Part shown: positions 1-64,000 of the stretch, one piece after another
Layout: each line of letters opens with the position of its first letter
Numbering within the stretch: position 1 is the stretch's first letter
Origin: Candidatus Phocaeicola excrementigallinarum
Lineage (GTDB): Bacteria; Bacteroidota; Bacteroidia; Bacteroidales; Bacteroidaceae
Direction of reading: 5' to 3'
Length of the DNA stretch: 64,000 nucleotides
Assembly (NCBI GenBank): GCA_019120125.1
Contig: DWVR01000057.1
Coordinates: forward strand, 1-64,000
Program-made: the position numbers and the translations under genes
Notes under the pieces: model-generated
Seen by the model: the letters and a program-made list of their open reading frames with translations, nothing else
Databases searched by the model: none
What the model was told of the DNA's origin: nothing

Positions 1-62
1 ACCGTGTTATCAACACAGCCACGAGATTTACCTTAAAAGGTGATAGTTTAAGAAGAAAACAT

Positions 63-70
63 TAACTTTG
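63..70 (+). promoter_or_regulatory. Bacteroidetes-type -7 element (TAACTTTG)
   Basis: TAnnTTTG match just upstream of the first ORF; no clear -33 element. Confidence 0.35.
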
Positions 71-451
71 CCACGTCAGAACTGTAACAGCATCGCCGTT
101 TTTGCTGTAACAGTCTGCTCCGTTTTTTGCATCTTGCCTGTTAAATCCATAAAAACGATTCTATCATATATATCCTCACATCCTGACTTCATAGAGTTTC
201 ATAAAAACACATCCAATCCTGATGAAATAGTATTCAATACTTTGATTTATAATCTCATTTCTAAGGAATGTATAAACAACACATGTCTAAGGTACATAAA
301 ATGGAAAAAATCCCCATCACCTGACAATGTCACAATTGAGGATCAAGATATTATTAAAGAATGTCTTAATAATCCAGATATACTTTTCATCAGAAAAATA
401 GATTCTATAAAGACATGTAATTTCATTAAAGAATTAATCTCGAAACATTAA
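68..451 (+). pseudogene. C-terminal fragment resembling a GT14 (core-2/I-branching type) glycosyltransferase
   Basis: 127 aa; segment ILSYISSHPDFIEFHKNTSNPDEIVFNTLIYN...LRYIKW...SPSPDNVTIED resembles the C-terminal end of GT14 enzymes; no N-terminal domain and only a TTG start. Confidence 0.45.
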
Positions 452-1374
452 TGAATGTATCAATAATCATACCTGTATTCAACGGACAGAAGTTCATAAC
501 CAACTGTATCCAATATCTATTGAGGCAGACCTACCAGAACTGGCAGGCATTGTTCATCAATGACGGAAGTACAGACAACACATTAGAGACTTTAAAACAA
601 TTCGCAAACCAAGACAACAGAATCAAAATCATTACCCAGAAAAACCAAGGTGCCGCTAAAGCACGGGAAACAGGCATAAAAGCAGCCCAAGGTGATTTCA
701 TTACATTCCTAGATGTCGATGATACGCTTTCTAACTCTTTTCTAGAGAAATCAATTGCTCAATTTACTCCAGAAACTGATATAGTTGTCAGCACATTCAA
801 TATAATACAGGAGAATCAGACTATACGCAAAAACATCAAACCCGGATACTTTGACAAAAAAGAATACCTGAAAAAAGTTCTAACAGGACATTACGGCTGG
901 GAACTATGTGCCAAGATGTATCGCAGATCTCTGTTTGAACAACCTTTAAACACCCCAGCAAATATAAGAATAGGTGAAGATGCAGCTATATTCATACAGC
1001 TCATACTCCGATCCAGAAGAATCAATGTGCTTAACGAACCTTTATACAACTATATCCAATACAACAGTTCAGCATCACACGTACAATCAAAGGAATATGC
1101 AGAAGAGACATTGAAGGCTGGCTTCTTTATAAAATCCATTCTTGAACAAGATGAGATTTATAATACCATCAATAGCGAAGCCCAAGCAATGTTATTGCTT
1201 TTCTTCTCCAACTCCACACGTAAAGCATATTTAGGGAATAAGCACCCTTTAGTACAAAGGGTGCATAATGAAGCGTATTCATTTAAGTCCTTGAACTTAC
1301 TTCCCTTAAAAAAAAGTATATATATCACATTTTATTTCCTTTTTGGGAAACATATCAATAAAATAATTCACTAA
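451..1374 (+). CDS. glycosyltransferase family 2
   Basis: N-terminal VSIIIPVFNGQKFITNCIQYLLRQTYQNWQALFINDGSTDNT and DVDDT motifs. Confidence 0.9.
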   Translation: MNVSIIIPVFNGQKFITNCIQYLLRQTYQNWQALFINDGSTDNTLETLKQFANQDNRIKIITQKNQGAAKARETGIKAAQGDFITFLDVDDTLSNSFLEKSIAQFTPETDIVVSTFNIIQENQTIRKNIKPGYFDKKEYLKKVLTGHYGWELCAKMYRRSLFEQPLNTPANIRIGEDAAIFIQLILRSRRINVLNEPLYNYIQYNSSASHVQSKEYAEETLKAGFFIKSILEQDEIYNTINSEAQAMLLLFFSNSTRKAYLGNKHPLVQRVHNEAYSFKSLNLLPLKKSIYITFYFLFGKHINKIIH

Positions 1375-2177
1375 TGTTTTCTGTACTTCTATCTATATAC
1401 ATAAAAGAACAGCCTGATTATCTCATACAGAGCTTAAACAGTTTGTTTGCACAAACATTGTTGCCCAATGAAGTCATCTTGGTCAAGGACGGTCCGCTGA
1501 CACCGGAACTGGATGCTGTCATCGCCGAATACCAATTGAAGTATCCTATCCTGAAAGTCATTCCATTACCCCACAACCAAGGGTTAGGGAATGCACTCAA
1601 CGAGGGATTGAAGCATTGCTCACACGAATTGGTGGCACGTATGGACACAGACGACATAGCCAAGCCTGACCGGTTTGAAAAGCAAATAAAGGTATTCCAA
1701 GAGCATCCGGAAATAGACATCTGCAGCGCGTGGATTGAGGAGTTTGAGGGAACTCCGGATAATATACTTGCCACCAGAAAGCTCCCGGAAACACACGAGG
1801 AGATACTGAAATATGCCAAACATCGGTGTCCGATAAACCATCCGGTTGTGATGTACAAGAAAAGCGCGGTGCTCAAAGCCGGAGGATATAAGGGATTCCC
1901 GGAAGATTACCGTCTGTGGATCAACATGCTGATGACTGGAGCCAGATTCTACAACATACAGGAAAGCCTGCTTTACTTCCGCTTCTCGAGTGCAATGGTA
2001 AAACGGAGAGGAGGATGGAAATACGCCATGGCTGATGCCAAATCACAACTGGACTTCTACAAGATGGGATTTCTCAGCCTCCCGACATTGGTCTACAATC
2101 TTTCGGTACGGATGTCCGTCAGGCTGACCCCCAACTTTATACGTGCATTGATCTATAAAAAGCTGTTGAGAAAATAA
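1374..2177 (+). CDS. glycosyltransferase family 2
   Basis: FSVLLSIYIKEQPDYLIQSLNSLFAQTLLPNEVILVKDG..., ARMDTDD motif; start overlaps the previous stop. Confidence 0.9.
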   Translation: MFSVLLSIYIKEQPDYLIQSLNSLFAQTLLPNEVILVKDGPLTPELDAVIAEYQLKYPILKVIPLPHNQGLGNALNEGLKHCSHELVARMDTDDIAKPDRFEKQIKVFQEHPEIDICSAWIEEFEGTPDNILATRKLPETHEEILKYAKHRCPINHPVVMYKKSAVLKAGGYKGFPEDYRLWINMLMTGARFYNIQESLLYFRFSSAMVKRRGGWKYAMADAKSQLDFYKMGFLSLPTLVYNLSVRMSVRLTPNFIRALIYKKLLRK

Positions 2178-2193
2178 CCTCTCTTCCGGAAAA

Positions 2194-3237
2194 ATGAAAA
2201 AGCTTTATACGACATCGGCATATAAGCTATATCACAAGCGATGCTGTGAACGTATAATGCGGCATATCCGAAAAAGGAAACGGCAAACAAAGAGACTGTC
2301 CCGGCAGAATAAGCCGGATAAAAAAGACTGTCCATACAAAAAGGTCCTGACAGCCCCACAGGGGTTCAGCTTTCTGGAGAGCATGACTGAATGCGCGCAA
2401 TTCTTTGCGAGAATGCGCTCTTCGGCATATATCCATTTCAAAAGCAACCAAAAGTCCATTACAATAGATCTTGCTCATGTAAACGAAATAGATTTCGCGT
2501 CTGTAATGACCCTGACCGCCATCTGTGAGGAATTGAAATGCGAAGGAATAAACGTTTACGGCAATTTTCCTGAAAACAGCTTCTGCCGCCAGTTCCTGAT
2601 AGACTCCGGATTCCTGAACAAGAAATATGATGCGTACAGACATCCGTATAGGCTGCAAAGCAAGACTGAATTCATGTCGTTGGAACGGGGACAAGAAAAG
2701 CTGAGAATAGAGAATTTCATCAAAATAAGGGACTTAACCCTACACATTTCCAGGCATTTGTTCGGCGAAGAAAAAGAGAATCTGAATCTGACCACTTTAC
2801 TGAAGGAGATTTGCGGCAACTCCATAGAATGGAGTTCGGCATATAAACGCCAATGGACAATGGGAGCAAAATTCGAGAAAGACAAAGTGGTTTTGGTTGC
2901 CATAGATCTGGGACAAGGCATTTTGAACTCGCTTCACAGAAAATTCACGTCTGTGCTGGAAGACTTGATGACCCTCACACCGGATTTCCAGATTCTGGCG
3001 AAAGCCTTTGACAGGAAATACGGATCGGCATCGCGCGACGAGAACAGAAACAAGGGACTTCCAAGCATCAAAAAAGCGTATGAGGACGGGTTTATAAAAA
3101 AGTTGACCGTCATCACAAATAATGCCGGACTGCATTTCGATAATCCTGACAAAAATCTTACTTTTGCAAAGGATAGAAATGCGTTCAAAGGTACTCTCTA
3201 TCTTTTTGAAATAGATAACACATGCTTTAAACAATAA
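2194..3237 (+). CDS. STAS-like domain plus GHKL/HATPase-like ATP-binding protein
   Basis: STAS-like stretch ITIDLAHVNEIDFASVMTLTAICEEL; GHKL-like boxes LLKEICGNSIEWS, VAIDLGQGI, NKGLPSIKKAYEDG, FKGTLYLFEI. Confidence 0.6.
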   Translation: MKKLYTTSAYKLYHKRCCERIMRHIRKRKRQTKRLSRQNKPDKKDCPYKKVLTAPQGFSFLESMTECAQFFARMRSSAYIHFKSNQKSITIDLAHVNEIDFASVMTLTAICEELKCEGINVYGNFPENSFCRQFLIDSGFLNKKYDAYRHPYRLQSKTEFMSLERGQEKLRIENFIKIRDLTLHISRHLFGEEKENLNLTTLLKEICGNSIEWSSAYKRQWTMGAKFEKDKVVLVAIDLGQGILNSLHRKFTSVLEDLMTLTPDFQILAKAFDRKYGSASRDENRNKGLPSIKKAYEDGFIKKLTVITNNAGLHFDNPDKNLTFAKDRNAFKGTLYLFEIDNTCFKQ

Positions 3238-3243
3238 ATATAT

Positions 3244-3660
3244 ATGGTTTTTTACATTGCAAAGGATTATTCACCGTATACAGGAATCCGCCATTGTGAC
3301 ACAAGTGATTTCTCCGGTGAGGATTTCTATCATACGAAACTGAATGCCGCATTCAAGGAAGCGTTTGAGAAAAAAGAAAAACTTACGCTGGTACTTGACG
3401 GAAGTAAAGACGGATATGCCCCGTCTTTTCTGGATGAGGCTCTGGGCAATCTTGTATATGATTTCGGCGAAGAAAACGTCCGGAATCATGTGGAAATCGT
3501 ATCAGAACGTGAGTCGCAATGGCCGGCTATGCTATATCAGCGGACTTATCCTGAATGGGAAAAAAGAAGGATAGACCAGAACCCTCCGGTGCAGACCGCA
3601 TCCCATCCGGCATGGTATAGACTGGTGAATGGGAAAATAGAATGTAAAGTATGGAATTAA
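3244..3660 (+). CDS. STAS-like DUF4325-type protein
   Basis: LTLVLDGSKDGYAPSFLDEALGNLVYDFGEENVRNHVEIVSE resembles DUF4325 STAS-like proteins; adjacent to the GHKL gene. Confidence 0.6.
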   Translation: MVFYIAKDYSPYTGIRHCDTSDFSGEDFYHTKLNAAFKEAFEKKEKLTLVLDGSKDGYAPSFLDEALGNLVYDFGEENVRNHVEIVSERESQWPAMLYQRTYPEWEKRRIDQNPPVQTASHPAWYRLVNGKIECKVWN

Positions 3661-3670
3661 TCTATAAGAA

Positions 3671-4192
3671 ATGAATCCGTCAATCATCTGCCTGCCCTTA
3701 TCCGACATAATAGACATTATTTCTGTTATCGTGGACGGAATAGGTATTATCGTGGCCGGATCTGTCGCAATATGGGTAGTGAACACCATACAAAAAAGAA
3801 TAGACAACCAACGCTCCATAAAAAACCATCTGATTGACGAGGTAATTGAAATCAGAAGGTCATATAGGGAAATCATCAACCAAACCACATGTGGCGAGCT
3901 CAGACCTAAAGATATAAAAAGCAGGCTAAGAGTATTGAGCTCAAGAATCACGGACCTGATCAACCTTATCAACATCCAGTTCAAACCAAAAGTGATAGAC
4001 AAGGATTTTCTTTTACCCTATCAATTGGACTTGAACCAGATAATTACAGATGATGAGAACTTCAGCTTAGAGTACAAGGCGAACAGGAAATTTCTTCTTA
4101 CACAAAGGTCACAAGAAAAGATGGCTGTTTTCTCCGCAGAAAAAGACCATCTCTTTAACGAACTGATTGTAAAAATCAACAAAGCAGAATAA
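3671..4192 (+). CDS. hypothetical membrane-anchored protein (N-terminal TM plus helical cytoplasmic part)
   Basis: 173 aa, hydrophobic IIDIISVIVDGIGIIVAGSVAIWVV then charged helical sequence; tightly spaced after 3660. Confidence 0.55.
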   Translation: MNPSIICLPLSDIIDIISVIVDGIGIIVAGSVAIWVVNTIQKRIDNQRSIKNHLIDEVIEIRRSYREIINQTTCGELRPKDIKSRLRVLSSRITDLINLINIQFKPKVIDKDFLLPYQLDLNQIITDDENFSLEYKANRKFLLTQRSQEKMAVFSAEKDHLFNELIVKINKAE

Positions 4193-4208
4193 CAAATCTT
4201 CCATAAAA

Positions 4209-5321
4209 ATGAAAGAGCAGAACAATACCCAACAAGACACTTCGCAAAATGTCAATGAAATAGACCTTGTAGCACTTTTCAAAAAGCTTTTTGACAAACG
4301 GAAAAAGCTTTATAAGGCAATAGGGATTGGCGTAATTATAGGGCTGGTAATCGCCTTCAGCTTACCCAAACAATATCAGGTGGAAGTCACCCTATCGCCT
4401 GAGTCCGGGACAAGCGGATCAGGCAACATGGCCGGAATCGCATCCATGCTTGGCATGGGAGGCATGGGAGGACTTGGAGAAGACGCACTGAACGTCAGCA
4501 TGTTCCCGGAAATCGTAAAGACCACTCCTTTCCTGTTGGAAATGCTGGAGACACCGCTTCAGACGAAAGAAGAGGAGACCATGATTCTTTATGACTACTT
4601 GGACACGCAAAAACGTCCGTGGTGGAGCCATATCATGGGATTGCCGGGACAGGCCATCGGAGGAATTATGGCGCTGTTCAGGGATAAGGCAGAGGAAACG
4701 GACAGCATACAGAAAATCGACCCTTTCCATCTGACACAGGAACAAAGCGGAAGAATCGGTATGCTGAAAGGAATCCTAAACGCGGAAACAGACAGCAAGA
4801 CCAGCATGACTAAAGTGAGCGTTACCCTGCAGGACCCTGTGGCGGCCGCATTGGTGGCGGACAGTGCCGTGGTCAAGCTGCAACGGTACATCACGGACTA
4901 CCGTACCCGAAAGGCGCAGGAGGACTACAACTATCTGACCAAAGTGGCGAAAGAGACGGAACAGGACTATATCAAGGCACAACAAAGATACTCCCAGTTC
5001 ATGGACGCAAACAGGAACGTGAATCTGCAATCGATGAAGGCGGAAGGTGAGCGTCTGCAGAATGCGGCCATGACGGCTTACCAAATCTACAGTCAGATGG
5101 AGACGCAGCGCCAGCTTGCCCGGGCCAAGGTGCAGGAGGCGAAGCCGGTGTTCGCGGTGGTGGAACCCGCTACTGTGCCGCTGTTCCCCTCCTCGCCCAA
5201 GAAGATGATGATTCTGGTTGTGTTCGTATTTCTCGCCGTAGTGGTGGAATCGGCATGGATTCTGTTCGGTGAGGATTTATGGAAAAGCGTCAAGGCGGAA
5301 ATGAAGAAGCCGAAAGAATGA
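4209..5321 (+). CDS. Wzz/chain-length determinant family protein
   Basis: Two terminal TM segments, VEVTLSPESG after TM1, and ATVPLFPSSPKKMMILVVFVFLAVVVE before the C-terminus. Confidence 0.85.
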   Translation: MKEQNNTQQDTSQNVNEIDLVALFKKLFDKRKKLYKAIGIGVIIGLVIAFSLPKQYQVEVTLSPESGTSGSGNMAGIASMLGMGGMGGLGEDALNVSMFPEIVKTTPFLLEMLETPLQTKEEETMILYDYLDTQKRPWWSHIMGLPGQAIGGIMALFRDKAEETDSIQKIDPFHLTQEQSGRIGMLKGILNAETDSKTSMTKVSVTLQDPVAAALVADSAVVKLQRYITDYRTRKAQEDYNYLTKVAKETEQDYIKAQQRYSQFMDANRNVNLQSMKAEGERLQNAAMTAYQIYSQMETQRQLARAKVQEAKPVFAVVEPATVPLFPSSPKKMMILVVFVFLAVVVESAWILFGEDLWKSVKAEMKKPKE

Positions 5322-5426
5322 ATCAGGCACCAGTCTGACTACGAACCTCTTGAAAACATCCGCCTGTTCCCAACGATACAATCGCAAGGAACAGGCGGAA
5401 TCGCATAACAGAACGGGGGAGATCTC

Positions 5427-6407
5427 TCACAAAGAAATGATCTCATCCGGCGTAAGCCCTGTGATTCTGGCAATAACCTCAACAGGAATGCCTTCTTGTT
5501 TCATTTTGCACGCATTCTCGAATTTTTCCTCCTGGCGACCTTCTGCACGGCCTTCAGCTCGTCCTTCTGCAAGCCCCGCCGCACGACCTTCTGCACGGCC
5601 TTCTGCACGGCCTTCAGCACGACCTTCAGCAAGCCCTTCTGCACGGCCTTCTGCACGGCCTTCTGCACGGCCTTCTGCAAGCCCCGCTTCACGGGCTTCA
5701 CGGCGGGAACTGCTGATCTGCATCTTTGCCGTACTCACCATGTCCCAGAAACGGTCGTATGCCTGAAGCTGACTTTTCGTAAAGGCGGACTCCTCCAACT
5801 GAGTGACCGCCTTGCTGATGTCAGGATTCTCAAGCAGCTCTCCCGGCACTTCACGTGTCTTTTCGTCTATCTCCGTAAGATAACGGAGCCAAAGCACCTG
5901 CATCTTCCGGTCGTTGAATGTTTTCGGAGTGAATTTGGGCAGTTCGATGAAAATAAAACGCAATCCTTCAATCACTTCTTTTGTCTCAGCTACTTCCACA
6001 ATCTTGAAATCGTGATAATAATTCTTGCTCTCGGAGAATGTGTCGTTGACAAGATTCAACGAATAAACAGGTTGCAGGAGTTCGTAATCACATCCCCTTT
6101 CCAACTGACTGACATACGCTTTCGATGCATTGAAAAGCACACGCTGCTTATAAGCGGAGGTCCACATCATCTGCATCTCCACTATAAACTGCCGGCCTTT
6201 CCTGTCTCTGCACCGCACGTCTACAATGCTGTCCTTGCGCAAGGGATTCATCGGGACCAGTTCCGGACTCATGTATTCCACCCCGACAATATCTTCCTCC
6301 GTACTATCGAACGGAAGAAGCGCGTTCAGAAAACTTATAATCAAATCAGGATGCTCGCCAAACACTTTCTTGAAAGTGAGGTCGGCTTTCGGATCAAGAT
6401 ATCTCAT
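5427..6407 (-). CDS. Rpn family (PD-(D/E)XK) recombination-promoting nuclease/putative transposase with C-terminal AEGR repeats
   Basis: MRYLDPKADLTFKKVFGEHPDLIISFLNALLPF and VDVRCRDRKGRQFIVEMQM; start taken at the internal MRYLDPK. Confidence 0.8.
   Translation of the reverse strand: MRYLDPKADLTFKKVFGEHPDLIISFLNALLPFDSTEEDIVGVEYMSPELVPMNPLRKDSIVDVRCRDRKGRQFIVEMQMMWTSAYKQRVLFNASKAYVSQLERGCDYELLQPVYSLNLVNDTFSESKNYYHDFKIVEVAETKEVIEGLRFIFIELPKFTPKTFNDRKMQVLWLRYLTEIDEKTREVPGELLENPDISKAVTQLEESAFTKSQLQAYDRFWDMVSTAKMQISSSRREAREAGLAEGRAEGRAEGRAEGLAEGRAEGRAEGRAEGRAAGLAEGRAEGRAEGRQEEKFENACKMKQEGIPVEVIARITGLTPDEIISL
5535..5690. repeat. 12-bp tandem repeat (GGCCTTCTGCAC on +) inside the Rpn C-terminus
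   Basis: Multiple perfect and near-perfect 12-bp units encoding AEGR/AEGL on the minus strand. Confidence 0.9.
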
Positions 6408-6491
6408 AGTCATGCAGTCGTTTAACAGTTTCAATGAAAGCAAATATACAAAAAATCTCATCTGCACGGCCAAAATGCAAGGTCTTTTTCG

Positions 6492-6499
6492 TACCTTTG
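6492..6499 (+). promoter_or_regulatory. -7 element TACCTTTG upstream of the wzi-like gene
   Basis: TAnnTTTG match 25 bp before the ATG. Confidence 0.5.
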
Positions 6500-6523
6500 A
6501 ATGCAAATTAAATCTCTTTATCA

Positions 6524-8011
6524 ATGAAAAGACTGATACTGACTACAGCAATCGCTCTATTGACAGGGGGTATCCCGTATGCGCAATCCGATACGGAACT
6601 GGAATACAGGGTGGAGATGGGAGCCACTGCCGGAGGAGGCACGTACGCGCCGCTCTGGTTTACCGCCAACCGATACGGACTGGCCAGCACGGAGCCTAAC
6701 TCGGGCTACCTGAGGGCAGGCATCGCCTACGAGAAGGAATTGAGAAGGAACTGGAAAATCGCGGCCGGAATGGATCTGGCCGGAGCCATAAACCATGAAA
6801 AGAGCTTCAATGTGCAGCAGCTTTATGCGGACTTGTCGTGGAAGGTGCTGACGCTGAGTGTGGGCATCAAGGAACGTCCGGGATTTCCGCTTGAAAAGAA
6901 TACGGCACTGAGCAGCGGCATGATGGTGGAAGGCCCGAACGCGCATCCGGTGCCGCAAATCAGAGTCGAAATGCCGGAATATTGGAACGTGCCAGGCACA
7001 AAAGGATGGTTCGCCTTTAAAGGACACCTTGCATACGGATCGTTCGCGGAATATGAATGGCAGCGGGACTATGTGAAGCCGGGACAGTATTTCACCGAAG
7101 GGGTGCTCTACCACAGCAAGTCGCTGATGCTTCGTCTCGGCAACAAGGAGAAGTTCCCTCTGGAGTTTGAGGTGGGCATCCTGATGGCGGCCCAGTTCGG
7201 AGGCAACCGTTACCAGAAGATGGAGGACGGGACGGTGCGTCTGGATGTGGACATGCCGGACAACCTGAAGGCTTACTGGAAGGCGTTTTTCCCTCAGACG
7301 GGGGGAACAGACACACCGGAGGGCGAGCAGGTGAACGTTGAGGGAAACCATCTGGGAAGCTGGAATTTCGCGCTGAACTATTATGTGGGCGACTGGAAGT
7401 TCCGCGCCTATCTGGAACATTATTTCGAGGACACCTCGGAAATGTTCTGGGAATATGGAAGATGGAAGGACGGACAACTGGGACTGGAAATCACCTTTCC
7501 GAAAAACCGGTGGGTGACTTCAGCCGTATATGAGGCACTTGGTACAAAAGACCAGGCCGGTCCGCTATTGTTCGACAGTTTCTGGGGACAGTTTCCGGAA
7601 TATCAGATCAGCGGATGCGATGAGTATTACAACCATTACATCTACGGCGGATGGCAATATATGGGAATGGGAATGGGAAACCCTCTCCTGCCCGGACCTC
7701 TCTATAATGAAGACCATTCGATAAGCTTCCGCAGCAACCGCGTAAGGGCACAACATCTGGGCCTGTCGGGCAATCCGTCGGACGAATGGAGCTACAGAGT
7801 GCTCATATCCTTCGCACGCCATTGGGGAACCTACGGAAACCCTCTCGACAAGCAGCGGAAACAGTTCAGCTCGCTCTACGAGGCAACCTACTCTCCACGC
7901 CGGGCAAGCGGATGGAGCGCATCGCTCGCGCTGGGGCTGGACAGAGGAAACTATCTGGGAAACTCCACGGGCGGCATGCTGACCATCAGGAAAACAGGTA
8001 TCATCTTCTAA
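6524..8011 (+). CDS. capsule assembly Wzi-like outer membrane protein
   Basis: Signal peptide; GGTYAPLWFTANRYGLASTEPNSGYLRAGIAY; beta-barrel-like composition; capsule-locus context. Confidence 0.8.
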   Translation: MKRLILTTAIALLTGGIPYAQSDTELEYRVEMGATAGGGTYAPLWFTANRYGLASTEPNSGYLRAGIAYEKELRRNWKIAAGMDLAGAINHEKSFNVQQLYADLSWKVLTLSVGIKERPGFPLEKNTALSSGMMVEGPNAHPVPQIRVEMPEYWNVPGTKGWFAFKGHLAYGSFAEYEWQRDYVKPGQYFTEGVLYHSKSLMLRLGNKEKFPLEFEVGILMAAQFGGNRYQKMEDGTVRLDVDMPDNLKAYWKAFFPQTGGTDTPEGEQVNVEGNHLGSWNFALNYYVGDWKFRAYLEHYFEDTSEMFWEYGRWKDGQLGLEITFPKNRWVTSAVYEALGTKDQAGPLLFDSFWGQFPEYQISGCDEYYNHYIYGGWQYMGMGMGNPLLPGPLYNEDHSISFRSNRVRAQHLGLSGNPSDEWSYRVLISFARHWGTYGNPLDKQRKQFSSLYEATYSPRRASGWSASLALGLDRGNYLGNSTGGMLTIRKTGIIF

Positions 8012-8023
8012 ACTACAGACAAC

Positions 8024-8467
8024 ATGAAACGGAACCTATATATCGGCATCTGCCTGCTCATGGCGGTGCTGGCACTGGGAGGATGCAAGAAAGCTCCCAT
8101 CAATCCCGACATAGAGGGACACTGGCAACTGCTGGAATTCACGACCAAGGCAGACGGACAGACTCATGAATGCGAACGGATCTACTACAGCATCCAGCTT
8201 TGGGTGATTGAGGTGGCGGAAAAAGGAGGTCCTTTGGAACTGACTTCGTTTCGCGGACGCTACAGGTATGACGAGACGGACAATACCATCCGCATAAAGG
8301 ACCTGAGCACGTATGATGTGCCGGAACTCTCACGGCCTGCGGAGGTGTGGGAGCTGTTGCCGTATGGCCTGAACTGTACGAACCCGACTTTTGAGGTGGT
8401 AAGCGTGGACAAGCGTTGGATGACTTTGGAATCGGACTACGCGATACTCAAACTCAAGAAATTCTGA
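8024..8467 (+). CDS. lipocalin-like lipoprotein
   Basis: Lipobox LALGGCKK; INPDIEGHWQLLEFT. Confidence 0.55.
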   Translation: MKRNLYIGICLLMAVLALGGCKKAPINPDIEGHWQLLEFTTKADGQTHECERIYYSIQLWVIEVAEKGGPLELTSFRGRYRYDETDNTIRIKDLSTYDVPELSRPAEVWELLPYGLNCTNPTFEVVSVDKRWMTLESDYAILKLKKF

Positions 8468-8470
8468 CAC

Positions 8471-8986
8471 ATGGACAAGGAAGAACATTGGTATGCCCTC
8501 TATGTGAGGATGCATCATGAGAAAAAGACCGCCGCAAGACTGGATGAGCTGGGTGTGACCAACTATCTGCCTGTGCAGGAAACGGTACGCCAATGGAGCG
8601 ACAGAAAAAAGAAGCTCACCGTAGTGGTGATCCCGATGATGATCTTCGTGCGGACCGATGAGCAGGGAAGGCTGGAACTGATCAGGAACTTCCCTTCCAT
8701 CACAGGAGCCTTGATTGACAGAAGCACGCACCGCCCTGCCATCATCAGGGATGAGGAAATGGAAAGGTTCAGATTCATGCTGGATTTCTCGGAACAGACG
8801 GTGCATTTCATTGACAAGCCGCTGGCTCCGGGGGACAAGGTAAAAGTAATCAAAGGTCCTCTGACCGGACTGGAAGGTGAACTGATCTATCTGGACAACA
8901 AGTCGGAGATTGTGGTCAGAATCGACCAACTGGGATCCGCCTCCGTGGAGATTCCGGGAGGATATGTGGAAAAACTTTATAAATGA
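8471..8986 (+). CDS. UpxY/NusG-like transcription antiterminator
   Basis: HWYALYVRMHHEKKTAARLDELGVTNYLPVQ and KOW-like PLAPGDKVKVIKGPLTGLEGEL. Confidence 0.85.
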   Translation: MDKEEHWYALYVRMHHEKKTAARLDELGVTNYLPVQETVRQWSDRKKKLTVVVIPMMIFVRTDEQGRLELIRNFPSITGALIDRSTHRPAIIRDEEMERFRFMLDFSEQTVHFIDKPLAPGDKVKVIKGPLTGLEGELIYLDNKSEIVVRIDQLGSASVEIPGGYVEKLYK

Positions 8987-8990
8987 AAAT

Positions 8991-9050
8991 GAAGAGTGAG
9001 GAATGAAGAATTACTGTGAAATGCAGCTCTGTCTTCATCCCTCACTCTTC
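8991..9050. repeat. Inverted-repeat element, family i copy 1
   Basis: GAAGAGTGAGGAATGAAG / CTTCATCCCTCACTCTTC (17/18 complementary); 22 bp identical to 56811-56832. Confidence 0.75.
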
Positions 9051-9063
9051 ATCCTATAAGATT

Positions 9064-10164
9064 TTATTTGAAGAGCTCGGCCAATTTGGCATCCATCTCC
9101 TCGCCGCGCAGATTGCGGGCTACAATCGTACCGTCCTGAGCGATGAGCACTGTTGATGGGATGGAACGCACGCCATACAGCTTGGCTCCCTCACTCTGCC
9201 AGCCTTTCAGGTCGGACATCTGCGGCCAGGTGATCTTCAGGTCGGCAATGCCTTTCTTCCAGCTTTCCAGATTGCTGTCGAGAGACACGCCTACCACACC
9301 GAATCCTTTTGCCTTGTATTTGGCATAAGCGGCCACCACATTCGGCATTTCCATACGGCAGGGACCGCACCAGCTTGCCCAGAAGTCCACCAGAGTATAT
9401 TTGTTCCTGCTTACATAATCAGACAGCCTTACTTCTTTTCCTTCCGGAGTATCCAACGCGAAATCAATGTATTTCTGACCCTCGGAAGTCTTTGCCACTG
9501 TCTCCACATATTCTTTCAGACGCACGAAATCAGGCTTGGAAGCCAACGGTGCGGGAACTTTCGCAAGCAAAGGCTGCACATCCGCCACTTCAAACGAAGA
9601 GCCGAACATACACAGCAGTTCCACGCCGGCCGCCTTGTCTAGATTGTTGGAGATGATCTCCAGCACACGACTGGAACCCGCCTCTTCCTTTTCGTCAAGC
9701 ACCTTCGCCAGTGAATCCTTCTGGGCCACAGTCAATGTGGAATCGGTGGTCATCTTCTCGTAAACGGATTTCATTTCCTTATTGATGCTCTGGAACTCAT
9801 CCATGAATCCCTGAAGAGCATCATTATTGACTGTTCCTGACACATGACTTGCCTCCGGGTTCATGTTCACGGTCACCGTACCCGGCTCCACAAACAGCAT
9901 GGCAGCCATGTGGTTGTCACCTTTCATATAAGTCACATAACGGACAGCGGCGACCGAATCGGGAGTCCCCGTAAACTCGAACGTGCCGTTCTTTACAACC
10001 GTTGAATCCAATGCCACGAAACCGTCTTCCGTACGGTCCTGCAAATAAACGGTATCACCGTCCGCCGCACCTTCCGCCGTACCCTTGATCGTATAACCGG
10101 CTTTCTCCTGACATGCCGCCAACGCCATTACTCCCGCAGCGGCAAACCAAACTAATCTTTTCAT
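9064..10164 (-). CDS. TlpA-like thiol-disulfide protein with N-terminal DUF4369-like domain
   Basis: YTLVDFWASWCGPCRMEMPNVVAAYAKYK thioredoxin-like motif; lipobox LAAC. Confidence 0.9.
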   Translation of the reverse strand: MKRLVWFAAAGVMALAACQEKAGYTIKGTAEGAADGDTVYLQDRTEDGFVALDSTVVKNGTFEFTGTPDSVAAVRYVTYMKGDNHMAAMLFVEPGTVTVNMNPEASHVSGTVNNDALQGFMDEFQSINKEMKSVYEKMTTDSTLTVAQKDSLAKVLDEKEEAGSSRVLEIISNNLDKAAGVELLCMFGSSFEVADVQPLLAKVPAPLASKPDFVRLKEYVETVAKTSEGQKYIDFALDTPEGKEVRLSDYVSRNKYTLVDFWASWCGPCRMEMPNVVAAYAKYKAKGFGVVGVSLDSNLESWKKGIADLKITWPQMSDLKGWQSEGAKLYGVRSIPSTVLIAQDGTIVARNLRGEEMDAKLAELFK

Positions 10165-10259
10165 GAATCGTTTTTTTGTTTTATGAGTTAATGATATGCT
10201 TCATCAGACAAAAAAAGAGAATGAAGAACCCGCACCGGCAATTCTTCATTCACCATCCG

Positions 10260-11381
10260 TCATTGTTTGTTTCCCTGCCCCTTTTTCTTCTTCGCGATAA
10301 TCCAGTCGAACCAAAGGTGCATCAACGTCCACGCCACCACATCAATGACAAACACCCACGTATTGTTCATATAATGGATGGCGATCATCGTAAAGGCACA
10401 GAAACAGGCCGAGACAAACTGGATGGTCACCAAGGCACTGCGGGGAGAGAATCCCATCGCAAGGAACTTATGATGGATATGGGACTTGTCGGGCAGGAAA
10501 AGAGGCTTGTGGTTACGGGCACGACGCATCACGACACGCACCACATCCAGACAAGGCACCATCAGCACGCTGAAAGAAACCAGTACAGGACTGCTCATCG
10601 GAGAAACGCGCAAGGACGGGTCGTACATGCTGTACTTTATCACCAGGAAGCTCAACAGGAAGCCCAGTGTCAGACTGCCCGTATCGCCCATGAATATCTT
10701 ACGCCCACGGTCGGCGTTTCCGAACACATTATACACAAAGAAAGGAATGATCACTCCCACGGTAGCGAAAGCCAGCAGGGAATGCAACCAGTATTGGTAA
10801 TGGATAAACAATACACCGAACACGATCAACGCCACCATGCTGAGTCCCGACGCCAGACCGTCGATTCCATCAATCAGGTTGATGGAGTTCGTGATGAACA
10901 CCACCAGGAGGATTGTCAAAGGAATACCGACCATCGGACTGATCTGGTAAATGCCGAACAGGCCATAGAAACTGTTCACGTACAGTCCTGACACCGGGAA
11001 CATCATCGCGGCCAGAATCTGGACAAGGAATTTCTTGCGGTAGCGCACCCCTACCAGATCATCGGCAATACCCACGATATACAACAAGGTCAGCCCTCCC
11101 ATCAGGAAAAGCATCTCGCAGGCAATGCGCTCCATCCCGACACCGTCAGAGAAAGTCCCGATCAGCAACCGTATGCCCGTAAACACACATACACAAAACA
11201 GGATGACCGGGAAAAAGGTCACGCCACCCAGACGGGGAATCGGACGCTTATGCACCTTGCGTTCGTTCGGTTCATCGAACAACCGCTTCCTCAACGAGAT
11301 AATCAAGATATTAGGGATAATGACACGCCCCAAAAACACGGCGCACAAAAAAGCCGCAATGATTATGTATAAGTTCTCCAT
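10260..11381 (-). CDS. MraY/WecA-family undecaprenyl-phosphate sugar-1-phosphate transferase
   Basis: KRPIPRLGGVTFF, NLIDGIDGLASG, FMGDTGSLTLGF, HIHHKFL motifs. Confidence 0.9.
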   Translation of the reverse strand: MENLYIIIAAFLCAVFLGRVIIPNILIISLRKRLFDEPNERKVHKRPIPRLGGVTFFPVILFCVCVFTGIRLLIGTFSDGVGMERIACEMLFLMGGLTLLYIVGIADDLVGVRYRKKFLVQILAAMMFPVSGLYVNSFYGLFGIYQISPMVGIPLTILLVVFITNSINLIDGIDGLASGLSMVALIVFGVLFIHYQYWLHSLLAFATVGVIIPFFVYNVFGNADRGRKIFMGDTGSLTLGFLLSFLVIKYSMYDPSLRVSPMSSPVLVSFSVLMVPCLDVVRVVMRRARNHKPLFLPDKSHIHHKFLAMGFSPRSALVTIQFVSACFCAFTMIAIHYMNNTWVFVIDVVAWTLMHLWFDWIIAKKKKGQGNKQ

Positions 11382-11474
11382 AAGTTTTTTGTGTATGCAC
11401 TTTATTTTTCAACCTTCCCGCAAGACATCCTCCGGCTGTGCCCGGAAACACCGTCCGTAAAAGGTAGTTGAATG

Positions 11475-11482
11475 CAAATGTA
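11475..11482 (-). promoter_or_regulatory. -7 element (TACATTTG on the minus strand)
   Basis: CAAATGTA on + upstream of the 10260-11381 gene. Confidence 0.4.
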
Positions 11483-11581
11483 GCTGAATTTTCATTACCT
11501 CCCAAAAAAGAGACTGATGATTTTTTTCACAAGACAGATTTTCATGGTTTTCTTTAGGAAAAGACAAATTACACCCTACAC

Positions 11582-12271
11582 TCATACACATAAAAGCAAA
11601 AAGCAACATGCCCCACAGATCCATCCGAGAGTCTCGGACGAAAGACCCGCACACATGGCGAGACCGGTGTAATCCAACGACGCGAAAAAGAAGAGCACAA
11701 AAAACAGGGTGACCAGATAGTCTGATTTCCTGACGAACATGGCGGACATCCCTCTCACCACATCCCTGTCACTCAGATAAGCGTCGGACGCGATACCATA
11801 GGCCACCGACGGCAAGGCAATTCCAAATGAAACGACCCACCAGAATCCGTCGGCCAGCGGAGACCCCTGGAAGCTTCCGACCACACTGCTTGCCACTCCC
11901 CACGGCCCCCATACCAACAACAAAAGGATACCGATGTACGTTCCAAAAGTCACGGCCGACAGGACAAGCGCACGACGCTCTTTCCGGGACAAGCTCTCCC
12001 GCTGCCCGGACACCATGGAACGACAGGCCTTCCCGATTCCGGAATCCGACCATAACCCGAGTCCCGGAAAAAGAGCCAAGATGACCGGCAGGGCAAGCGG
12101 AGAAAGATACACCGTCCCCAGCGTCCGAAACACCCAACGGAGGCCCTCATCGCCCAACAGACTGCGCACTCCGGACCATCCATATACAGACCCCACCCAT
12201 GACACGAATGTCACCAGACCGGTCAAAAGGAAAAAGCAGGTGGCAGGATGGGGGAAACGCTTATTCTTCAT
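11582..12271 (-). CDS. polytopic membrane protein, weak resemblance to AbgT-type permease segments
   Basis: Multiple hydrophobic helices; YGIASDAYLSDRDVVRGMSAMFVRKSDYLVTLFFVLFFFASLDYTGL; overlaps the response regulator stop. Confidence 0.5.
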   Translation of the reverse strand: MKNKRFPHPATCFFLLTGLVTFVSWVGSVYGWSGVRSLLGDEGLRWVFRTLGTVYLSPLALPVILALFPGLGLWSDSGIGKACRSMVSGQRESLSRKERRALVLSAVTFGTYIGILLLLVWGPWGVASSVVGSFQGSPLADGFWWVVSFGIALPSVAYGIASDAYLSDRDVVRGMSAMFVRKSDYLVTLFFVLFFFASLDYTGLAMCAGLSSETLGWICGACCFLLLCV

Positions 12272-12998
12272 CAGGCTCCAGATTGTCTATATCCAGAATA
12301 CGGAGCTCGAACGCGCGTGTCACCAGACGGCAGGCATTCACTCCAGTCCGCTCATCGGCCCTGAAAAGACGGTTCACCAGCTCGTTCTGGCGTTTCTCTA
12401 CCGACTTCACCCCGAACGGCATCCCCTTCAGGTTCGTGATCATCTCCTTGGTATATCCCAAAGCCAGATGGCGCAACAGACGCTCGTCATACTCGTCAAT
12501 GTCATAATCCACAACCGCTTCCTGCCGCCGCTGCCCGGCTTCGACAGTCTGCTTGAAACGCTCCACGATCTTCTCCAGGATCGGCTGGTTGAACACCAGC
12601 CTTCTGCCGTCCATCACCGCCTGTACATCAGTGGCGGTCAGCAGCTCTCCGGTCTTCAGGATAATACCCACCGCACCCGCGTTGAGGGCATCCACCCACA
12701 GCTTCTCGTTGAGCACCTCTCCGGTAAAAATCAGCACTTTGATTTCCGGACGTTCCTTGTGCAGACGGGAACAGATCTCCACGCCGATGGTCGTGGAGCC
12801 GCCCAACCCAAGATCAAGCAACACCATGTCCGGTGTCTTGGCCTCAAGCAAGGTCCAGAACTCCGCCTCGGTCATGGCCGTTCCGATCACCTCGGCATCC
12901 GGTATTTCATGACGGAAAATCTCCTCTGTTCCCTTCAACTCCAGCTTCACGTCCTCTACGATAATCACTTTAAACTTTTCCATATTGTCATCATTCAT
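12261..12998 (-). CDS. DNA-binding response regulator (receiver plus HTH-like C-terminus)
   Basis: KVIIVEDVKLELKG, DMVLLDLGLGG, VLIFTGE, GAVGIILKTG. Confidence 0.85.
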   Translation of the reverse strand: MNDDNMEKFKVIIVEDVKLELKGTEEIFRHEIPDAEVIGTAMTEAEFWTLLEAKTPDMVLLDLGLGGSTTIGVEICSRLHKERPEIKVLIFTGEVLNEKLWVDALNAGAVGIILKTGELLTATDVQAVMDGRRLVFNQPILEKIVERFKQTVEAGQRRQEAVVDYDIDEYDERLLRHLALGYTKEMITNLKGMPFGVKSVEKRQNELVNRLFRADERTGVNACRLVTRAFELRILDIDNLEPDEE

Positions 12999-15900
12999 TG
13001 TTTCTCGTTCATTTTTTTGCGGAAAGGCACGGTAAACCAGACTTTAAAGCCTCCCCCCTCTGCCTTGCAGGCATTGATGCGGCATCCCCGTTTCCCGGCA
13101 AACTCGTCATGGTCGCGTACAATCTGCTTGCACACCAGATATTCCGTACCGGTCAACGTCTGCCCGTTATCCTGCGCGCACATCCGTTTCTTGTCCGGAT
13201 AAAACAGCGCGTCCAGTTCTTCCTGCGACATATCCCTCCGGCTGTCCGTGAAAGAGACCCTCACGAAACTGCCGTCCCTGACCACATCCAGTCTCAACCT
13301 ACCGGATACGGGAACACGTACGGCCTCATCCACCAGATTTTCCAACAGAAAACGCAGCAACACGGCATCACCCGTAGCATAAAGCGGTTCGGCACCGACC
13401 TCCAGTTCCAGCTGGAAATCCAGTCTCCGTGTCTGCCGAGCCACATATTTCCGCATTCCCTCCGCCAGTTCCTTCATGTCGACTTCCGAGCGACGGAACG
13501 TGACCTCTTCCAGTTGGCGGGCCGCACACGAAGTCAGCAAGGAGAATACATCCTTATAATATTCCACCAGTTCCGCCATGTCACCAAGCATTTCCTTTCT
13601 CTCCGCAGGGTCAGCCGCACCCAACCGGCCGGCCATCTGCCGGATACGGTTCGGATAGTAGACCGTCTCGTGCTTAATGGTCGAAAGACAGTTGTCAAGC
13701 ACCATGTTCTGCACATGGAGCTGGTTTTCCTCAAAAACAGCCCTACGTGCCTCGTCCTGTGCCAACTCGATATCATGGAACTTGCGGTTTACCTGCACGA
13801 TGGTATTATACAGAATGACAGCCAGATAGTTGCCCACCAGCTCCACAAGCAGCCTGTCCTCCTCGCGGACATACGGACGGGCCATCCGCAAAGCCATCAC
13901 TCCCACACAATGCCTCTCACCTCCCGCTTCGACCCACAAAGGCAGGCAACTCCATTCCAGTCCTTCCGCCCACTGCAAACGGCGGATCTCATAGCAGCGC
14001 CGCACACGGCCGTACCACTCCTCATCGGCCACTTTCCGGTAACAGGCGAACTTCAATTTATGAGTCTCCTCGTCAACCACCGCCAACGCCAGATTGTCGA
14101 GCGCGACCAGCTCGTTCATCTCCCTGAACATATGGCGGACAACACGCTCCGCCACATCACCCTCGCCTTCCGTACGCATCGAAGCCGAAAATACGGCACG
14201 GTTAATGGCAAACACCTCCTCGATATGATACCGATAGCGCAGACGGCGACGGAGATACAGGCCGTAATAAGCGGCCAGACATCCCAACACGATCAGCACG
14301 AAAATGCAGAGAGCAATCCGCTTGTTGCCTGCCGACTTCCGCATCTGGACACAATACTCCTCCAACGACGTGTCCCGGCTAAGCCGCTTGTAGAGTGAGG
14401 CATACGCACCGTTGTTATACCTGTAACGGCGGAAATCCTTCAGTGCCAGCGAAGCCACCGCCACCTCATTGCGCACGTCAAGCAGGATATGATAATCCGT
14501 ATCGAAACGGTCGGCAAGCCAGGCCAGCTCGCCCGACTCTCCCTCACCGTCCAAAGCCAGCAGGGGACCTTCTTTTCCGGAATATTCCTGATAATGTGCG
14601 TTCATATAATGAAACACACTGTCTGCCAGTTCAATGGCCGAACGATAATCTCCGTTCACATTACAGTCGTACACCCAATTGGCATAATAGTCGGCTATGG
14701 CCAACAAGCTGTCATAACCGCTCACTTCCGCAGCACTGCCCGGAACGTCCTGAAGCCCGGACCCCGTACGGCCACACCCTCCCAGACAAGCCATACAGAC
14801 CACACCTGCCACCAACAATGCCTTTCTCACTCCCTTGGGAAGCCGGAAGCAGAACCGGCTTCCTTTCCCTACCGTACTCTCAATACGGAACCGGCACACC
14901 TCAAACACCTTATTGGTCTTGCGGTATTTCTCGATGATGCCTTTGCAGTTCATCAGTCCGAAACCATGCCCTTTTTGCCCATGCAGGAGTGAAGCGTCCG
15001 CAGCCGTCTCCATACCGATGGCACTCGGATCATACACCTTCTCATCCAGAATACGGTGAATGTCGTTTTCCGACAGTCCCGGTCCGTCGTCACTTACCGA
15101 GATCTCCACATAATCCTCCGCTTCCGTGGCGGACAAGGATATATGCCCTCCTTCCTGCGTATATTTCCGCGCGTTCTCCGCCAGTGTATTGATCATGAAC
15201 AATGTCAGCGCCTTGTCAGCCTTCACGACTGCGGAAGTGTCTTCCACGGTCAACTGCTGGCGCCTCATCTCAAAGGAACGCCGTCCCTTGGCCACCACCG
15301 AAAACAGTTCCTGCAAGGCGAAATTCTCGATCTTCAGGCTCAACGTGCCCTGACGCATTTTGATCCATAATGCCAGTATATCATTGTATTCATTGATCTT
15401 GTCCGTCAGCTCTCCGATATAGCCCAACTTGTTTTCCGTCACATCCTCCGGCATTTTCCCGATACCCGACCTCAATTTCCGTATCTCGTTCGCCACGCGG
15501 TCAATGAACGGCAGAATGCCTGTCACAATGGCCAGACAAGCCTTCTTCACCTCGTTCCGACATTTGTTTTCCACCAGATGCTGGCGATGGACGTACTGTT
15601 CTTTCTCCAACCGCTTTCTTTCATCGTCAAGGGACACCAGGTTCAAACCGTTCTCCAGCGTCCAGGCCAGATAAGGCAGCAACAGCTCCACAAGGTCGCT
15701 GTCTTCCTTCTTCATAGGTAAGGACAAAGCCAGCCACAAGGTGCCTACCGCCCCGGACTTTCCCGGCGACACCAAAGGAAACGGCCGGACTTCCCCTTTC
15801 TCCGGCCGGAAATCCTCCCTCTCCTCCTCTGCCGCCCACGTGATCCGGATCCCGTCCGCATGAAACATCTCCTGCAAATCTCCCTTCACGGCCTTGCACA

Positions 15901-17419
15901 CCGCCTCGGCCACTTCTTCCTGTGTCGTGGCATCGGCCGGTACCGCACCGGTCACCCGCTGGCAAAGCAGAAGCAGACGCTTGAGGCGCGCCACGTACAA
16001 TCCGTTCCTCCTTTTCCAGTAACGGTTCAACAGGACAAACAATACCGCCATCACCAGAAAACCGCCTATGACCATCGTCAACAACACATTGAGCTGTCTT
16101 CCCTCACGCTCCAAAGCTGAATACCGACTCTCCAGCTCCTTGTCCTGACGGGTGTAGTCAAGAATGTCAAGATAGACATTACGGTTATAGTCCGACTCGG
16201 CCTTCATCCCCAAGGCCGAGTAACTTCGGCTCAACTGCTCACGCAGACGCGCAATCCATTCGGGTACGGTCTTGATGCCCTCATCATTGATCCATCTCAG
16301 TTCGATGGACGATGTCTGTCCCGGAATGTAAGTCCGCAGCCGGTCCGTAGTATCCTCACAATGATAATATCTCTCATGATGCAGGTTCACATAGTCGAGC
16401 GCCGCCTTCAGGTTCGGCAACGCCCTGTCAGACTGTCCCGCAAAATTATAATAGGTCGCAATGGTCCGGTAAGTGCCCGAAATCTGGTACCAGTCACCAT
16501 AATCCTTGAACAGTCTCAATGCATGGCGGGCAAAATTCAAGGGCAGGCTGTCCAGGGGAAGGCCTTCCGGATTCACCATCCGCAACAGTCCCGGCCTCTC
16601 CCGTTCCAGCAGCACACGGTTGCTCCTGAAATTGAGCAGCTCCGCCATGGCCTGAAGGGAATTGGCCTCGAAATAGACATATCCCCCCTTGGCACTCTCC
16701 TGCAAACATTCCACCAGGTACGAGAACTCACCCTTCACCACTTCCTCGCGGGTGGACGCCTCATACATGCCGCCCGAGCCACGCATATACATATAGTAAA
16801 GCCACTGCCCCCTGTCGCCGCGCAACATGACCGGAGAAATGGAGTCAATGGAGGCCAAAGACTCCCGGTCCTGCTCCAGATAATAATAGTAGACGCCCGA
16901 CACGATATAGAATTCCGAAAGGGCATAATTCAGCCTTTTCCGCAAACGAGGGTCACGAAGATAGCCACGGTCCTCCTGAAGCCGCCTCATACGCCTCAAG
17001 GCACTGTTCCGGTAATCATAGAACTCCTTGTTCATCGATGTACGCTGGCAAATCTTCATCAGTCCCACATCGGCGACAAGACGCTCTATCTCGTTCCTGC
17101 CCGTTTCGGAAGCCTGCCGATAGAGTCCGGCGGAACGCTCGAAATCCATCTTCATGAAAGCGCAGAAAGCCAGACCGTTCAAGGCCTCCGCACGCCGGTA
17201 GGCACTTCTGTCCGCCACAAGCAACGCGCTTTCAGCCAGACGTTCCGCCTCCGCCAGGTTCTTGTAACGCATCTCATACGAAAGGCTGTTGAGCGAATCG
17301 GCCTGCCTGTCCGCCTCGGCCAGACGTGCCGGGCGCACACAGCCGCACATGGCCAGCAAACCGAGCCATAGCGCAAGAACCAATCCTCCATCCAGTCTGA
17401 GTATAGCTTTCATTATCAA
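12995..17419 (-). CDS. 1474-aa two-module sensor histidine kinase (DUF5112/DUF5113-like)
   Basis: N-terminal lipobox/TPR-like region, TM ~447-465, GHKL ATPase with SDDGPGL and GHGFGL; second hydrophobic/lipobox segment VAGVVCMACLGGC, TM ~1036-1055, and IKHETVYYPNRI H-box; 4-bp overlap with the regulator. Confidence 0.8.
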   Translation of the reverse strand: MIMKAILRLDGGLVLALWLGLLAMCGCVRPARLAEADRQADSLNSLSYEMRYKNLAEAERLAESALLVADRSAYRRAEALNGLAFCAFMKMDFERSAGLYRQASETGRNEIERLVADVGLMKICQRTSMNKEFYDYRNSALRRMRRLQEDRGYLRDPRLRKRLNYALSEFYIVSGVYYYYLEQDRESLASIDSISPVMLRGDRGQWLYYMYMRGSGGMYEASTREEVVKGEFSYLVECLQESAKGGYVYFEANSLQAMAELLNFRSNRVLLERERPGLLRMVNPEGLPLDSLPLNFARHALRLFKDYGDWYQISGTYRTIATYYNFAGQSDRALPNLKAALDYVNLHHERYYHCEDTTDRLRTYIPGQTSSIELRWINDEGIKTVPEWIARLREQLSRSYSALGMKAESDYNRNVYLDILDYTRQDKELESRYSALEREGRQLNVLLTMVIGGFLVMAVLFVLLNRYWKRRNGLYVARLKRLLLLCQRVTGAVPADATTQEEVAEAVCKAVKGDLQEMFHADGIRITWAAEEEREDFRPEKGEVRPFPLVSPGKSGAVGTLWLALSLPMKKEDSDLVELLLPYLAWTLENGLNLVSLDDERKRLEKEQYVHRQHLVENKCRNEVKKACLAIVTGILPFIDRVANEIRKLRSGIGKMPEDVTENKLGYIGELTDKINEYNDILALWIKMRQGTLSLKIENFALQELFSVVAKGRRSFEMRRQQLTVEDTSAVVKADKALTLFMINTLAENARKYTQEGGHISLSATEAEDYVEISVSDDGPGLSENDIHRILDEKVYDPSAIGMETAADASLLHGQKGHGFGLMNCKGIIEKYRKTNKVFEVCRFRIESTVGKGSRFCFRLPKGVRKALLVAGVVCMACLGGCGRTGSGLQDVPGSAAEVSGYDSLLAIADYYANWVYDCNVNGDYRSAIELADSVFHYMNAHYQEYSGKEGPLLALDGEGESGELAWLADRFDTDYHILLDVRNEVAVASLALKDFRRYRYNNGAYASLYKRLSRDTSLEEYCVQMRKSAGNKRIALCIFVLIVLGCLAAYYGLYLRRRLRYRYHIEEVFAINRAVFSASMRTEGEGDVAERVVRHMFREMNELVALDNLALAVVDEETHKLKFACYRKVADEEWYGRVRRCYEIRRLQWAEGLEWSCLPLWVEAGGERHCVGVMALRMARPYVREEDRLLVELVGNYLAVILYNTIVQVNRKFHDIELAQDEARRAVFEENQLHVQNMVLDNCLSTIKHETVYYPNRIRQMAGRLGAADPAERKEMLGDMAELVEYYKDVFSLLTSCAARQLEEVTFRRSEVDMKELAEGMRKYVARQTRRLDFQLELEVGAEPLYATGDAVLLRFLLENLVDEAVRVPVSGRLRLDVVRDGSFVRVSFTDSRRDMSQEELDALFYPDKKRMCAQDNGQTLTGTEYLVCKQIVRDHDEFAGKRGCRINACKAEGGGFKVWFTVPFRKKMNEKQ

Positions 17420-17473
17420 TCAAGTATCAAAACATTAAGAATACTTGCGGGCAAAACCCGGAATAAACTGCCA

Positions 17474-17481
17474 CAAATGTA
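17474..17481 (-). promoter_or_regulatory. -7 element (TACATTTG on minus) for the kinase operon
   Basis: CAAATGTA on + 55 bp upstream of the kinase start. Confidence 0.4.
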
Positions 17482-17598
17482 GAAAGAATCTTTGAGAATG
17501 AACAACAAAGGACAAGGAATCAACGGGAAACTTCTTAAAGTACAATAAAAATGCCATACACTCCATGTCCTTTTTACCGTAATCTCACAGAATTACCT

Positions 17599-17606
17599 TA
17601 CTTTTG
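17599..17606 (+). promoter_or_regulatory. -7 element TACTTTTG
   Basis: TAnnTTTG upstream of the DedA gene. Confidence 0.45.
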
Positions 17607-17655
17607 CAGGCGAAAAAGAATCATTGTGGAATTTTAATCATTTTATCAACGGCAC

Positions 17656-18303
17656 ATGGAGTTTTTACAACTTATCATCGATTTCATCCTGCACATAGAC
17701 CATCACATGGTCCAACTGGTACAAGACTATCATCTGTGGACATACGCCATTCTGTTTGTCATCATTTTCTGTGAAACCGGCCTTGTGGTAACCCCGTTCC
17801 TGCCGGGCGACTCACTGCTCTTCGTGGCCGGAGCCATCACGGCCCTGCCGGAAATGCCACTCGAGATAGGCTATCTGGTAGTGGTGGTGTTCACCGCCGC
17901 CGTGCTCGGCGACTCATGCAACTATATGATCGGGCATTTCTTCGGGAAAAAGCTGTTCAGCAATCCCGATTCCAGGATATTCAAGCAAAGCTATCTCGAC
18001 AAGACCCATGACTTTTTCCGCAAATACGGCGGCAAGACCATCATTCTGGCCCGGTTTGTCCCCATCGTACGCACATTCGCGCCTTTTGTGGCCGGTATGG
18101 GAAAGATGAACTATTACTATTTCATGATCTACAACCTCACCGGCGCGGCCTTATGGGTGGGGATATTCTGCTTTGCCGGCTATTTCTTCGGTGACCTGCC
18201 GTTTGTACAGCAGAACCTGAAGCTCTTGCTGCTGGCCATCATCGTCATTTCCGTGCTTCCGGCAGTCATCGAGGTGATCCGCGCCAGACTGAAAAAAGCG
18301 TAG
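17656..18303 (+). CDS. DedA family membrane protein
   Basis: [46 protein letters not shown]. Confidence 0.9.
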
Positions 18304-18356
18304 GGCACGACACGGCCTGAGAGACAGGAACTTCCAGGTCGAATCACACACTCCTG

Positions 18357-18439
18357 AAAACATCAAGGCGTTTTACCTGAAACGCCGAAGTGTTTTTTAA
18401 AAACGTCAAGGCGTTTTGACCAAAACGTCTTGACGTTTT
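18357..18439. repeat. Array of four 18-bp imperfect palindromes (array A)
   Basis: Units at 18357 AAAACATCAAGGCGTTTT, 18379 GAAACGCCGAAGTGTTTT, 18400 AAAACGTCAAGGCGTTTT, 18422 AAAACGTCTTGACGTTTT; spacing 22/21/22. Confidence 0.85.
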
Positions 18440-18502
18440 TTCCAGGGTCAACAGACAGTGTGTAAACCACGTTTTCTTTCAAGGTTTATCCACGGATTTT
18501 AT

Positions 18503-18510
18503 TATTTTTG
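18503..18510 (+). promoter_or_regulatory. -7 element TATTTTTG
   Basis: TAnnTTTG 28 bp upstream of the ADH ATG at 18538. Confidence 0.45.
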
Positions 18511-18537
18511 CCAAAAGAAACCATTCAACAGAACCGT

Positions 18538-19713
18538 ATGAACAACTTTGTCTTTTATAGTCCTACCGAATTCGTTTTCGGAAAGGACACGGAATCGAGA
18601 GTGGCTGAGATGACAGCCAAATACCATGGGACGAAAGTACTGATAGTCTATGGCGGCGGTTCAGTCGTACGCAGCGGCCTGCTTGACAGAATCAGGAAGA
18701 CTCTTGACGAGGCACATATCAGCCATATTGAACTGGGCGGAATACAGCCTAACCCTACAGACCTGAAAGTCTATGAGGGAATCGAACTGGGACGACGCGA
18801 AAAAGTGGACTTCCTGTTGCCCGTCGGCGGCGGATCGGTCATTGACACCGCAAAAGCCATTGCCTGCGGCATCCCGTACGAAGGTGACTTCTGGGACTTT
18901 TTCATTGGAAAGGCGGTTCCGCGACAAGCCTTGCGCCTGGGGGTGGTGCTCACCATTCCGGCGGCCGGCAGTGAAGGTTCCGGCAACTCGGTCATCACGA
19001 AGACAGACGGGCTGAAGAAATTGAGCCTGCGCACACCGGAAGTGCTACGGCCCGCCTTCGCCATCATGAATCCGGAGCTGACTTTCACCCTCCCGCCCTG
19101 GCAGACCGCCTGCGGCATCACCGACATGATGGCCCACATCATGGAACGCTATTTCACCAATACCGAAGAGACTGAAGTGACCGACCGCCTGTGTGAAGGT
19201 ACACTGAAGGCAATCATCGAAGAAGCGCGCAAGGTGATGAAAGAGCCTCGTGACTACGGAGCACGTGCCAATATCATGTGGGCAGGAACCATCGCACACA
19301 ACGGCATATGCGGCGTAGGCTGTGAAGAGGACTGGGCCTCGCATTTCATGGAACATGAGGTCAGTGCCGTATATGACGTGACTCACGGAGCGGGACTCGC
19401 CGTCATCTTCCCGGCATGGCTGACCTATATGGCCGGCCACCACGCAAGGAAAGCGGCACAGCTCGCCAACCGTGTCTGGAATGTACCCGAGTCGGACAAC
19501 CTGAAAGCGATGGCACTGGAAGGAATCGAGAAAATGAAAGAGTTCCTGCACGAGATCGGCATGCCCGTCACTTTCAAGGAACTGGGAATCGAACATCCGG
19601 ACATTGACCTGCTGGTAAGAAAACTGCATGAGAATAAGGGTGAGCTTGTAGGCAATTACGTCAGACTCGACCGACAGGCCACCCGGGAAATTTACGAGAC
19701 AGCAAACCGATAA
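18538..19713 (+). CDS. iron-containing alcohol dehydrogenase (BDH/YqhD-like)
   Basis: MNNFVFYSPTEFVFGKD, LPVGGGSVIDTAKAIA, THGAGLAVIFPAWLTYM. Confidence 0.9.
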   Translation: MNNFVFYSPTEFVFGKDTESRVAEMTAKYHGTKVLIVYGGGSVVRSGLLDRIRKTLDEAHISHIELGGIQPNPTDLKVYEGIELGRREKVDFLLPVGGGSVIDTAKAIACGIPYEGDFWDFFIGKAVPRQALRLGVVLTIPAAGSEGSGNSVITKTDGLKKLSLRTPEVLRPAFAIMNPELTFTLPPWQTACGITDMMAHIMERYFTNTEETEVTDRLCEGTLKAIIEEARKVMKEPRDYGARANIMWAGTIAHNGICGVGCEEDWASHFMEHEVSAVYDVTHGAGLAVIFPAWLTYMAGHHARKAAQLANRVWNVPESDNLKAMALEGIEKMKEFLHEIGMPVTFKELGIEHPDIDLLVRKLHENKGELVGNYVRLDRQATREIYETANR

Positions 19714-19724
19714 ATCTGAAGATC

Positions 19725-20219
19725 ATGGAATTCAATAATAGTCAGATACGCCGTCAGGACCGTCTGCTTGACGAGGAACGTGCGATGGAAATCATCAAGG
19801 AAGGGGAATATGGAGTACTGTCCATGCAGGCGGAGGACGGTGAAGGAGCCTACGGAATCCCCGTCAGCTATGTCTGGGACCGTGGCAACTCCATCTATAT
19901 ACACTGCGCGCCGGCAGGAAAGAAACTGCGCTGCATTGACGCATGCCATAAGGTGTCATTCTGCATCGTGGGAAAGACCAAGGTCATTCCCGACAAGTTC
20001 ACCACAGCTTATGAAAGTGTCGTATTGGAATGTACCGCCCACCGCAGCCTGCACGAAGCGGAGCGGATGTCGGCCCTCTCGCTGCTTCTGAGCAAATATT
20101 GTCCCAACGACAAGATCCGGGGAATTGAGCAGGCCAACAGATCATTCGCAAGGACAGAAATCATCCGTCTGGACATCGGACGCATCAGTGCCAAATCCAA
20201 ACACATGCCACAAGAATAA
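19725..20219 (+). CDS. pyridoxamine 5'-phosphate oxidase-like flavin-binding protein
   Basis: GEYGVLSMQAEDGEGAYGIPVSYVWDRGNSIYIHCAPAGKKLRCI. Confidence 0.8.
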   Translation: MEFNNSQIRRQDRLLDEERAMEIIKEGEYGVLSMQAEDGEGAYGIPVSYVWDRGNSIYIHCAPAGKKLRCIDACHKVSFCIVGKTKVIPDKFTTAYESVVLECTAHRSLHEAERMSALSLLLSKYCPNDKIRGIEQANRSFARTEIIRLDIGRISAKSKHMPQE

Positions 20220-20223
20220 AAAC

Positions 20224-20303
20224 GGACGTAAAAAAACAGAGGCATAGAGAAAATATTCTGTGAATTGACAGAATAAAGACCTGTGCCTCTGTCTATTACG
20301 TCC
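20224..20303. terminator. Imperfect hairpin between convergent genes, likely bidirectional terminator
   Basis: GGACGTAAAAAAACAGAGGCATAG / CTGTGCCTCTGTCTATTACGTCC. Confidence 0.55.
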
Positions 20304-20314
20304 TTGACTTGTAT

Positions 20315-20767
20315 TCAACGGATTCTATCGTAGGATCTCACCAGCATCTCATCCCTATTGATTCCTCTGATGGCCAACCAGTTGAGAATAATGGACACCA
20401 GCGGCAGACAGAGCGACCACGATGGCGCGAACCCACTATCATCCTGTCCGTCAGCGAAAATGATGAGACAGGCCGCCACCACATAATAGGCAACCAGCAG
20501 GAAAGTGCCGGTTATCGCCAGCCGGATCTGCAGCCTGCGCTTCTTATAAAGAAAGATTGCAGCCAGAGACAGGGCAGCAACCACCACGAGCAGAAAAAAC
20601 AATACACAGGGCTTCAGGCTCAATGTCCCGTCAACCAGCGTATAGTGGAGGTTCGTCATCTCCCACACCCCGGCATCATTATAGAAATCACCGACCGGCA
20701 GTGCCATGGATACAACCATCAGCACAGCGACCAGAAACAAGTAGACAGTCTGTATTCTCTGTATCAT
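20315..20767 (-). CDS. DUF4293-like membrane protein
   Basis: MIQRIQTVYLFLVAVLMVVSMALPVGDF; four hydrophobic segments. Confidence 0.7.
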   Translation of the reverse strand: MIQRIQTVYLFLVAVLMVVSMALPVGDFYNDAGVWEMTNLHYTLVDGTLSLKPCVLFFLLVVVAALSLAAIFLYKKRRLQIRLAITGTFLLVAYYVVAACLIIFADGQDDSGFAPSWSLCLPLVSIILNWLAIRGINRDEMLVRSYDRIR

Positions 20768-20774
20768 ACCGTTT

Positions 20775-21110
20775 TTACTGAAGTTTCTCCTTCTCCTTCG
20801 CCGGATTTCTGTAGTACACCTTACCTTCGATATACTCTTGGGTGGCAATCAGAGTCGGTTTCGGCAATTTCTCATAATAACGTGAGATCTCAATCTGTTC
20901 CCTGTTTTCAAACACTTCTTCCAGATTGTCGTTGTAGGAAGCGAATTCCTGCAATTTCTTGGAAAGATCGTTCTTCATTTCCGCCGCAATCTGATTGGCA
21001 CGTTTGCCGATGACAGCCACAGTCTCGTAGATGTTGCCTGTATCTTCACAGAGTTCCATCAAGTCACGAGTCACCGTGGTGGTAGGAGCATTTGTCTTCT
21101 TGTAATCCAT
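20775..21110 (-). CDS. rpoZ: RNA polymerase omega subunit-like protein
   Basis: GNIYETVAVIGKRANQIAAEMKNDLSKKLQEF; gene context next to bamD. Confidence 0.75.
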   Translation of the reverse strand: MDYKKTNAPTTTVTRDLMELCEDTGNIYETVAVIGKRANQIAAEMKNDLSKKLQEFASYNDNLEEVFENREQIEISRYYEKLPKPTLIATQEYIEGKVYYRNPAKEKEKLQ

Positions 21111-21148
21111 AATTCTTATTCAGTTAAAAATATATCGTTAATATGGTT

Positions 21149-22003
21149 TTATTCCGCATAAACGCTGTCTCCCTCATCTCCAGACACATACTTGCTGGCT
21201 TCTTCATGGATTCTCTCCACTTCCTTCATATACTTGCTTTGAGGGAATTCATTGATAAACGCATAATACTCATCAATGGTCTCACGCATACGTTCCTCCT
21301 TCTTTTCCAGAACACTCTCACGTGCCATGCCATAGCGCGCACGGAGAATCAGGATCATGAGCTCTTCCCGCATCTTGGTGTAAGGATAGTCGTTCAATAC
21401 ATTCTGGGCCGTAATGATGGCGGCCAGATAGTTGTTGCCCGTGCTGCTATAAGAAGCGTTGCCCGTATAAGATCCCAGGTCATAATACAGTCTGGCCGAC
21501 ATATATTCCTTTTCCACGAGCTTGTCCTGAAGCTCAAAGATCATGTCCTGCGCCTGCTGCTTCCGTATGCTTGCCGGGAAATACTCCATGAACATCTGAA
21601 GCTCATTGATCGCCTTATAAGTGCTCGACTGGTCAAGGCGAGGCTCGGGAGTATCAAGAAAAAGCGCCTTTCCACAGAAGAAACGTGCCAGTTCCGTATA
21701 TGTTCCCCGTGGATAAGTGGTGTAATACGTATTGAAATATTGTGAGGAAGTCACATAATCCCCCTGATTGTAATAGGTCATCGCCAACATATAGAGTGAC
21801 TCCTCACCGTTGACCGTACCTTTCAGAATAGGAATCAGCTCCTCAAGGATAACGGCTGCCCTGGTATTCTGACCTTGGGCAAAATAACTCTTCGCCGCCT
21901 CATACTTGTATTCGTAGTCCGTACTTTTCAGAATGGCATTATATTCACCGCATGAGCTCAACAGCCCGGCGGAAACCAGCGCCATCATCATATATTTCTT
22001 CAT
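21149..22003 (-). CDS. bamD: outer membrane assembly lipoprotein BamD
   Basis: Lipobox LLSSCGEYN; YNAILKSTDYEYKYEAAKSYFAQGQNTRAAVILEEL TPR pattern. Confidence 0.85.
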   Translation of the reverse strand: MKKYMMMALVSAGLLSSCGEYNAILKSTDYEYKYEAAKSYFAQGQNTRAAVILEELIPILKGTVNGEESLYMLAMTYYNQGDYVTSSQYFNTYYTTYPRGTYTELARFFCGKALFLDTPEPRLDQSSTYKAINELQMFMEYFPASIRKQQAQDMIFELQDKLVEKEYMSARLYYDLGSYTGNASYSSTGNNYLAAIITAQNVLNDYPYTKMREELMILILRARYGMARESVLEKKEERMRETIDEYYAFINEFPQSKYMKEVERIHEEASKYVSGDEGDSVYAE

Positions 22004-22031
22004 TTCAGTCCGCATAGTTGTGATAGTCGTG

Positions 22032-22039
22032 CAAAATTA
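22032..22039 (-). promoter_or_regulatory. -7 element (TAATTTTG on minus)
   Basis: CAAAATTA on + upstream of bamD. Confidence 0.4.
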
Positions 22040-22157
22040 CTCTTTTCCGGCGAATAATACAACTTGCGGCCATTTTTTTAGATTATTTTTCTCCCGCCAG
22101 AAGCCCGGAAACGAAATTATACGTAATTTTACAACCATATCAACAAAACACGACACT

Positions 22158-24191
22158 ATGGATTTTGAACTAGTCTCTGATTACAGGCCCACAGGCGACC
22201 AGCCGGAAGCCATCGCACAACTTACCGAAGGCGTCCTGAGCCATGTGCCGGCACAGACATTGCTGGGAGTGACCGGCTCCGGCAAGACATTCACCATCGC
22301 CAATGTCATCAGAAATGTCAACAAGCCGACTCTTGTACTGAGTCATAACAAGACACTTGCCGCACAGCTGTATGGCGAGTTCAAGAAGTTCTTCCCCCAC
22401 AACGCGGTGGAATATTATGTCTCATACTACGACTATTACCAGCCGGAAGCATATATTCCCTCCACTGACACATACATCGAAAAAGATCTCGCCATCAATG
22501 ACGAGATAGACAAGTTACGGCTGGCAGCCACCTCCGCCCTGCTTTCCGGACGGAAAGACGTGATTGTGGTATCATCCGTGTCATGTATCTACGGTATGGG
22601 GAATCCGGCCGACTTCTACAACAATGTCATCGGCATAAAGAAAGGAAAGATGCTTGACCGCAACGTATTTCTCAGGCAACTCGTGGACAGCCTTTATATG
22701 CGCAACGACATTGAACTGAACCGTGGAAACTTCCGGGTAAAAGGTGACACGGTGGACATTTTCCTGGCATACACGGACAATATCCTGCGCGTGATGTTCT
22801 GGGGAGACGAGATAGACGCGATAGAAGAAATCGATCCGGTATCCGGACACACCACAGCCTCCTTTGAGGAATATAATATCTATCCGGCCAACCTGTTCAT
22901 GACCACCAAAGAAAGTACCCTACGGGCACTGCGTCAGATTGAGGACGACCTGACCGTCCAGGTAAGGCAGCTTGAAGAGATGGGGAAAGCCCTGGAAGCC
23001 AAACGACTGTATGAACGTGTTACCTACGACATGGAAATGCTGCGCGAGCTGGGACACTGCTCGGGCATCGAGAACTATTCACGCTATTTTGACGGACGCG
23101 CGCCCGGCACCCGTCCTTATTGCCTGCTCGACTTCTTTCCCAAAGATTACCTGATGGTTATCGACGAAAGCCACGTAAGCATTCCGCAGATCCGCGCCAT
23201 GTACGGAGGCGACCGGGCACGGAAAACCAATCTGGTGGAATACGGATTCCGGCTGCCTGCCGCACTGGACAACCGTCCGCTGACATTCGATGAGTTTCAC
23301 GACATGAGCAAACAGGTAATCTATGTAAGCGCCACGCCCGCCGATTATGAGCTCAAGGAAAGTGAAGGCGTTGTAGTGGAACAGGTGATCCGTCCGACAG
23401 GTCTGCTCGACCCGGTCATTGAGGTACGTCCCAGCCTCAACCAGATAGACGACCTGATGGAAGAGATAGAACAACGCGTAGAGAAGCAGGAACGCGTGCT
23501 CGTGACCACACTCACCAAACGGATGGCGGAAGAGCTCTGTGAATATCTGACCAACAACGGGGTGCGCTGCGCATATATCCACAGTGACGTGGAGACATTC
23601 GACCGGATCCAGATTATGGATGACCTGAGACAAGGGGTCTACGACGTACTGATAGGTGTGAACCTGCTCCGTGAAGGACTTGACTTGCCGGAAGTGTCAC
23701 TGGTGGCCATACTCGATGCGGACAAGGAAGGTTTCTTACGCTCACACCGCTCACTGACCCAGACCGCCGGACGTGCCGCGCGCAATGTGAACGGTAAAGT
23801 CATTATGTATGCCGACCACATAACGGACAGCATGCGACAAACGATTGACGAGACAAACAGGCGGCGTGAGAAACAGCTGGCGTATAATGAAGCTCACGGC
23901 ATCACTCCCAAACAGATTATACGCTCGCGCGACAATGCGCTGCTGGAAATCAACGGAAGACAAACCGGACAAGGAAACAGCCCGAAACAACCGAAAGCAT
24001 ATACAGACACGCCTGCCCTCTATGCCGCAGCCGATCCGATAGTGGAATACATGTCAAAAGAGCAGCTTGAGAAGAGCATCAGCCGCACACGCAAACTGAT
24101 GCAGGAAGCTGCCAGAAAACTTGACTTCATCGAAGCGGCGCAATACCGTGACGAACTGCTCCGTCTGGAGGATATGCTGAAGCAGAAATAA
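22158..24191 (+). CDS. uvrB: excinuclease ABC subunit B
   Basis: MDFELVSDYRPTGDQPEAIAQL, GVTGSGKTFT, YYDYYQPEAYIP, UVR motif at the C-terminus; upstream ORF extension excluded. Confidence 0.95.
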   Translation: MDFELVSDYRPTGDQPEAIAQLTEGVLSHVPAQTLLGVTGSGKTFTIANVIRNVNKPTLVLSHNKTLAAQLYGEFKKFFPHNAVEYYVSYYDYYQPEAYIPSTDTYIEKDLAINDEIDKLRLAATSALLSGRKDVIVVSSVSCIYGMGNPADFYNNVIGIKKGKMLDRNVFLRQLVDSLYMRNDIELNRGNFRVKGDTVDIFLAYTDNILRVMFWGDEIDAIEEIDPVSGHTTASFEEYNIYPANLFMTTKESTLRALRQIEDDLTVQVRQLEEMGKALEAKRLYERVTYDMEMLRELGHCSGIENYSRYFDGRAPGTRPYCLLDFFPKDYLMVIDESHVSIPQIRAMYGGDRARKTNLVEYGFRLPAALDNRPLTFDEFHDMSKQVIYVSATPADYELKESEGVVVEQVIRPTGLLDPVIEVRPSLNQIDDLMEEIEQRVEKQERVLVTTLTKRMAEELCEYLTNNGVRCAYIHSDVETFDRIQIMDDLRQGVYDVLIGVNLLREGLDLPEVSLVAILDADKEGFLRSHRSLTQTAGRAARNVNGKVIMYADHITDSMRQTIDETNRRREKQLAYNEAHGITPKQIIRSRDNALLEINGRQTGQGNSPKQPKAYTDTPALYAAADPIVEYMSKEQLEKSISRTRKLMQEAARKLDFIEAAQYRDELLRLEDMLKQK

Positions 24192-24197
24192 AAACAA

Positions 24198-24242
24198 GAA
24201 GCCGCCCCTACTCCCTTGCAGGAGAGATGAGGCGGCTTCCTT
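24198..24242 (+). terminator. Rho-independent-like hairpin after uvrB
   Basis: GAAGCCGCC ... GGCGGCTTC then CTTATC. Confidence 0.55.
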
Positions 24243-24263
24243 ATCAAAAGGACCTGCCGGTCA

Positions 24264-24632
24264 TTATTTCGATTCTTCCAACTTGATGCCTTTGTTGTTG
24301 AGTGTCATCGCCATCAGACGCACATAACTTGAATACTGTTTCGCGTCCAAAGTCTGCTTCATCAGCTTCAGGTTGGCATACACAGCGTTACGCACTTTCT
24401 GGTTCTTGTTTGATTTCGAGCGGTTGGCGACAGCCATCTCTTCCTTGAAGAAATCACAGATGTCAGCCACCTTCTCATGCTGCACGCTGTTAAGATTCAG
24501 ATACTTCGTCAGTTTCGCCTTATTGATTGTACCGTCCCAACCGGCGGATGTGCTGTTATCCTTTACGTCTTCAGCAAATACTGAAACAGAAAACGCCAAA
24601 GCGGCTACCAATGTCATACCTAATTTTTTCAT
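24264..24632 (-). CDS. hypothetical secreted protein
   Basis: Signal peptide MKKLGMTLVAALAFSVSVFA; 122 aa. Confidence 0.65.
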   Translation of the reverse strand: MKKLGMTLVAALAFSVSVFAEDVKDNSTSAGWDGTINKAKLTKYLNLNSVQHEKVADICDFFKEEMAVANRSKSNKNQKVRNAVYANLKLMKQTLDAKQYSSYVRLMAMTLNNKGIKLEESK

Positions 24633-24994
24633 AATACCTAAAATTTACTTGTCCTAAAAACTTTTTACCTAAAAAACAATCTTAAATAGTCTAGCCCGGG
24701 CTTTATCTTTTTACCGATGCAAATATAGGGATATGTTCTACAACACAAAAACATCCCCCTGAAAAAATTCCGTTCCACATATCATTTATTGATATAAATC
24801 AAAGAATCGGTATCAAAATGAATGATTGCTTAACGGTTTTGTAATATTTGCAACAAATATTAAAGCATATCCGCTCTTAATGCAAGACAACAACACCGGG
24901 AAAGTTCATGAACGGGCAACCGCCGTAACAAAATAAACCGTATTTTTGCCGAGACAAAAAACGGAAACAGTTTTCTTATAATATTTAAGGTATC

Positions 24995-26227
24995 ATGAAA
25001 GTAAAAGAAATCCCCGTACTGCTGTTGACCGGCTATCTGGGAAGCGGCAAGACAACATTGGTCAACCATATCCTTGCCAACAAGAAAGGCATCAGGTTTG
25101 CGGTCATCGTAAACGACATCGGTGAAGTGAACATAGACGCGGACTTAATCCAGAAAGGCGGCATTGTAGGTAAAAAGGACGAGAGCCTGGTGGCCCTGCA
25201 GAATGGATGCATCTGCTGCACGCTCCGGACCGACCTTATCGAGCAGGTTTTTGAACTGATGAAGATGAACCGCTTCGACTACATCGTCATTGAGGCAAGC
25301 GGTATCTGTGAACCGGAACCTATCGCGCAGACCATCTGTTCCATTCCCCGGCTGGGGGGCGCCTATTCCAAATACGGAATCTGTCGGTTAGACTGCATCG
25401 TGACAGTGGTCGATGCCTTACGCATGCAGAGTGAGTTTGCATGCGGAAACGATCTGACCCGCAAGCATATCGATGAAGAAGACATCGAGAACCTGATTAT
25501 CCAGCAGATAGAGTTCTGTAATATCATCCTGCTCAACAAAGCGTCGGAAGTAAGTCCTGAAGAACTGGCACGCATCAGGCAGATTATCCAAACACTGCAA
25601 CCGGCCGCTGAAATCATTGAATGCGACTATGCAAGTGTCGATCTTAACCGGATCATTGACACAAGACTGTTCAACTTCGAACACGTGGCCACTTCCGCCG
25701 GATGGATCCGTGAAATCGAACGCCAGGCCACCGACGAAGAGGAAAGAGAGGCGAAGGGGGCGGGCCACCACCATACGCATGAAAATCATGAACATGAGCA
25801 TACGCACGAAGAAGAGCACGGGCATCACCACCATCATCATCCGGAAGGCGGAGAAGTGGAAGAATACGGTATCGGCACGTTTGTCTATTACCGTCGTCCG
25901 GCATTCGACATCCATAAGTTCGACCACTTTATCGCCACAAAATGGCCACGCAACATCATCCGCACCAAAGGAGTCTGCTATTTCAAGCACAACCCGGACA
26001 TGTCGTTTCTCTTTGAACAGGCCGGCATGCAAAAACAGATCCGTGAGGCGGGACTCTGGTACGCGACCGCACCCGAAGAGGATCTCGTCAAACTCATGCA
26101 GCAGGAACCGGGACTGATGCGCGACTGGGATGAGAAGTACGGCGACCGCATGATCAAGCTGGTGTTCATCGGGCAGCATCTTGACAAAGAACAGCTGACA
26201 CGAGACCTTGACGCCTGCCTGGAATAA
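24995..26227 (+). CDS. CobW/COG0523 family GTP-binding metallochaperone with His-rich insert
   Basis: LLTGYLGSGKTTLVNHIL, GCICCTLRTDL, His-rich segment HHHTHENHEHEHTHEEEHGHHHHHH. Confidence 0.9.
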   Translation: MKVKEIPVLLLTGYLGSGKTTLVNHILANKKGIRFAVIVNDIGEVNIDADLIQKGGIVGKKDESLVALQNGCICCTLRTDLIEQVFELMKMNRFDYIVIEASGICEPEPIAQTICSIPRLGGAYSKYGICRLDCIVTVVDALRMQSEFACGNDLTRKHIDEEDIENLIIQQIEFCNIILLNKASEVSPEELARIRQIIQTLQPAAEIIECDYASVDLNRIIDTRLFNFEHVATSAGWIREIERQATDEEEREAKGAGHHHTHENHEHEHTHEEEHGHHHHHHPEGGEVEEYGIGTFVYYRRPAFDIHKFDHFIATKWPRNIIRTKGVCYFKHNPDMSFLFEQAGMQKQIREAGLWYATAPEEDLVKLMQQEPGLMRDWDEKYGDRMIKLVFIGQHLDKEQLTRDLDACLE

Positions 26228-26268
26228 AAAAACTCATTGAAAAGACAAGGACCAAACCATGTTTTTTG

Positions 26269-26276
26269 TATTTTTG
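26269..26276 (+). promoter_or_regulatory. -7 element TATTTTTG
   Basis: TAnnTTTG 20 bp before the yitT-like ATG. Confidence 0.45.
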
Positions 26277-26296
26277 CTGCATAAAAATGTTGTTTT

Positions 26297-27259
26297 ATGA
26301 AGCGAACGATCTTATCTTGGGCCAGCATTCTGCTGGGATGCACCATGCTGGCTGTTGGATTTGTCTTTTTCATCAATCCCTACAACATAGTGCCGGGAGG
26401 AGTCTACGGAGCCAGCATTGTGCTCCACAACCTGTTTCCCGGCATTCAGGTAGGTACATTCGGCTATATGTTCGACATTCCGTTGTTCATTCTCTCGGTA
26501 ATCCTGCTAGGATCCAAATTGGGCGGACGGACGATTGCAGCCGCGCTGACCACTCCGTTGCTTATGAACCTGATTTCCCGACTGGCCTATCCCGATGAGG
26601 AAGCATTGAGAAGCCTCGACCCGTCGCTGTTGCTAGGCGGAAGCCTTGACCTGTCAGACCATCTCATGCTGACCTGTATCATGGGCTCGGTTCTCATCGG
26701 CATCGGCACAGGCATTGTGGTACGCAACCAAGGCACCACCGGCGGCAGCGATATCGTAGGAATGTTGCTTCAGAAATACTGTCACATACGTTTCTCGAAC
26801 GCCATCCTGCTGGTCGACGGTGCCGTGGTATGCTTCGGACTGGTTGTCATCGGATTCGGCATCGGAAATGCAGAGGATGTGATCCGACCGTCATGGCACC
26901 TGTCGTTCTATTCATTGATAGCCATCTTCATCATCTCACGAGTCATCGCCTACGTCATCAACGGTTCGAAGAACGACAAACTGATATTTGTCATCAGTGA
27001 CAGCAAAATGACCGGACTCCATGAATACATTCTGAAGGACCTTGACCGCACCGCCACCTACATCAAAAGCAGCGGACTCTACTCCGGGGCTGACAAGGAA
27101 ATGCTTCTCTTGGTGGTAAGCTATAAGGAAGTGGCAGGCATAAAACTCAAGATAAAGCAGGTGGATCCACGTGCATTCGTCATCGTGACAGACGCATACG
27201 ACACTTTCGGAGAAGGCTGGAAGCAGCTTCCATCGCCCAATGACATCACACCGGAATAA
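26297..27259 (+). CDS. YitT family membrane protein
   Basis: INPYNIVPGGVYGASIVLHNL, GTTGGSDIVGMLL, C-terminal DUF2179-like domain. Confidence 0.88.
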   Translation: MKRTILSWASILLGCTMLAVGFVFFINPYNIVPGGVYGASIVLHNLFPGIQVGTFGYMFDIPLFILSVILLGSKLGGRTIAAALTTPLLMNLISRLAYPDEEALRSLDPSLLLGGSLDLSDHLMLTCIMGSVLIGIGTGIVVRNQGTTGGSDIVGMLLQKYCHIRFSNAILLVDGAVVCFGLVVIGFGIGNAEDVIRPSWHLSFYSLIAIFIISRVIAYVINGSKNDKLIFVISDSKMTGLHEYILKDLDRTATYIKSSGLYSGADKEMLLLVVSYKEVAGIKLKIKQVDPRAFVIVTDAYDTFGEGWKQLPSPNDITPE

Positions 27260-27291
27260 CCGGACAAATGTAAACCACAAAAAGCAAGCAA

Positions 27292-27978
27292 ATGAAAGAT
27301 ATAATCGATTTTCTGGACCGACTGGAAAAGAACAACAACAGAGAATGGTTTCACGCACACAAAAATGAATACCTTGCCGCACAAGAGCGGTTTAACACCT
27401 TCGCGGAAAAACTGCTGGCCGGAATTGCCGGTTTTGACCAGACAACAAGCGGACTTAGCGTAAAAGAGTGCACCTACCGCATCTATCGCGACACACGGTT
27501 CTCGCCCGACAAGCGGCCTTACAAATGCCATTTCGGCGTATTTGTCTGCCCACACGGAAAAAAGTCCGGTTACTCAGGCTATTATTTCCAGATAGGACCG
27601 CAGGAGTCGGGTTATCCAAGCGGAAACATGCTCGCATCGGGCAACTATCAGTTCGACCCAAAAGTGCTGCGCATATTGCGTGACGACATCAGCAACGATG
27701 ACGAAGAATTCCGACAAACATTGAAAAAGGCACCTCTTTTCAGCCTCGATGATTCTGACATGCTGAAAAGAGTGCCCAACGGATACCCCAAAGACGCACC
27801 CTACGCTTCATATCTGAAATACCGCACCTACTGTCTGATTTACGAACCCGGCAGACAATTCATGCTTGATGACAATCTGCTGGAACGGACGCTGGAGGCA
27901 TTCCGTTCCACCAAGTCTTTCATTGACTATGTGAATCGGGCGGTCGATTATGTCAATGAAGCGGAACCTCAACCGTAG
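27292..27978 (+). CDS. DUF2461 domain protein
   Basis: DFLDRLEKNNNREWFHAHKNEYLAAQERF, RDTRFSPDKRPYK. Confidence 0.85.
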   Translation: MKDIIDFLDRLEKNNNREWFHAHKNEYLAAQERFNTFAEKLLAGIAGFDQTTSGLSVKECTYRIYRDTRFSPDKRPYKCHFGVFVCPHGKKSGYSGYYFQIGPQESGYPSGNMLASGNYQFDPKVLRILRDDISNDDEEFRQTLKKAPLFSLDDSDMLKRVPNGYPKDAPYASYLKYRTYCLIYEPGRQFMLDDNLLERTLEAFRSTKSFIDYVNRAVDYVNEAEPQP

Positions 27979-28834
27979 GTTCCTCAAAAGCCGGCATCGG
28001 CAAATGCATGCCTGCCATAGTCAGCCCGTTTTTCACCGCATAATCCAATATCAGCCGACGGGTGGCTATGGCCGCTTTTTTGTCCATATCATACGAGGCA
28101 CATATATCCGGATTGACCAGCTGCAAGGCCGCTCCATGCATCAGGTCGCCGACAACCAGCAATTTGCCGGCCTGATAAACCGTATGACCGGGAGTATGAC
28201 CGGCAGCCTGCACAGTCATTACATTACCCGGCAATACATCACCGAACTCAAACAAGTGCAGACAATCCTTATAGGCCTCCACCGTTTTCACCACCTGCGC
28301 CTTCTTTTCATCATCCATCTTCATCCAAGCATCGTATTCCGCTTTTGAGGCATAGACTTGCGCTTTCGGAAACACCACTGTGTCCCCTTTCATCATGCCG
28401 CCGATATGATCACCATGGAAATGGGTAAGATAAATATACTCCACATCCTCAGGCGAGACGCCAAGAGCTTTCATCCCCGTCAGCAGCTTACTGTCTGGGG
28501 TCCCCATACCGGCATCAAACAGGATGTACTTGCCCCCGGTCTCTACAAGGAATACACTGACAGTTGAAGGAATACCATCGTTCAGCCCCAACGAGTCAGC
28601 CAACTGAGCCGCATTTCCGTCAAACAAACTGACAGGCATCAGTTTGTCCTGACTATTATCCCGGATCCAGGACACCTTCACACTGTCCAGCTGAATGGTC
28701 TTTACACCCATATAGACCGTAGAAGTAATGGTATCAGAATCATCGGCAGAGGAATTACTGCCAGAGCCGCCACAGGCCGAGACCAGTGTCATAACTGACC
28801 CGACCAACAAAATCATTGATCTTTTTATTTTCAT
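27953..28834 (-). CDS. MBL-fold metallo-hydrolase lipoprotein
   Basis: YIYLTHFHGDHIGGM, AAGHTPGHTVYQ; lipobox VSACGG. Confidence 0.88.
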   Translation of the reverse strand: MKIKRSMILLVGSVMTLVSACGGSGSNSSADDSDTITSTVYMGVKTIQLDSVKVSWIRDNSQDKLMPVSLFDGNAAQLADSLGLNDGIPSTVSVFLVETGGKYILFDAGMGTPDSKLLTGMKALGVSPEDVEYIYLTHFHGDHIGGMMKGDTVVFPKAQVYASKAEYDAWMKMDDEKKAQVVKTVEAYKDCLHLFEFGDVLPGNVMTVQAAGHTPGHTVYQAGKLLVVGDLMHGAALQLVNPDICASYDMDKKAAIATRRLILDYAVKNGLTMAGMHLPMPAFEEPTVEVPLH

Positions 28835-29174
28835 CTGCACTGTAATTATAATCCACACAAATATACAGTTTAATACGCAGGTAAACAAGGGTCATGACAC
28901 GCATTTAAAAACAGTTTCCACCAAACTGGCATTTATAGTGTCAGTCTGACATGCGCACAAGAGGCCATATTCAGCCAATAAAGTTTTCATAAGTTTAAAA
29001 CTGATGGACATTTGTTTAAAAACAAGGGACAATCGTAAAAATCAGACAACATAATATGTCAATCTGTCAAACGGGTACGGATTTTGTACATTAACAAGTG
29101 GATTCTGGAAGTGAAAGACAAAGGAATCCAGAAACAATATGTAAAACAACAATTAAAAATAGGAGATTACAACT

Positions 29175-29612
29175 ATGATGCCGACTAGAAGAAACTACAA
29201 TCAGAATTGGTTACCGAGTATCTTTAATGATTTCTTTGATAACGATTGGATGGAAAGAACGAACGCTACAGCTCCCGCAATCAATGTCATCGAAAGTGAC
29301 AAAGACTACAAAGTGGAAGTTGCCGCTCCTGGGATGACAAAAGACGATTTCAATATCCATTTGAGCGAAGACAATGAACTGGTCATCTCTATGGAAAAGA
29401 AGAACGAGACTAAAGAAGAGGACAAAGAAAACAAGAAATATCTGCGTCGTGAGTTCTCATACACAAAATTCGAGCAGAGACTGGTTCTTCCGGACGATGT
29501 AGAGAAAGACAGGATCAATGCAAATGTCGCTGACGGCGTGTTGACTATTGAACTCCCGAAACGTACCCCTGAAGAAAAGGCTAAAATCAATCGTGTGATT
29601 GAGATCCATTAA
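29175..29612 (+). CDS. Hsp20/alpha-crystallin small heat shock protein
   Basis: APAINVIESDKDYKVEVAAPGMTKDDFNIHLSEDNELVISM, DGVLTIELPK. Confidence 0.93.
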   Translation: MMPTRRNYNQNWLPSIFNDFFDNDWMERTNATAPAINVIESDKDYKVEVAAPGMTKDDFNIHLSEDNELVISMEKKNETKEEDKENKKYLRREFSYTKFEQRLVLPDDVEKDRINANVADGVLTIELPKRTPEEKAKINRVIEIH

Positions 29613-29658
29613 CCGGATTTCTTCAAGACAAGCGAAGAGAGCGTTTCGTAAACGCTAG

Positions 29659-29737
29659 AATACAGAGACACGAAGGTACAGAGTTATATGAGGTGATTAT
29701 CTGAAATATATTCTCTGTGCCTTTGTGTCTCTGTATT
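29659..29737. repeat. Long imperfect inverted repeat downstream of hsp20 (family ii)
   Basis: AATACAGAGACACGAAGGTACAGAG / CTCTGTGCCTTTGTGTCTCTGTATT, 23/25 complementary. Confidence 0.75.
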
Positions 29738-29901
29738 TTTTGCGGCACACCTTTTCCCACGGATTCAAGAAGGATATTCAGTAAATGTCCCTAAAGGAAA
29801 ATGTACCGTTTAACTCATTCGGCTAAGCCACAGTTAAACCGCCCCATTCGAGCAACAAAAAAAGGAGCTACATTTTATCGTAACCCCTTGATTATCATTT
29901 G

Positions 29902-29976
29902 TCGGGGTAGCGGGATTCGAACCCACGACCCCCTGCTCCCAAAGCAGGTGCGCTAACCGGACTGCGCTACACCCCG
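29902..29976 (-). tRNA. tRNA-Pro(TGG)
   Basis: Cloverleaf CGGGGTGTAGCGCAGTCCGGTTAGCGCACCTGCTTTGGGAGCAGGGGGTCGTGGGTTCGAATCCCGCTACCCCGA. Confidence 0.95.
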
Positions 29977-30013
29977 GACAAATATAAATCTACTGAAACT
30001 TTCAGATTCTCCG

Positions 30014-30088
30014 TCGGGGTAGCGGGATTCGAACCCACGACCCCCTGCTCCCAAAGCAGGTGCGCTAACCGGACTGCGCTACACCCCG
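30014..30088 (-). tRNA. tRNA-Pro(TGG), identical second copy
   Basis: Same 75-nt sequence as 29902-29976. Confidence 0.95.
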
Positions 30089-30112
30089 TAAGAACCTTTT
30101 CCGAAAGCGTTG

Positions 30113-30120
30113 CAAAGATA
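30113..30120 (-). promoter_or_regulatory. -7 element (TATCTTTG on minus) upstream of the tRNA-Pro pair
   Basis: CAAAGATA on +, 25 bp upstream of the tRNA 5' end. Confidence 0.45.
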
Positions 30121-30187
30121 CCTTATTCTTCCGGAATATGCAAATTTTATCGGCTTTTATTCTTTTCCCATACACAAAAGGAAACAT

Positions 30188-30234
30188 AAAAAAGGGGACA
30201 TTTCAGAGCCTTTCCTCCAAAGTGTCCCCTTTTC
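30188..30234 (-). terminator. Hairpin terminator downstream of atpG
   Basis: AAAAAGGGGACATTT ... AAAGTGTCCCCTTTT. Confidence 0.65.
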
Positions 30235-30255
30235 CTTATATTCAGAAGCTGAAAA

Positions 30256-31149
30256 TCAAGCCATTGAGCCCCCCACAATATCCAACAGCTCGTTGGTAAT
30301 CGCCTGCTGGCGGCTCTTGTTATAGATCAAGGTCAGTTCCTGCAACAAATCGTTCGCGTTATCGGTAGCAATCTGCATAGCCATCGTACGGGCTGCATGC
30401 TCAGCCGCATTTGTATCAAGCAACACGGTATAAAGTTTCATGCATAACACTTTAGGAAGCAATTCTTCCATTATCCTCTCCGGCGACGGTTCAATAATGT
30501 AGTCCGCATTCATCAACAGAATGTCTGAACCATCCGCCTTCGCATCCTCCGCCTTGCCCGACAGGTCAATCGGCAGATAAGTCTCATGCGTCAACACCTG
30601 TGTAGAAGTTGACTTGAAATGGTTATACAGGAATTCCACACGCTGGATCTCCCCACTTAGGAAACGTTCCATAAGTTCCTCGGCCAAATCAGCCGCCTCC
30701 TTATAGTTCGGTTTCCCGCTCATGTGCTGATAATCGCCCATCGGCTTGAAGCCCTTCATTTTCTTCACGGCATCAGCCACTTTACGACCCACCGGATAGA
30801 TCAGCAGGTTCTCGCGCCCCACTTTCTCCGCATATTTCTCAATCAACTCATTCAGATGGCGGATTACATTCGCATTAAAACCGCCACACAAGCTACTGTT
30901 CGAAGCAAACACCACAATGGCAATCTTCTTCACATCATGATTCACGATGAAAGGCGACTCCACTGTAAGCCCCGCACCCAAAAAGTTGGTGAGCATGCGG
31001 TGTAGTCTGCGTTCATAAGGAAGCATGCTTTCGATAGCGCCTTGTGCCTTATGCAGCTTCGCCGAAGCCACCATCTTCATCGCTGAAGTGATTTTCAGCG
31101 TACTTTGGATGGAGTTGATTCTTCCTTTTACTTCTTTCAGTGATGCCAT
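30256..31149 (-). CDS. atpG: ATP synthase F1 gamma
   Basis: LKEVKGRINSIQSTLKITSAMKMVASAKL; operon position. Confidence 0.95.
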   Translation of the reverse strand: MASLKEVKGRINSIQSTLKITSAMKMVASAKLHKAQGAIESMLPYERRLHRMLTNFLGAGLTVESPFIVNHDVKKIAIVVFASNSSLCGGFNANVIRHLNELIEKYAEKVGRENLLIYPVGRKVADAVKKMKGFKPMGDYQHMSGKPNYKEAADLAEELMERFLSGEIQRVEFLYNHFKSTSTQVLTHETYLPIDLSGKAEDAKADGSDILLMNADYIIEPSPERIMEELLPKVLCMKLYTVLLDTNAAEHAARTMAMQIATDNANDLLQELTLIYNKSRQQAITNELLDIVGGSMA

Positions 31150-31154
31150 GACGC

Positions 31155-32753
31155 TTATTCTTTAACTTTGAACTGTCCGGCTGTGTCTGCCGCTACTTTT
31201 TCGATAATCGCTGTAACTTCATCATTGATTTTACCACTACCCAATACATCCAACACATCAGCCTGATGGTTGGCACGCATTGTGGTAAGGAAAGCGTCCT
31301 GGAACGCACGCACCTTATCCAAAGGCACCTCATGCATCAGTCCGCGAGTTCCGCAATACAGGATGGCCACCTGCTCACCCACAGGCATCGGCGAATATTG
31401 AGGCTGGATCAGCAGCTGGTTGTTCTTACGTCCACGGTCGATTGTCATGGCCGTCACAGGATCCATATCGCTGCTGAACTTGGCGAACGACTCCAATTCA
31501 CGGTATTGAGCCTGGTCAATCTTTAATGTACCAGCCACTTTCTTCATACTCTTCACCTGCGCGCTACCGCCGACACGGGATACCGAGATACCCACGTTGA
31601 TGGCCGGGCGGAATCCTTGGTTGAACAAGTCCGTCTCCAAGAATATCTGACCATCAGTAATTGAAATCACATTGGTCGGGATATAAGCGGATACGTCGCC
31701 TGCCTGCGTCTCAATAATCGGCAGTGCAGTGAGTGAGCCGCCGGCCTTTACCCTACCTTTCAGACTGGCAGGAAGGTCATTCATCTGCTCGGCCACTTCC
31801 TGCTGGGAAATGATCTTTGCGGCACGTTCCAGCAAACGGGAATGCAAGTAGAAGATATCACCCGGATACGCCTCACGTCCTGACGGACGGCGCAGAATCA
31901 GAGATACCTCACGATATGCAACAGCCTGCTTCGACAAGTCATCGTAAACAACCAACGCATGGCGGCCCGTGTCACGGAAATACTCACCGATGGCAGCACC
32001 CGCAAACGGAGCGAAATACTGCAAGGCCGCAGGATCGGAAGCCGTAGCCGCAACCACGACCGTATAGTCCATCGCCCCCTTCTCACGCAAGGCATTTACC
32101 AAGCTGGCCACCGTAGAACCTTTCTGACCTACAGCCACATAAATACAGTAAACCGGATCTCCGGCCTCATAGTTATGGCGCTGGTTGATGATGGTATCGA
32201 TAGCAATGGCCGTCTTACCGGTCTGACGGTCACCGATGATAAGCTCACGTTGTCCACGACCGATAGGAATCATCGCGTCGATAGCCTTCAGACCGGTCTG
32301 AAGCGGTTCCGTTACCGGCTGACGGAAAATAACTCCCGGCGCCTTACGTTCCAACGGCATCTCGCACGTTTCGCCACCAATCTCGCCACGTCCGTCCAAA
32401 GGCACGCCCAACGGGTCAATGACACGTCCCAACATACCCTCACCCACATTGATGGAAGCGATACGGTTAGTGCGTTTCACAATCATGCCTTCCTTGATCT
32501 GGTCGGTCGGTCCCAGAAGCACAGCTCCCACATTGTCCTCCTCCAGATTCATCACGACTCCCATGACACCGTTTTCAAACTGCAGCAGCTCGTTGGCTTC
32601 CGCATTACGCAGGCCGTAAATACGGGCCACACCATCGCTCACCTGCAGCACGGTACCCACTTCGTCGAATTTCAATGACGTGTTGATTCCCTCCAGCTGC
32701 TGGAGCAACACATCTGAAACTTCACTGGGTTTTATGTTATTGTTTTCTGGCAT
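31155..32753 (-). CDS. atpA: ATP synthase F1 alpha
   Basis: [40 protein letters not shown]-type region. Confidence 0.97.
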
Positions 32754-32835
32754 ACTTCTTTAATTGAAAATTCAGGATTGAGAATTGGAAACCGGAAACA
32801 CATATCCACACCTCCAACATCCAATTCCAAGCCCA

Positions 32836-33393
32836 TTAAACTATTCTTCTGTTTTTCGCAATAAACTGCTGTTCCACACGTTTCAACTGGTTAGCCACGC
32901 TTGCATCCAGACGGTAACCTGCAAGCTCGATGGTATAACCTCCTATCAAATTCGGATCCACCTTTGTCACCAGCTGAATACGAGCTCCATTCATTTTTTT
33001 CGACATCGTCTTGCTCAGATAATCCGCGAGCTTAGGCGATGGGACAGCAGTCGTCAGTTCGCCGATGAGAATGTTTTTGTCCTCCCGATACAGATCGATA
33101 TACGACCAGGTCATGAACTGCAAGAATTTTTCTCTTTTCTCGCCCAATACCAGAGTGAAGAAACGCATCAGCTCCTTGCTCACGCCATCCCCGCCTGCCG
33201 CTTTCTGCAGCAGCTTCAGTTTTGTCTGCGCGTCCAATACAGGGTTCTCCACCGCATGACGCAGGTCGGCAATCCCGACAAAGTTATGGGCAAGTGCCTT
33301 CACCTCCTCATATACCTTATCTTCTTTCTTTGCCAGTTTGACATAAGCCAACAAAGCTTTCGCATAACGTCTGGAAACAACTCCCGTATTCAT
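32836..33393 (-). CDS. atpH: ATP synthase F1 delta
   Basis: VSRRYAKALLAYVKLAKKEDKVYEEV; operon position. Confidence 0.93.
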   Translation of the reverse strand: MNTGVVSRRYAKALLAYVKLAKKEDKVYEEVKALAHNFVGIADLRHAVENPVLDAQTKLKLLQKAAGGDGVSKELMRFFTLVLGEKREKFLQFMTWSYIDLYREDKNILIGELTTAVPSPKLADYLSKTMSKKMNGARIQLVTKVDPNLIGGYTIELAGYRLDASVANQLKRVEQQFIAKNRRIV

Positions 33394-33399
33394 AACCTA

Positions 33400-33903
33400 T
33401 TATTTTTTAGAGGATTCAAGCATCTCATCCAACATACGGTCGATCAAAGCATTCTGCTCTTTCGCGTCGGCCAACTTGCTCCGCATGATTTTTTCCGCGA
33501 TGCCGACCGAAAGCACGGCCACCTGACGGCGAATGTCGCGGATTGCGCTTTCCTTTTCGGTTTCAATCTGCTTCTTCACCTCAGCCATGAGCCGCTGCCC
33601 TTCAACCACCGCACGGTCCTGAGCGTCTTTCACGATACGGTCGCGCGTCACGGCGGCCTCGCTCAGAATGCGGTTCTGTTCTTCACGGGCTTGAGCCAGA
33701 ATCTTTTCGCCCTCCAGCTTCACATTGGCCAACTGTTCATTTGCCTCACGCGCAGCCTTCAGCGAATTGTCGATATATGCTTTCCGGCCCTCTACTGCCT
33801 TGATGATTACGGGGAAGCCATATTTCGCCAACAGAACGAACACGACTCCGAACGTAATGACCATCCAAAACAGTAGCCCCGGATCCGGAGTTAATAATCC
33901 CAT
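33400..33903 (-). CDS. atpF: ATP synthase Fo b
   Basis: [39 protein letters not shown]. Confidence 0.95.
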
Positions 33904-33915
33904 AATTTATCTTTT

Positions 33916-34182
<267 letters not shown>

Positions 34183-34210
34183 TTAATTGGTTATACTTTT
34201 TATTTATTTC

Positions 34211-35275
34211 TTATTTCTCATTGTGTTCTTTCACCCTTGACAGACCGATAAACACAGCCGAAAGCATCGTGAACACATACGCTTGGATGAATGCCACCAA
34301 CAGTTCAAGAGCATTCATGAAAATACCGAACGCTACTGCGACCACCGTCATCGACCCATTGATTACCGCTCCTGCCTTTACCGTGATGAATATGATTGCT
34401 ATCAGACTCAACAAGGCGGCATGACCGGCCATCATATTGGCGAAAAGTCGGATCATCAGGGCAAACGGTTTTGTGAATATACCGAAGAATTCAATCAACG
34501 GCATCATAGGAATCGGGACTTTCAACCATGTCGGCACTTCCGGCCAGAAAATCTCTTTCCAGTATGCCTTCGTACCGAAAATGTTGGTAAAAAGGAACGT
34601 ACACAAGGCCAACACCATTGTTATGGCAATATTACCGGTCACGGTCGCACCACCCGGAAATACCGGAATCAATCCCATCAGGTTGTTCACCAGTACAAAA
34701 AAGAAAGCGGTCAGCAGGTAAGGCGCATAGCGTTTGTAATCCTCACCTATACAACCTTTGATCACATCCTCATAAATGGACATTACCGTGGCCTCAACCA
34801 TTCCTACGCCACCTTTCGGAGCACCTTGCTCCAACGGATGTTTCTTGTACCAACGTGCGCAACCTAGCATGATCACCACCAGCAGAGCACTGTTGATGAA
34901 GAGCCCCAGCACATTCTTGGTAATGGAAATGTCAAGAGGACGCACCTCCTCACCGGCAGCATTCCGTTCCACTATCTTACCGTCATTGGCACCGCCTTCC
35001 GCGATATACAGGCCCTCGTATTCCTCACCACCTTCAAGATGAGAGGAAGAGAACACGTGCCAACCTGTACTGCTCTTCACGATAACCGGAAGCGGAATGG
35101 TCAGATGCACATCGCCGAATGTAGCGATATGCCAATCGTACGCATCGCCGATGTGTCCGAATATCAGCTCGTTCACATCCACTTCTCCTTCACCGCCGGT
35201 TTCCGCCTTCAGCGTCATGGAAGGGATTGCCAGCAACAGCAGCAGTGTTATTACTATGTACCGTATTTTTTTCAT
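34211..35275 (-). CDS. atpB: ATP synthase Fo a with N-terminal signal/extracytoplasmic extension
   Basis: NNLMGLIPVFPGGATVTGNIAIT, FTKPFALMIRLFANMMAGH; signal peptide-like N-terminus. Confidence 0.94.
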   Translation of the reverse strand: MKKIRYIVITLLLLLAIPSMTLKAETGGEGEVDVNELIFGHIGDAYDWHIATFGDVHLTIPLPVIVKSSTGWHVFSSSHLEGGEEYEGLYIAEGGANDGKIVERNAAGEEVRPLDISITKNVLGLFINSALLVVIMLGCARWYKKHPLEQGAPKGGVGMVEATVMSIYEDVIKGCIGEDYKRYAPYLLTAFFFVLVNNLMGLIPVFPGGATVTGNIAITMVLALCTFLFTNIFGTKAYWKEIFWPEVPTWLKVPIPMMPLIEFFGIFTKPFALMIRLFANMMAGHAALLSLIAIIFITVKAGAVINGSMTVVAVAFGIFMNALELLVAFIQAYVFTMLSAVFIGLSRVKEHNEK

Positions 35276-35741
35276 TGTTAACTTGTTTACTTAGTTTCAG
35301 TCTCGCCTCAAAACGAAGGAAGAAACGGGTTTCAAAAAACAGGAACGCAAAATAGAAAAAGACGAATGTCGCCACAAAGGACACCACATCCTTTCCTATC
35401 ACGAAACCGTAGAATATCAGTATAAGGGCACTCAGGATGAACTTCACCACCTTACATACCAGATAAGTCATCGCTATTTTATCCGCCCCCAGCATATAGC
35501 TGAAAGCAAACATGTAGATGTAAAGGAACCCGAAAAGATAGAAGAACACAGGAATCAACGGGAACCAAGCGAAATACCATTGTGGGATGAACACGTGGAA
35601 AACCAATAATGTCAACCCCGTCAGCACCACGCCAAATACCGTAAGCTCCTTAATGAATTTCCTCTTGACTGTATCCAACAACATCTCCTCAAGCGTTATC
35701 GGTCCGTCTGCCCAACAACCTCTCTTTTCAGAGTTCGGCAC
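35190..35741 (-). CDS. AtpI-like membrane protein (start may be 35684)
   Basis: Hydrophobic helices; located between atpC and atpB; C-terminus overlaps atpB by 86 bp. Confidence 0.6.
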   Translation of the reverse strand: MPNSEKRGCWADGPITLEEMLLDTVKRKFIKELTVFGVVLTGLTLLVFHVFIPQWYFAWFPLIPVFFYLFGFLYIYMFAFSYMLGADKIAMTYLVCKVVKFILSALILIFYGFVIGKDVVSFVATFVFFYFAFLFFETRFFLRFEARLKLSKQVNNEKNTVHSNNTAAVAGNPFHDAEGGNRR

Positions 35742-35973
35742 AGACTGACACCTGATTGTCTCTGACTTCTACAAATCCGCCCTTGACTGCCACGGACCGA
35801 GATTCTTTTCCTGCCACATACCTCACTTCCCCGACCGCCAAAGACGAAATCAGCGGAGCATGGTTCACCAATACCTGGAATTCCCCCATTTCGCCGGGCA
35901 ATTCCACCATATCCACTTTTCCGTCAAAAACCGTACGTTCAGGTGAAGCGATAACCAGATGAAGTTCTTTCAT
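35728..35973 (-). CDS. atpC: ATP synthase F1 epsilon
   Basis: LHLVIASPERTVFDGKVDMVELPGEMGEFQVLVNHAPLIS. Confidence 0.95.
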   Translation of the reverse strand: MKELHLVIASPERTVFDGKVDMVELPGEMGEFQVLVNHAPLISSLAVGEVRYVAGKESRSVAVKGGFVEVRDNQVSVCAEL

Positions 35974-35996
35974 TACGTTCTAGCCTTTAATTAAAC

Positions 35997-37529
<1,533 letters not shown>

Positions 37530-37634
37530 CTATTGTTTATAAATTAAAAATTATCAGGATTAACTTTCGCCGGTGTCCTGGTATGTTCCGGACTCGCATC
37601 CGGCGGAAGTCCACGCCTTTCTTTTTGTTACACG

Positions 37635-37642
37635 CAAATTTA
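37635..37642 (-). promoter_or_regulatory. -7 element (TAAATTTG on minus) for the atp operon
   Basis: CAAATTTA on +, ~109 bp upstream of atpD. Confidence 0.4.
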
Positions 37643-37851
37643 TGTAATTATCCCGAAAACTTGTCATCAGATGTAACATTTTTTATTCTCAAAACGTGTT
37701 CCTAAGCATATTTTTCACCATATCGCCCAATATGATTTACACTTATTTACAATGAACGCCATAACATAAACATTTATTCACAGACAGCATTGTCTTTCCC
37801 TCGCCTGGGAATACGCTCAAGACACATTTCCTCCCTTAATTTTCCCGGATA

Positions 37852-38265
37852 TCACCCCTCCAACAAAGTTGCCACAATCTTTCTGCTTCCACCATGATTC
37901 CGGAACTCACAAAGATAAATTCCTTGCCACATGCCCATATTCAAACGGCCTCCCGTAACCGGAATGGTCAGACTTGGACCCACCAGAACCGACTTGGCAT
38001 GGGCGGGCATATCGTCCGCCCCTTCAAGCGTATGGTCATACCACGACTCACGTTCCTTTACCAGATTATTGAATATCTTTTCCATATCGCTCCGCACATC
38101 CGGGTCGCAATTCTCATTGATGGAAAGCGAGGCACTGGTATGCTTGATAAAAAGATTCAATAACCCCGTCTGAGGCAGTCGTCCACCCAGATGCAGAAGT
38201 ATCTCATCGGTAATCAGATGAAAGCCCCTTGAACGGGCTCTCAATGCAAATTCTATCTGTCTCAT
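37852..38265 (-). CDS. YjbQ/UPF0047 family protein
   Basis: MRQIEFALRARSRGFHLITDEI, FIKHTSASLSINENCDPDVR, GTWQGIYLCEFR-like C-terminus. Confidence 0.88.
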   Translation of the reverse strand: MRQIEFALRARSRGFHLITDEILLHLGGRLPQTGLLNLFIKHTSASLSINENCDPDVRSDMEKIFNNLVKERESWYDHTLEGADDMPAHAKSVLVGPSLTIPVTGGRLNMGMWQGIYLCEFRNHGGSRKIVATLLEG

Positions 38266-38300
38266 AAACCCAAAAGATTTTTTAATTACGCCATAAGGAC

Positions 38301-39500
38301 TCATTTTACAATTGAGTCGATTTTCCTTCGTATCGCAACAATGTTCAACACGGACACACCGGCAAACAATAGAATGCCAACTACTACCGACCACCACATA
38401 CTGCCAACTTCCAGCTGAGGGAACATGCGCCCCAATACATCCAAGTAACCTTCACGGACGAGGGATACCATGAATAACCCCAATATCAGCACCACCGCGT
38501 TCAACACAATGGTTAGCGACTGATACGGAAGCGCTACTCTGACCGGGCTATAGCCTATAAGCAGCAAGTTCTCCAGCTTGTGTGTGTTTTTCTGCAACAG
38601 CAGGTAAACGCTCAACATAAGGATATAGAATGACAGAACACTGATAACCAGACCTACCATAAGCACAATACCCACAATCACCCTCAGAAACCAAGCGGTC
38701 TTTCCCGCATCCAGTTTGTCACCTTCTGCCTCATACCCTTTTTCCTCAAAATACTTTGCGATACGGTCATCGGCAGGATTGTTCACTTCCAGTATCAACC
38801 GGGACGGGCCAGCCTCTTTTGATTCCCCATAAATGGCATTCGCCCGATCCATGAAAGCCTCAGGCACCAATATCGTATTCAAGCGGTCGGAGAATCCTAC
38901 AATCCGTCCCCTCATCTGTTTTGACTGTCCCTTTCCACTCATCCGGATGTCAAGCTTCATCATGCCCATCACCCCTTCCGAAAGTTGGGGAAGGCTTCTG
39001 CTTTGTGCAAAGCCAAAATTGTAAAGATTCAGATAGTTTCGCGGAAGAACGATAGGAATCTCCTCCTGTCCCGGAAGGAATGTCCAGTCCTTCAAGTCAA
39101 TGTCCACATACCTATCAGGCACCGCCTCTAAAAACAAGGCGGTGGAAAGCCGCATGCCTTGCAGTCCCATTCCTGCGGATACTTTGAAGCGTGCTGCCGT
39201 AAACTCACCCACGCTCTTCGTGAAAGGCTGTTCCTCAAGTTCTCTCACCTCACTCTTACTGAACGCACTATTCCGTCCCATCACAGACCCGAGTGTGCTT
39301 ACCTGCTTACTTACAATCACATAATCTTCCTTCATGAAACTGTCACCTTGAATGAATACAGGCAAAACATCCCTATAAAACTGAACACCCATCAGTATAA
39401 TCACCATTCCACACAGATTGGCCAGCGCAAAACCAGCCAATTGCGGCACACTGATGTGCTGCCGTAATAATTTCCAAATCATAGTCCGTCCACTTTTCAA
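38301..39500 (-). CDS. ABC transporter permease, FtsX/MacB-like
   Basis: N-terminal TM, large extracytoplasmic domain, three C-terminal TM segments; coupled to the ATPase gene. Confidence 0.7.
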   Translation of the reverse strand: MKSGRTMIWKLLRQHISVPQLAGFALANLCGMVIILMGVQFYRDVLPVFIQGDSFMKEDYVIVSKQVSTLGSVMGRNSAFSKSEVRELEEQPFTKSVGEFTAARFKVSAGMGLQGMRLSTALFLEAVPDRYVDIDLKDWTFLPGQEEIPIVLPRNYLNLYNFGFAQSRSLPQLSEGVMGMMKLDIRMSGKGQSKQMRGRIVGFSDRLNTILVPEAFMDRANAIYGESKEAGPSRLILEVNNPADDRIAKYFEEKGYEAEGDKLDAGKTAWFLRVIVGIVLMVGLVISVLSFYILMLSVYLLLQKNTHKLENLLLIGYSPVRVALPYQSLTIVLNAVVLILGLFMVSLVREGYLDVLGRMFPQLEVGSMWWSVVVGILLFAGVSVLNIVAIRRKIDSIVK

Positions 39501-40150
39501 AGTCTCATCACTCGGTCATAATCCATAAGAAGATGCTTCCCTATGGATGTCACAATCACACCTGCTCCTTGACGTCCAGTTTCTTCAGCCAATATACGGC
39601 TCATTATCACGGCATTTCCGTCATCAAGATGGCTCACCGGCTCATCAAGCAGGATAAAATCAAAAGGCTGGCATAATGCCCTGACAAACGCCACCCGCTG
39701 TTGTTGGCCGAATGACATCCTGCCTACTTTCTCCTCCCGCTTGTCTGCTATACCAAGTTCCTCAAACCAACGGATTATCCGCTTCTTGTCACAAAATCCT
39801 GTAAGATTGTTCTTTATCTGTACATTCTCCCAAGCGGTCAGTTCCTCAAACAACCGAAGTTCCTGAAACAATATACTCAACGAACGTTTGCGGATCTCCA
39901 CCCACTGACCTGCCGAAAGACTTCTGATATTCTCTCCGTCAAAGGAGATGATTCCCTGATAATCCTTTCGATATCCGTACACAAAACTGCACAATGACGA
40001 TTTTCCTGTCCCTGATGCCGCCTCAATCAAACAGGTCTGTCCTTTGGAAAAAGCCACATGCTTATGCCAGACATCCGATACGACACCATCACATCCGGCA
40101 AACACCTCTGGCAAAGTCTGTTGCAATTCTATCGTCTTCACTTTACACAT
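39497..40150 (-). CDS. ABC transporter ATP-binding protein (LolD-like)
   Basis: EAASGTGKSSLCSFVYG, MSFGQQQRVAFVRAL, FILLDEPVSHLDD. Confidence 0.88.
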   Translation of the reverse strand: MCKVKTIELQQTLPEVFAGCDGVVSDVWHKHVAFSKGQTCLIEAASGTGKSSLCSFVYGYRKDYQGIISFDGENIRSLSAGQWVEIRKRSLSILFQELRLFEELTAWENVQIKNNLTGFCDKKRIIRWFEELGIADKREEKVGRMSFGQQQRVAFVRALCQPFDFILLDEPVSHLDDGNAVIMSRILAEETGRQGAGVIVTSIGKHLLMDYDRVMRL

Positions 40151-40211
40151 AAAAAATAAAGGGTATGTCAGTCTAAATGCCACAGGCATACCCACATTCC
40201 CAAAAATTCCA

Positions 40212-41741
40212 TCAATTATTCTCCACAAGCTGCTTGAGTGCGTTCTCTTCCCGATTCCTCATCTTCCACTCCATACGCACCGTTTTCCCATCATCCGACT
40301 TTATGACCAGATAATCAGAGAGTCTCAGTACAAAAAAGACCGGAGACATACCCTGCACAGAGGTCCACATTCCGCTTTCTTCTCCCATCATCCTCAGATT
40401 CAGAGACACGAAATAACGTTTTCCTTTCACCTCCCCGCTCCACTCACAATTCCTCAAAGTCAATCCCGGCACTCGGCAGTCAACCAGCGAGCGGTCATTA
40501 GTCAAATAGAAATGCCCGTTCCTTACACCGAACCAGAACGATGCCGCACCCGCGCCCAATCCCATCATGGAAGCGTCAGAAATCCGGAACTCATATTCCT
40601 CTTGCGACAAATTCACCAGTCTCATCATACCTCCCGTAAGGGCTAGCAAAGGCTTCAAATCCTCGAACGTACGCAAGAAATCATGGTTGGTCACATCAGC
40701 ATATGCAATAAAAGCCGCACTCCGTTGAGGTTCAGGCATGGCAAATACCATATCCCCTTTCATAGAATTGAATATCATCTGGAAATCAATTGGCATCATG
40801 GAGTTCTCGAACTGCCGGCGGATGGTGGGATTCTCACAAAGCAGACTATACAGCTTGCCTCCATCCACGTTTCCGGTCATCCAAAGTCCCGTATTGGCAG
40901 GGAAAAGATCCATATAGTTTCCCTTCACTTCTCCAGTCGCCTCCATCTGCATTTTCCATATTCTCTCTGTCAACTTGTCAGTAGTCATAAGTTCCGACTC
41001 CAGCACAACCATCCCTTCCTCAAAATTCAAGGTAAGGAATGATCTCACATCTTCCAGCCTCAGGTCAGCCGACACTCCCATCGTGAGTGGGGCCATGTAT
41101 TGCCTCGGCATCAAAGCGAGAGAGACCAGCGCCGCCACATCCTTCGCACTATCCTTCACTTTTCCGAAACCGGACTGCGCCGCAAACCCTCCTTCTTCCT
41201 TCTGACGAAGCCACATCGAAGCCCTGTGCTGCAAGTCTTTCGGGTCACCTCCATCCGTATCGGCCAGCAACAGAAAAGCTTCATCGGTGTATGCTGCCAA
41301 AGCCGTACCTCCAACCACCGTCCATGTGCATCCATCACTTTCGACCAATGATTCACAAATCCGCTGCTCCTGTAAGACCTCCATCAGCCGATCCATCTTG
41401 CTTCCGCTCGACACACGCGCCAACATACCTATCGTCCCGCCTTGTGGGGAAGCGAAGAAATACACCTTGTCGGTCAGTTCCAATCCACTTTCCGACGGAT
41501 CTTCCACAATCCGGTCAATCAATCCTTCCGCACCCCGCATCTCACTTTTCAACGCTCCAACCGCCGCCTCTACGGTACTCTTGTCCGCACCACTTTTACC
41601 GGCCATCTGTTCCAGATTCACCGCCACAACGGCGGCAGCATCCTCCGGAAGCGCATTCACATATTTGCCTCCATCAGCACAAGAAGCCAGCATCAGTACC
41701 AATGCTCCATACACAGGCCAAAAGAAACGATTCGTAAACAT
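40212..41741 (-). CDS. DUF4836-like lipoprotein
   Basis: Lipobox LMLASCADGG; KYVNALPEDAAAVVAVNLEQMAGKSG. Confidence 0.65.
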   Translation of the reverse strand: MFTNRFFWPVYGALVLMLASCADGGKYVNALPEDAAAVVAVNLEQMAGKSGADKSTVEAAVGALKSEMRGAEGLIDRIVEDPSESGLELTDKVYFFASPQGGTIGMLARVSSGSKMDRLMEVLQEQRICESLVESDGCTWTVVGGTALAAYTDEAFLLLADTDGGDPKDLQHRASMWLRQKEEGGFAAQSGFGKVKDSAKDVAALVSLALMPRQYMAPLTMGVSADLRLEDVRSFLTLNFEEGMVVLESELMTTDKLTERIWKMQMEATGEVKGNYMDLFPANTGLWMTGNVDGGKLYSLLCENPTIRRQFENSMMPIDFQMIFNSMKGDMVFAMPEPQRSAAFIAYADVTNHDFLRTFEDLKPLLALTGGMMRLVNLSQEEYEFRISDASMMGLGAGAASFWFGVRNGHFYLTNDRSLVDCRVPGLTLRNCEWSGEVKGKRYFVSLNLRMMGEESGMWTSVQGMSPVFFVLRLSDYLVIKSDDGKTVRMEWKMRNREENALKQLVENN

Positions 41742-41766
41742 CATCCAGAATTTTAAGATTATTCTA

Positions 41767-42477
41767 TCAACTATTGACAATATTCATCAGATGTACCGCC
41801 ACAAGGGCCGCAGTCTCCGTACGCAAACGCGACTTGCCGAGACTTACCGACTTGAAACCATGCTCTTCGGCCATCTGTACCTCTTCGGGACTGAAGTCCC
41901 CCTCCGGGCCGACCAGCACCACCGCTTCCTCACCCCGTTGAAACACATCCTTCAGCAAAGGCTTCTCCCCTTCATGACAATGACAGATGAATTTCTGTCC
42001 AGAAAATTCCCTGTCCATGAAACGGGAAAAATCAACCATCCCGTTCACTACCGGCTTCCTCGCCTTGAGCGACTGCTTCATGGCCGACACCACGATCTTC
42101 TCTACCCGTTCCGTCTTGATGACCTTTCGTTCCGAAAAATGACAATTCAGGAAGCTCAACTCATCAAGCCCGATCTCAGTAGCCTTCTCCGCCAGCCACT
42201 CCACACGGTCCATGTTTTTCGTCGGAGCCATGGCCAAATGCAGATGTCCTTCCCAAAGCGGACTCTGCGCGATAGTCTGGGTCACCTTCACCTGGCAACG
42301 CTTACCGGAAGCCGCACTGATGACCGCGCGATAAAAGCTTCCCTTACCGTCTGTCAAAACAATCTCGTCACCTTCTCTCAAACGGAGGACCCGAAGGCAA
42401 TGTCCCGCCTCCTCCTCCGGCAGTTCCGGATCTGTCAAAATATCCGGTGCATAAAACAAATGCATGTTATCTGTCAA
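41767..42477 (-). CDS. rsmE: 16S rRNA (uracil-1498-N3)-methyltransferase
   Basis: MHLFYAPDIL, GHCLRVLRLREGDEI, LVGPEGDFSPEEV, SLGKSRLRTETAALVAV. Confidence 0.92.
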   Translation of the reverse strand: MTDNMHLFYAPDILTDPELPEEEAGHCLRVLRLREGDEIVLTDGKGSFYRAVISAASGKRCQVKVTQTIAQSPLWEGHLHLAMAPTKNMDRVEWLAEKATEIGLDELSFLNCHFSERKVIKTERVEKIVVSAMKQSLKARKPVVNGMVDFSRFMDREFSGQKFICHCHEGEKPLLKDVFQRGEEAVVLVGPEGDFSPEEVQMAEEHGFKSVSLGKSRLRTETAALVAVHLMNIVNS

Positions 42478-42536
42478 AATTTAAAAAGTTAACGCACAGA
42501 CAAGACCCACATATTCCACATAAAAGCCGGCCCTCA

Positions 42537-43103
42537 CTATTCGGCCTCTTTCTTCCTACGTCTGATCTCATCCCTGATTTCCGAAGCTCTCTCATAATCC
42601 TCCGCCTTTACGGCATCATCCATCGCTTTCTGCAACATGTCCAGACTCACGCTGTTCACCGAAAGCGTATAGGTAGACCCATCCTCCGAAATATTACGGA
42701 GCATTTCCCGGTCCAACAAGTCTTCCACCACAAACACCGGAAAATCCATGTAATACGACAGACAAATGGCATCCGTAGTCCGCGAGTCCACCCGGTACTC
42801 CAGACCGTCAGGACGTTCCACATAAATAAAGGAAGAATAAATGCCGTCGGAAACGTCATAGATAAGCGCCTTCTTGATTTTCAGGTCGCCTTGCCTCAGC
42901 AGATTGCCAACCATCTCATACGTCAACGGACGGGGGGTCTTATAGGCCATACGCGCTATTTTAATGCAATGCGCTTCATGGGCACCGATAATAAGAGCCA
43001 GTTTGCGTCTCGCCACACCGATCTCTTCCAGCACCAACGCATACGCATTAGAAGGACGCAACACGGTCGACATGTCGAGTACCCTCATTGCTATTTCATT
43101 CAT
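42537..43103 (-). CDS. bifunctional nuclease (DUF151) family protein
   Basis: IIGAHEAHCIKIA, RPLTYEMVGNLL, DSRTTDAICLSYYMDFPVFV. Confidence 0.85.
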   Translation of the reverse strand: MNEIAMRVLDMSTVLRPSNAYALVLEEIGVARRKLALIIGAHEAHCIKIARMAYKTPRPLTYEMVGNLLRQGDLKIKKALIYDVSDGIYSSFIYVERPDGLEYRVDSRTTDAICLSYYMDFPVFVVEDLLDREMLRNISEDGSTYTLSVNSVSLDMLQKAMDDAVKAEDYERASEIRDEIRRRKKEAE

Positions 43104-43116
43104 ATAACCTCCTTAG

Positions 43117-44382
43117 TTAACTGTTTTTTTCATGTCTATACTTGAATATCAGCGAAAAGGCCACCGCCACCACCAACGCGTATGCCGCAAAGATGAACCA
43201 GGCCTTGCTCCACCCTTCCACCTGTGGGAGGGCGGAATTGAAATCCACGAACCTGTTCACCACCCACTGTGCGCCCAACGTACCTACCGTAGCGCCGATG
43301 CCATTGGTCATGATAATGAACAGTCCCTGCGCGCTGGAACGGATTGAAAGATCCGTCTCCTTGTCCACGAACAATGAACCGGACACATTGAAAAAATCGA
43401 ACGCCACGCCATAGACAATCATCGAAAGGATGAACATCCACACTCCGTCACCCGGATTTCCCAGTCCGAACAGACCGAAACGCAACACCCACGCCATCAT
43501 GGCTATCAACATCACGCGCTTTATTCCGAAACGTCCCAAAAAGAAAGGTATCAGCAAGATACAACAGGTCTCGCTGATCTGAGAGAGGGAAATCAACAGA
43601 TTCGCATGCCGTACACCGAATGTGTCCGCATATTCAGGCATGGCGCTGAAACTCGTGATAAACGGATTGGCAAACCCATTGGTTATCTGCAACGATACAC
43701 CCAAGAGCATCGAGAAAATAAAGAATACCGCCATCTTCCGATCCTTGAAAAGCATGAACGCCCGCAATCCCAACGCGCTGGCCAACGACCTGTGTCCCTT
43801 TCCGGTATCCCGGCTTACAGGGCACTCAGGCAACGTATTGGCATAGACGGCCAACAACAGGCCCCAAACAGCACACGCGAAAAACTGCATGCAGTTCTGC
43901 TGGAAACCCAAAAGGTCGACCAGCCACATGGAACAGATAAAACCGATTGTGCCGAACGTACGGATAGGAGGAAAAGCCTTAATAGTCTCCTGTCCAGCTT
44001 TCTCAAGCACCGTATACGCTACCGAATTCGATAATCCCAGTGTCGGCATATAGAATGCCACGCTTGCCGAATAAAAGGCGAACAGAGGAGTAAACTCCAC
44101 GTGGGGACCCATCGTCATCGCGTAATAGCCTCCGCCCGCCATGAACATGGCCGCCAACAGATGACTAAATCCCAGCAGACGCTGGGCAGGCACCCAACGG
44201 TCAGCCACAATACCCAGCACGGCAGGCATGAACAGCGACACAACACCCTGCATCGCATAGAACAGACCTATATGGCCGCCCAGTCCTACCTTCGCCAAAT
44301 ATGTTCCCATTGACGTAAGATACGCTCCCCACACGGCGAACTGCAGGAAGTTCATCACAATCAGTCTGATCTTGATATTCAC
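43117..44382 (-). CDS. nucleoside:H+ symporter-like MFS transporter
   Basis: MNIKIRLIVMNFLQFAVWGAYLTSMGTYL; 12 hydrophobic segments. Confidence 0.85.
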   Translation of the reverse strand: MNIKIRLIVMNFLQFAVWGAYLTSMGTYLAKVGLGGHIGLFYAMQGVVSLFMPAVLGIVADRWVPAQRLLGFSHLLAAMFMAGGGYYAMTMGPHVEFTPLFAFYSASVAFYMPTLGLSNSVAYTVLEKAGQETIKAFPPIRTFGTIGFICSMWLVDLLGFQQNCMQFFACAVWGLLLAVYANTLPECPVSRDTGKGHRSLASALGLRAFMLFKDRKMAVFFIFSMLLGVSLQITNGFANPFITSFSAMPEYADTFGVRHANLLISLSQISETCCILLIPFFLGRFGIKRVMLIAMMAWVLRFGLFGLGNPGDGVWMFILSMIVYGVAFDFFNVSGSLFVDKETDLSIRSSAQGLFIIMTNGIGATVGTLGAQWVVNRFVDFNSALPQVEGWSKAWFIFAAYALVVAVAFSLIFKYRHEKNS

Positions 44383-44395
44383 GACCGTATCGTTT

Positions 44396-46996
44396 TTAGT
44401 TCTTCATCAATGCCACTATGGAAGTGATCATCGTGGCGAGTGAAGCGAACGAGGAAGCTCCCGACATCAATGTCGCAAAGTTGAAGTTCCGTTTCTTGCT
44501 CGGCACTACAATCTCGCATCCCGGCTCTATCTGGTCTTTTCCGCCTCCCTTTACCTTGGCCACTTGCCCGTTCATGTAAATGATGAACTTCTGACGTTTC
44601 TTCGCATTATTCGAATATCCACCGGCCTGGCTCAGATAATAGTCCACTCCTTTTCCTTTTATATAGGATACGGTGTTCGGCAACATCACCGCACCGTTGA
44701 TCTTCACTGTATTATTGTATTCCGGCACCCGGATGGTATCCCCCGCACGGAGTACAATATCGGCATCGCTTCCCGGATTAGCCAACGCCTTTTCCAGATC
44801 GATACCTACCGTAAACGTACTGTCCACTTTCAGGTCGAGCGCGCTGATCTCCTCCGTACCCAACTCTTTGCGGATCATTCGGATCACATCTTCCATACGC
44901 TTCAGCTCCTCGCTGTTGGCCACGCGGATCAGCTTCGCTCCTCTTACATAAGCAAAACTGTTCACACCGCCCGCACGGGTGATGATGCTGCTCAGACGCT
45001 CGCTTTTCGTATTCAAGGCATACTGGCCGTCGAAAAGTACCTCACCTTGTACCGTAACATTTTTCTGCTCGCTGAAGCTCGGACTACGGCGCACATACAC
45101 CTGATCATACGGTTCAAGGGTGAATCCCGGCTGGCCATCGATCACAAAACCGTTTTTCAACTGGAATGTGAAGTTCTGGCCCACCGTAGGAGTCTCCTCC
45201 GTACTTTTCGGATCGCGGATGCGACGTGAAATATCCACCCTCGCGATAGAGGCCGATTCTTTCAGACCGCCGGCCGTAATCACCAGGTCTTCCAGACACA
45301 TGTTCTCCGCATAAGTGTATTCTCCGGGCTGATTCACCTCCCCGAATATCTTCACCGTTCCCAGATCCTTCAGGTCATGGATACTCGGAACGTACAATAT
45401 ATCATTCTTCTGCAACGGCATGTCCGGACTGGTCCCGTCCAGAATGCCTTTGATGTCCACCGAAATCACCTCTTTCGTCAGATTCTCACGCTCACGGTAG
45501 AGTACGGCCCTCGAAAGGAACGCGTCGCCAAGCAGACCGTCGGCCTTCTCCACCAGCTGGCGCACCGTGTTCAACGAACCGCTCAGCTCGTAAACGCCCG
45601 GATGATAAAGGGCACCGCGCACTTCCAGACGGTTGGAGAAACGGTCCAGAATGGAATCCACGGTCACCACATCTCCGTCCATGGTCTTGAACGCCGAGAA
45701 GTCCAGCTCATCCACCGTCGCCACCGAATACTCCCGGCCGTTCTTACGCTGCACGCTCACCGACTTCTTATAGGCATCGGCCATAAATCCGCCCGCATAA
45801 TCCAGTAGGGCCGCCATCGTCTCACCGTCCTTCATCTCATAGAACATCGGACGCTTCACTTTTCCCGTGATTTTCACCAACTCGTCATACGCCGGTACAA
45901 TCACCACATCCCCGTCCTGCAGACGGATATCATCCTCAATACGCCCGTTCAGGATATAGTCGTACACATCCAGCGAGGCCACCGACTTGCCGGCCCTCGA
46001 CACCCTTACGTTACGCAGACTACCTATATCACTCACTCCGCCCGACGCATACAATGCGTGGAACACGGTAGAGAACGATGAGAGCACGTACGATCCCGGG
46101 GCCCGCACCTCGCCCATCACGTTCACCTGGATGGTGCGGATATTCCCAAGCGTTACCTGTATGTTGTTCGCCGAATCAGCATAAATCGTTTTCAACTGCT
46201 CCTTGAGCACCTTACGCGCTTCATCGACGGTCATGTTGTTCAAATACACCGGACCCAGGTTCGGAATGTTCACATACCCATCAGGCGAGACTTCCTCACG
46301 GATAGTGGTCTGGCTGGCTCCCCAGATATCTATAATCACTTCATCGCCAGGGCCCAGACAATAGTTGGCCGGAGTGGCCACATTGTTGTTCGGCTCGAAG
46401 GTCAGATTCTCGATATTGAAGATATTGCGTCCGAACACCTGATTTTCCGGATCCTCTTCCTTCTCCTCATCCTCTTCATCCTCATAATCCTCGCCTTTCA
46501 GCAACTTCTCCAGTTCAATGCGCTTTCTTTTCGACTCCCGCATCTCTTTCGACATGAGATACTCATCAGAACGTTCGACCTTCTCATTTTTTTTCGCCTC
46601 TTTCTTTTTCTGATAGTTGTCAAGGCTCTTGCTCTTGAGCAGGTCATTATTCTCCGGAGTGTCATCCTTCTTCTTATTCACTTCTCTGCTCCGGGAGTCA
46701 GGCGACTTCTGCCCATTCATCAGGCCCTGGCCCACCATACCGTTGGGATACATTCCGCCGCCCATAGACGACTGCATCTGCGAATACACGTCGCGCGCCT
46801 TAAGCAACTGTTCCTGGGTAGCCCCCATGTTCTGTAGTTCAAGCACAATGGTTCGTTCGTCCTTTCCCTGCTGCAACCCCTGTTGCACGTACTGGTTCAC
46901 TTGAGTGTCGGTCAACTGCATCTGCGCCATCATGTCCACGGCACCACATGTCAACAAGCAAAAAACAAGTCCGATGAGCTTTCTTCTCATATTCAT
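44396..46996 (-). CDS. SLBB-domain polysaccharide export (Wza-like) protein
   Basis: YCLGPGDEVIIDIWGASQTTIREEVSPDGYVNIPNLGPVYL and repeated SLBB-like segments. Confidence 0.88.
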   Translation of the reverse strand: MNMRRKLIGLVFCLLTCGAVDMMAQMQLTDTQVNQYVQQGLQQGKDERTIVLELQNMGATQEQLLKARDVYSQMQSSMGGGMYPNGMVGQGLMNGQKSPDSRSREVNKKKDDTPENNDLLKSKSLDNYQKKKEAKKNEKVERSDEYLMSKEMRESKRKRIELEKLLKGEDYEDEEDEEKEEDPENQVFGRNIFNIENLTFEPNNNVATPANYCLGPGDEVIIDIWGASQTTIREEVSPDGYVNIPNLGPVYLNNMTVDEARKVLKEQLKTIYADSANNIQVTLGNIRTIQVNVMGEVRAPGSYVLSSFSTVFHALYASGGVSDIGSLRNVRVSRAGKSVASLDVYDYILNGRIEDDIRLQDGDVVIVPAYDELVKITGKVKRPMFYEMKDGETMAALLDYAGGFMADAYKKSVSVQRKNGREYSVATVDELDFSAFKTMDGDVVTVDSILDRFSNRLEVRGALYHPGVYELSGSLNTVRQLVEKADGLLGDAFLSRAVLYRERENLTKEVISVDIKGILDGTSPDMPLQKNDILYVPSIHDLKDLGTVKIFGEVNQPGEYTYAENMCLEDLVITAGGLKESASIARVDISRRIRDPKSTEETPTVGQNFTFQLKNGFVIDGQPGFTLEPYDQVYVRRSPSFSEQKNVTVQGEVLFDGQYALNTKSERLSSIITRAGGVNSFAYVRGAKLIRVANSEELKRMEDVIRMIRKELGTEEISALDLKVDSTFTVGIDLEKALANPGSDADIVLRAGDTIRVPEYNNTVKINGAVMLPNTVSYIKGKGVDYYLSQAGGYSNNAKKRQKFIIYMNGQVAKVKGGGKDQIEPGCEIVVPSKKRNFNFATLMSGASSFASLATMITSIVALMKN

Positions 46997-47049
46997 TTCT
47001 GTAAACGGTTACTTTTAATGAGTTTCATATTTTTACTCTAAATTACTTG

Positions 47050-47057
47050 CAAAGATA
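47050..47057 (-). promoter_or_regulatory. -7 element (TATCTTTG on minus)
   Basis: CAAAGATA on +, upstream of the SLBB gene. Confidence 0.45.
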
Positions 47058-47272
47058 ATATTTTCCGCCGAATCCGGAAACTGTTTTAAAGGCTGTTTTG
47101 ATTTTTCCAGAAAAATTCCGGCAGAATACACAGAATTTTCCTGGAAGAAATGCCTGCCAGACCAACACAAAACCACAACCAACCGCCATTATCTCCAATT
47201 TTCAGGAGATTTGCTTGCTCGTTCCGCAAAAAACAACGTCCTTTGCAGGCGCAAACTACATACGAAGGTATT

Positions 47273-48280
47273 ATGGCAGACAATTATATCGAAAAACAAT
47301 ACGAAACTTACGAGGCGCGGAAAGCAGCCTGGGAAAAGGAGAACAGATACAAACGGAAAAAGACGGCCGGGCAAACTAGTTCTGCCAACCGTCCGTGTGA
47401 ACGCCTGTTCCACGACCACGGAAAAAAGATTGTGGCCATCCATGACCTTTCCGGCGTGGGGCGCGTGTCGCTCATGGCGGTCATCCCCATCCTCACGTCG
47501 ATGGGCCTGCAGGTGTGTCCGCTCCCCACGGCCATCCTTTCCAACCACACGCAATATCCGGTCTACTCTTTCCTCGACCTGACCGAAGAGATGAAACGCA
47601 TCATCTCCAAATGGGAAGAACTGAACTTCCGCTTCGACGCCTTCTATTCGGGCTATCTGGGTTCGCCCCAGCAGGCGCAGATTGTGGAAGGCTTCATCCG
47701 GAAATTCCGACGCCCCACCGACTTGGTAGTGGTGGACCCCGTCATGGGAGACAACGGAAACCTTTACAAGGGCATAACCGAGGACATGGTGACGGAAATG
47801 AAAAAGCTGATCTGCCTGGCCGACATCATCACACCGAACATGACGGAGCTTTTCCGCCTCCTCGACATGCCTTTCCAAGAAAGCCTGACCGACGCGGAGC
47901 TGAAAGCCGCGCTCAAAGCCTTGTCGGACAAGGGGCCGAGCATCGTCATCGTAACCAGCGTACCGGTAAAGGATGACCCTCATTCCACGTCAGTATATGC
48001 CTACAACCGCTTCGGAAACCGTTACTGGAAAGTAACCTGCCCCTATCTTCCGGCCCACTATCCGGGCACGGGCGACACGTTCACAAGCGTCATCACCGGC
48101 TCACTCATGCAGGGCGACAGCCTGCCCATCGCACTCGACCGGGCCACGCAGTTCATCCTGCAGGGCATACGCGCCACTTTCGGCTACGAGTACGACAACA
48201 TGGAGGGAATCATGCTCGAAAAAGTGCTCCACAACCTCGACATGCCCATTCAGGTGAGCAGCTACGAGCTGGTGGAATGA
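47273..48280 (+). CDS. pyridoxamine/pyridoxal kinase-like PfkB protein
   Basis: IVAIHDLSGVGRVSLMAVIPILTSMGLQVCPLPTAILSNHTQYP, VVDPVMGDNG, PGTGDTFTSVITG. Confidence 0.85.
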   Translation: MADNYIEKQYETYEARKAAWEKENRYKRKKTAGQTSSANRPCERLFHDHGKKIVAIHDLSGVGRVSLMAVIPILTSMGLQVCPLPTAILSNHTQYPVYSFLDLTEEMKRIISKWEELNFRFDAFYSGYLGSPQQAQIVEGFIRKFRRPTDLVVVDPVMGDNGNLYKGITEDMVTEMKKLICLADIITPNMTELFRLLDMPFQESLTDAELKAALKALSDKGPSIVIVTSVPVKDDPHSTSVYAYNRFGNRYWKVTCPYLPAHYPGTGDTFTSVITGSLMQGDSLPIALDRATQFILQGIRATFGYEYDNMEGIMLEKVLHNLDMPIQVSSYELVE

Positions 48281-48378
48281 CAAAAGCCCTGCTTTCGGAA
48301 CATTTTTCGCTCCTTTCCGACAAACGAAATCCGGTTTTTTCTCACCACCTTTGCAAAAAGAAAACAAACCGGACTTAT

Positions 48379-49197
48379 ATGAGCATGAACCACATCCCAC
48401 ATATACCGACCCTTCTCTTCGCCGGAATGCTGATACTGACGGGATGCGACATGATTGAATACCACCCCTACGACATGGACATCGACGGAGAGACGGACAT
48501 CAATGCCACGAACATCCGCCACATCGAATCCGCACTTGAAGGGCGGAAGGAGATTGCCTTCGCCGTGATAAGCGACACGCAACGGTGGTATGACGAGACG
48601 GAGGATGCAGTGGAAGCAATCAACGCGCGCAAAGACATCGACTTCGTGGTGCATACGGGCGACCTGTCGGACTTCGGGCTGAAGCTGGAGTTCGAGAAGC
48701 AGCGTGACATACTGAACCGTCTGGACGTGCCTTATGTGTGCCTGCTGGGGAACCATGACTGTCTGGCCACGGGCGAGGAAGTGTTCCATCGCATTTTCGG
48801 TGAGGAGAACTTTGCGTTCACGGCCGGCAACGTACGCTTTGTCTGCCTTAACACCAACGCATTGGAATACAATTATACCACGGCCGTACCCGACTTCAGC
48901 TATCTGAAAACGGAACTCGAGACAATCCCTCCACAGGCAGAAAAGACAGTGGTGGCCATGCACGCCGGCCCGTTCTCCGAGCAGTTCAACAACAACGTGG
49001 CTTATTTCTTCGAGGAAACCATCAAACGTTTCCCCGACCTGCAGTTCTGCATCTATGGCCACGGGCACAGCGTGGAGGTCAACGAATTCTTCGACGACGG
49101 CATCCTTTATTACGAGTGCGCCTCGGCCAAGAAACGTTCCTATCTCCATTTCACTCTCAACGACAACGGATATACTTATGAAGCGATTAATTATTAA
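48379..49197 (+). CDS. metallophosphoesterase lipoprotein
   Basis: LTGCD lipobox; AVISDTQRW, HTGDLSDFG, LLGNHDC, YGHGHSVEV. Confidence 0.85.
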   Translation: MSMNHIPHIPTLLFAGMLILTGCDMIEYHPYDMDIDGETDINATNIRHIESALEGRKEIAFAVISDTQRWYDETEDAVEAINARKDIDFVVHTGDLSDFGLKLEFEKQRDILNRLDVPYVCLLGNHDCLATGEEVFHRIFGEENFAFTAGNVRFVCLNTNALEYNYTTAVPDFSYLKTELETIPPQAEKTVVAMHAGPFSEQFNNNVAYFFEETIKRFPDLQFCIYGHGHSVEVNEFFDDGILYYECASAKKRSYLHFTLNDNGYTYEAINY

Positions 49198-49858
49198 GAT
49201 ATTCCTTCTGCTTGGCATTCTGCTGGCCTTGCCCGGATCCGCATCTGCCCTCCCCTCCGACTCGACCGGCACGGAGACTTCTGCCTGCCGGACAAGACGC
49301 TGGGACAAGCGTGTACATCTGAAATACAAGCGTTGGGAGCGCCTGAAGCCTACGCACGTCAAATTGCAATACGCCGGTGGGATGGGCATGTTTTCCGTAG
49401 GTGCCGGATGGGACTATGGCAAGCGGTGCCAGTGGGAGACCGACTTCCTGTGGGGATTCCTCCCGAAGCGGTACGGCGCGGGACGCACACGCTCCACATT
49501 CACCGTGAAGCAGAACTACATCCCGTGGAGCGTCAGCATCGACAACTGCTGGGCCGTGGAACCGTTCTATTGCGGCCTGTATCTGACCACCATCACGGGC
49601 GACGAGTTCTGGAAAAAGGAACCGGGACGCTATCCGAACAAATATTATAACTTCAGCACGAAAATCCGCCCGTACCTCTTCATCGGTCAGCGGTTCGGGG
49701 TCAGCCCGGGCCACGACCTTGTCCGCAACATCTCCGTTTTTTACGAGGTGAGCACCTGCGAGCTGTATCTCATCAGCAAGTTCACCAACCGCAGCCTCAG
49801 CATGAAAGACATCTTGCGCTTCTCTTTCGGAGTGAAAGTGCAGATGTTCAGGGACTGA
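49178..49858 (+). CDS. hypothetical outer membrane/secreted protein
   Basis: Signal peptide MKRLIIKIFLLLGILLALPGSASA; aromatic beta-rich sequence; overlaps the previous gene by 20 bp. Confidence 0.7.
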   Translation: MKRLIIKIFLLLGILLALPGSASALPSDSTGTETSACRTRRWDKRVHLKYKRWERLKPTHVKLQYAGGMGMFSVGAGWDYGKRCQWETDFLWGFLPKRYGAGRTRSTFTVKQNYIPWSVSIDNCWAVEPFYCGLYLTTITGDEFWKKEPGRYPNKYYNFSTKIRPYLFIGQRFGVSPGHDLVRNISVFYEVSTCELYLISKFTNRSLSMKDILRFSFGVKVQMFRD

Positions 49859-49950
49859 AAAAACGTCCAGGCACTACGTTACAATCATATCCGGACATGA
49901 GAGACAGGAACATTCGTCCGCCTGGATTTTTCATTTTGCCCTGAAAAGAT

Positions 49951-49958
49951 TATTTTTG
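49951..49958 (+). promoter_or_regulatory. -7 element TATTTTTG
   Basis: TAnnTTTG 30 bp before the pepC-like ATG. Confidence 0.45.
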
Positions 49959-49987
49959 CAGACAGAATAACAAAAACGACTGAAAAC

Positions 49988-51400
49988 ATGAATACAAAGA
50001 CTTTCATCTTCTCGGGCCTGATGCTGGCCGCCCTGTCTCTGCCGGCCACCGCCCGGAACAACGACGGAGGCATATCGCAGGATATGCTCGAACAGATCAG
50101 ACAGAACCAGCCCCACACGCCTGCCAACCGGGCCTTACTGAATGCCATCGCGGCCAACAGTATTGACGCACTGGCCGTGAACCATGCCAACAAAGGACCC
50201 GTCGACACCTACTTCAACGTAGAGACTCCCTCACAGAACATCACCGACCAACAGCAGAGCGGACGCTGCTGGATGTTCAGCGGATTCAATGTGCTGCGCT
50301 CCGATTTCGCACGCCGCACGGACTCGCTCACCGTAAACCTGTCGCATGCCTACCTGTTCTTCTGGGACCAGCTGGAAAAAGCCAACCTGTTCCTGCAGGG
50401 CGTAACCGACTGTGCCGACAAGCCGATGGATAACGAGCGCGTGCGTTTCTTTTTCATGAATCCCGTAGGCGACGGAGGAACCTATTGCGGAGTGGCCGAC
50501 CTGGTGTCGAAATACGGCCTCGTACCGGCCGAGACGATGCCGGAAACTTTCTCCAGCGACAATACCTCAAGAATCACCGGTCTGATGAAATCAAAACTCC
50601 GTGAGTACGGCCTGCAACTACGTGCAATGGTGGCCGACGGAAAAACGGAAGCCGACATCAAGGCCGAAAAGACAAAGATGTTAGCCACAATCTACCACAT
50701 GCTGACTCTTGCCATAGGTGAACCACCGACAGAATTCACCTACGCGTTCAAGAACGCCCAAGGACACGCCGTCACCGAAACAAGAACCTACAATCCGATG
50801 ACCTTCGCGGGAGAGATTCTCGGCGACAAGCCGGTGAAAGGCTCATTCATCATGGTGATGAACGACCCGCGCCGCGAATACTACAAGACATACGAAGTGG
50901 AGTATGACCGCCACACTTACGACGGCACGAACTGGAAATACCTCAATCTACCGATGGAAGACATCGCACAGCTGGCCATCGCCTCGCTGAAAGACGGACA
51001 CAAGATGTACAGCTCATACGATGTGGGCAAGTTCCTCGACCGCAAACGGGGCTACTGCGACATACGTAACTACGACTACGGCTCACTCTTCGGCACCACG
51101 TTCGGCATGGACAAGGCCCAGCGCATCATGACCTACGACAGCGGCTCCACACACGCCATGACGCTCACGGCAGTCAATCTGGACAAGGACGGCAAACCGC
51201 TGATGTGGAAGGTGGAAAACAGCTGGGGAGCGGAATTCGGCCAGCAAGGTTGCCTGATCATGACCAACGAATGGTTCAACGAATACATGTTCCGCCTTGT
51301 GGTGGACAAGAAATACGTCCCTGCCAAAATGCTGAAGCAGTACGAACAGAAACCGGTGACAGTGATGCCGGAAGACCCTCTGTTCCTGCCCGACGAATAA
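49988..51400 (+). CDS. C1-family aminopeptidase C / bleomycin hydrolase-like
   Basis: ITDQQQSGRCWMFSGFNVLRSDF, STHAMTLTAVNLD, WKVENSWGAEFGQQG; signal peptide. Confidence 0.92.
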   Translation: MNTKTFIFSGLMLAALSLPATARNNDGGISQDMLEQIRQNQPHTPANRALLNAIAANSIDALAVNHANKGPVDTYFNVETPSQNITDQQQSGRCWMFSGFNVLRSDFARRTDSLTVNLSHAYLFFWDQLEKANLFLQGVTDCADKPMDNERVRFFFMNPVGDGGTYCGVADLVSKYGLVPAETMPETFSSDNTSRITGLMKSKLREYGLQLRAMVADGKTEADIKAEKTKMLATIYHMLTLAIGEPPTEFTYAFKNAQGHAVTETRTYNPMTFAGEILGDKPVKGSFIMVMNDPRREYYKTYEVEYDRHTYDGTNWKYLNLPMEDIAQLAIASLKDGHKMYSSYDVGKFLDRKRGYCDIRNYDYGSLFGTTFGMDKAQRIMTYDSGSTHAMTLTAVNLDKDGKPLMWKVENSWGAEFGQQGCLIMTNEWFNEYMFRLVVDKKYVPAKMLKQYEQKPVTVMPEDPLFLPDE

Positions 51401-51435
51401 CCGCACGGATTTTTCCGTATTTCGTTTTTTATTTC

Positions 51436-51443
51436 TATCTTTG
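51436..51443 (+). promoter_or_regulatory. -7 element TATCTTTG upstream of the TPP riboswitch
   Basis: TAnnTTTG directly preceding the aptamer. Confidence 0.5.
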
Positions 51444-51445
51444 CC

Positions 51446-51535
51446 GAAACAAAGACAAAGGGGTGCCCTACCGGACGGGCTGAGATCATACCCTACGAAC
51501 CTGATGCGGTTAATACCGACGAAGGGATTGTTCGT
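51446..51535 (+). promoter_or_regulatory. TPP riboswitch (THI element)
   Basis: GGGGTGCCC...GGGCTGAGATCATACCCTACGAACCTGATGCGGTTAATACCGACGAAGGGA. Confidence 0.95.
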
Positions 51536-51610
51536 TCCGACATGCTTTTTCTCATTCTCCCGTCCCTCTGTATGTCCCCTTTGCGGTATTCACCTCAAAA
51601 CAGACTGATT

Positions 51611-51811
51611 ATGAAAATATTGGTAAACAACAAAGAGACGGAACTGACAGAAGGAAACACCATCGCCGATCTGACACGCCAACTGGAACTCCCGGCCCAG
51701 GGAGTGGCCGTCGCGCTCCACAACCGCATGGTTCCGCGTACGCAATGGGAAGAACAGACACTGAAAGAAGGCGACAGCCTGGTCATCATCAAAGCGGCAT
51801 GTGGAGGATAA
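51611..51811 (+). CDS. thiS: sulfur carrier protein ThiS
   Basis: MKILVNNKETEL..., C-terminal ACGG ending in GG. Confidence 0.93.
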   Translation: MKILVNNKETELTEGNTIADLTRQLELPAQGVAVALHNRMVPRTQWEEQTLKEGDSLVIIKAACGG

Positions 51812-51815
51812 GGCT

Positions 51816-52442
51816 ATGGGACTTCAGTTCATCACACATTTCACAGACAAGTATTCATACTTCGACTCGGCACGCATGGCCCTTGAGGGAGGCTGCCGGT
51901 GGATCCAGCTGCGCATGAAAGACATGCCGACCGACGAAATCGAGCGGACAGCCCTTCTTATCCAACCATTGTGCAGGGAATACGGAGCCACGTTCATCCT
52001 CGACGATCAGGTGGAACTGGCCCAAAAGATTCATGCCGACGGCGTACATCTGGGAAAGAACGACATGCCCATCGCCGAGGCCCGGAAACTGCTGGGGAAG
52101 GATTTCATCATCGGAGGAACGGCCAACACGTTCGAGGATGTGAAAGCCCATTCCGAAGCGGGAGCCGACTACATCGGATGCGGCCCGTTCCGGTTCACCA
52201 CCACCAAGAAGAACCTCAGCCCGATACTGGGTCTGGAAGGTTACCGTCACATCATCACCCGTATGAAAGAAGAGGGAATCCGTTTGCCCGTGGTGGCCAT
52301 CGGAGGAATCACCTGCGATGATATCCCGGCCATCCTGCAGACGGGCGTGTCGGGCATCGCGCTGAGCGGCTCTATCCTCCGTGCGGAGAACCCGGTGGAA
52401 GAAACGCGACGTATCGTGGCACTCACCGGCCGAACAGACTAA
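51816..52442 (+). CDS. thiE: thiamine phosphate synthase
   Basis: WIQLRMKDMPTDEI, DDQVELAQKIHADGVHLGKNDMPIAEAR, VAIGGI. Confidence 0.9.
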   Translation: MGLQFITHFTDKYSYFDSARMALEGGCRWIQLRMKDMPTDEIERTALLIQPLCREYGATFILDDQVELAQKIHADGVHLGKNDMPIAEARKLLGKDFIIGGTANTFEDVKAHSEAGADYIGCGPFRFTTTKKNLSPILGLEGYRHIITRMKEEGIRLPVVAIGGITCDDIPAILQTGVSGIALSGSILRAENPVEETRRIVALTGRTD

Positions 52443-52463
52443 AACCCGCTTGCAAATGAACCC

Positions 52464-52537
52464 ACCACAGATTACACAGATTGATGACTCCATTATTGGC
52501 ATGATACGAAAACATATAAATCTGCGTACTCTGTGGT
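52464..52537. repeat. Inverted-repeat element between thiE and thiG (family ii-like)
   Basis: ACCACAGATTACACAGATT / AATCTGCGTACTCTGTGGT, 17/19 complementary. Confidence 0.7.
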
Positions 52538-52581
52538 AAAAGTCATACAAACTGATCATACATCCTATAAAACATACACAA

Positions 52582-55076
<2,495 letters not shown>

Positions 55077-55102
55077 ATGAAATTGCGGAAGGGAGTATCT
55101 AA

Positions 55103-55654
55103 ATGTATGACCCCAAGATTCATCACCGCAAAAGCATAAGGTTGCCCGAATATGATTACAGTGCAGAAGGTTTTTATTTCATCACAATCTGCACACAGGA
55201 GAAAAGATGTGCGTTCGGAAAAATCGTTGACAAGGAGATGGTATTAAATAAGGCAGGAAAGATTGTGAAAGACGAATGGTTAAGAACAATAGAAATAAGG
55301 AAAGACGATGTCACATTACACGAATTCATTGTGATACCAAATCATTTTCATGCCATTGTTCAGATTTGTAGGGGCGTATCGAATACGCCCGAAAACATCC
55401 ACAAGGACAATCACATAAATGATTGCAAGTGCATTCAGGGCGTATTCGATACGCCCCTACAATCACCATCAAAATCATTAGGTGCAATTGTACGTGGGTT
55501 TAAAAGTGCAGTCTCCAGACAATTAGGCCATTCCGTCTGGCAACGAAACTATTACGAGCACATCATCCGCAACCAGCGTTCATACGAAATGATTGCTGGC
55601 TATATTTTAAACAATCCCTATGTCTGGGAAAAAGATATGTTTTATATACCTTAA
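55103..55654 (+). CDS. REP-associated tyrosine transposase (RAYT, Y1/IS200-like)
   Basis: YDYSAEGFYFITICTQEKRCAFG, HEFIVIPNHFHAIVQI (HUH-like HFH), VWQRNYYEHIIRNQRSYEMIAGYILNNPYVW. Confidence 0.93.
   Translation: MYDPKIHHRKSIRLPEYDYSAEGFYFITICTQEKRCAFGKIVDKEMVLNKAGKIVKDEWLRTIEIRKDDVTLHEFIVIPNHFHAIVQICRGVSNTPENIHKDNHINDCKCIQGVFDTPLQSPSKSLGAIVRGFKSAVSRQLGHSVWQRNYYEHIIRNQRSYEMIAGYILNNPYVWEKDMFYIP
55366..55462. repeat. Perfect 25-bp inverted pair of REP-like palindromes inside the RAYT ORF
   Basis: 55366-55390 TTGTAGGGGCGTATCGAATACGCCC and 55438-55462 GGGCGTATTCGATACGCCCCTACAA are exact reverse complements; each also self-folds (GGGCGTAT-nnn-ATACGCCC). Confidence 0.95.
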
Positions 55655-55660
55655 AAAAAG

Positions 55661-56800
55661 ATGTTTAGCGACGAATTAGAAAAAATAAACTGGGAGGAGA
55701 CGACCGAAGCCATCTACTCCAAAACCGAGGCGGATGTGCTCCGTGCGCTCGGGAAATCCCATTGCGACGTAGATGATTTCATGGCTCTCATCTCGCCTGC
55801 GGCTGAAAAGTATCTGGAACCGATGGCACGGCTCAGCCGGAAATATACGGAGGAACGGTTCGGGAAAACCATATCGATGTTCATTCCGCTTTATCTGACC
55901 AACTCTTGCACCAACTCGTGCGTGTATTGCGGATTCCATATCAGCAACCCCATGGCACGCACCATCCTGACACCCGAAGAGATTGAAAACGAATACAAGG
56001 CCATCAAGAAACTGGGCCCGTTCGAGAATCTGCTCATCGTGACGGGTGAGAACCCGGCCAAGGCGGGTGTGCCTTATCTGGCAAAAGCACTGGACTTGGC
56101 GAAACCCTACTTCTCGAACCTGAAAATCGAAGTAATGCCGCTCAAGACGGAAGAATATGCCGAACTGGTGAAACACGGCATGAACGGAGTAATCTGTTTC
56201 CAGGAGACCTATCACAAGGACCGTTACAAGATTTATCACCCGCGCGGCATGAAATCGAAGTTCGAGTGGCGTGTCAACGGCTTCGACCGCATGGGACAGG
56301 CCGGAGTGCACTCCATCGGCATGGGCGTGCTCATCGGTCTGGAAGAATGGCGCACGGATATCACCATGATGGCCTATCACCTGCGCTACCTCCAGAAGCA
56401 TTACTGGAAGACAAAATACAGTGTCAACTTCCCCCGCATGCGTCCGGCCGAAAACGAAGGATTCCAGCCGAACGTCATCATGAGCGACAAGGAACTGGCG
56501 CAGGTCACCTTCGCCATGCGTATCTTCGACCACGACGTGGACATCTCCTACTCTACCCGTGAACCGGCCTACATCCGTGACCACATGGCCTCGCTGGGTG
56601 TCACCACCATGAGTGCGGAGAGCAAAACGGAGCCGGGCGGCTACTACACCTATCCACAGGCGCTCGAGCAGTTCCACATCAGTGACGACCGTACGGCCGT
56701 AGAGGTGGAGAAAGCCCTCAAGGCCATGGGACGAGAACCAGTATGGAAGGACTGGGACGCCTCATTCGACCATGTGGCACACACGCTATTAATGCAATAA
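55661..56800 (+). CDS. thiH: 2-iminoacetate synthase (radical SAM)
   Basis: YLTNSCTNSCVYCGFHISNPMARTILTPEEIE. Confidence 0.95.
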   Translation: MFSDELEKINWEETTEAIYSKTEADVLRALGKSHCDVDDFMALISPAAEKYLEPMARLSRKYTEERFGKTISMFIPLYLTNSCTNSCVYCGFHISNPMARTILTPEEIENEYKAIKKLGPFENLLIVTGENPAKAGVPYLAKALDLAKPYFSNLKIEVMPLKTEEYAELVKHGMNGVICFQETYHKDRYKIYHPRGMKSKFEWRVNGFDRMGQAGVHSIGMGVLIGLEEWRTDITMMAYHLRYLQKHYWKTKYSVNFPRMRPAENEGFQPNVIMSDKELAQVTFAMRIFDHDVDISYSTREPAYIRDHMASLGVTTMSAESKTEPGGYYTYPQALEQFHISDDRTAVEVEKALKAMGREPVWKDWDASFDHVAHTLLMQ

Positions 56801-56810
56801 CAGATTAAAC

Positions 56811-56878
56811 GAAGAGTGAGGAATGAAGAATTCAGATTACGCCATAGCGCGTCTCTTATTCTTCATTCCCCACTCTTC
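56811..56878. repeat. Inverted-repeat element, family i copy 2
   Basis: GAAGAGTGAGGAATGAAGAAT / ATTCTTCATTCCCCACTCTTC, 20/21 complementary; 22 bp identical to 8991-9012. Confidence 0.8.
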
Positions 56879-56898
56879 ATTTTTAATTCTTCATTCTC

Positions 56899-57615
56899 AT
56901 GAACGGATTATCACCACACGAAAAAGAGCGGTATGACCGACAGATTCTCCTTGAAGAAATCGGAGAGGAAGGACAGATGAAACTGAAAAACGCACGGGTG
57001 CTGATTGTCGGCGTGGGCGGACTCGGCTCACCCGTCGCCTTATATCTGGCCGGAGCAGGTATAGGACATCTGGGACTTGTGGACTATGACATGGTAAGTG
57101 AAAGCAATCTCCAACGGCAAGTGCTCTACTCTGAGGCAGAAACAGGAAAACCGAAAGCGCTCTGCGCAAAGAAACGGCTGGAAGCACTCAACCACACCAT
57201 CCGGATTGAGGCATATCCGACAAAGCTCACGGAAGAGAATGCCGGAGAAATCATCGGCAACTATGACATCGTAGTGGACGGATGTGACAATTTCTCCACA
57301 CGCTATCTCATCAACGACACCTGCGTAAGGCTCGGAAAGGTATATGTGTATGGCGCAATCCGTGAGTTCGACGGACAAGTGGCCGTGTTCAACCATCAAG
57401 GAGGCCCCAACTACCGTGACCTTTTCCCCGATGAGAAAGGCACACTGAACCTTCCCCGACCTTCAAAAGCCGTATTGGGTGTCACTCCCGGCATCGTGGG
57501 CTGCATGGAGGCCAATGAAGTCCTTAAAATCATTCTGGGATATGGCGCCACCCTGAGCGGAAAACTATGGCACATCGACCTCAAGACGCTGGATAGTTAT
57601 ACGATTTTCTTGTAA
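56899..57615 (+). CDS. thiF: ThiF/MoeB/HesA-family adenylyltransferase
   Basis: YDRQILLEEIGEEGQMKLKNARVLIVGVGGLGSPVALYLAGAGIG. Confidence 0.92.
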   Translation: MNGLSPHEKERYDRQILLEEIGEEGQMKLKNARVLIVGVGGLGSPVALYLAGAGIGHLGLVDYDMVSESNLQRQVLYSEAETGKPKALCAKKRLEALNHTIRIEAYPTKLTEENAGEIIGNYDIVVDGCDNFSTRYLINDTCVRLGKVYVYGAIREFDGQVAVFNHQGGPNYRDLFPDEKGTLNLPRPSKAVLGVTPGIVGCMEANEVLKIILGYGATLSGKLWHIDLKTLDSYTIFL

Positions 57616-57642
57616 ACATTAGGAGAATTTGAACAGTAGTGC

Positions 57643-57650
57643 TAACTTTG
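57643..57650 (+). promoter_or_regulatory. -7 element TAACTTTG
   Basis: TAnnTTTG 23 bp before the next ATG. Confidence 0.5.
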
Positions 57651-57672
57651 CGCCTTATTTTTAAATACCCGA

Positions 57673-58281
57673 ATGAAACTGATAGTAATTACAACACCTC
57701 AATACTTTGTAGAGGAAGACCAGATCATCACGGCCCTATTCGAGGAAGGGCTGGACATCCTGCACCTGCGTAAGCCGGACACAGCCCCCGTATATGCGGA
57801 ACGTTTACTTACACTCATTCCGGAAAAATACCACAAGCGCATCGTCGTCCACGACCATTTCTATCTGAAAAACGAGTATAAGCTGAAAGGCATCCATCTG
57901 AGCCACCGCAATCCGCTGGTTCCCGACAACTATTCAGGACACATCAGCGCATCCTGCCACACACTGGAAGAAGTGGCGGCCGACAAGAACACCTGTGACT
58001 ACGTGTTCCTCAGCCCCATCTTCGACAGCATCTCCAAAGAAGGATACACCTCCGCCTTCACCCCAGAAAAGATCCGTGAAGCCGTGCAGCAAGGCATTAT
58101 CGACAAGAAAGTGGTCGCATTGGGAGGCGTGAACAAGGAAAACATCCTGAGAGTAAAAGACTTCGGATTCGGCGGAGCAGCTGTCCTCGGCGACATCTGG
58201 AACCGGTTCAATCCGGCCGTAGACTACAACTACAGGCCGCTGATCGACCATTTCAGAAAGCTGAAAGCCCTGTCCGACTGA
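57673..58281 (+). CDS. thiamine phosphate synthase/TenI-like protein
   Basis: LHLRKPDTAPVYAERLL, HDHFYLKNEYKLKGIHLSHRN, VALGGVNKENILRVKDFGFGGAAVLGDIW. Confidence 0.85.
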   Translation: MKLIVITTPQYFVEEDQIITALFEEGLDILHLRKPDTAPVYAERLLTLIPEKYHKRIVVHDHFYLKNEYKLKGIHLSHRNPLVPDNYSGHISASCHTLEEVAADKNTCDYVFLSPIFDSISKEGYTSAFTPEKIREAVQQGIIDKKVVALGGVNKENILRVKDFGFGGAAVLGDIWNRFNPAVDYNYRPLIDHFRKLKALSD

Positions 58282-58333
58282 CCGGAAAAAACAAATTTAT
58301 GCCTAATCGCTTGTCTGCTTGCGATAAAAGGCG

Positions 58334-58341
58334 TACCTTTG
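58334..58341 (+). promoter_or_regulatory. -7 element TACCTTTG
   Basis: TAnnTTTG upstream of prs. Confidence 0.5.
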
Positions 58342-58373
58342 CAATATAATATTTGGCAATTATAATATTTACA

Positions 58374-59312
58374 ATGAGCGCAACAACACCTTTTAAAGTA
58401 TTCTCGGGTACAAATTCGAGATACCTTGCTGAAAAGATCTGTAAAAGCCTGGGCTGCGAGCTGGGGAACATGAACATCACCCACTTCGCCGACGGTGAGT
58501 TTGCTGTATCCTACGAAGAATCCATTCGTGGACAGTATGTATTCCTTGTACAATCCACTTTCCCGAACTCAGACAACCTGATGGAGCTCCTGCTGATGAT
58601 TGACGCCGCAAAACGCGCTTCGGCCAAGAGCATCATCGCCGTAATCCCTTATTTCGGATGGGCACGTCAGGACCGCAAGGACAAGCCTCGTGTGTCTATC
58701 GGTGCCAAACTGGTGGCAAACCTGCTGAGCGTGGCCGGCATTGACCGTCTGATCACAATGGACCTGCACGCGGACCAGATCCAGGGATTTTTCGACATCC
58801 CGGTGGACCATCTGTATGCCTCTACCATTTTCGCACCTTACATCCAGTCACTCAATCTGGAGAATCTGGTCATCGCCACTCCCGATGTAGGAGGCTCGAA
58901 ACGAGCCAGCACCTACGCCAAATTCCTTGATGTGCCTCTGGTGCTCTGCCACAAGACACGCGAAAAGGCCAACGTGGTGGCATCCATGCAGATTATCGGT
59001 GACGTAAAGGACAAGAACGTGATCCTTATCGATGACATGGTAGACACAGCCGGCACCATCACGAAAGCGGCTGACATCATGAAAGAGGCCGGAGCCCGCT
59101 CCGTACGTGCCATCGCCTCACACTGCGTCATGTCAGGCCCCGCCTCGGAACGCGTGCAGAACTCGGAACTGGAAGAGATCGTGTTCACCGACAGCATTCC
59201 GTACTCACAACGTTGCGCAAAGGTGAAACAGCTTTCCATTGCCGACATGTTCGCCGAGACTATCCACCGCGTAATGACAAACGAATCTATCAGCTCACAA
59301 TATCTGATTTAA
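58374..59312 (+). CDS. prs: ribose-phosphate pyrophosphokinase
   Basis: FKVFSGTNSRYLAEKICKSLGCELG, RKDKPRVSIGAKLVANLL, NVILIDDMVDTAGTITKAAD. Confidence 0.93.
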   Translation: MSATTPFKVFSGTNSRYLAEKICKSLGCELGNMNITHFADGEFAVSYEESIRGQYVFLVQSTFPNSDNLMELLLMIDAAKRASAKSIIAVIPYFGWARQDRKDKPRVSIGAKLVANLLSVAGIDRLITMDLHADQIQGFFDIPVDHLYASTIFAPYIQSLNLENLVIATPDVGGSKRASTYAKFLDVPLVLCHKTREKANVVASMQIIGDVKDKNVILIDDMVDTAGTITKAADIMKEAGARSVRAIASHCVMSGPASERVQNSELEEIVFTDSIPYSQRCAKVKQLSIADMFAETIHRVMTNESISSQYLI

Positions 59313-59338
59313 AAGCTTAAATTCATACTCCAAACAAG

Positions 59339-59375
59339 AAAGGATTTGCAGTCTGTCGGATTACAAATCCTTTTT
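59339..59375 (+). terminator. Rho-independent terminator after prs
   Basis: AAAGGATTTG ... CAAATCCTTTTTT. Confidence 0.75.
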
Positions 59376-59418
59376 TATTGCCGCTCCCAGCCATTCACCA
59401 TCCATCACACCTACCACA

Positions 59419-61071
59419 ATGAAAATCCTCTGGCTCGACCTGAACAGCTCCTACGCACACGCATCCCTTGCCTTGCCGGCACTCCACGCACAAGTGAAAG
59501 ACAACCCCGATTACGAATGGGATGTGGTGTCCGCCACCGTCAACGAGAATCCGGGACTGATTGCCGGTCATGTCTACGGACGGCAACCCGATCTTGTCGC
59601 AGCCACCTGCTGGCTGTTCAACCATGAGGCACTGACGCATATCCTCAGCCGGGTCAAGGCGCTGCTGCCACATTGCATGATGGCGTTGGGAGGGCCGGAG
59701 TTTCTGGGAGACAACGAATGCTTCCTTCGCCAGAACACTTTCATCAATGCGGTGTTCCGCGGCGAAGGGGAAGACACATTCCCCAAATGGCTGGAAATCT
59801 GGAACGAGCCGGACAGATGGGAAAGCATCACCGGCCTCTGCTATCTGGACCACAAAAACCGATACCACGACAACGGACTGGCGCGGGTCGTGCATTTTGA
59901 CCGGCTGGTTCTTCCCGAAGAAAGCCGGTTCTTTAACTGGAGCAAGCCTTTCGTGCAACTGGAGACCACGCGCGGATGCTTCAACACCTGTGCCTTTTGC
60001 GTAAGCGGATCCGAAAAGCCTGTCCGCAGTCTGCCCGTCTCTGTCATCCGTTCACGTATCGAAACCATCCACCGACACGGCATCCGCAACATACGGGTAC
60101 TGGACCGCACTTTCAACTATAGCGAAAACCGTGCAAAAGCATTGCTCAACCTGTTCCGGGAGTTTCCCGACATCCGTTTTCATCTTGAAATCCATCCGGC
60201 CCTGATTTCCGACGGACTGAAAAAGGAACTTGCCGACATGCCTGAAGGATTGCTCCACCTGGAAGCCGGCATACAGAGCCTGCACCAGGACGTGCTGACG
60301 GCAAGCCAACGGACAGGCGGACTGGATGACTCACTACGGGGTCTGGAATACCTCTGCGGCCTGCCCAACCTTGAAACACACGCAGACCTCATCGCCGGAC
60401 TTCCCCTCTATCACCTGGAACAGATATTCGAGGATGTACGTACCCTTGCCTCCTACCATGCCGGAGAAATCCAACTGGAATCACTGAAAGTGCTTCCGGG
60501 AACAGAAATGCGCCGACATGCCGAGAAATTGGGGATAGACTACTCACCCCTCCCACCCTACGAGGTCTTGAGAACCCATGAGATTTCTCCCGACGAACTG
60601 CAGACGGCCCGCCAGCTTTCCCGCCTCATCGACGGATTCTACAACGCGAAAGCCTGGCAAGGCGTCACCCGACAACTGATAGTGAAGCAAAAAGACTTCC
60701 TCCGCCGTTTCCTTGACCACCTTGTCGGCATGGGGGTCATTGACCAGCCGCTGAGTCTGGAACGGCGTGGCGTAATACTCTACGAATTCTGCCGACAATG
60801 CTATCCCTCCTGTCTCACGTCTGTCACACGCGCATGGATCGAGGCTGGAATGTCACTCAAGAAGTCCCCTGCCGGGAAAGTACGTACCAAACATGTGATC
60901 CCTCCGTCACACTGGCAAGTCAAGTCCGGCATCTACAACGAGACATTACGCCTGTGCCGCCTTGACGATCCCGACACAAATACCATCTTCTGGTACGGTT
61001 TCAATACCGACATACAGCATCCCGTCCCGGTGTTCCAGGCCGTCTCTCCCATCGGATCCATCGAAGAGTGA
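59419..61071 (+). CDS. B12-binding-domain radical SAM protein (DUF4080-like)
   Basis: MKILWLDLNSSYAHASLALPALHA, TRGCFNTCAFCVSG. Confidence 0.9.
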   Translation: MKILWLDLNSSYAHASLALPALHAQVKDNPDYEWDVVSATVNENPGLIAGHVYGRQPDLVAATCWLFNHEALTHILSRVKALLPHCMMALGGPEFLGDNECFLRQNTFINAVFRGEGEDTFPKWLEIWNEPDRWESITGLCYLDHKNRYHDNGLARVVHFDRLVLPEESRFFNWSKPFVQLETTRGCFNTCAFCVSGSEKPVRSLPVSVIRSRIETIHRHGIRNIRVLDRTFNYSENRAKALLNLFREFPDIRFHLEIHPALISDGLKKELADMPEGLLHLEAGIQSLHQDVLTASQRTGGLDDSLRGLEYLCGLPNLETHADLIAGLPLYHLEQIFEDVRTLASYHAGEIQLESLKVLPGTEMRRHAEKLGIDYSPLPPYEVLRTHEISPDELQTARQLSRLIDGFYNAKAWQGVTRQLIVKQKDFLRRFLDHLVGMGVIDQPLSLERRGVILYEFCRQCYPSCLTSVTRAWIEAGMSLKKSPAGKVRTKHVIPPSHWQVKSGIYNETLRLCRLDDPDTNTIFWYGFNTDIQHPVPVFQAVSPIGSIEE

Positions 61072-61120
61072 CCGGACACAATTCACCGGACAAAGATTAG
61101 GAAAATAGACACACAAATTA

Positions 61121-61128
61121 TAACTTTG
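61121..61128 (+). promoter_or_regulatory. -7 element TAACTTTG
   Basis: TAnnTTTG 23 bp upstream of the JetA-like ATG. Confidence 0.5.
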
Positions 61129-61150
61129 CCCGGATTTTTCAGACTAGACT

Positions 61151-62380
61151 ATGTACGTATTCCGATCCATACACGAAATCACCAACACCATTGCAGTAGC
61201 CAGAGGACTGCTCACGGCGATGTTCGAGAAAAGGAAATCACTCAGTTTCCGCTATGCCGACGCACTCGCCCTGCTCAAAGACGATGAGAACCGCCTGAAA
61301 CTTCTTCTTGAAAAAGAAGTCATCCGACAGAACGGCAATTTTGTGGAACTCGACGCACGCTTTCTCGATTTTTTCGAAATGTTGCTTGAGGCGAATGAGG
61401 AAATCAACACTGCCGCCATCAACGAAAACATCGAGTACCTGCACGAACTGATGGACTATTATGGCAAGGAACAGATCGCATCGCGCAAGGAAAGCTATGT
61501 GAGAAACATCAAGATGACTTTCCAGAAAATCGAGCGGACCACCCTCCGTAACGTCATGAACCTGCAAAGCAGCATCGACCATGCCTTCAAACATGAGCCG
61601 ACCTACCAGATAAAGATCGCCAAGCTTGAGAATCTCGACAAGAAGCGCGTCAATATCCAGCAGCTTATCGACACCACGGAGAACCTGATCCTTCATGAGG
61701 AAAGGAGATTCTTCCAGCAAGCCACTGACGAGGAACTGCAACGCATACTGCTCGAACTAAGGAGCGGACTGCAGCTCTCCGCCCACAGCCTGATCCGGGC
61801 GCAACAAGACATCATCAACTACCTGAACCAGATAAAAAGCCAGGTCATTCTGGTAGAGAAAATCAGGAAACTGAAATACCTGCATGACACCTTTGAACTT
61901 CGTGCGCGGAGCAACCTCACCGAAGTAGTGGCACGGGAACACTCGGTACTCATGGAAGGCACCCCACCTTCATCGTTCAAGCTATCCGTGAACTATCTGG
62001 GCACCGACGAGGCACGGCCCGTGATACTCAAAGTGCTCCGCAACCTGCAATACCGCGAGACCGTACGCAGCAACGAGGCCGGAGCGTTCAGCGAGGAGGA
62101 TATGGAAATACCTGCCATGTACGAGCAAGTCATCGACCTCGACGAGACGACAAGCGATTATCTGCAAGCCCAGGCTCAGGTATGCTGGAACAACGCTCAA
62201 GCCAGACAGGAAGACCTGTTCTCCTATCTGATGCGGTATACCTTCAAACGGGATGTGGGCGAGCAGGAACGCACCACCATCTTCTGCCAGATTGTCTCGC
62301 TCTATGAGTCGCAGTTCCGCATCAGCGACACATACGGAACCTATAAGGAATTTGAGTATGCCAAGGTATATCCGGCCTGA
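61151..62380 (+). CDS. MukF/MksF/JetA-like condensin subunit
   Basis: 409-aa helix-rich protein upstream of JetB- and JetC-like genes; assigned mainly by context and length. Confidence 0.6.
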   Translation: MYVFRSIHEITNTIAVARGLLTAMFEKRKSLSFRYADALALLKDDENRLKLLLEKEVIRQNGNFVELDARFLDFFEMLLEANEEINTAAINENIEYLHELMDYYGKEQIASRKESYVRNIKMTFQKIERTTLRNVMNLQSSIDHAFKHEPTYQIKIAKLENLDKKRVNIQQLIDTTENLILHEERRFFQQATDEELQRILLELRSGLQLSAHSLIRAQQDIINYLNQIKSQVILVEKIRKLKYLHDTFELRARSNLTEVVAREHSVLMEGTPPSSFKLSVNYLGTDEARPVILKVLRNLQYRETVRSNEAGAFSEEDMEIPAMYEQVIDLDETTSDYLQAQAQVCWNNAQARQEDLFSYLMRYTFKRDVGEQERTTIFCQIVSLYESQFRISDTYGTYKEFEYAKVYPA

Positions 62381-62417
62381 CACCACACTCTTCCACAATA
62401 CAAAAAAACAAGAAATA

Positions 62418-62501
62418 AAAACGCCTTGACGTTTTACTTAAAACGCCCTGACGTTTTGCCTGAAACGCCGAAGCGTTTTTCCAAAAACGTCAAGACGTTT
62501 T
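62418..62501. repeat. Array of four 18-bp imperfect palindromes (array B)
   Basis: Units at 62418 AAAACGCCTTGACGTTTT, 62440 AAAACGCCCTGACGTTTT, 62462 GAAACGCCGAAGCGTTTT, 62484 AAAACGTCAAGACGTTTT; exact 22-bp period. Confidence 0.9.
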
Positions 62502-62561
62502 TTCAGGCCTCGTAGAACACTGTAACATAACCATTTAAAAAACCGAAATTATCCGACCGAC

Positions 62562-63149
62562 ATGGAACTGAACATACGAATACCCGACCATACGTCCGTC
62601 CTTTTCGACTACCTGCAGAAAGGGCAGTTCATCTGCTCGAACAGTTGCGACGAGACGGTACGCGACATGTATGAGATGATAGACGACAATTTCGAGGCGC
62701 TCTCACTCTATTTCTTGCAGATTGGCTACACGCTGGAGCGCGGAAACGAATATTTCTACTTCTCACGGACAGAACCCCGGGCCACTCTCGAGCAGAAAAT
62801 CCTGCGCGCATACTACTGGATTGACGTACTTGACCTGTTCAAGACTTACGACGAGACATTCGGTGCGGGCTGCCGCTTCCAGCCGGAACAGATTCTGGTG
62901 GAAGCCAACATCAACGTGGCCCTGCAAAACAAGCTCGACGGAATGAGAAAACACTTCTCCGACAGGGAAGTCCGCAAGGACGTGCTCGACAATATCATCC
63001 GCCAGCTCGCAAAAGAATCGTTCATCGAACTGGAAAACGAGAAATCGAACACCTACAAGGTGCTCAGCGCATGGCACTATCTGGAACGATTGATAGAAAG
63101 CATCCAAATTTTTGACGAAACAGAAGAAGAAAATGAGAAACCTGAATAG
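62562..63149 (+). CDS. MukE/MksE/JetB-like condensin subunit (DUF4194-like)
   Basis: 195-aa winged-helix-type protein with acidic C-terminus between JetA-like and SMC-like genes. Confidence 0.65.
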   Translation: MELNIRIPDHTSVLFDYLQKGQFICSNSCDETVRDMYEMIDDNFEALSLYFLQIGYTLERGNEYFYFSRTEPRATLEQKILRAYYWIDVLDLFKTYDETFGAGCRFQPEQILVEANINVALQNKLDGMRKHFSDREVRKDVLDNIIRQLAKESFIELENEKSNTYKVLSAWHYLERLIESIQIFDETEEENEKPE

Positions 63150-64000
63150 AATCATTTTTATCAACAGTGCAAACATCCCGTATGCCGATGACATCTATCT
63201 GGACGGAAATGTCCACTTCATCGGCACCCAGGGAGTAGGAAAAAGCACCATCCTGCGCGCCATCCTGTTCTTCTACAACGCCGATACCCAGAAACTGGGA
63301 ATCCCTGTGGAAAAACAGAGCTATACGGAATATTATTTCCCCTACTCCAACTCATACATCGTCTATGAGGTGGCCACAGAAAACGGGGCGTTCTGCATAC
63401 TCAGCTTCAAGTCGATGGGACGTGTGTGCTACCGCTTCATCGACTCTCCCTACCGCAAGGAGTTCTTTATCGGAGAGAACCGTACGGCATATTCCGGCAC
63501 CGACCGCATCCGCGCGGCACTCGATCAGTGGAAGGTGGACTACTCACGCATCATCTACACATACGACGAGTACAGGAACATTCTGTACGGAAACGGGACA
63601 GACCCGGAAATGGGACGCTACGCGCTTATGGAAAGCAAACAATACCAGAATATACCACGCACCATACAGAACGTGCTTCTCAACTCCAGACTCGATGCCG
63701 AATTCATAAAGAAGACCATCATCTCATCCATCAACGAGGACGAGACAGCCATTGACCTGAACACCTATAAGGAGCATCTCAAGAACTTCGAGACCCGTCT
63801 GCGCGACATCGAGGAGTTTCAGAAACGGGAGACCCAGAAGCAGGCAAAGGAAATCACCGCACTCTCACAACAAGTGTCCCGCCAACAGGCGGCACTGGTG
63901 CAAGGATGTCGCGAACTGGCCACCGCCTACCGCAAGGCAACGGAAATGCTGCCGCAATGGAACGGAAAAAGACAAAAAGCGGAAACGGAACGCGACGGAT
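63133..64000 (+). CDS. MukB/MksB/JetC-like SMC ATPase, N-terminal part (runs off the window)
   Basis: MRNLNRIIFINSANIPYADDIYLDGNVHFIGTQGVGKSTILRAILFFYN with Walker A GTQGVGKST; open to window end; overlaps the JetB-like stop by 17 bp. Confidence 0.8.
   Translation, partial: MRNLNRIIFINSANIPYADDIYLDGNVHFIGTQGVGKSTILRAILFFYNADTQKLGIPVEKQSYTEYYFPYSNSYIVYEVATENGAFCILSFKSMGRVCYRFIDSPYRKEFFIGENRTAYSGTDRIRAALDQWKVDYSRIIYTYDEYRNILYGNGTDPEMGRYALMESKQYQNIPRTIQNVLLNSRLDAEFIKKTIISSINEDETAIDLNTYKEHLKNFETRLRDIEEFQKRETQKQAKEITALSQQVSRQQAALVQGCRELATAYRKATEMLPQWNGKRQKAETERDG

Follow-up and report, generated by a model that had tools for sequence, protein, structure and literature searches.

DNA sites that organize chromosomes are known in few bacteria, and we found none described in the literature for gut Bacteroidales. 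Tandem sites at helical spacing that serve cooperative proteins are familiar from plasmid iterons and MetJ met-box arrays, and CRISPR arrays consist of repeats with unique spacers of 25 to 40 bp, located beside cas genes. In the Ter macrodomain of Escherichia coli, 23 matS sites in 800 kb are bound by MatP (PMC3330122), which interacts with the condensin MukBEF (PMC8669397, PMC10945525). Among repetitive extragenic palindromes (REPs), those tagged with CGTC have no dedicated transposase (PMC3733652). In Porphyromonas gingivalis, the BrickBuilt element is a MITE with a 23-nt tandem repeat, present in 19 intergenic copies (PMC4596501).

We examined a 64,000-nucleotide stretch of the genome of Candidatus Phocaeicola excrementigallinarum (here called the window), for which an initial annotation had described an array of four palindromes at approximately 22-bp spacing. 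This array (array A, 18357-18439) was confirmed: its unstranded 18-bp units lie at 18357-18374 (AAAACATCAAGGCGTTTT), 18379-18396 (GAAACGCCGAAGTGTTTT), 18400-18417 (AAAACGTCAAGGCGTTTT), and 18422-18439 (AAAACGTCTTGACGTTTT), with unit-to-unit spacings of 22, 21, and 22 bp. It was said to lie downstream of dedA, and a DedA/VTT-domain gene (17656-18303, plus strand; Pfam PF09335, E = 2.2e-23) indeed has its stop codon 53 bp ahead of the array. The gene after it (18508-19713, plus strand) encodes an iron-containing alcohol dehydrogenase (PF00465, E = 6.8e-39). A second array of the same design had been reported at 62418-62501 (array B) and was likewise recovered, with unstranded units at 62418-62435 (AAAACGCCTTGACGTTTT), 62440-62457 (AAAACGCCCTGACGTTTT), 62462-62479 (GAAACGCCGAAGCGTTTT), and 62484-62501 (AAAACGTCAAGACGTTTT), all spaced at 22 bp. 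Ahead of array B lies a gene (61151-62380, plus strand) that has no Pfam match and was assigned by position as the MksF gene of a condensin-like operon; directly after it comes the gene for the condensin subunit MksE (62562-63149, plus strand; PF21980, E = 9.2e-42). Positions 18375-18417 are as similar to 62458-62501 as claimed. This likeness comes from a common vocabulary of units, and we saw no evidence that either array was copied from the other. Across the window, 17 matches to the motif were detected with up to two mismatches (0.92 expected), a count reached by no shuffle. An Rfam search of the window (cmscan) returned no match to the arrays, only a TPP riboswitch (RF00059; 51449-51544) and tRNA, with two tandem tRNA-Pro(TGG) genes at 29901-30088.

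The genome-wide pattern search that the initial annotation had proposed revealed that the tandem motif is dispersed throughout this genome (G000; 2.75 Mb, 88 contigs), with 77 tandem pairs of the motif as first formulated, 119 exact tandem pairs of the looser frame alone, and 0 pairs for a reversed-pattern control. Arrays number about 100 in this bacterium and in a subset of its near relatives. The constant frame is AAACG-N6-CGTTT, in which the pentamers AAACG and CGTTT alternate at 11-bp intervals, each separated from the next by six variable bases. Information content is approximately 2 bits per position across the pentamers and drops outside them; the flanks are uninformative past two A's, and the units are symmetric. 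The expected enrichment of 22-bp spacing elsewhere in the genome was also found: 54 fetched array loci contained spacings of 22 bp (141 instances) and 21 bp (21 instances) and no other value, and 51 of the 54 had exactly four units. Inner hexamers are of few kinds (CCTTGA/TCAAGG in 79 of 204), and outer hexamers fit YRNNYR. The set of central hexamers in use differs from species to species, which refines the motif as first written.

To determine how widely the arrays occur, we searched 62 Phocaeicola genomes, including P. mediterraneensis (G007) and P. barnesiae (G035). The frame was present in 25 of these and, outside the genus, in 1 of approximately 390 sampled genomes of the order; a contig search recovered it only from Phocaeicola (P. 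plebeius among the matches) and one unrelated Bacteroidetes metagenome-assembled genome. The number of units is species specific, mostly 3, 4, or 5 to 6. Arrays of this genome have 4 units with hexamer CCTTGA, those of G003 mostly 3 with CCGAAG, those of G075 mostly 3 with CCTAAG and CCTTGA, and those of the mediterraneensis group mostly 5 to 6 with CAAGTG. Two genomes hold far more degenerate than exact pairs: 209 with up to two mismatches versus 23 exact in G069, and 120 versus 14 in G035. These mismatch-only matches are mutated relics of arrays. G017, G010, and G026 had no pairs even with up to two mismatches allowed, and a search for 22-bp palindrome arrays that specified no sequence detected 5 in 140 kb of G007 but 0 in 140 kb of G017 and 0 in 120 kb of G010. 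A G069 array (L112) orthologous to one in G083 (L127) carries CpG changes in its pentamers (AAATG, AAACA), as expected if a putative factor was recently lost from that species.

Several further occurrences were recorded. In G003, where most arrays have 3 units, segments 98.7 to 99.2% identical to G000 hold 4-unit arrays of the G000 type (L018/L087, L021/L062, L022/L070), reflecting recent transfer or bin contamination. In Bacteroidetes bacterium ADurb.Bin234, eight units of the AAACG-N6-CGTTT frame form an array (L150:3602-3771) between an HU-like-looking gene and a phoH-like-looking gene, as read from the sequence. One viral contig and G363, a member of another family of the order, both contain 22-bp palindrome arrays of 11 to 15 units (L187, L188, L246, L247), with two sequence blocks and a flank in common. 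A viral origin of the arrays was considered and dropped; the only viral match was a single contig, whose related array of 12 units resembles one in a non-Phocaeicola genome.

We then compared array positions with random intergenic placement. In nine contigs of G000 (765 kb, 33 arrays), the mean gap was 22 kb, and gaps were far more even than random (coefficient of variation [CV] = 0.42 versus 0.80, P < 0.001), with only 1 gap shorter than 10 kb where 9.3 were expected. P. mediterraneensis, sampled over 0.94 Mb (24 arrays) of a single 4.03-Mb scaffold, had no gaps below 10 kb versus 5.1 expected (P = 0.0015). Because it also has several gaps of 55 to 137 kb, its CV was not low (0.82, P = 0.26), and significance there is limited to short-range exclusion; because it is one scaffold, breaks between short-read contigs cannot explain that exclusion. 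Pooling both genomes, 1 of 47 gaps was below 10 kb versus approximately 14 expected. Distantly related species often carry their arrays at different positions: although orthologous arrays could be ascertained, 0 of approximately 7 positions in an unbiased sample were conserved between G000 and G007. Since positions differ between these genomes, spacing appears to be kept while positions turn over.

This turnover bears on whether the arrays are operators of a classical regulator acting on neighboring genes. The units are tandem, operator-like palindromes, and the genes for alcohol dehydrogenase and MksE follow arrays A and B, respectively. However, the genes beside the arrays vary in function (DedA, cytochrome bd, serine dehydratase, ABC proteins, and thioredoxin-like proteins), and a regulator of adjacent genes is at odds with positions that turn over between species while spacing stays. 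Moreover, between tandem genes the units lie mostly 10 to 60 bp past the upstream stop codon, hugging the 3′ end rather than the promoter. We therefore regard local gene regulation as very improbable.

Location near gene 3′ ends is instead what would be predicted of bidirectional intrinsic terminators, in which each unit forms a hairpin with an A-tract before it and a U-tract after it and is repeated for robust termination. The downstream tract is detectable: T-runs on the sense-strand downstream side exceeded A-runs on the opposite side (27 versus 9 of 41, Wilcoxon P = 0.002), making a secondary role in termination possible. At some gene ends, a conventional terminator in one species takes the place of an array in the other. 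Array RNA also folded better than shuffled sequence (z = −7.5 and −4.9). Folding had been suggested as a check on an RNA-level role, but array RNA folded no better than permuted arrays, and within arrays there was no clear excess of complementarity between units. RNA hairpins would tolerate G-U and avoid A-C pairs on the transcribed strand. In tandem genes, however, G-U and A-C were equally common on the sense strand at stem positions 1 to 5 (28 versus 25) and at position 6 (69 versus 89), and hairpin energies showed no sense-strand advantage, so the strand-specific constraint of an intrinsic terminator was not seen. The compensatory changes noted in the initial annotation are thus partly borne out; those at the sixth base are not compensatory in RNA. 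An RNA role, unsupported by folding, permuted arrays, and the strand test, was set aside, and pairing looks to act at the level of double-stranded DNA.

Gene arrangement also argues against termination as the primary function. Where at least 30 nt separate the stop codon from the array, 20 of 69 intervals fold with z < −2, and many of these are textbook hairpin and T-run terminators; at those loci the array therefore sits past a separate terminator. In an unbiased set, 14 of 57 arrays, about one quarter, are flanked by divergent gene pairs, so the motif is not restricted to transcription ends; such a restriction had been named beforehand as the outcome that would count against a protein-binding array. 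An earlier set had contained 1 divergent placement in 47; near-total avoidance of divergent pairs was dropped as a feature when the unbiased set gave 5 of 24 in one of the species that the earlier set had covered. Array B, in turn, separates same-strand neighbors in a condensin operon that lie approximately 40 bp apart in relatives, and regular 20-kb spacing is left unexplained by termination. Taken together, these observations make it improbable that the arrays are terminators first and foremost.

To examine how arrays evolve, we compared those that BLAST had matched across species at corresponding gene ends. Pentamers were 98% identical in close species pairs and 96% in distant pairs, values somewhat inflated by the use of pentamers to detect arrays. 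The corresponding identities were 87% and 57% for hexamers, 70% and 50% for spacers, and 78% and 65% for flanks. Whole 22-bp units have been gained or lost between orthologous arrays. Similarity of array cores was 0.86 to 0.87 within species, 0.67 between orthologous arrays of different species, and 0.64 between random arrays of different species. Core hexamers go with the species and not with the locus: at shared loci, the core switches to each species' consensus.

Several of these features would also suit selfish, REP-like palindromes that have no host function and spread either through some transposase or through slippage and gene conversion. The arrays are extragenic and palindromic, number about 100, have species-specific sequences, and vary by whole units; P. 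barnesiae has a fully repetitive, slippage-like 7-unit array; and a missing dedicated transposase has its precedent in the CGTC-tagged REPs (PMC3733652). Yet the RAYT transposase domain Y1_Tnp (PF01797) is absent from the array-rich G000, G003, G007, G023, G083, and G075, and its carriers (6 of the 62 genus genomes) are all array poor or array free. No MITE-type terminal repeats were found, and the arrays lack conserved flanks or excess complementarity between left and right flanks. Strong pentamer conservation at old loci and core shifts at fixed loci also speak against selfish spread, and neither short-range exclusion nor fixed unit number is expected of neutral repeats. We consider such an origin unlikely.

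Array B lies within a condensin-like mks locus (61151-63149 and L282:2113-5790) in which the MksF-position gene is followed by mksE and a 1,225-amino-acid SMC-like open reading frame. The array separates the MksF-position gene from mksE; a shorter array occupies this site in G003, and none is present there in G023 and G083. Across the genus, mksE was detected in 37 of 62 genomes, including the array-free G017 and G010, and does not track the arrays. MksE was therefore rejected as a marker of the trans-acting factor, and the condensin link is a lead only. Just ahead of this locus, a 550-amino-acid open reading frame (59419-61071) matches the PADLOC candidate defense family PDC-M51A (E = 1.1e-18).

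The strongest inference from these data is that each array is a set of double-stranded DNA sites for a putative sequence-specific protein, because this accommodates the helical phasing, dyad symmetry, fixed unit number, conserved half-sites, decay, and concerted core change. The initial annotation had likened array A to a set of operators bound cooperatively by a protein, with every palindrome facing one side of the helix; pattern and evolution support this proposal, short of proof. We assign a probability of roughly 0.55 to the arrays being operator arrays for such a protein with a probable architectural role in the chromosome, comparable to that of matS. The half-site AAACG recurs every 11 bp in alternating orientation, a geometry that suggests one symmetric dimer per 22-bp unit and neighboring dimers on the same helix face. 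The observed species-specific unit number (mostly 3, 4, or 5 to 6) would then set the number of dimers that build one complex. Given the spacing of about 20 kb and the near absence of neighbors within about 10 kb, such complexes may organize the chromosome as loop, domain, or condensin-related anchors, as matS does for MatP. Concerted core changes at fixed loci suggest that the core preference of the putative protein shifted between species and that selection drove the dispersed sites to follow. Loss of the system may account for the sites that have decayed or vanished in other species. More tentatively, and with less confidence than in an architectural role as such, we propose a chromosome-punctuation system of about 100 arrays with a species-set number of dimers, 20-kb spacing, and a core that coevolves with the putative architectural protein, possibly in connection with SMC/condensin.

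Site number, core letters, and spacing can all be read from the sequence, and close species keep, decay, or lack the site family. This contrast puts the putative protein within reach of comparative genomics and pull-down, and the arrays offer a natural test of how a binding specificity evolves in concert with about 100 scattered sites.

Compared with described systems, the arrays differ from CRISPR in their spacers, which measure 3 to 4 nt when the units are taken as 18-mers and 6 nt when they are taken as 16-bp frames. Iterons and met-boxes occupy one or a few loci at origins or promoters, whereas the Phocaeicola arrays occupy about 100 chromosomal loci with no origin or regulon. BrickBuilt is also an intergenic tandem repeat of similar period in a related member of the order, but its unit is nonpalindromic and terminal inverted repeats accompany its leader and tail, whereas the Phocaeicola arrays lack conserved ends. 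Like REP/BIME elements (PMC3733652), the arrays are extragenic palindromes of high copy number that are species specific, clustered, and often at gene 3′ ends. They differ in lacking a RAYT and the unpaired GTAG or CGTC tag of an asymmetric palindrome, their units being symmetric, and in having a strict 22-bp phase, fixed unit number, invariant pentamers, and regular 20-kb spacing. They resemble matS, which serves in chromosome organization, in being short sites in many copies at intervals of tens of kilobases, and their distributed, nonrandom placement (the low gap CV in G000 and the exclusion below 10 kb in G000 and G007) is matS-like. In contrast to matS, a single 13-bp site confined to Ter, the Phocaeicola arrays comprise 3 to 6 tandem 22-bp units and extend chromosome-wide.
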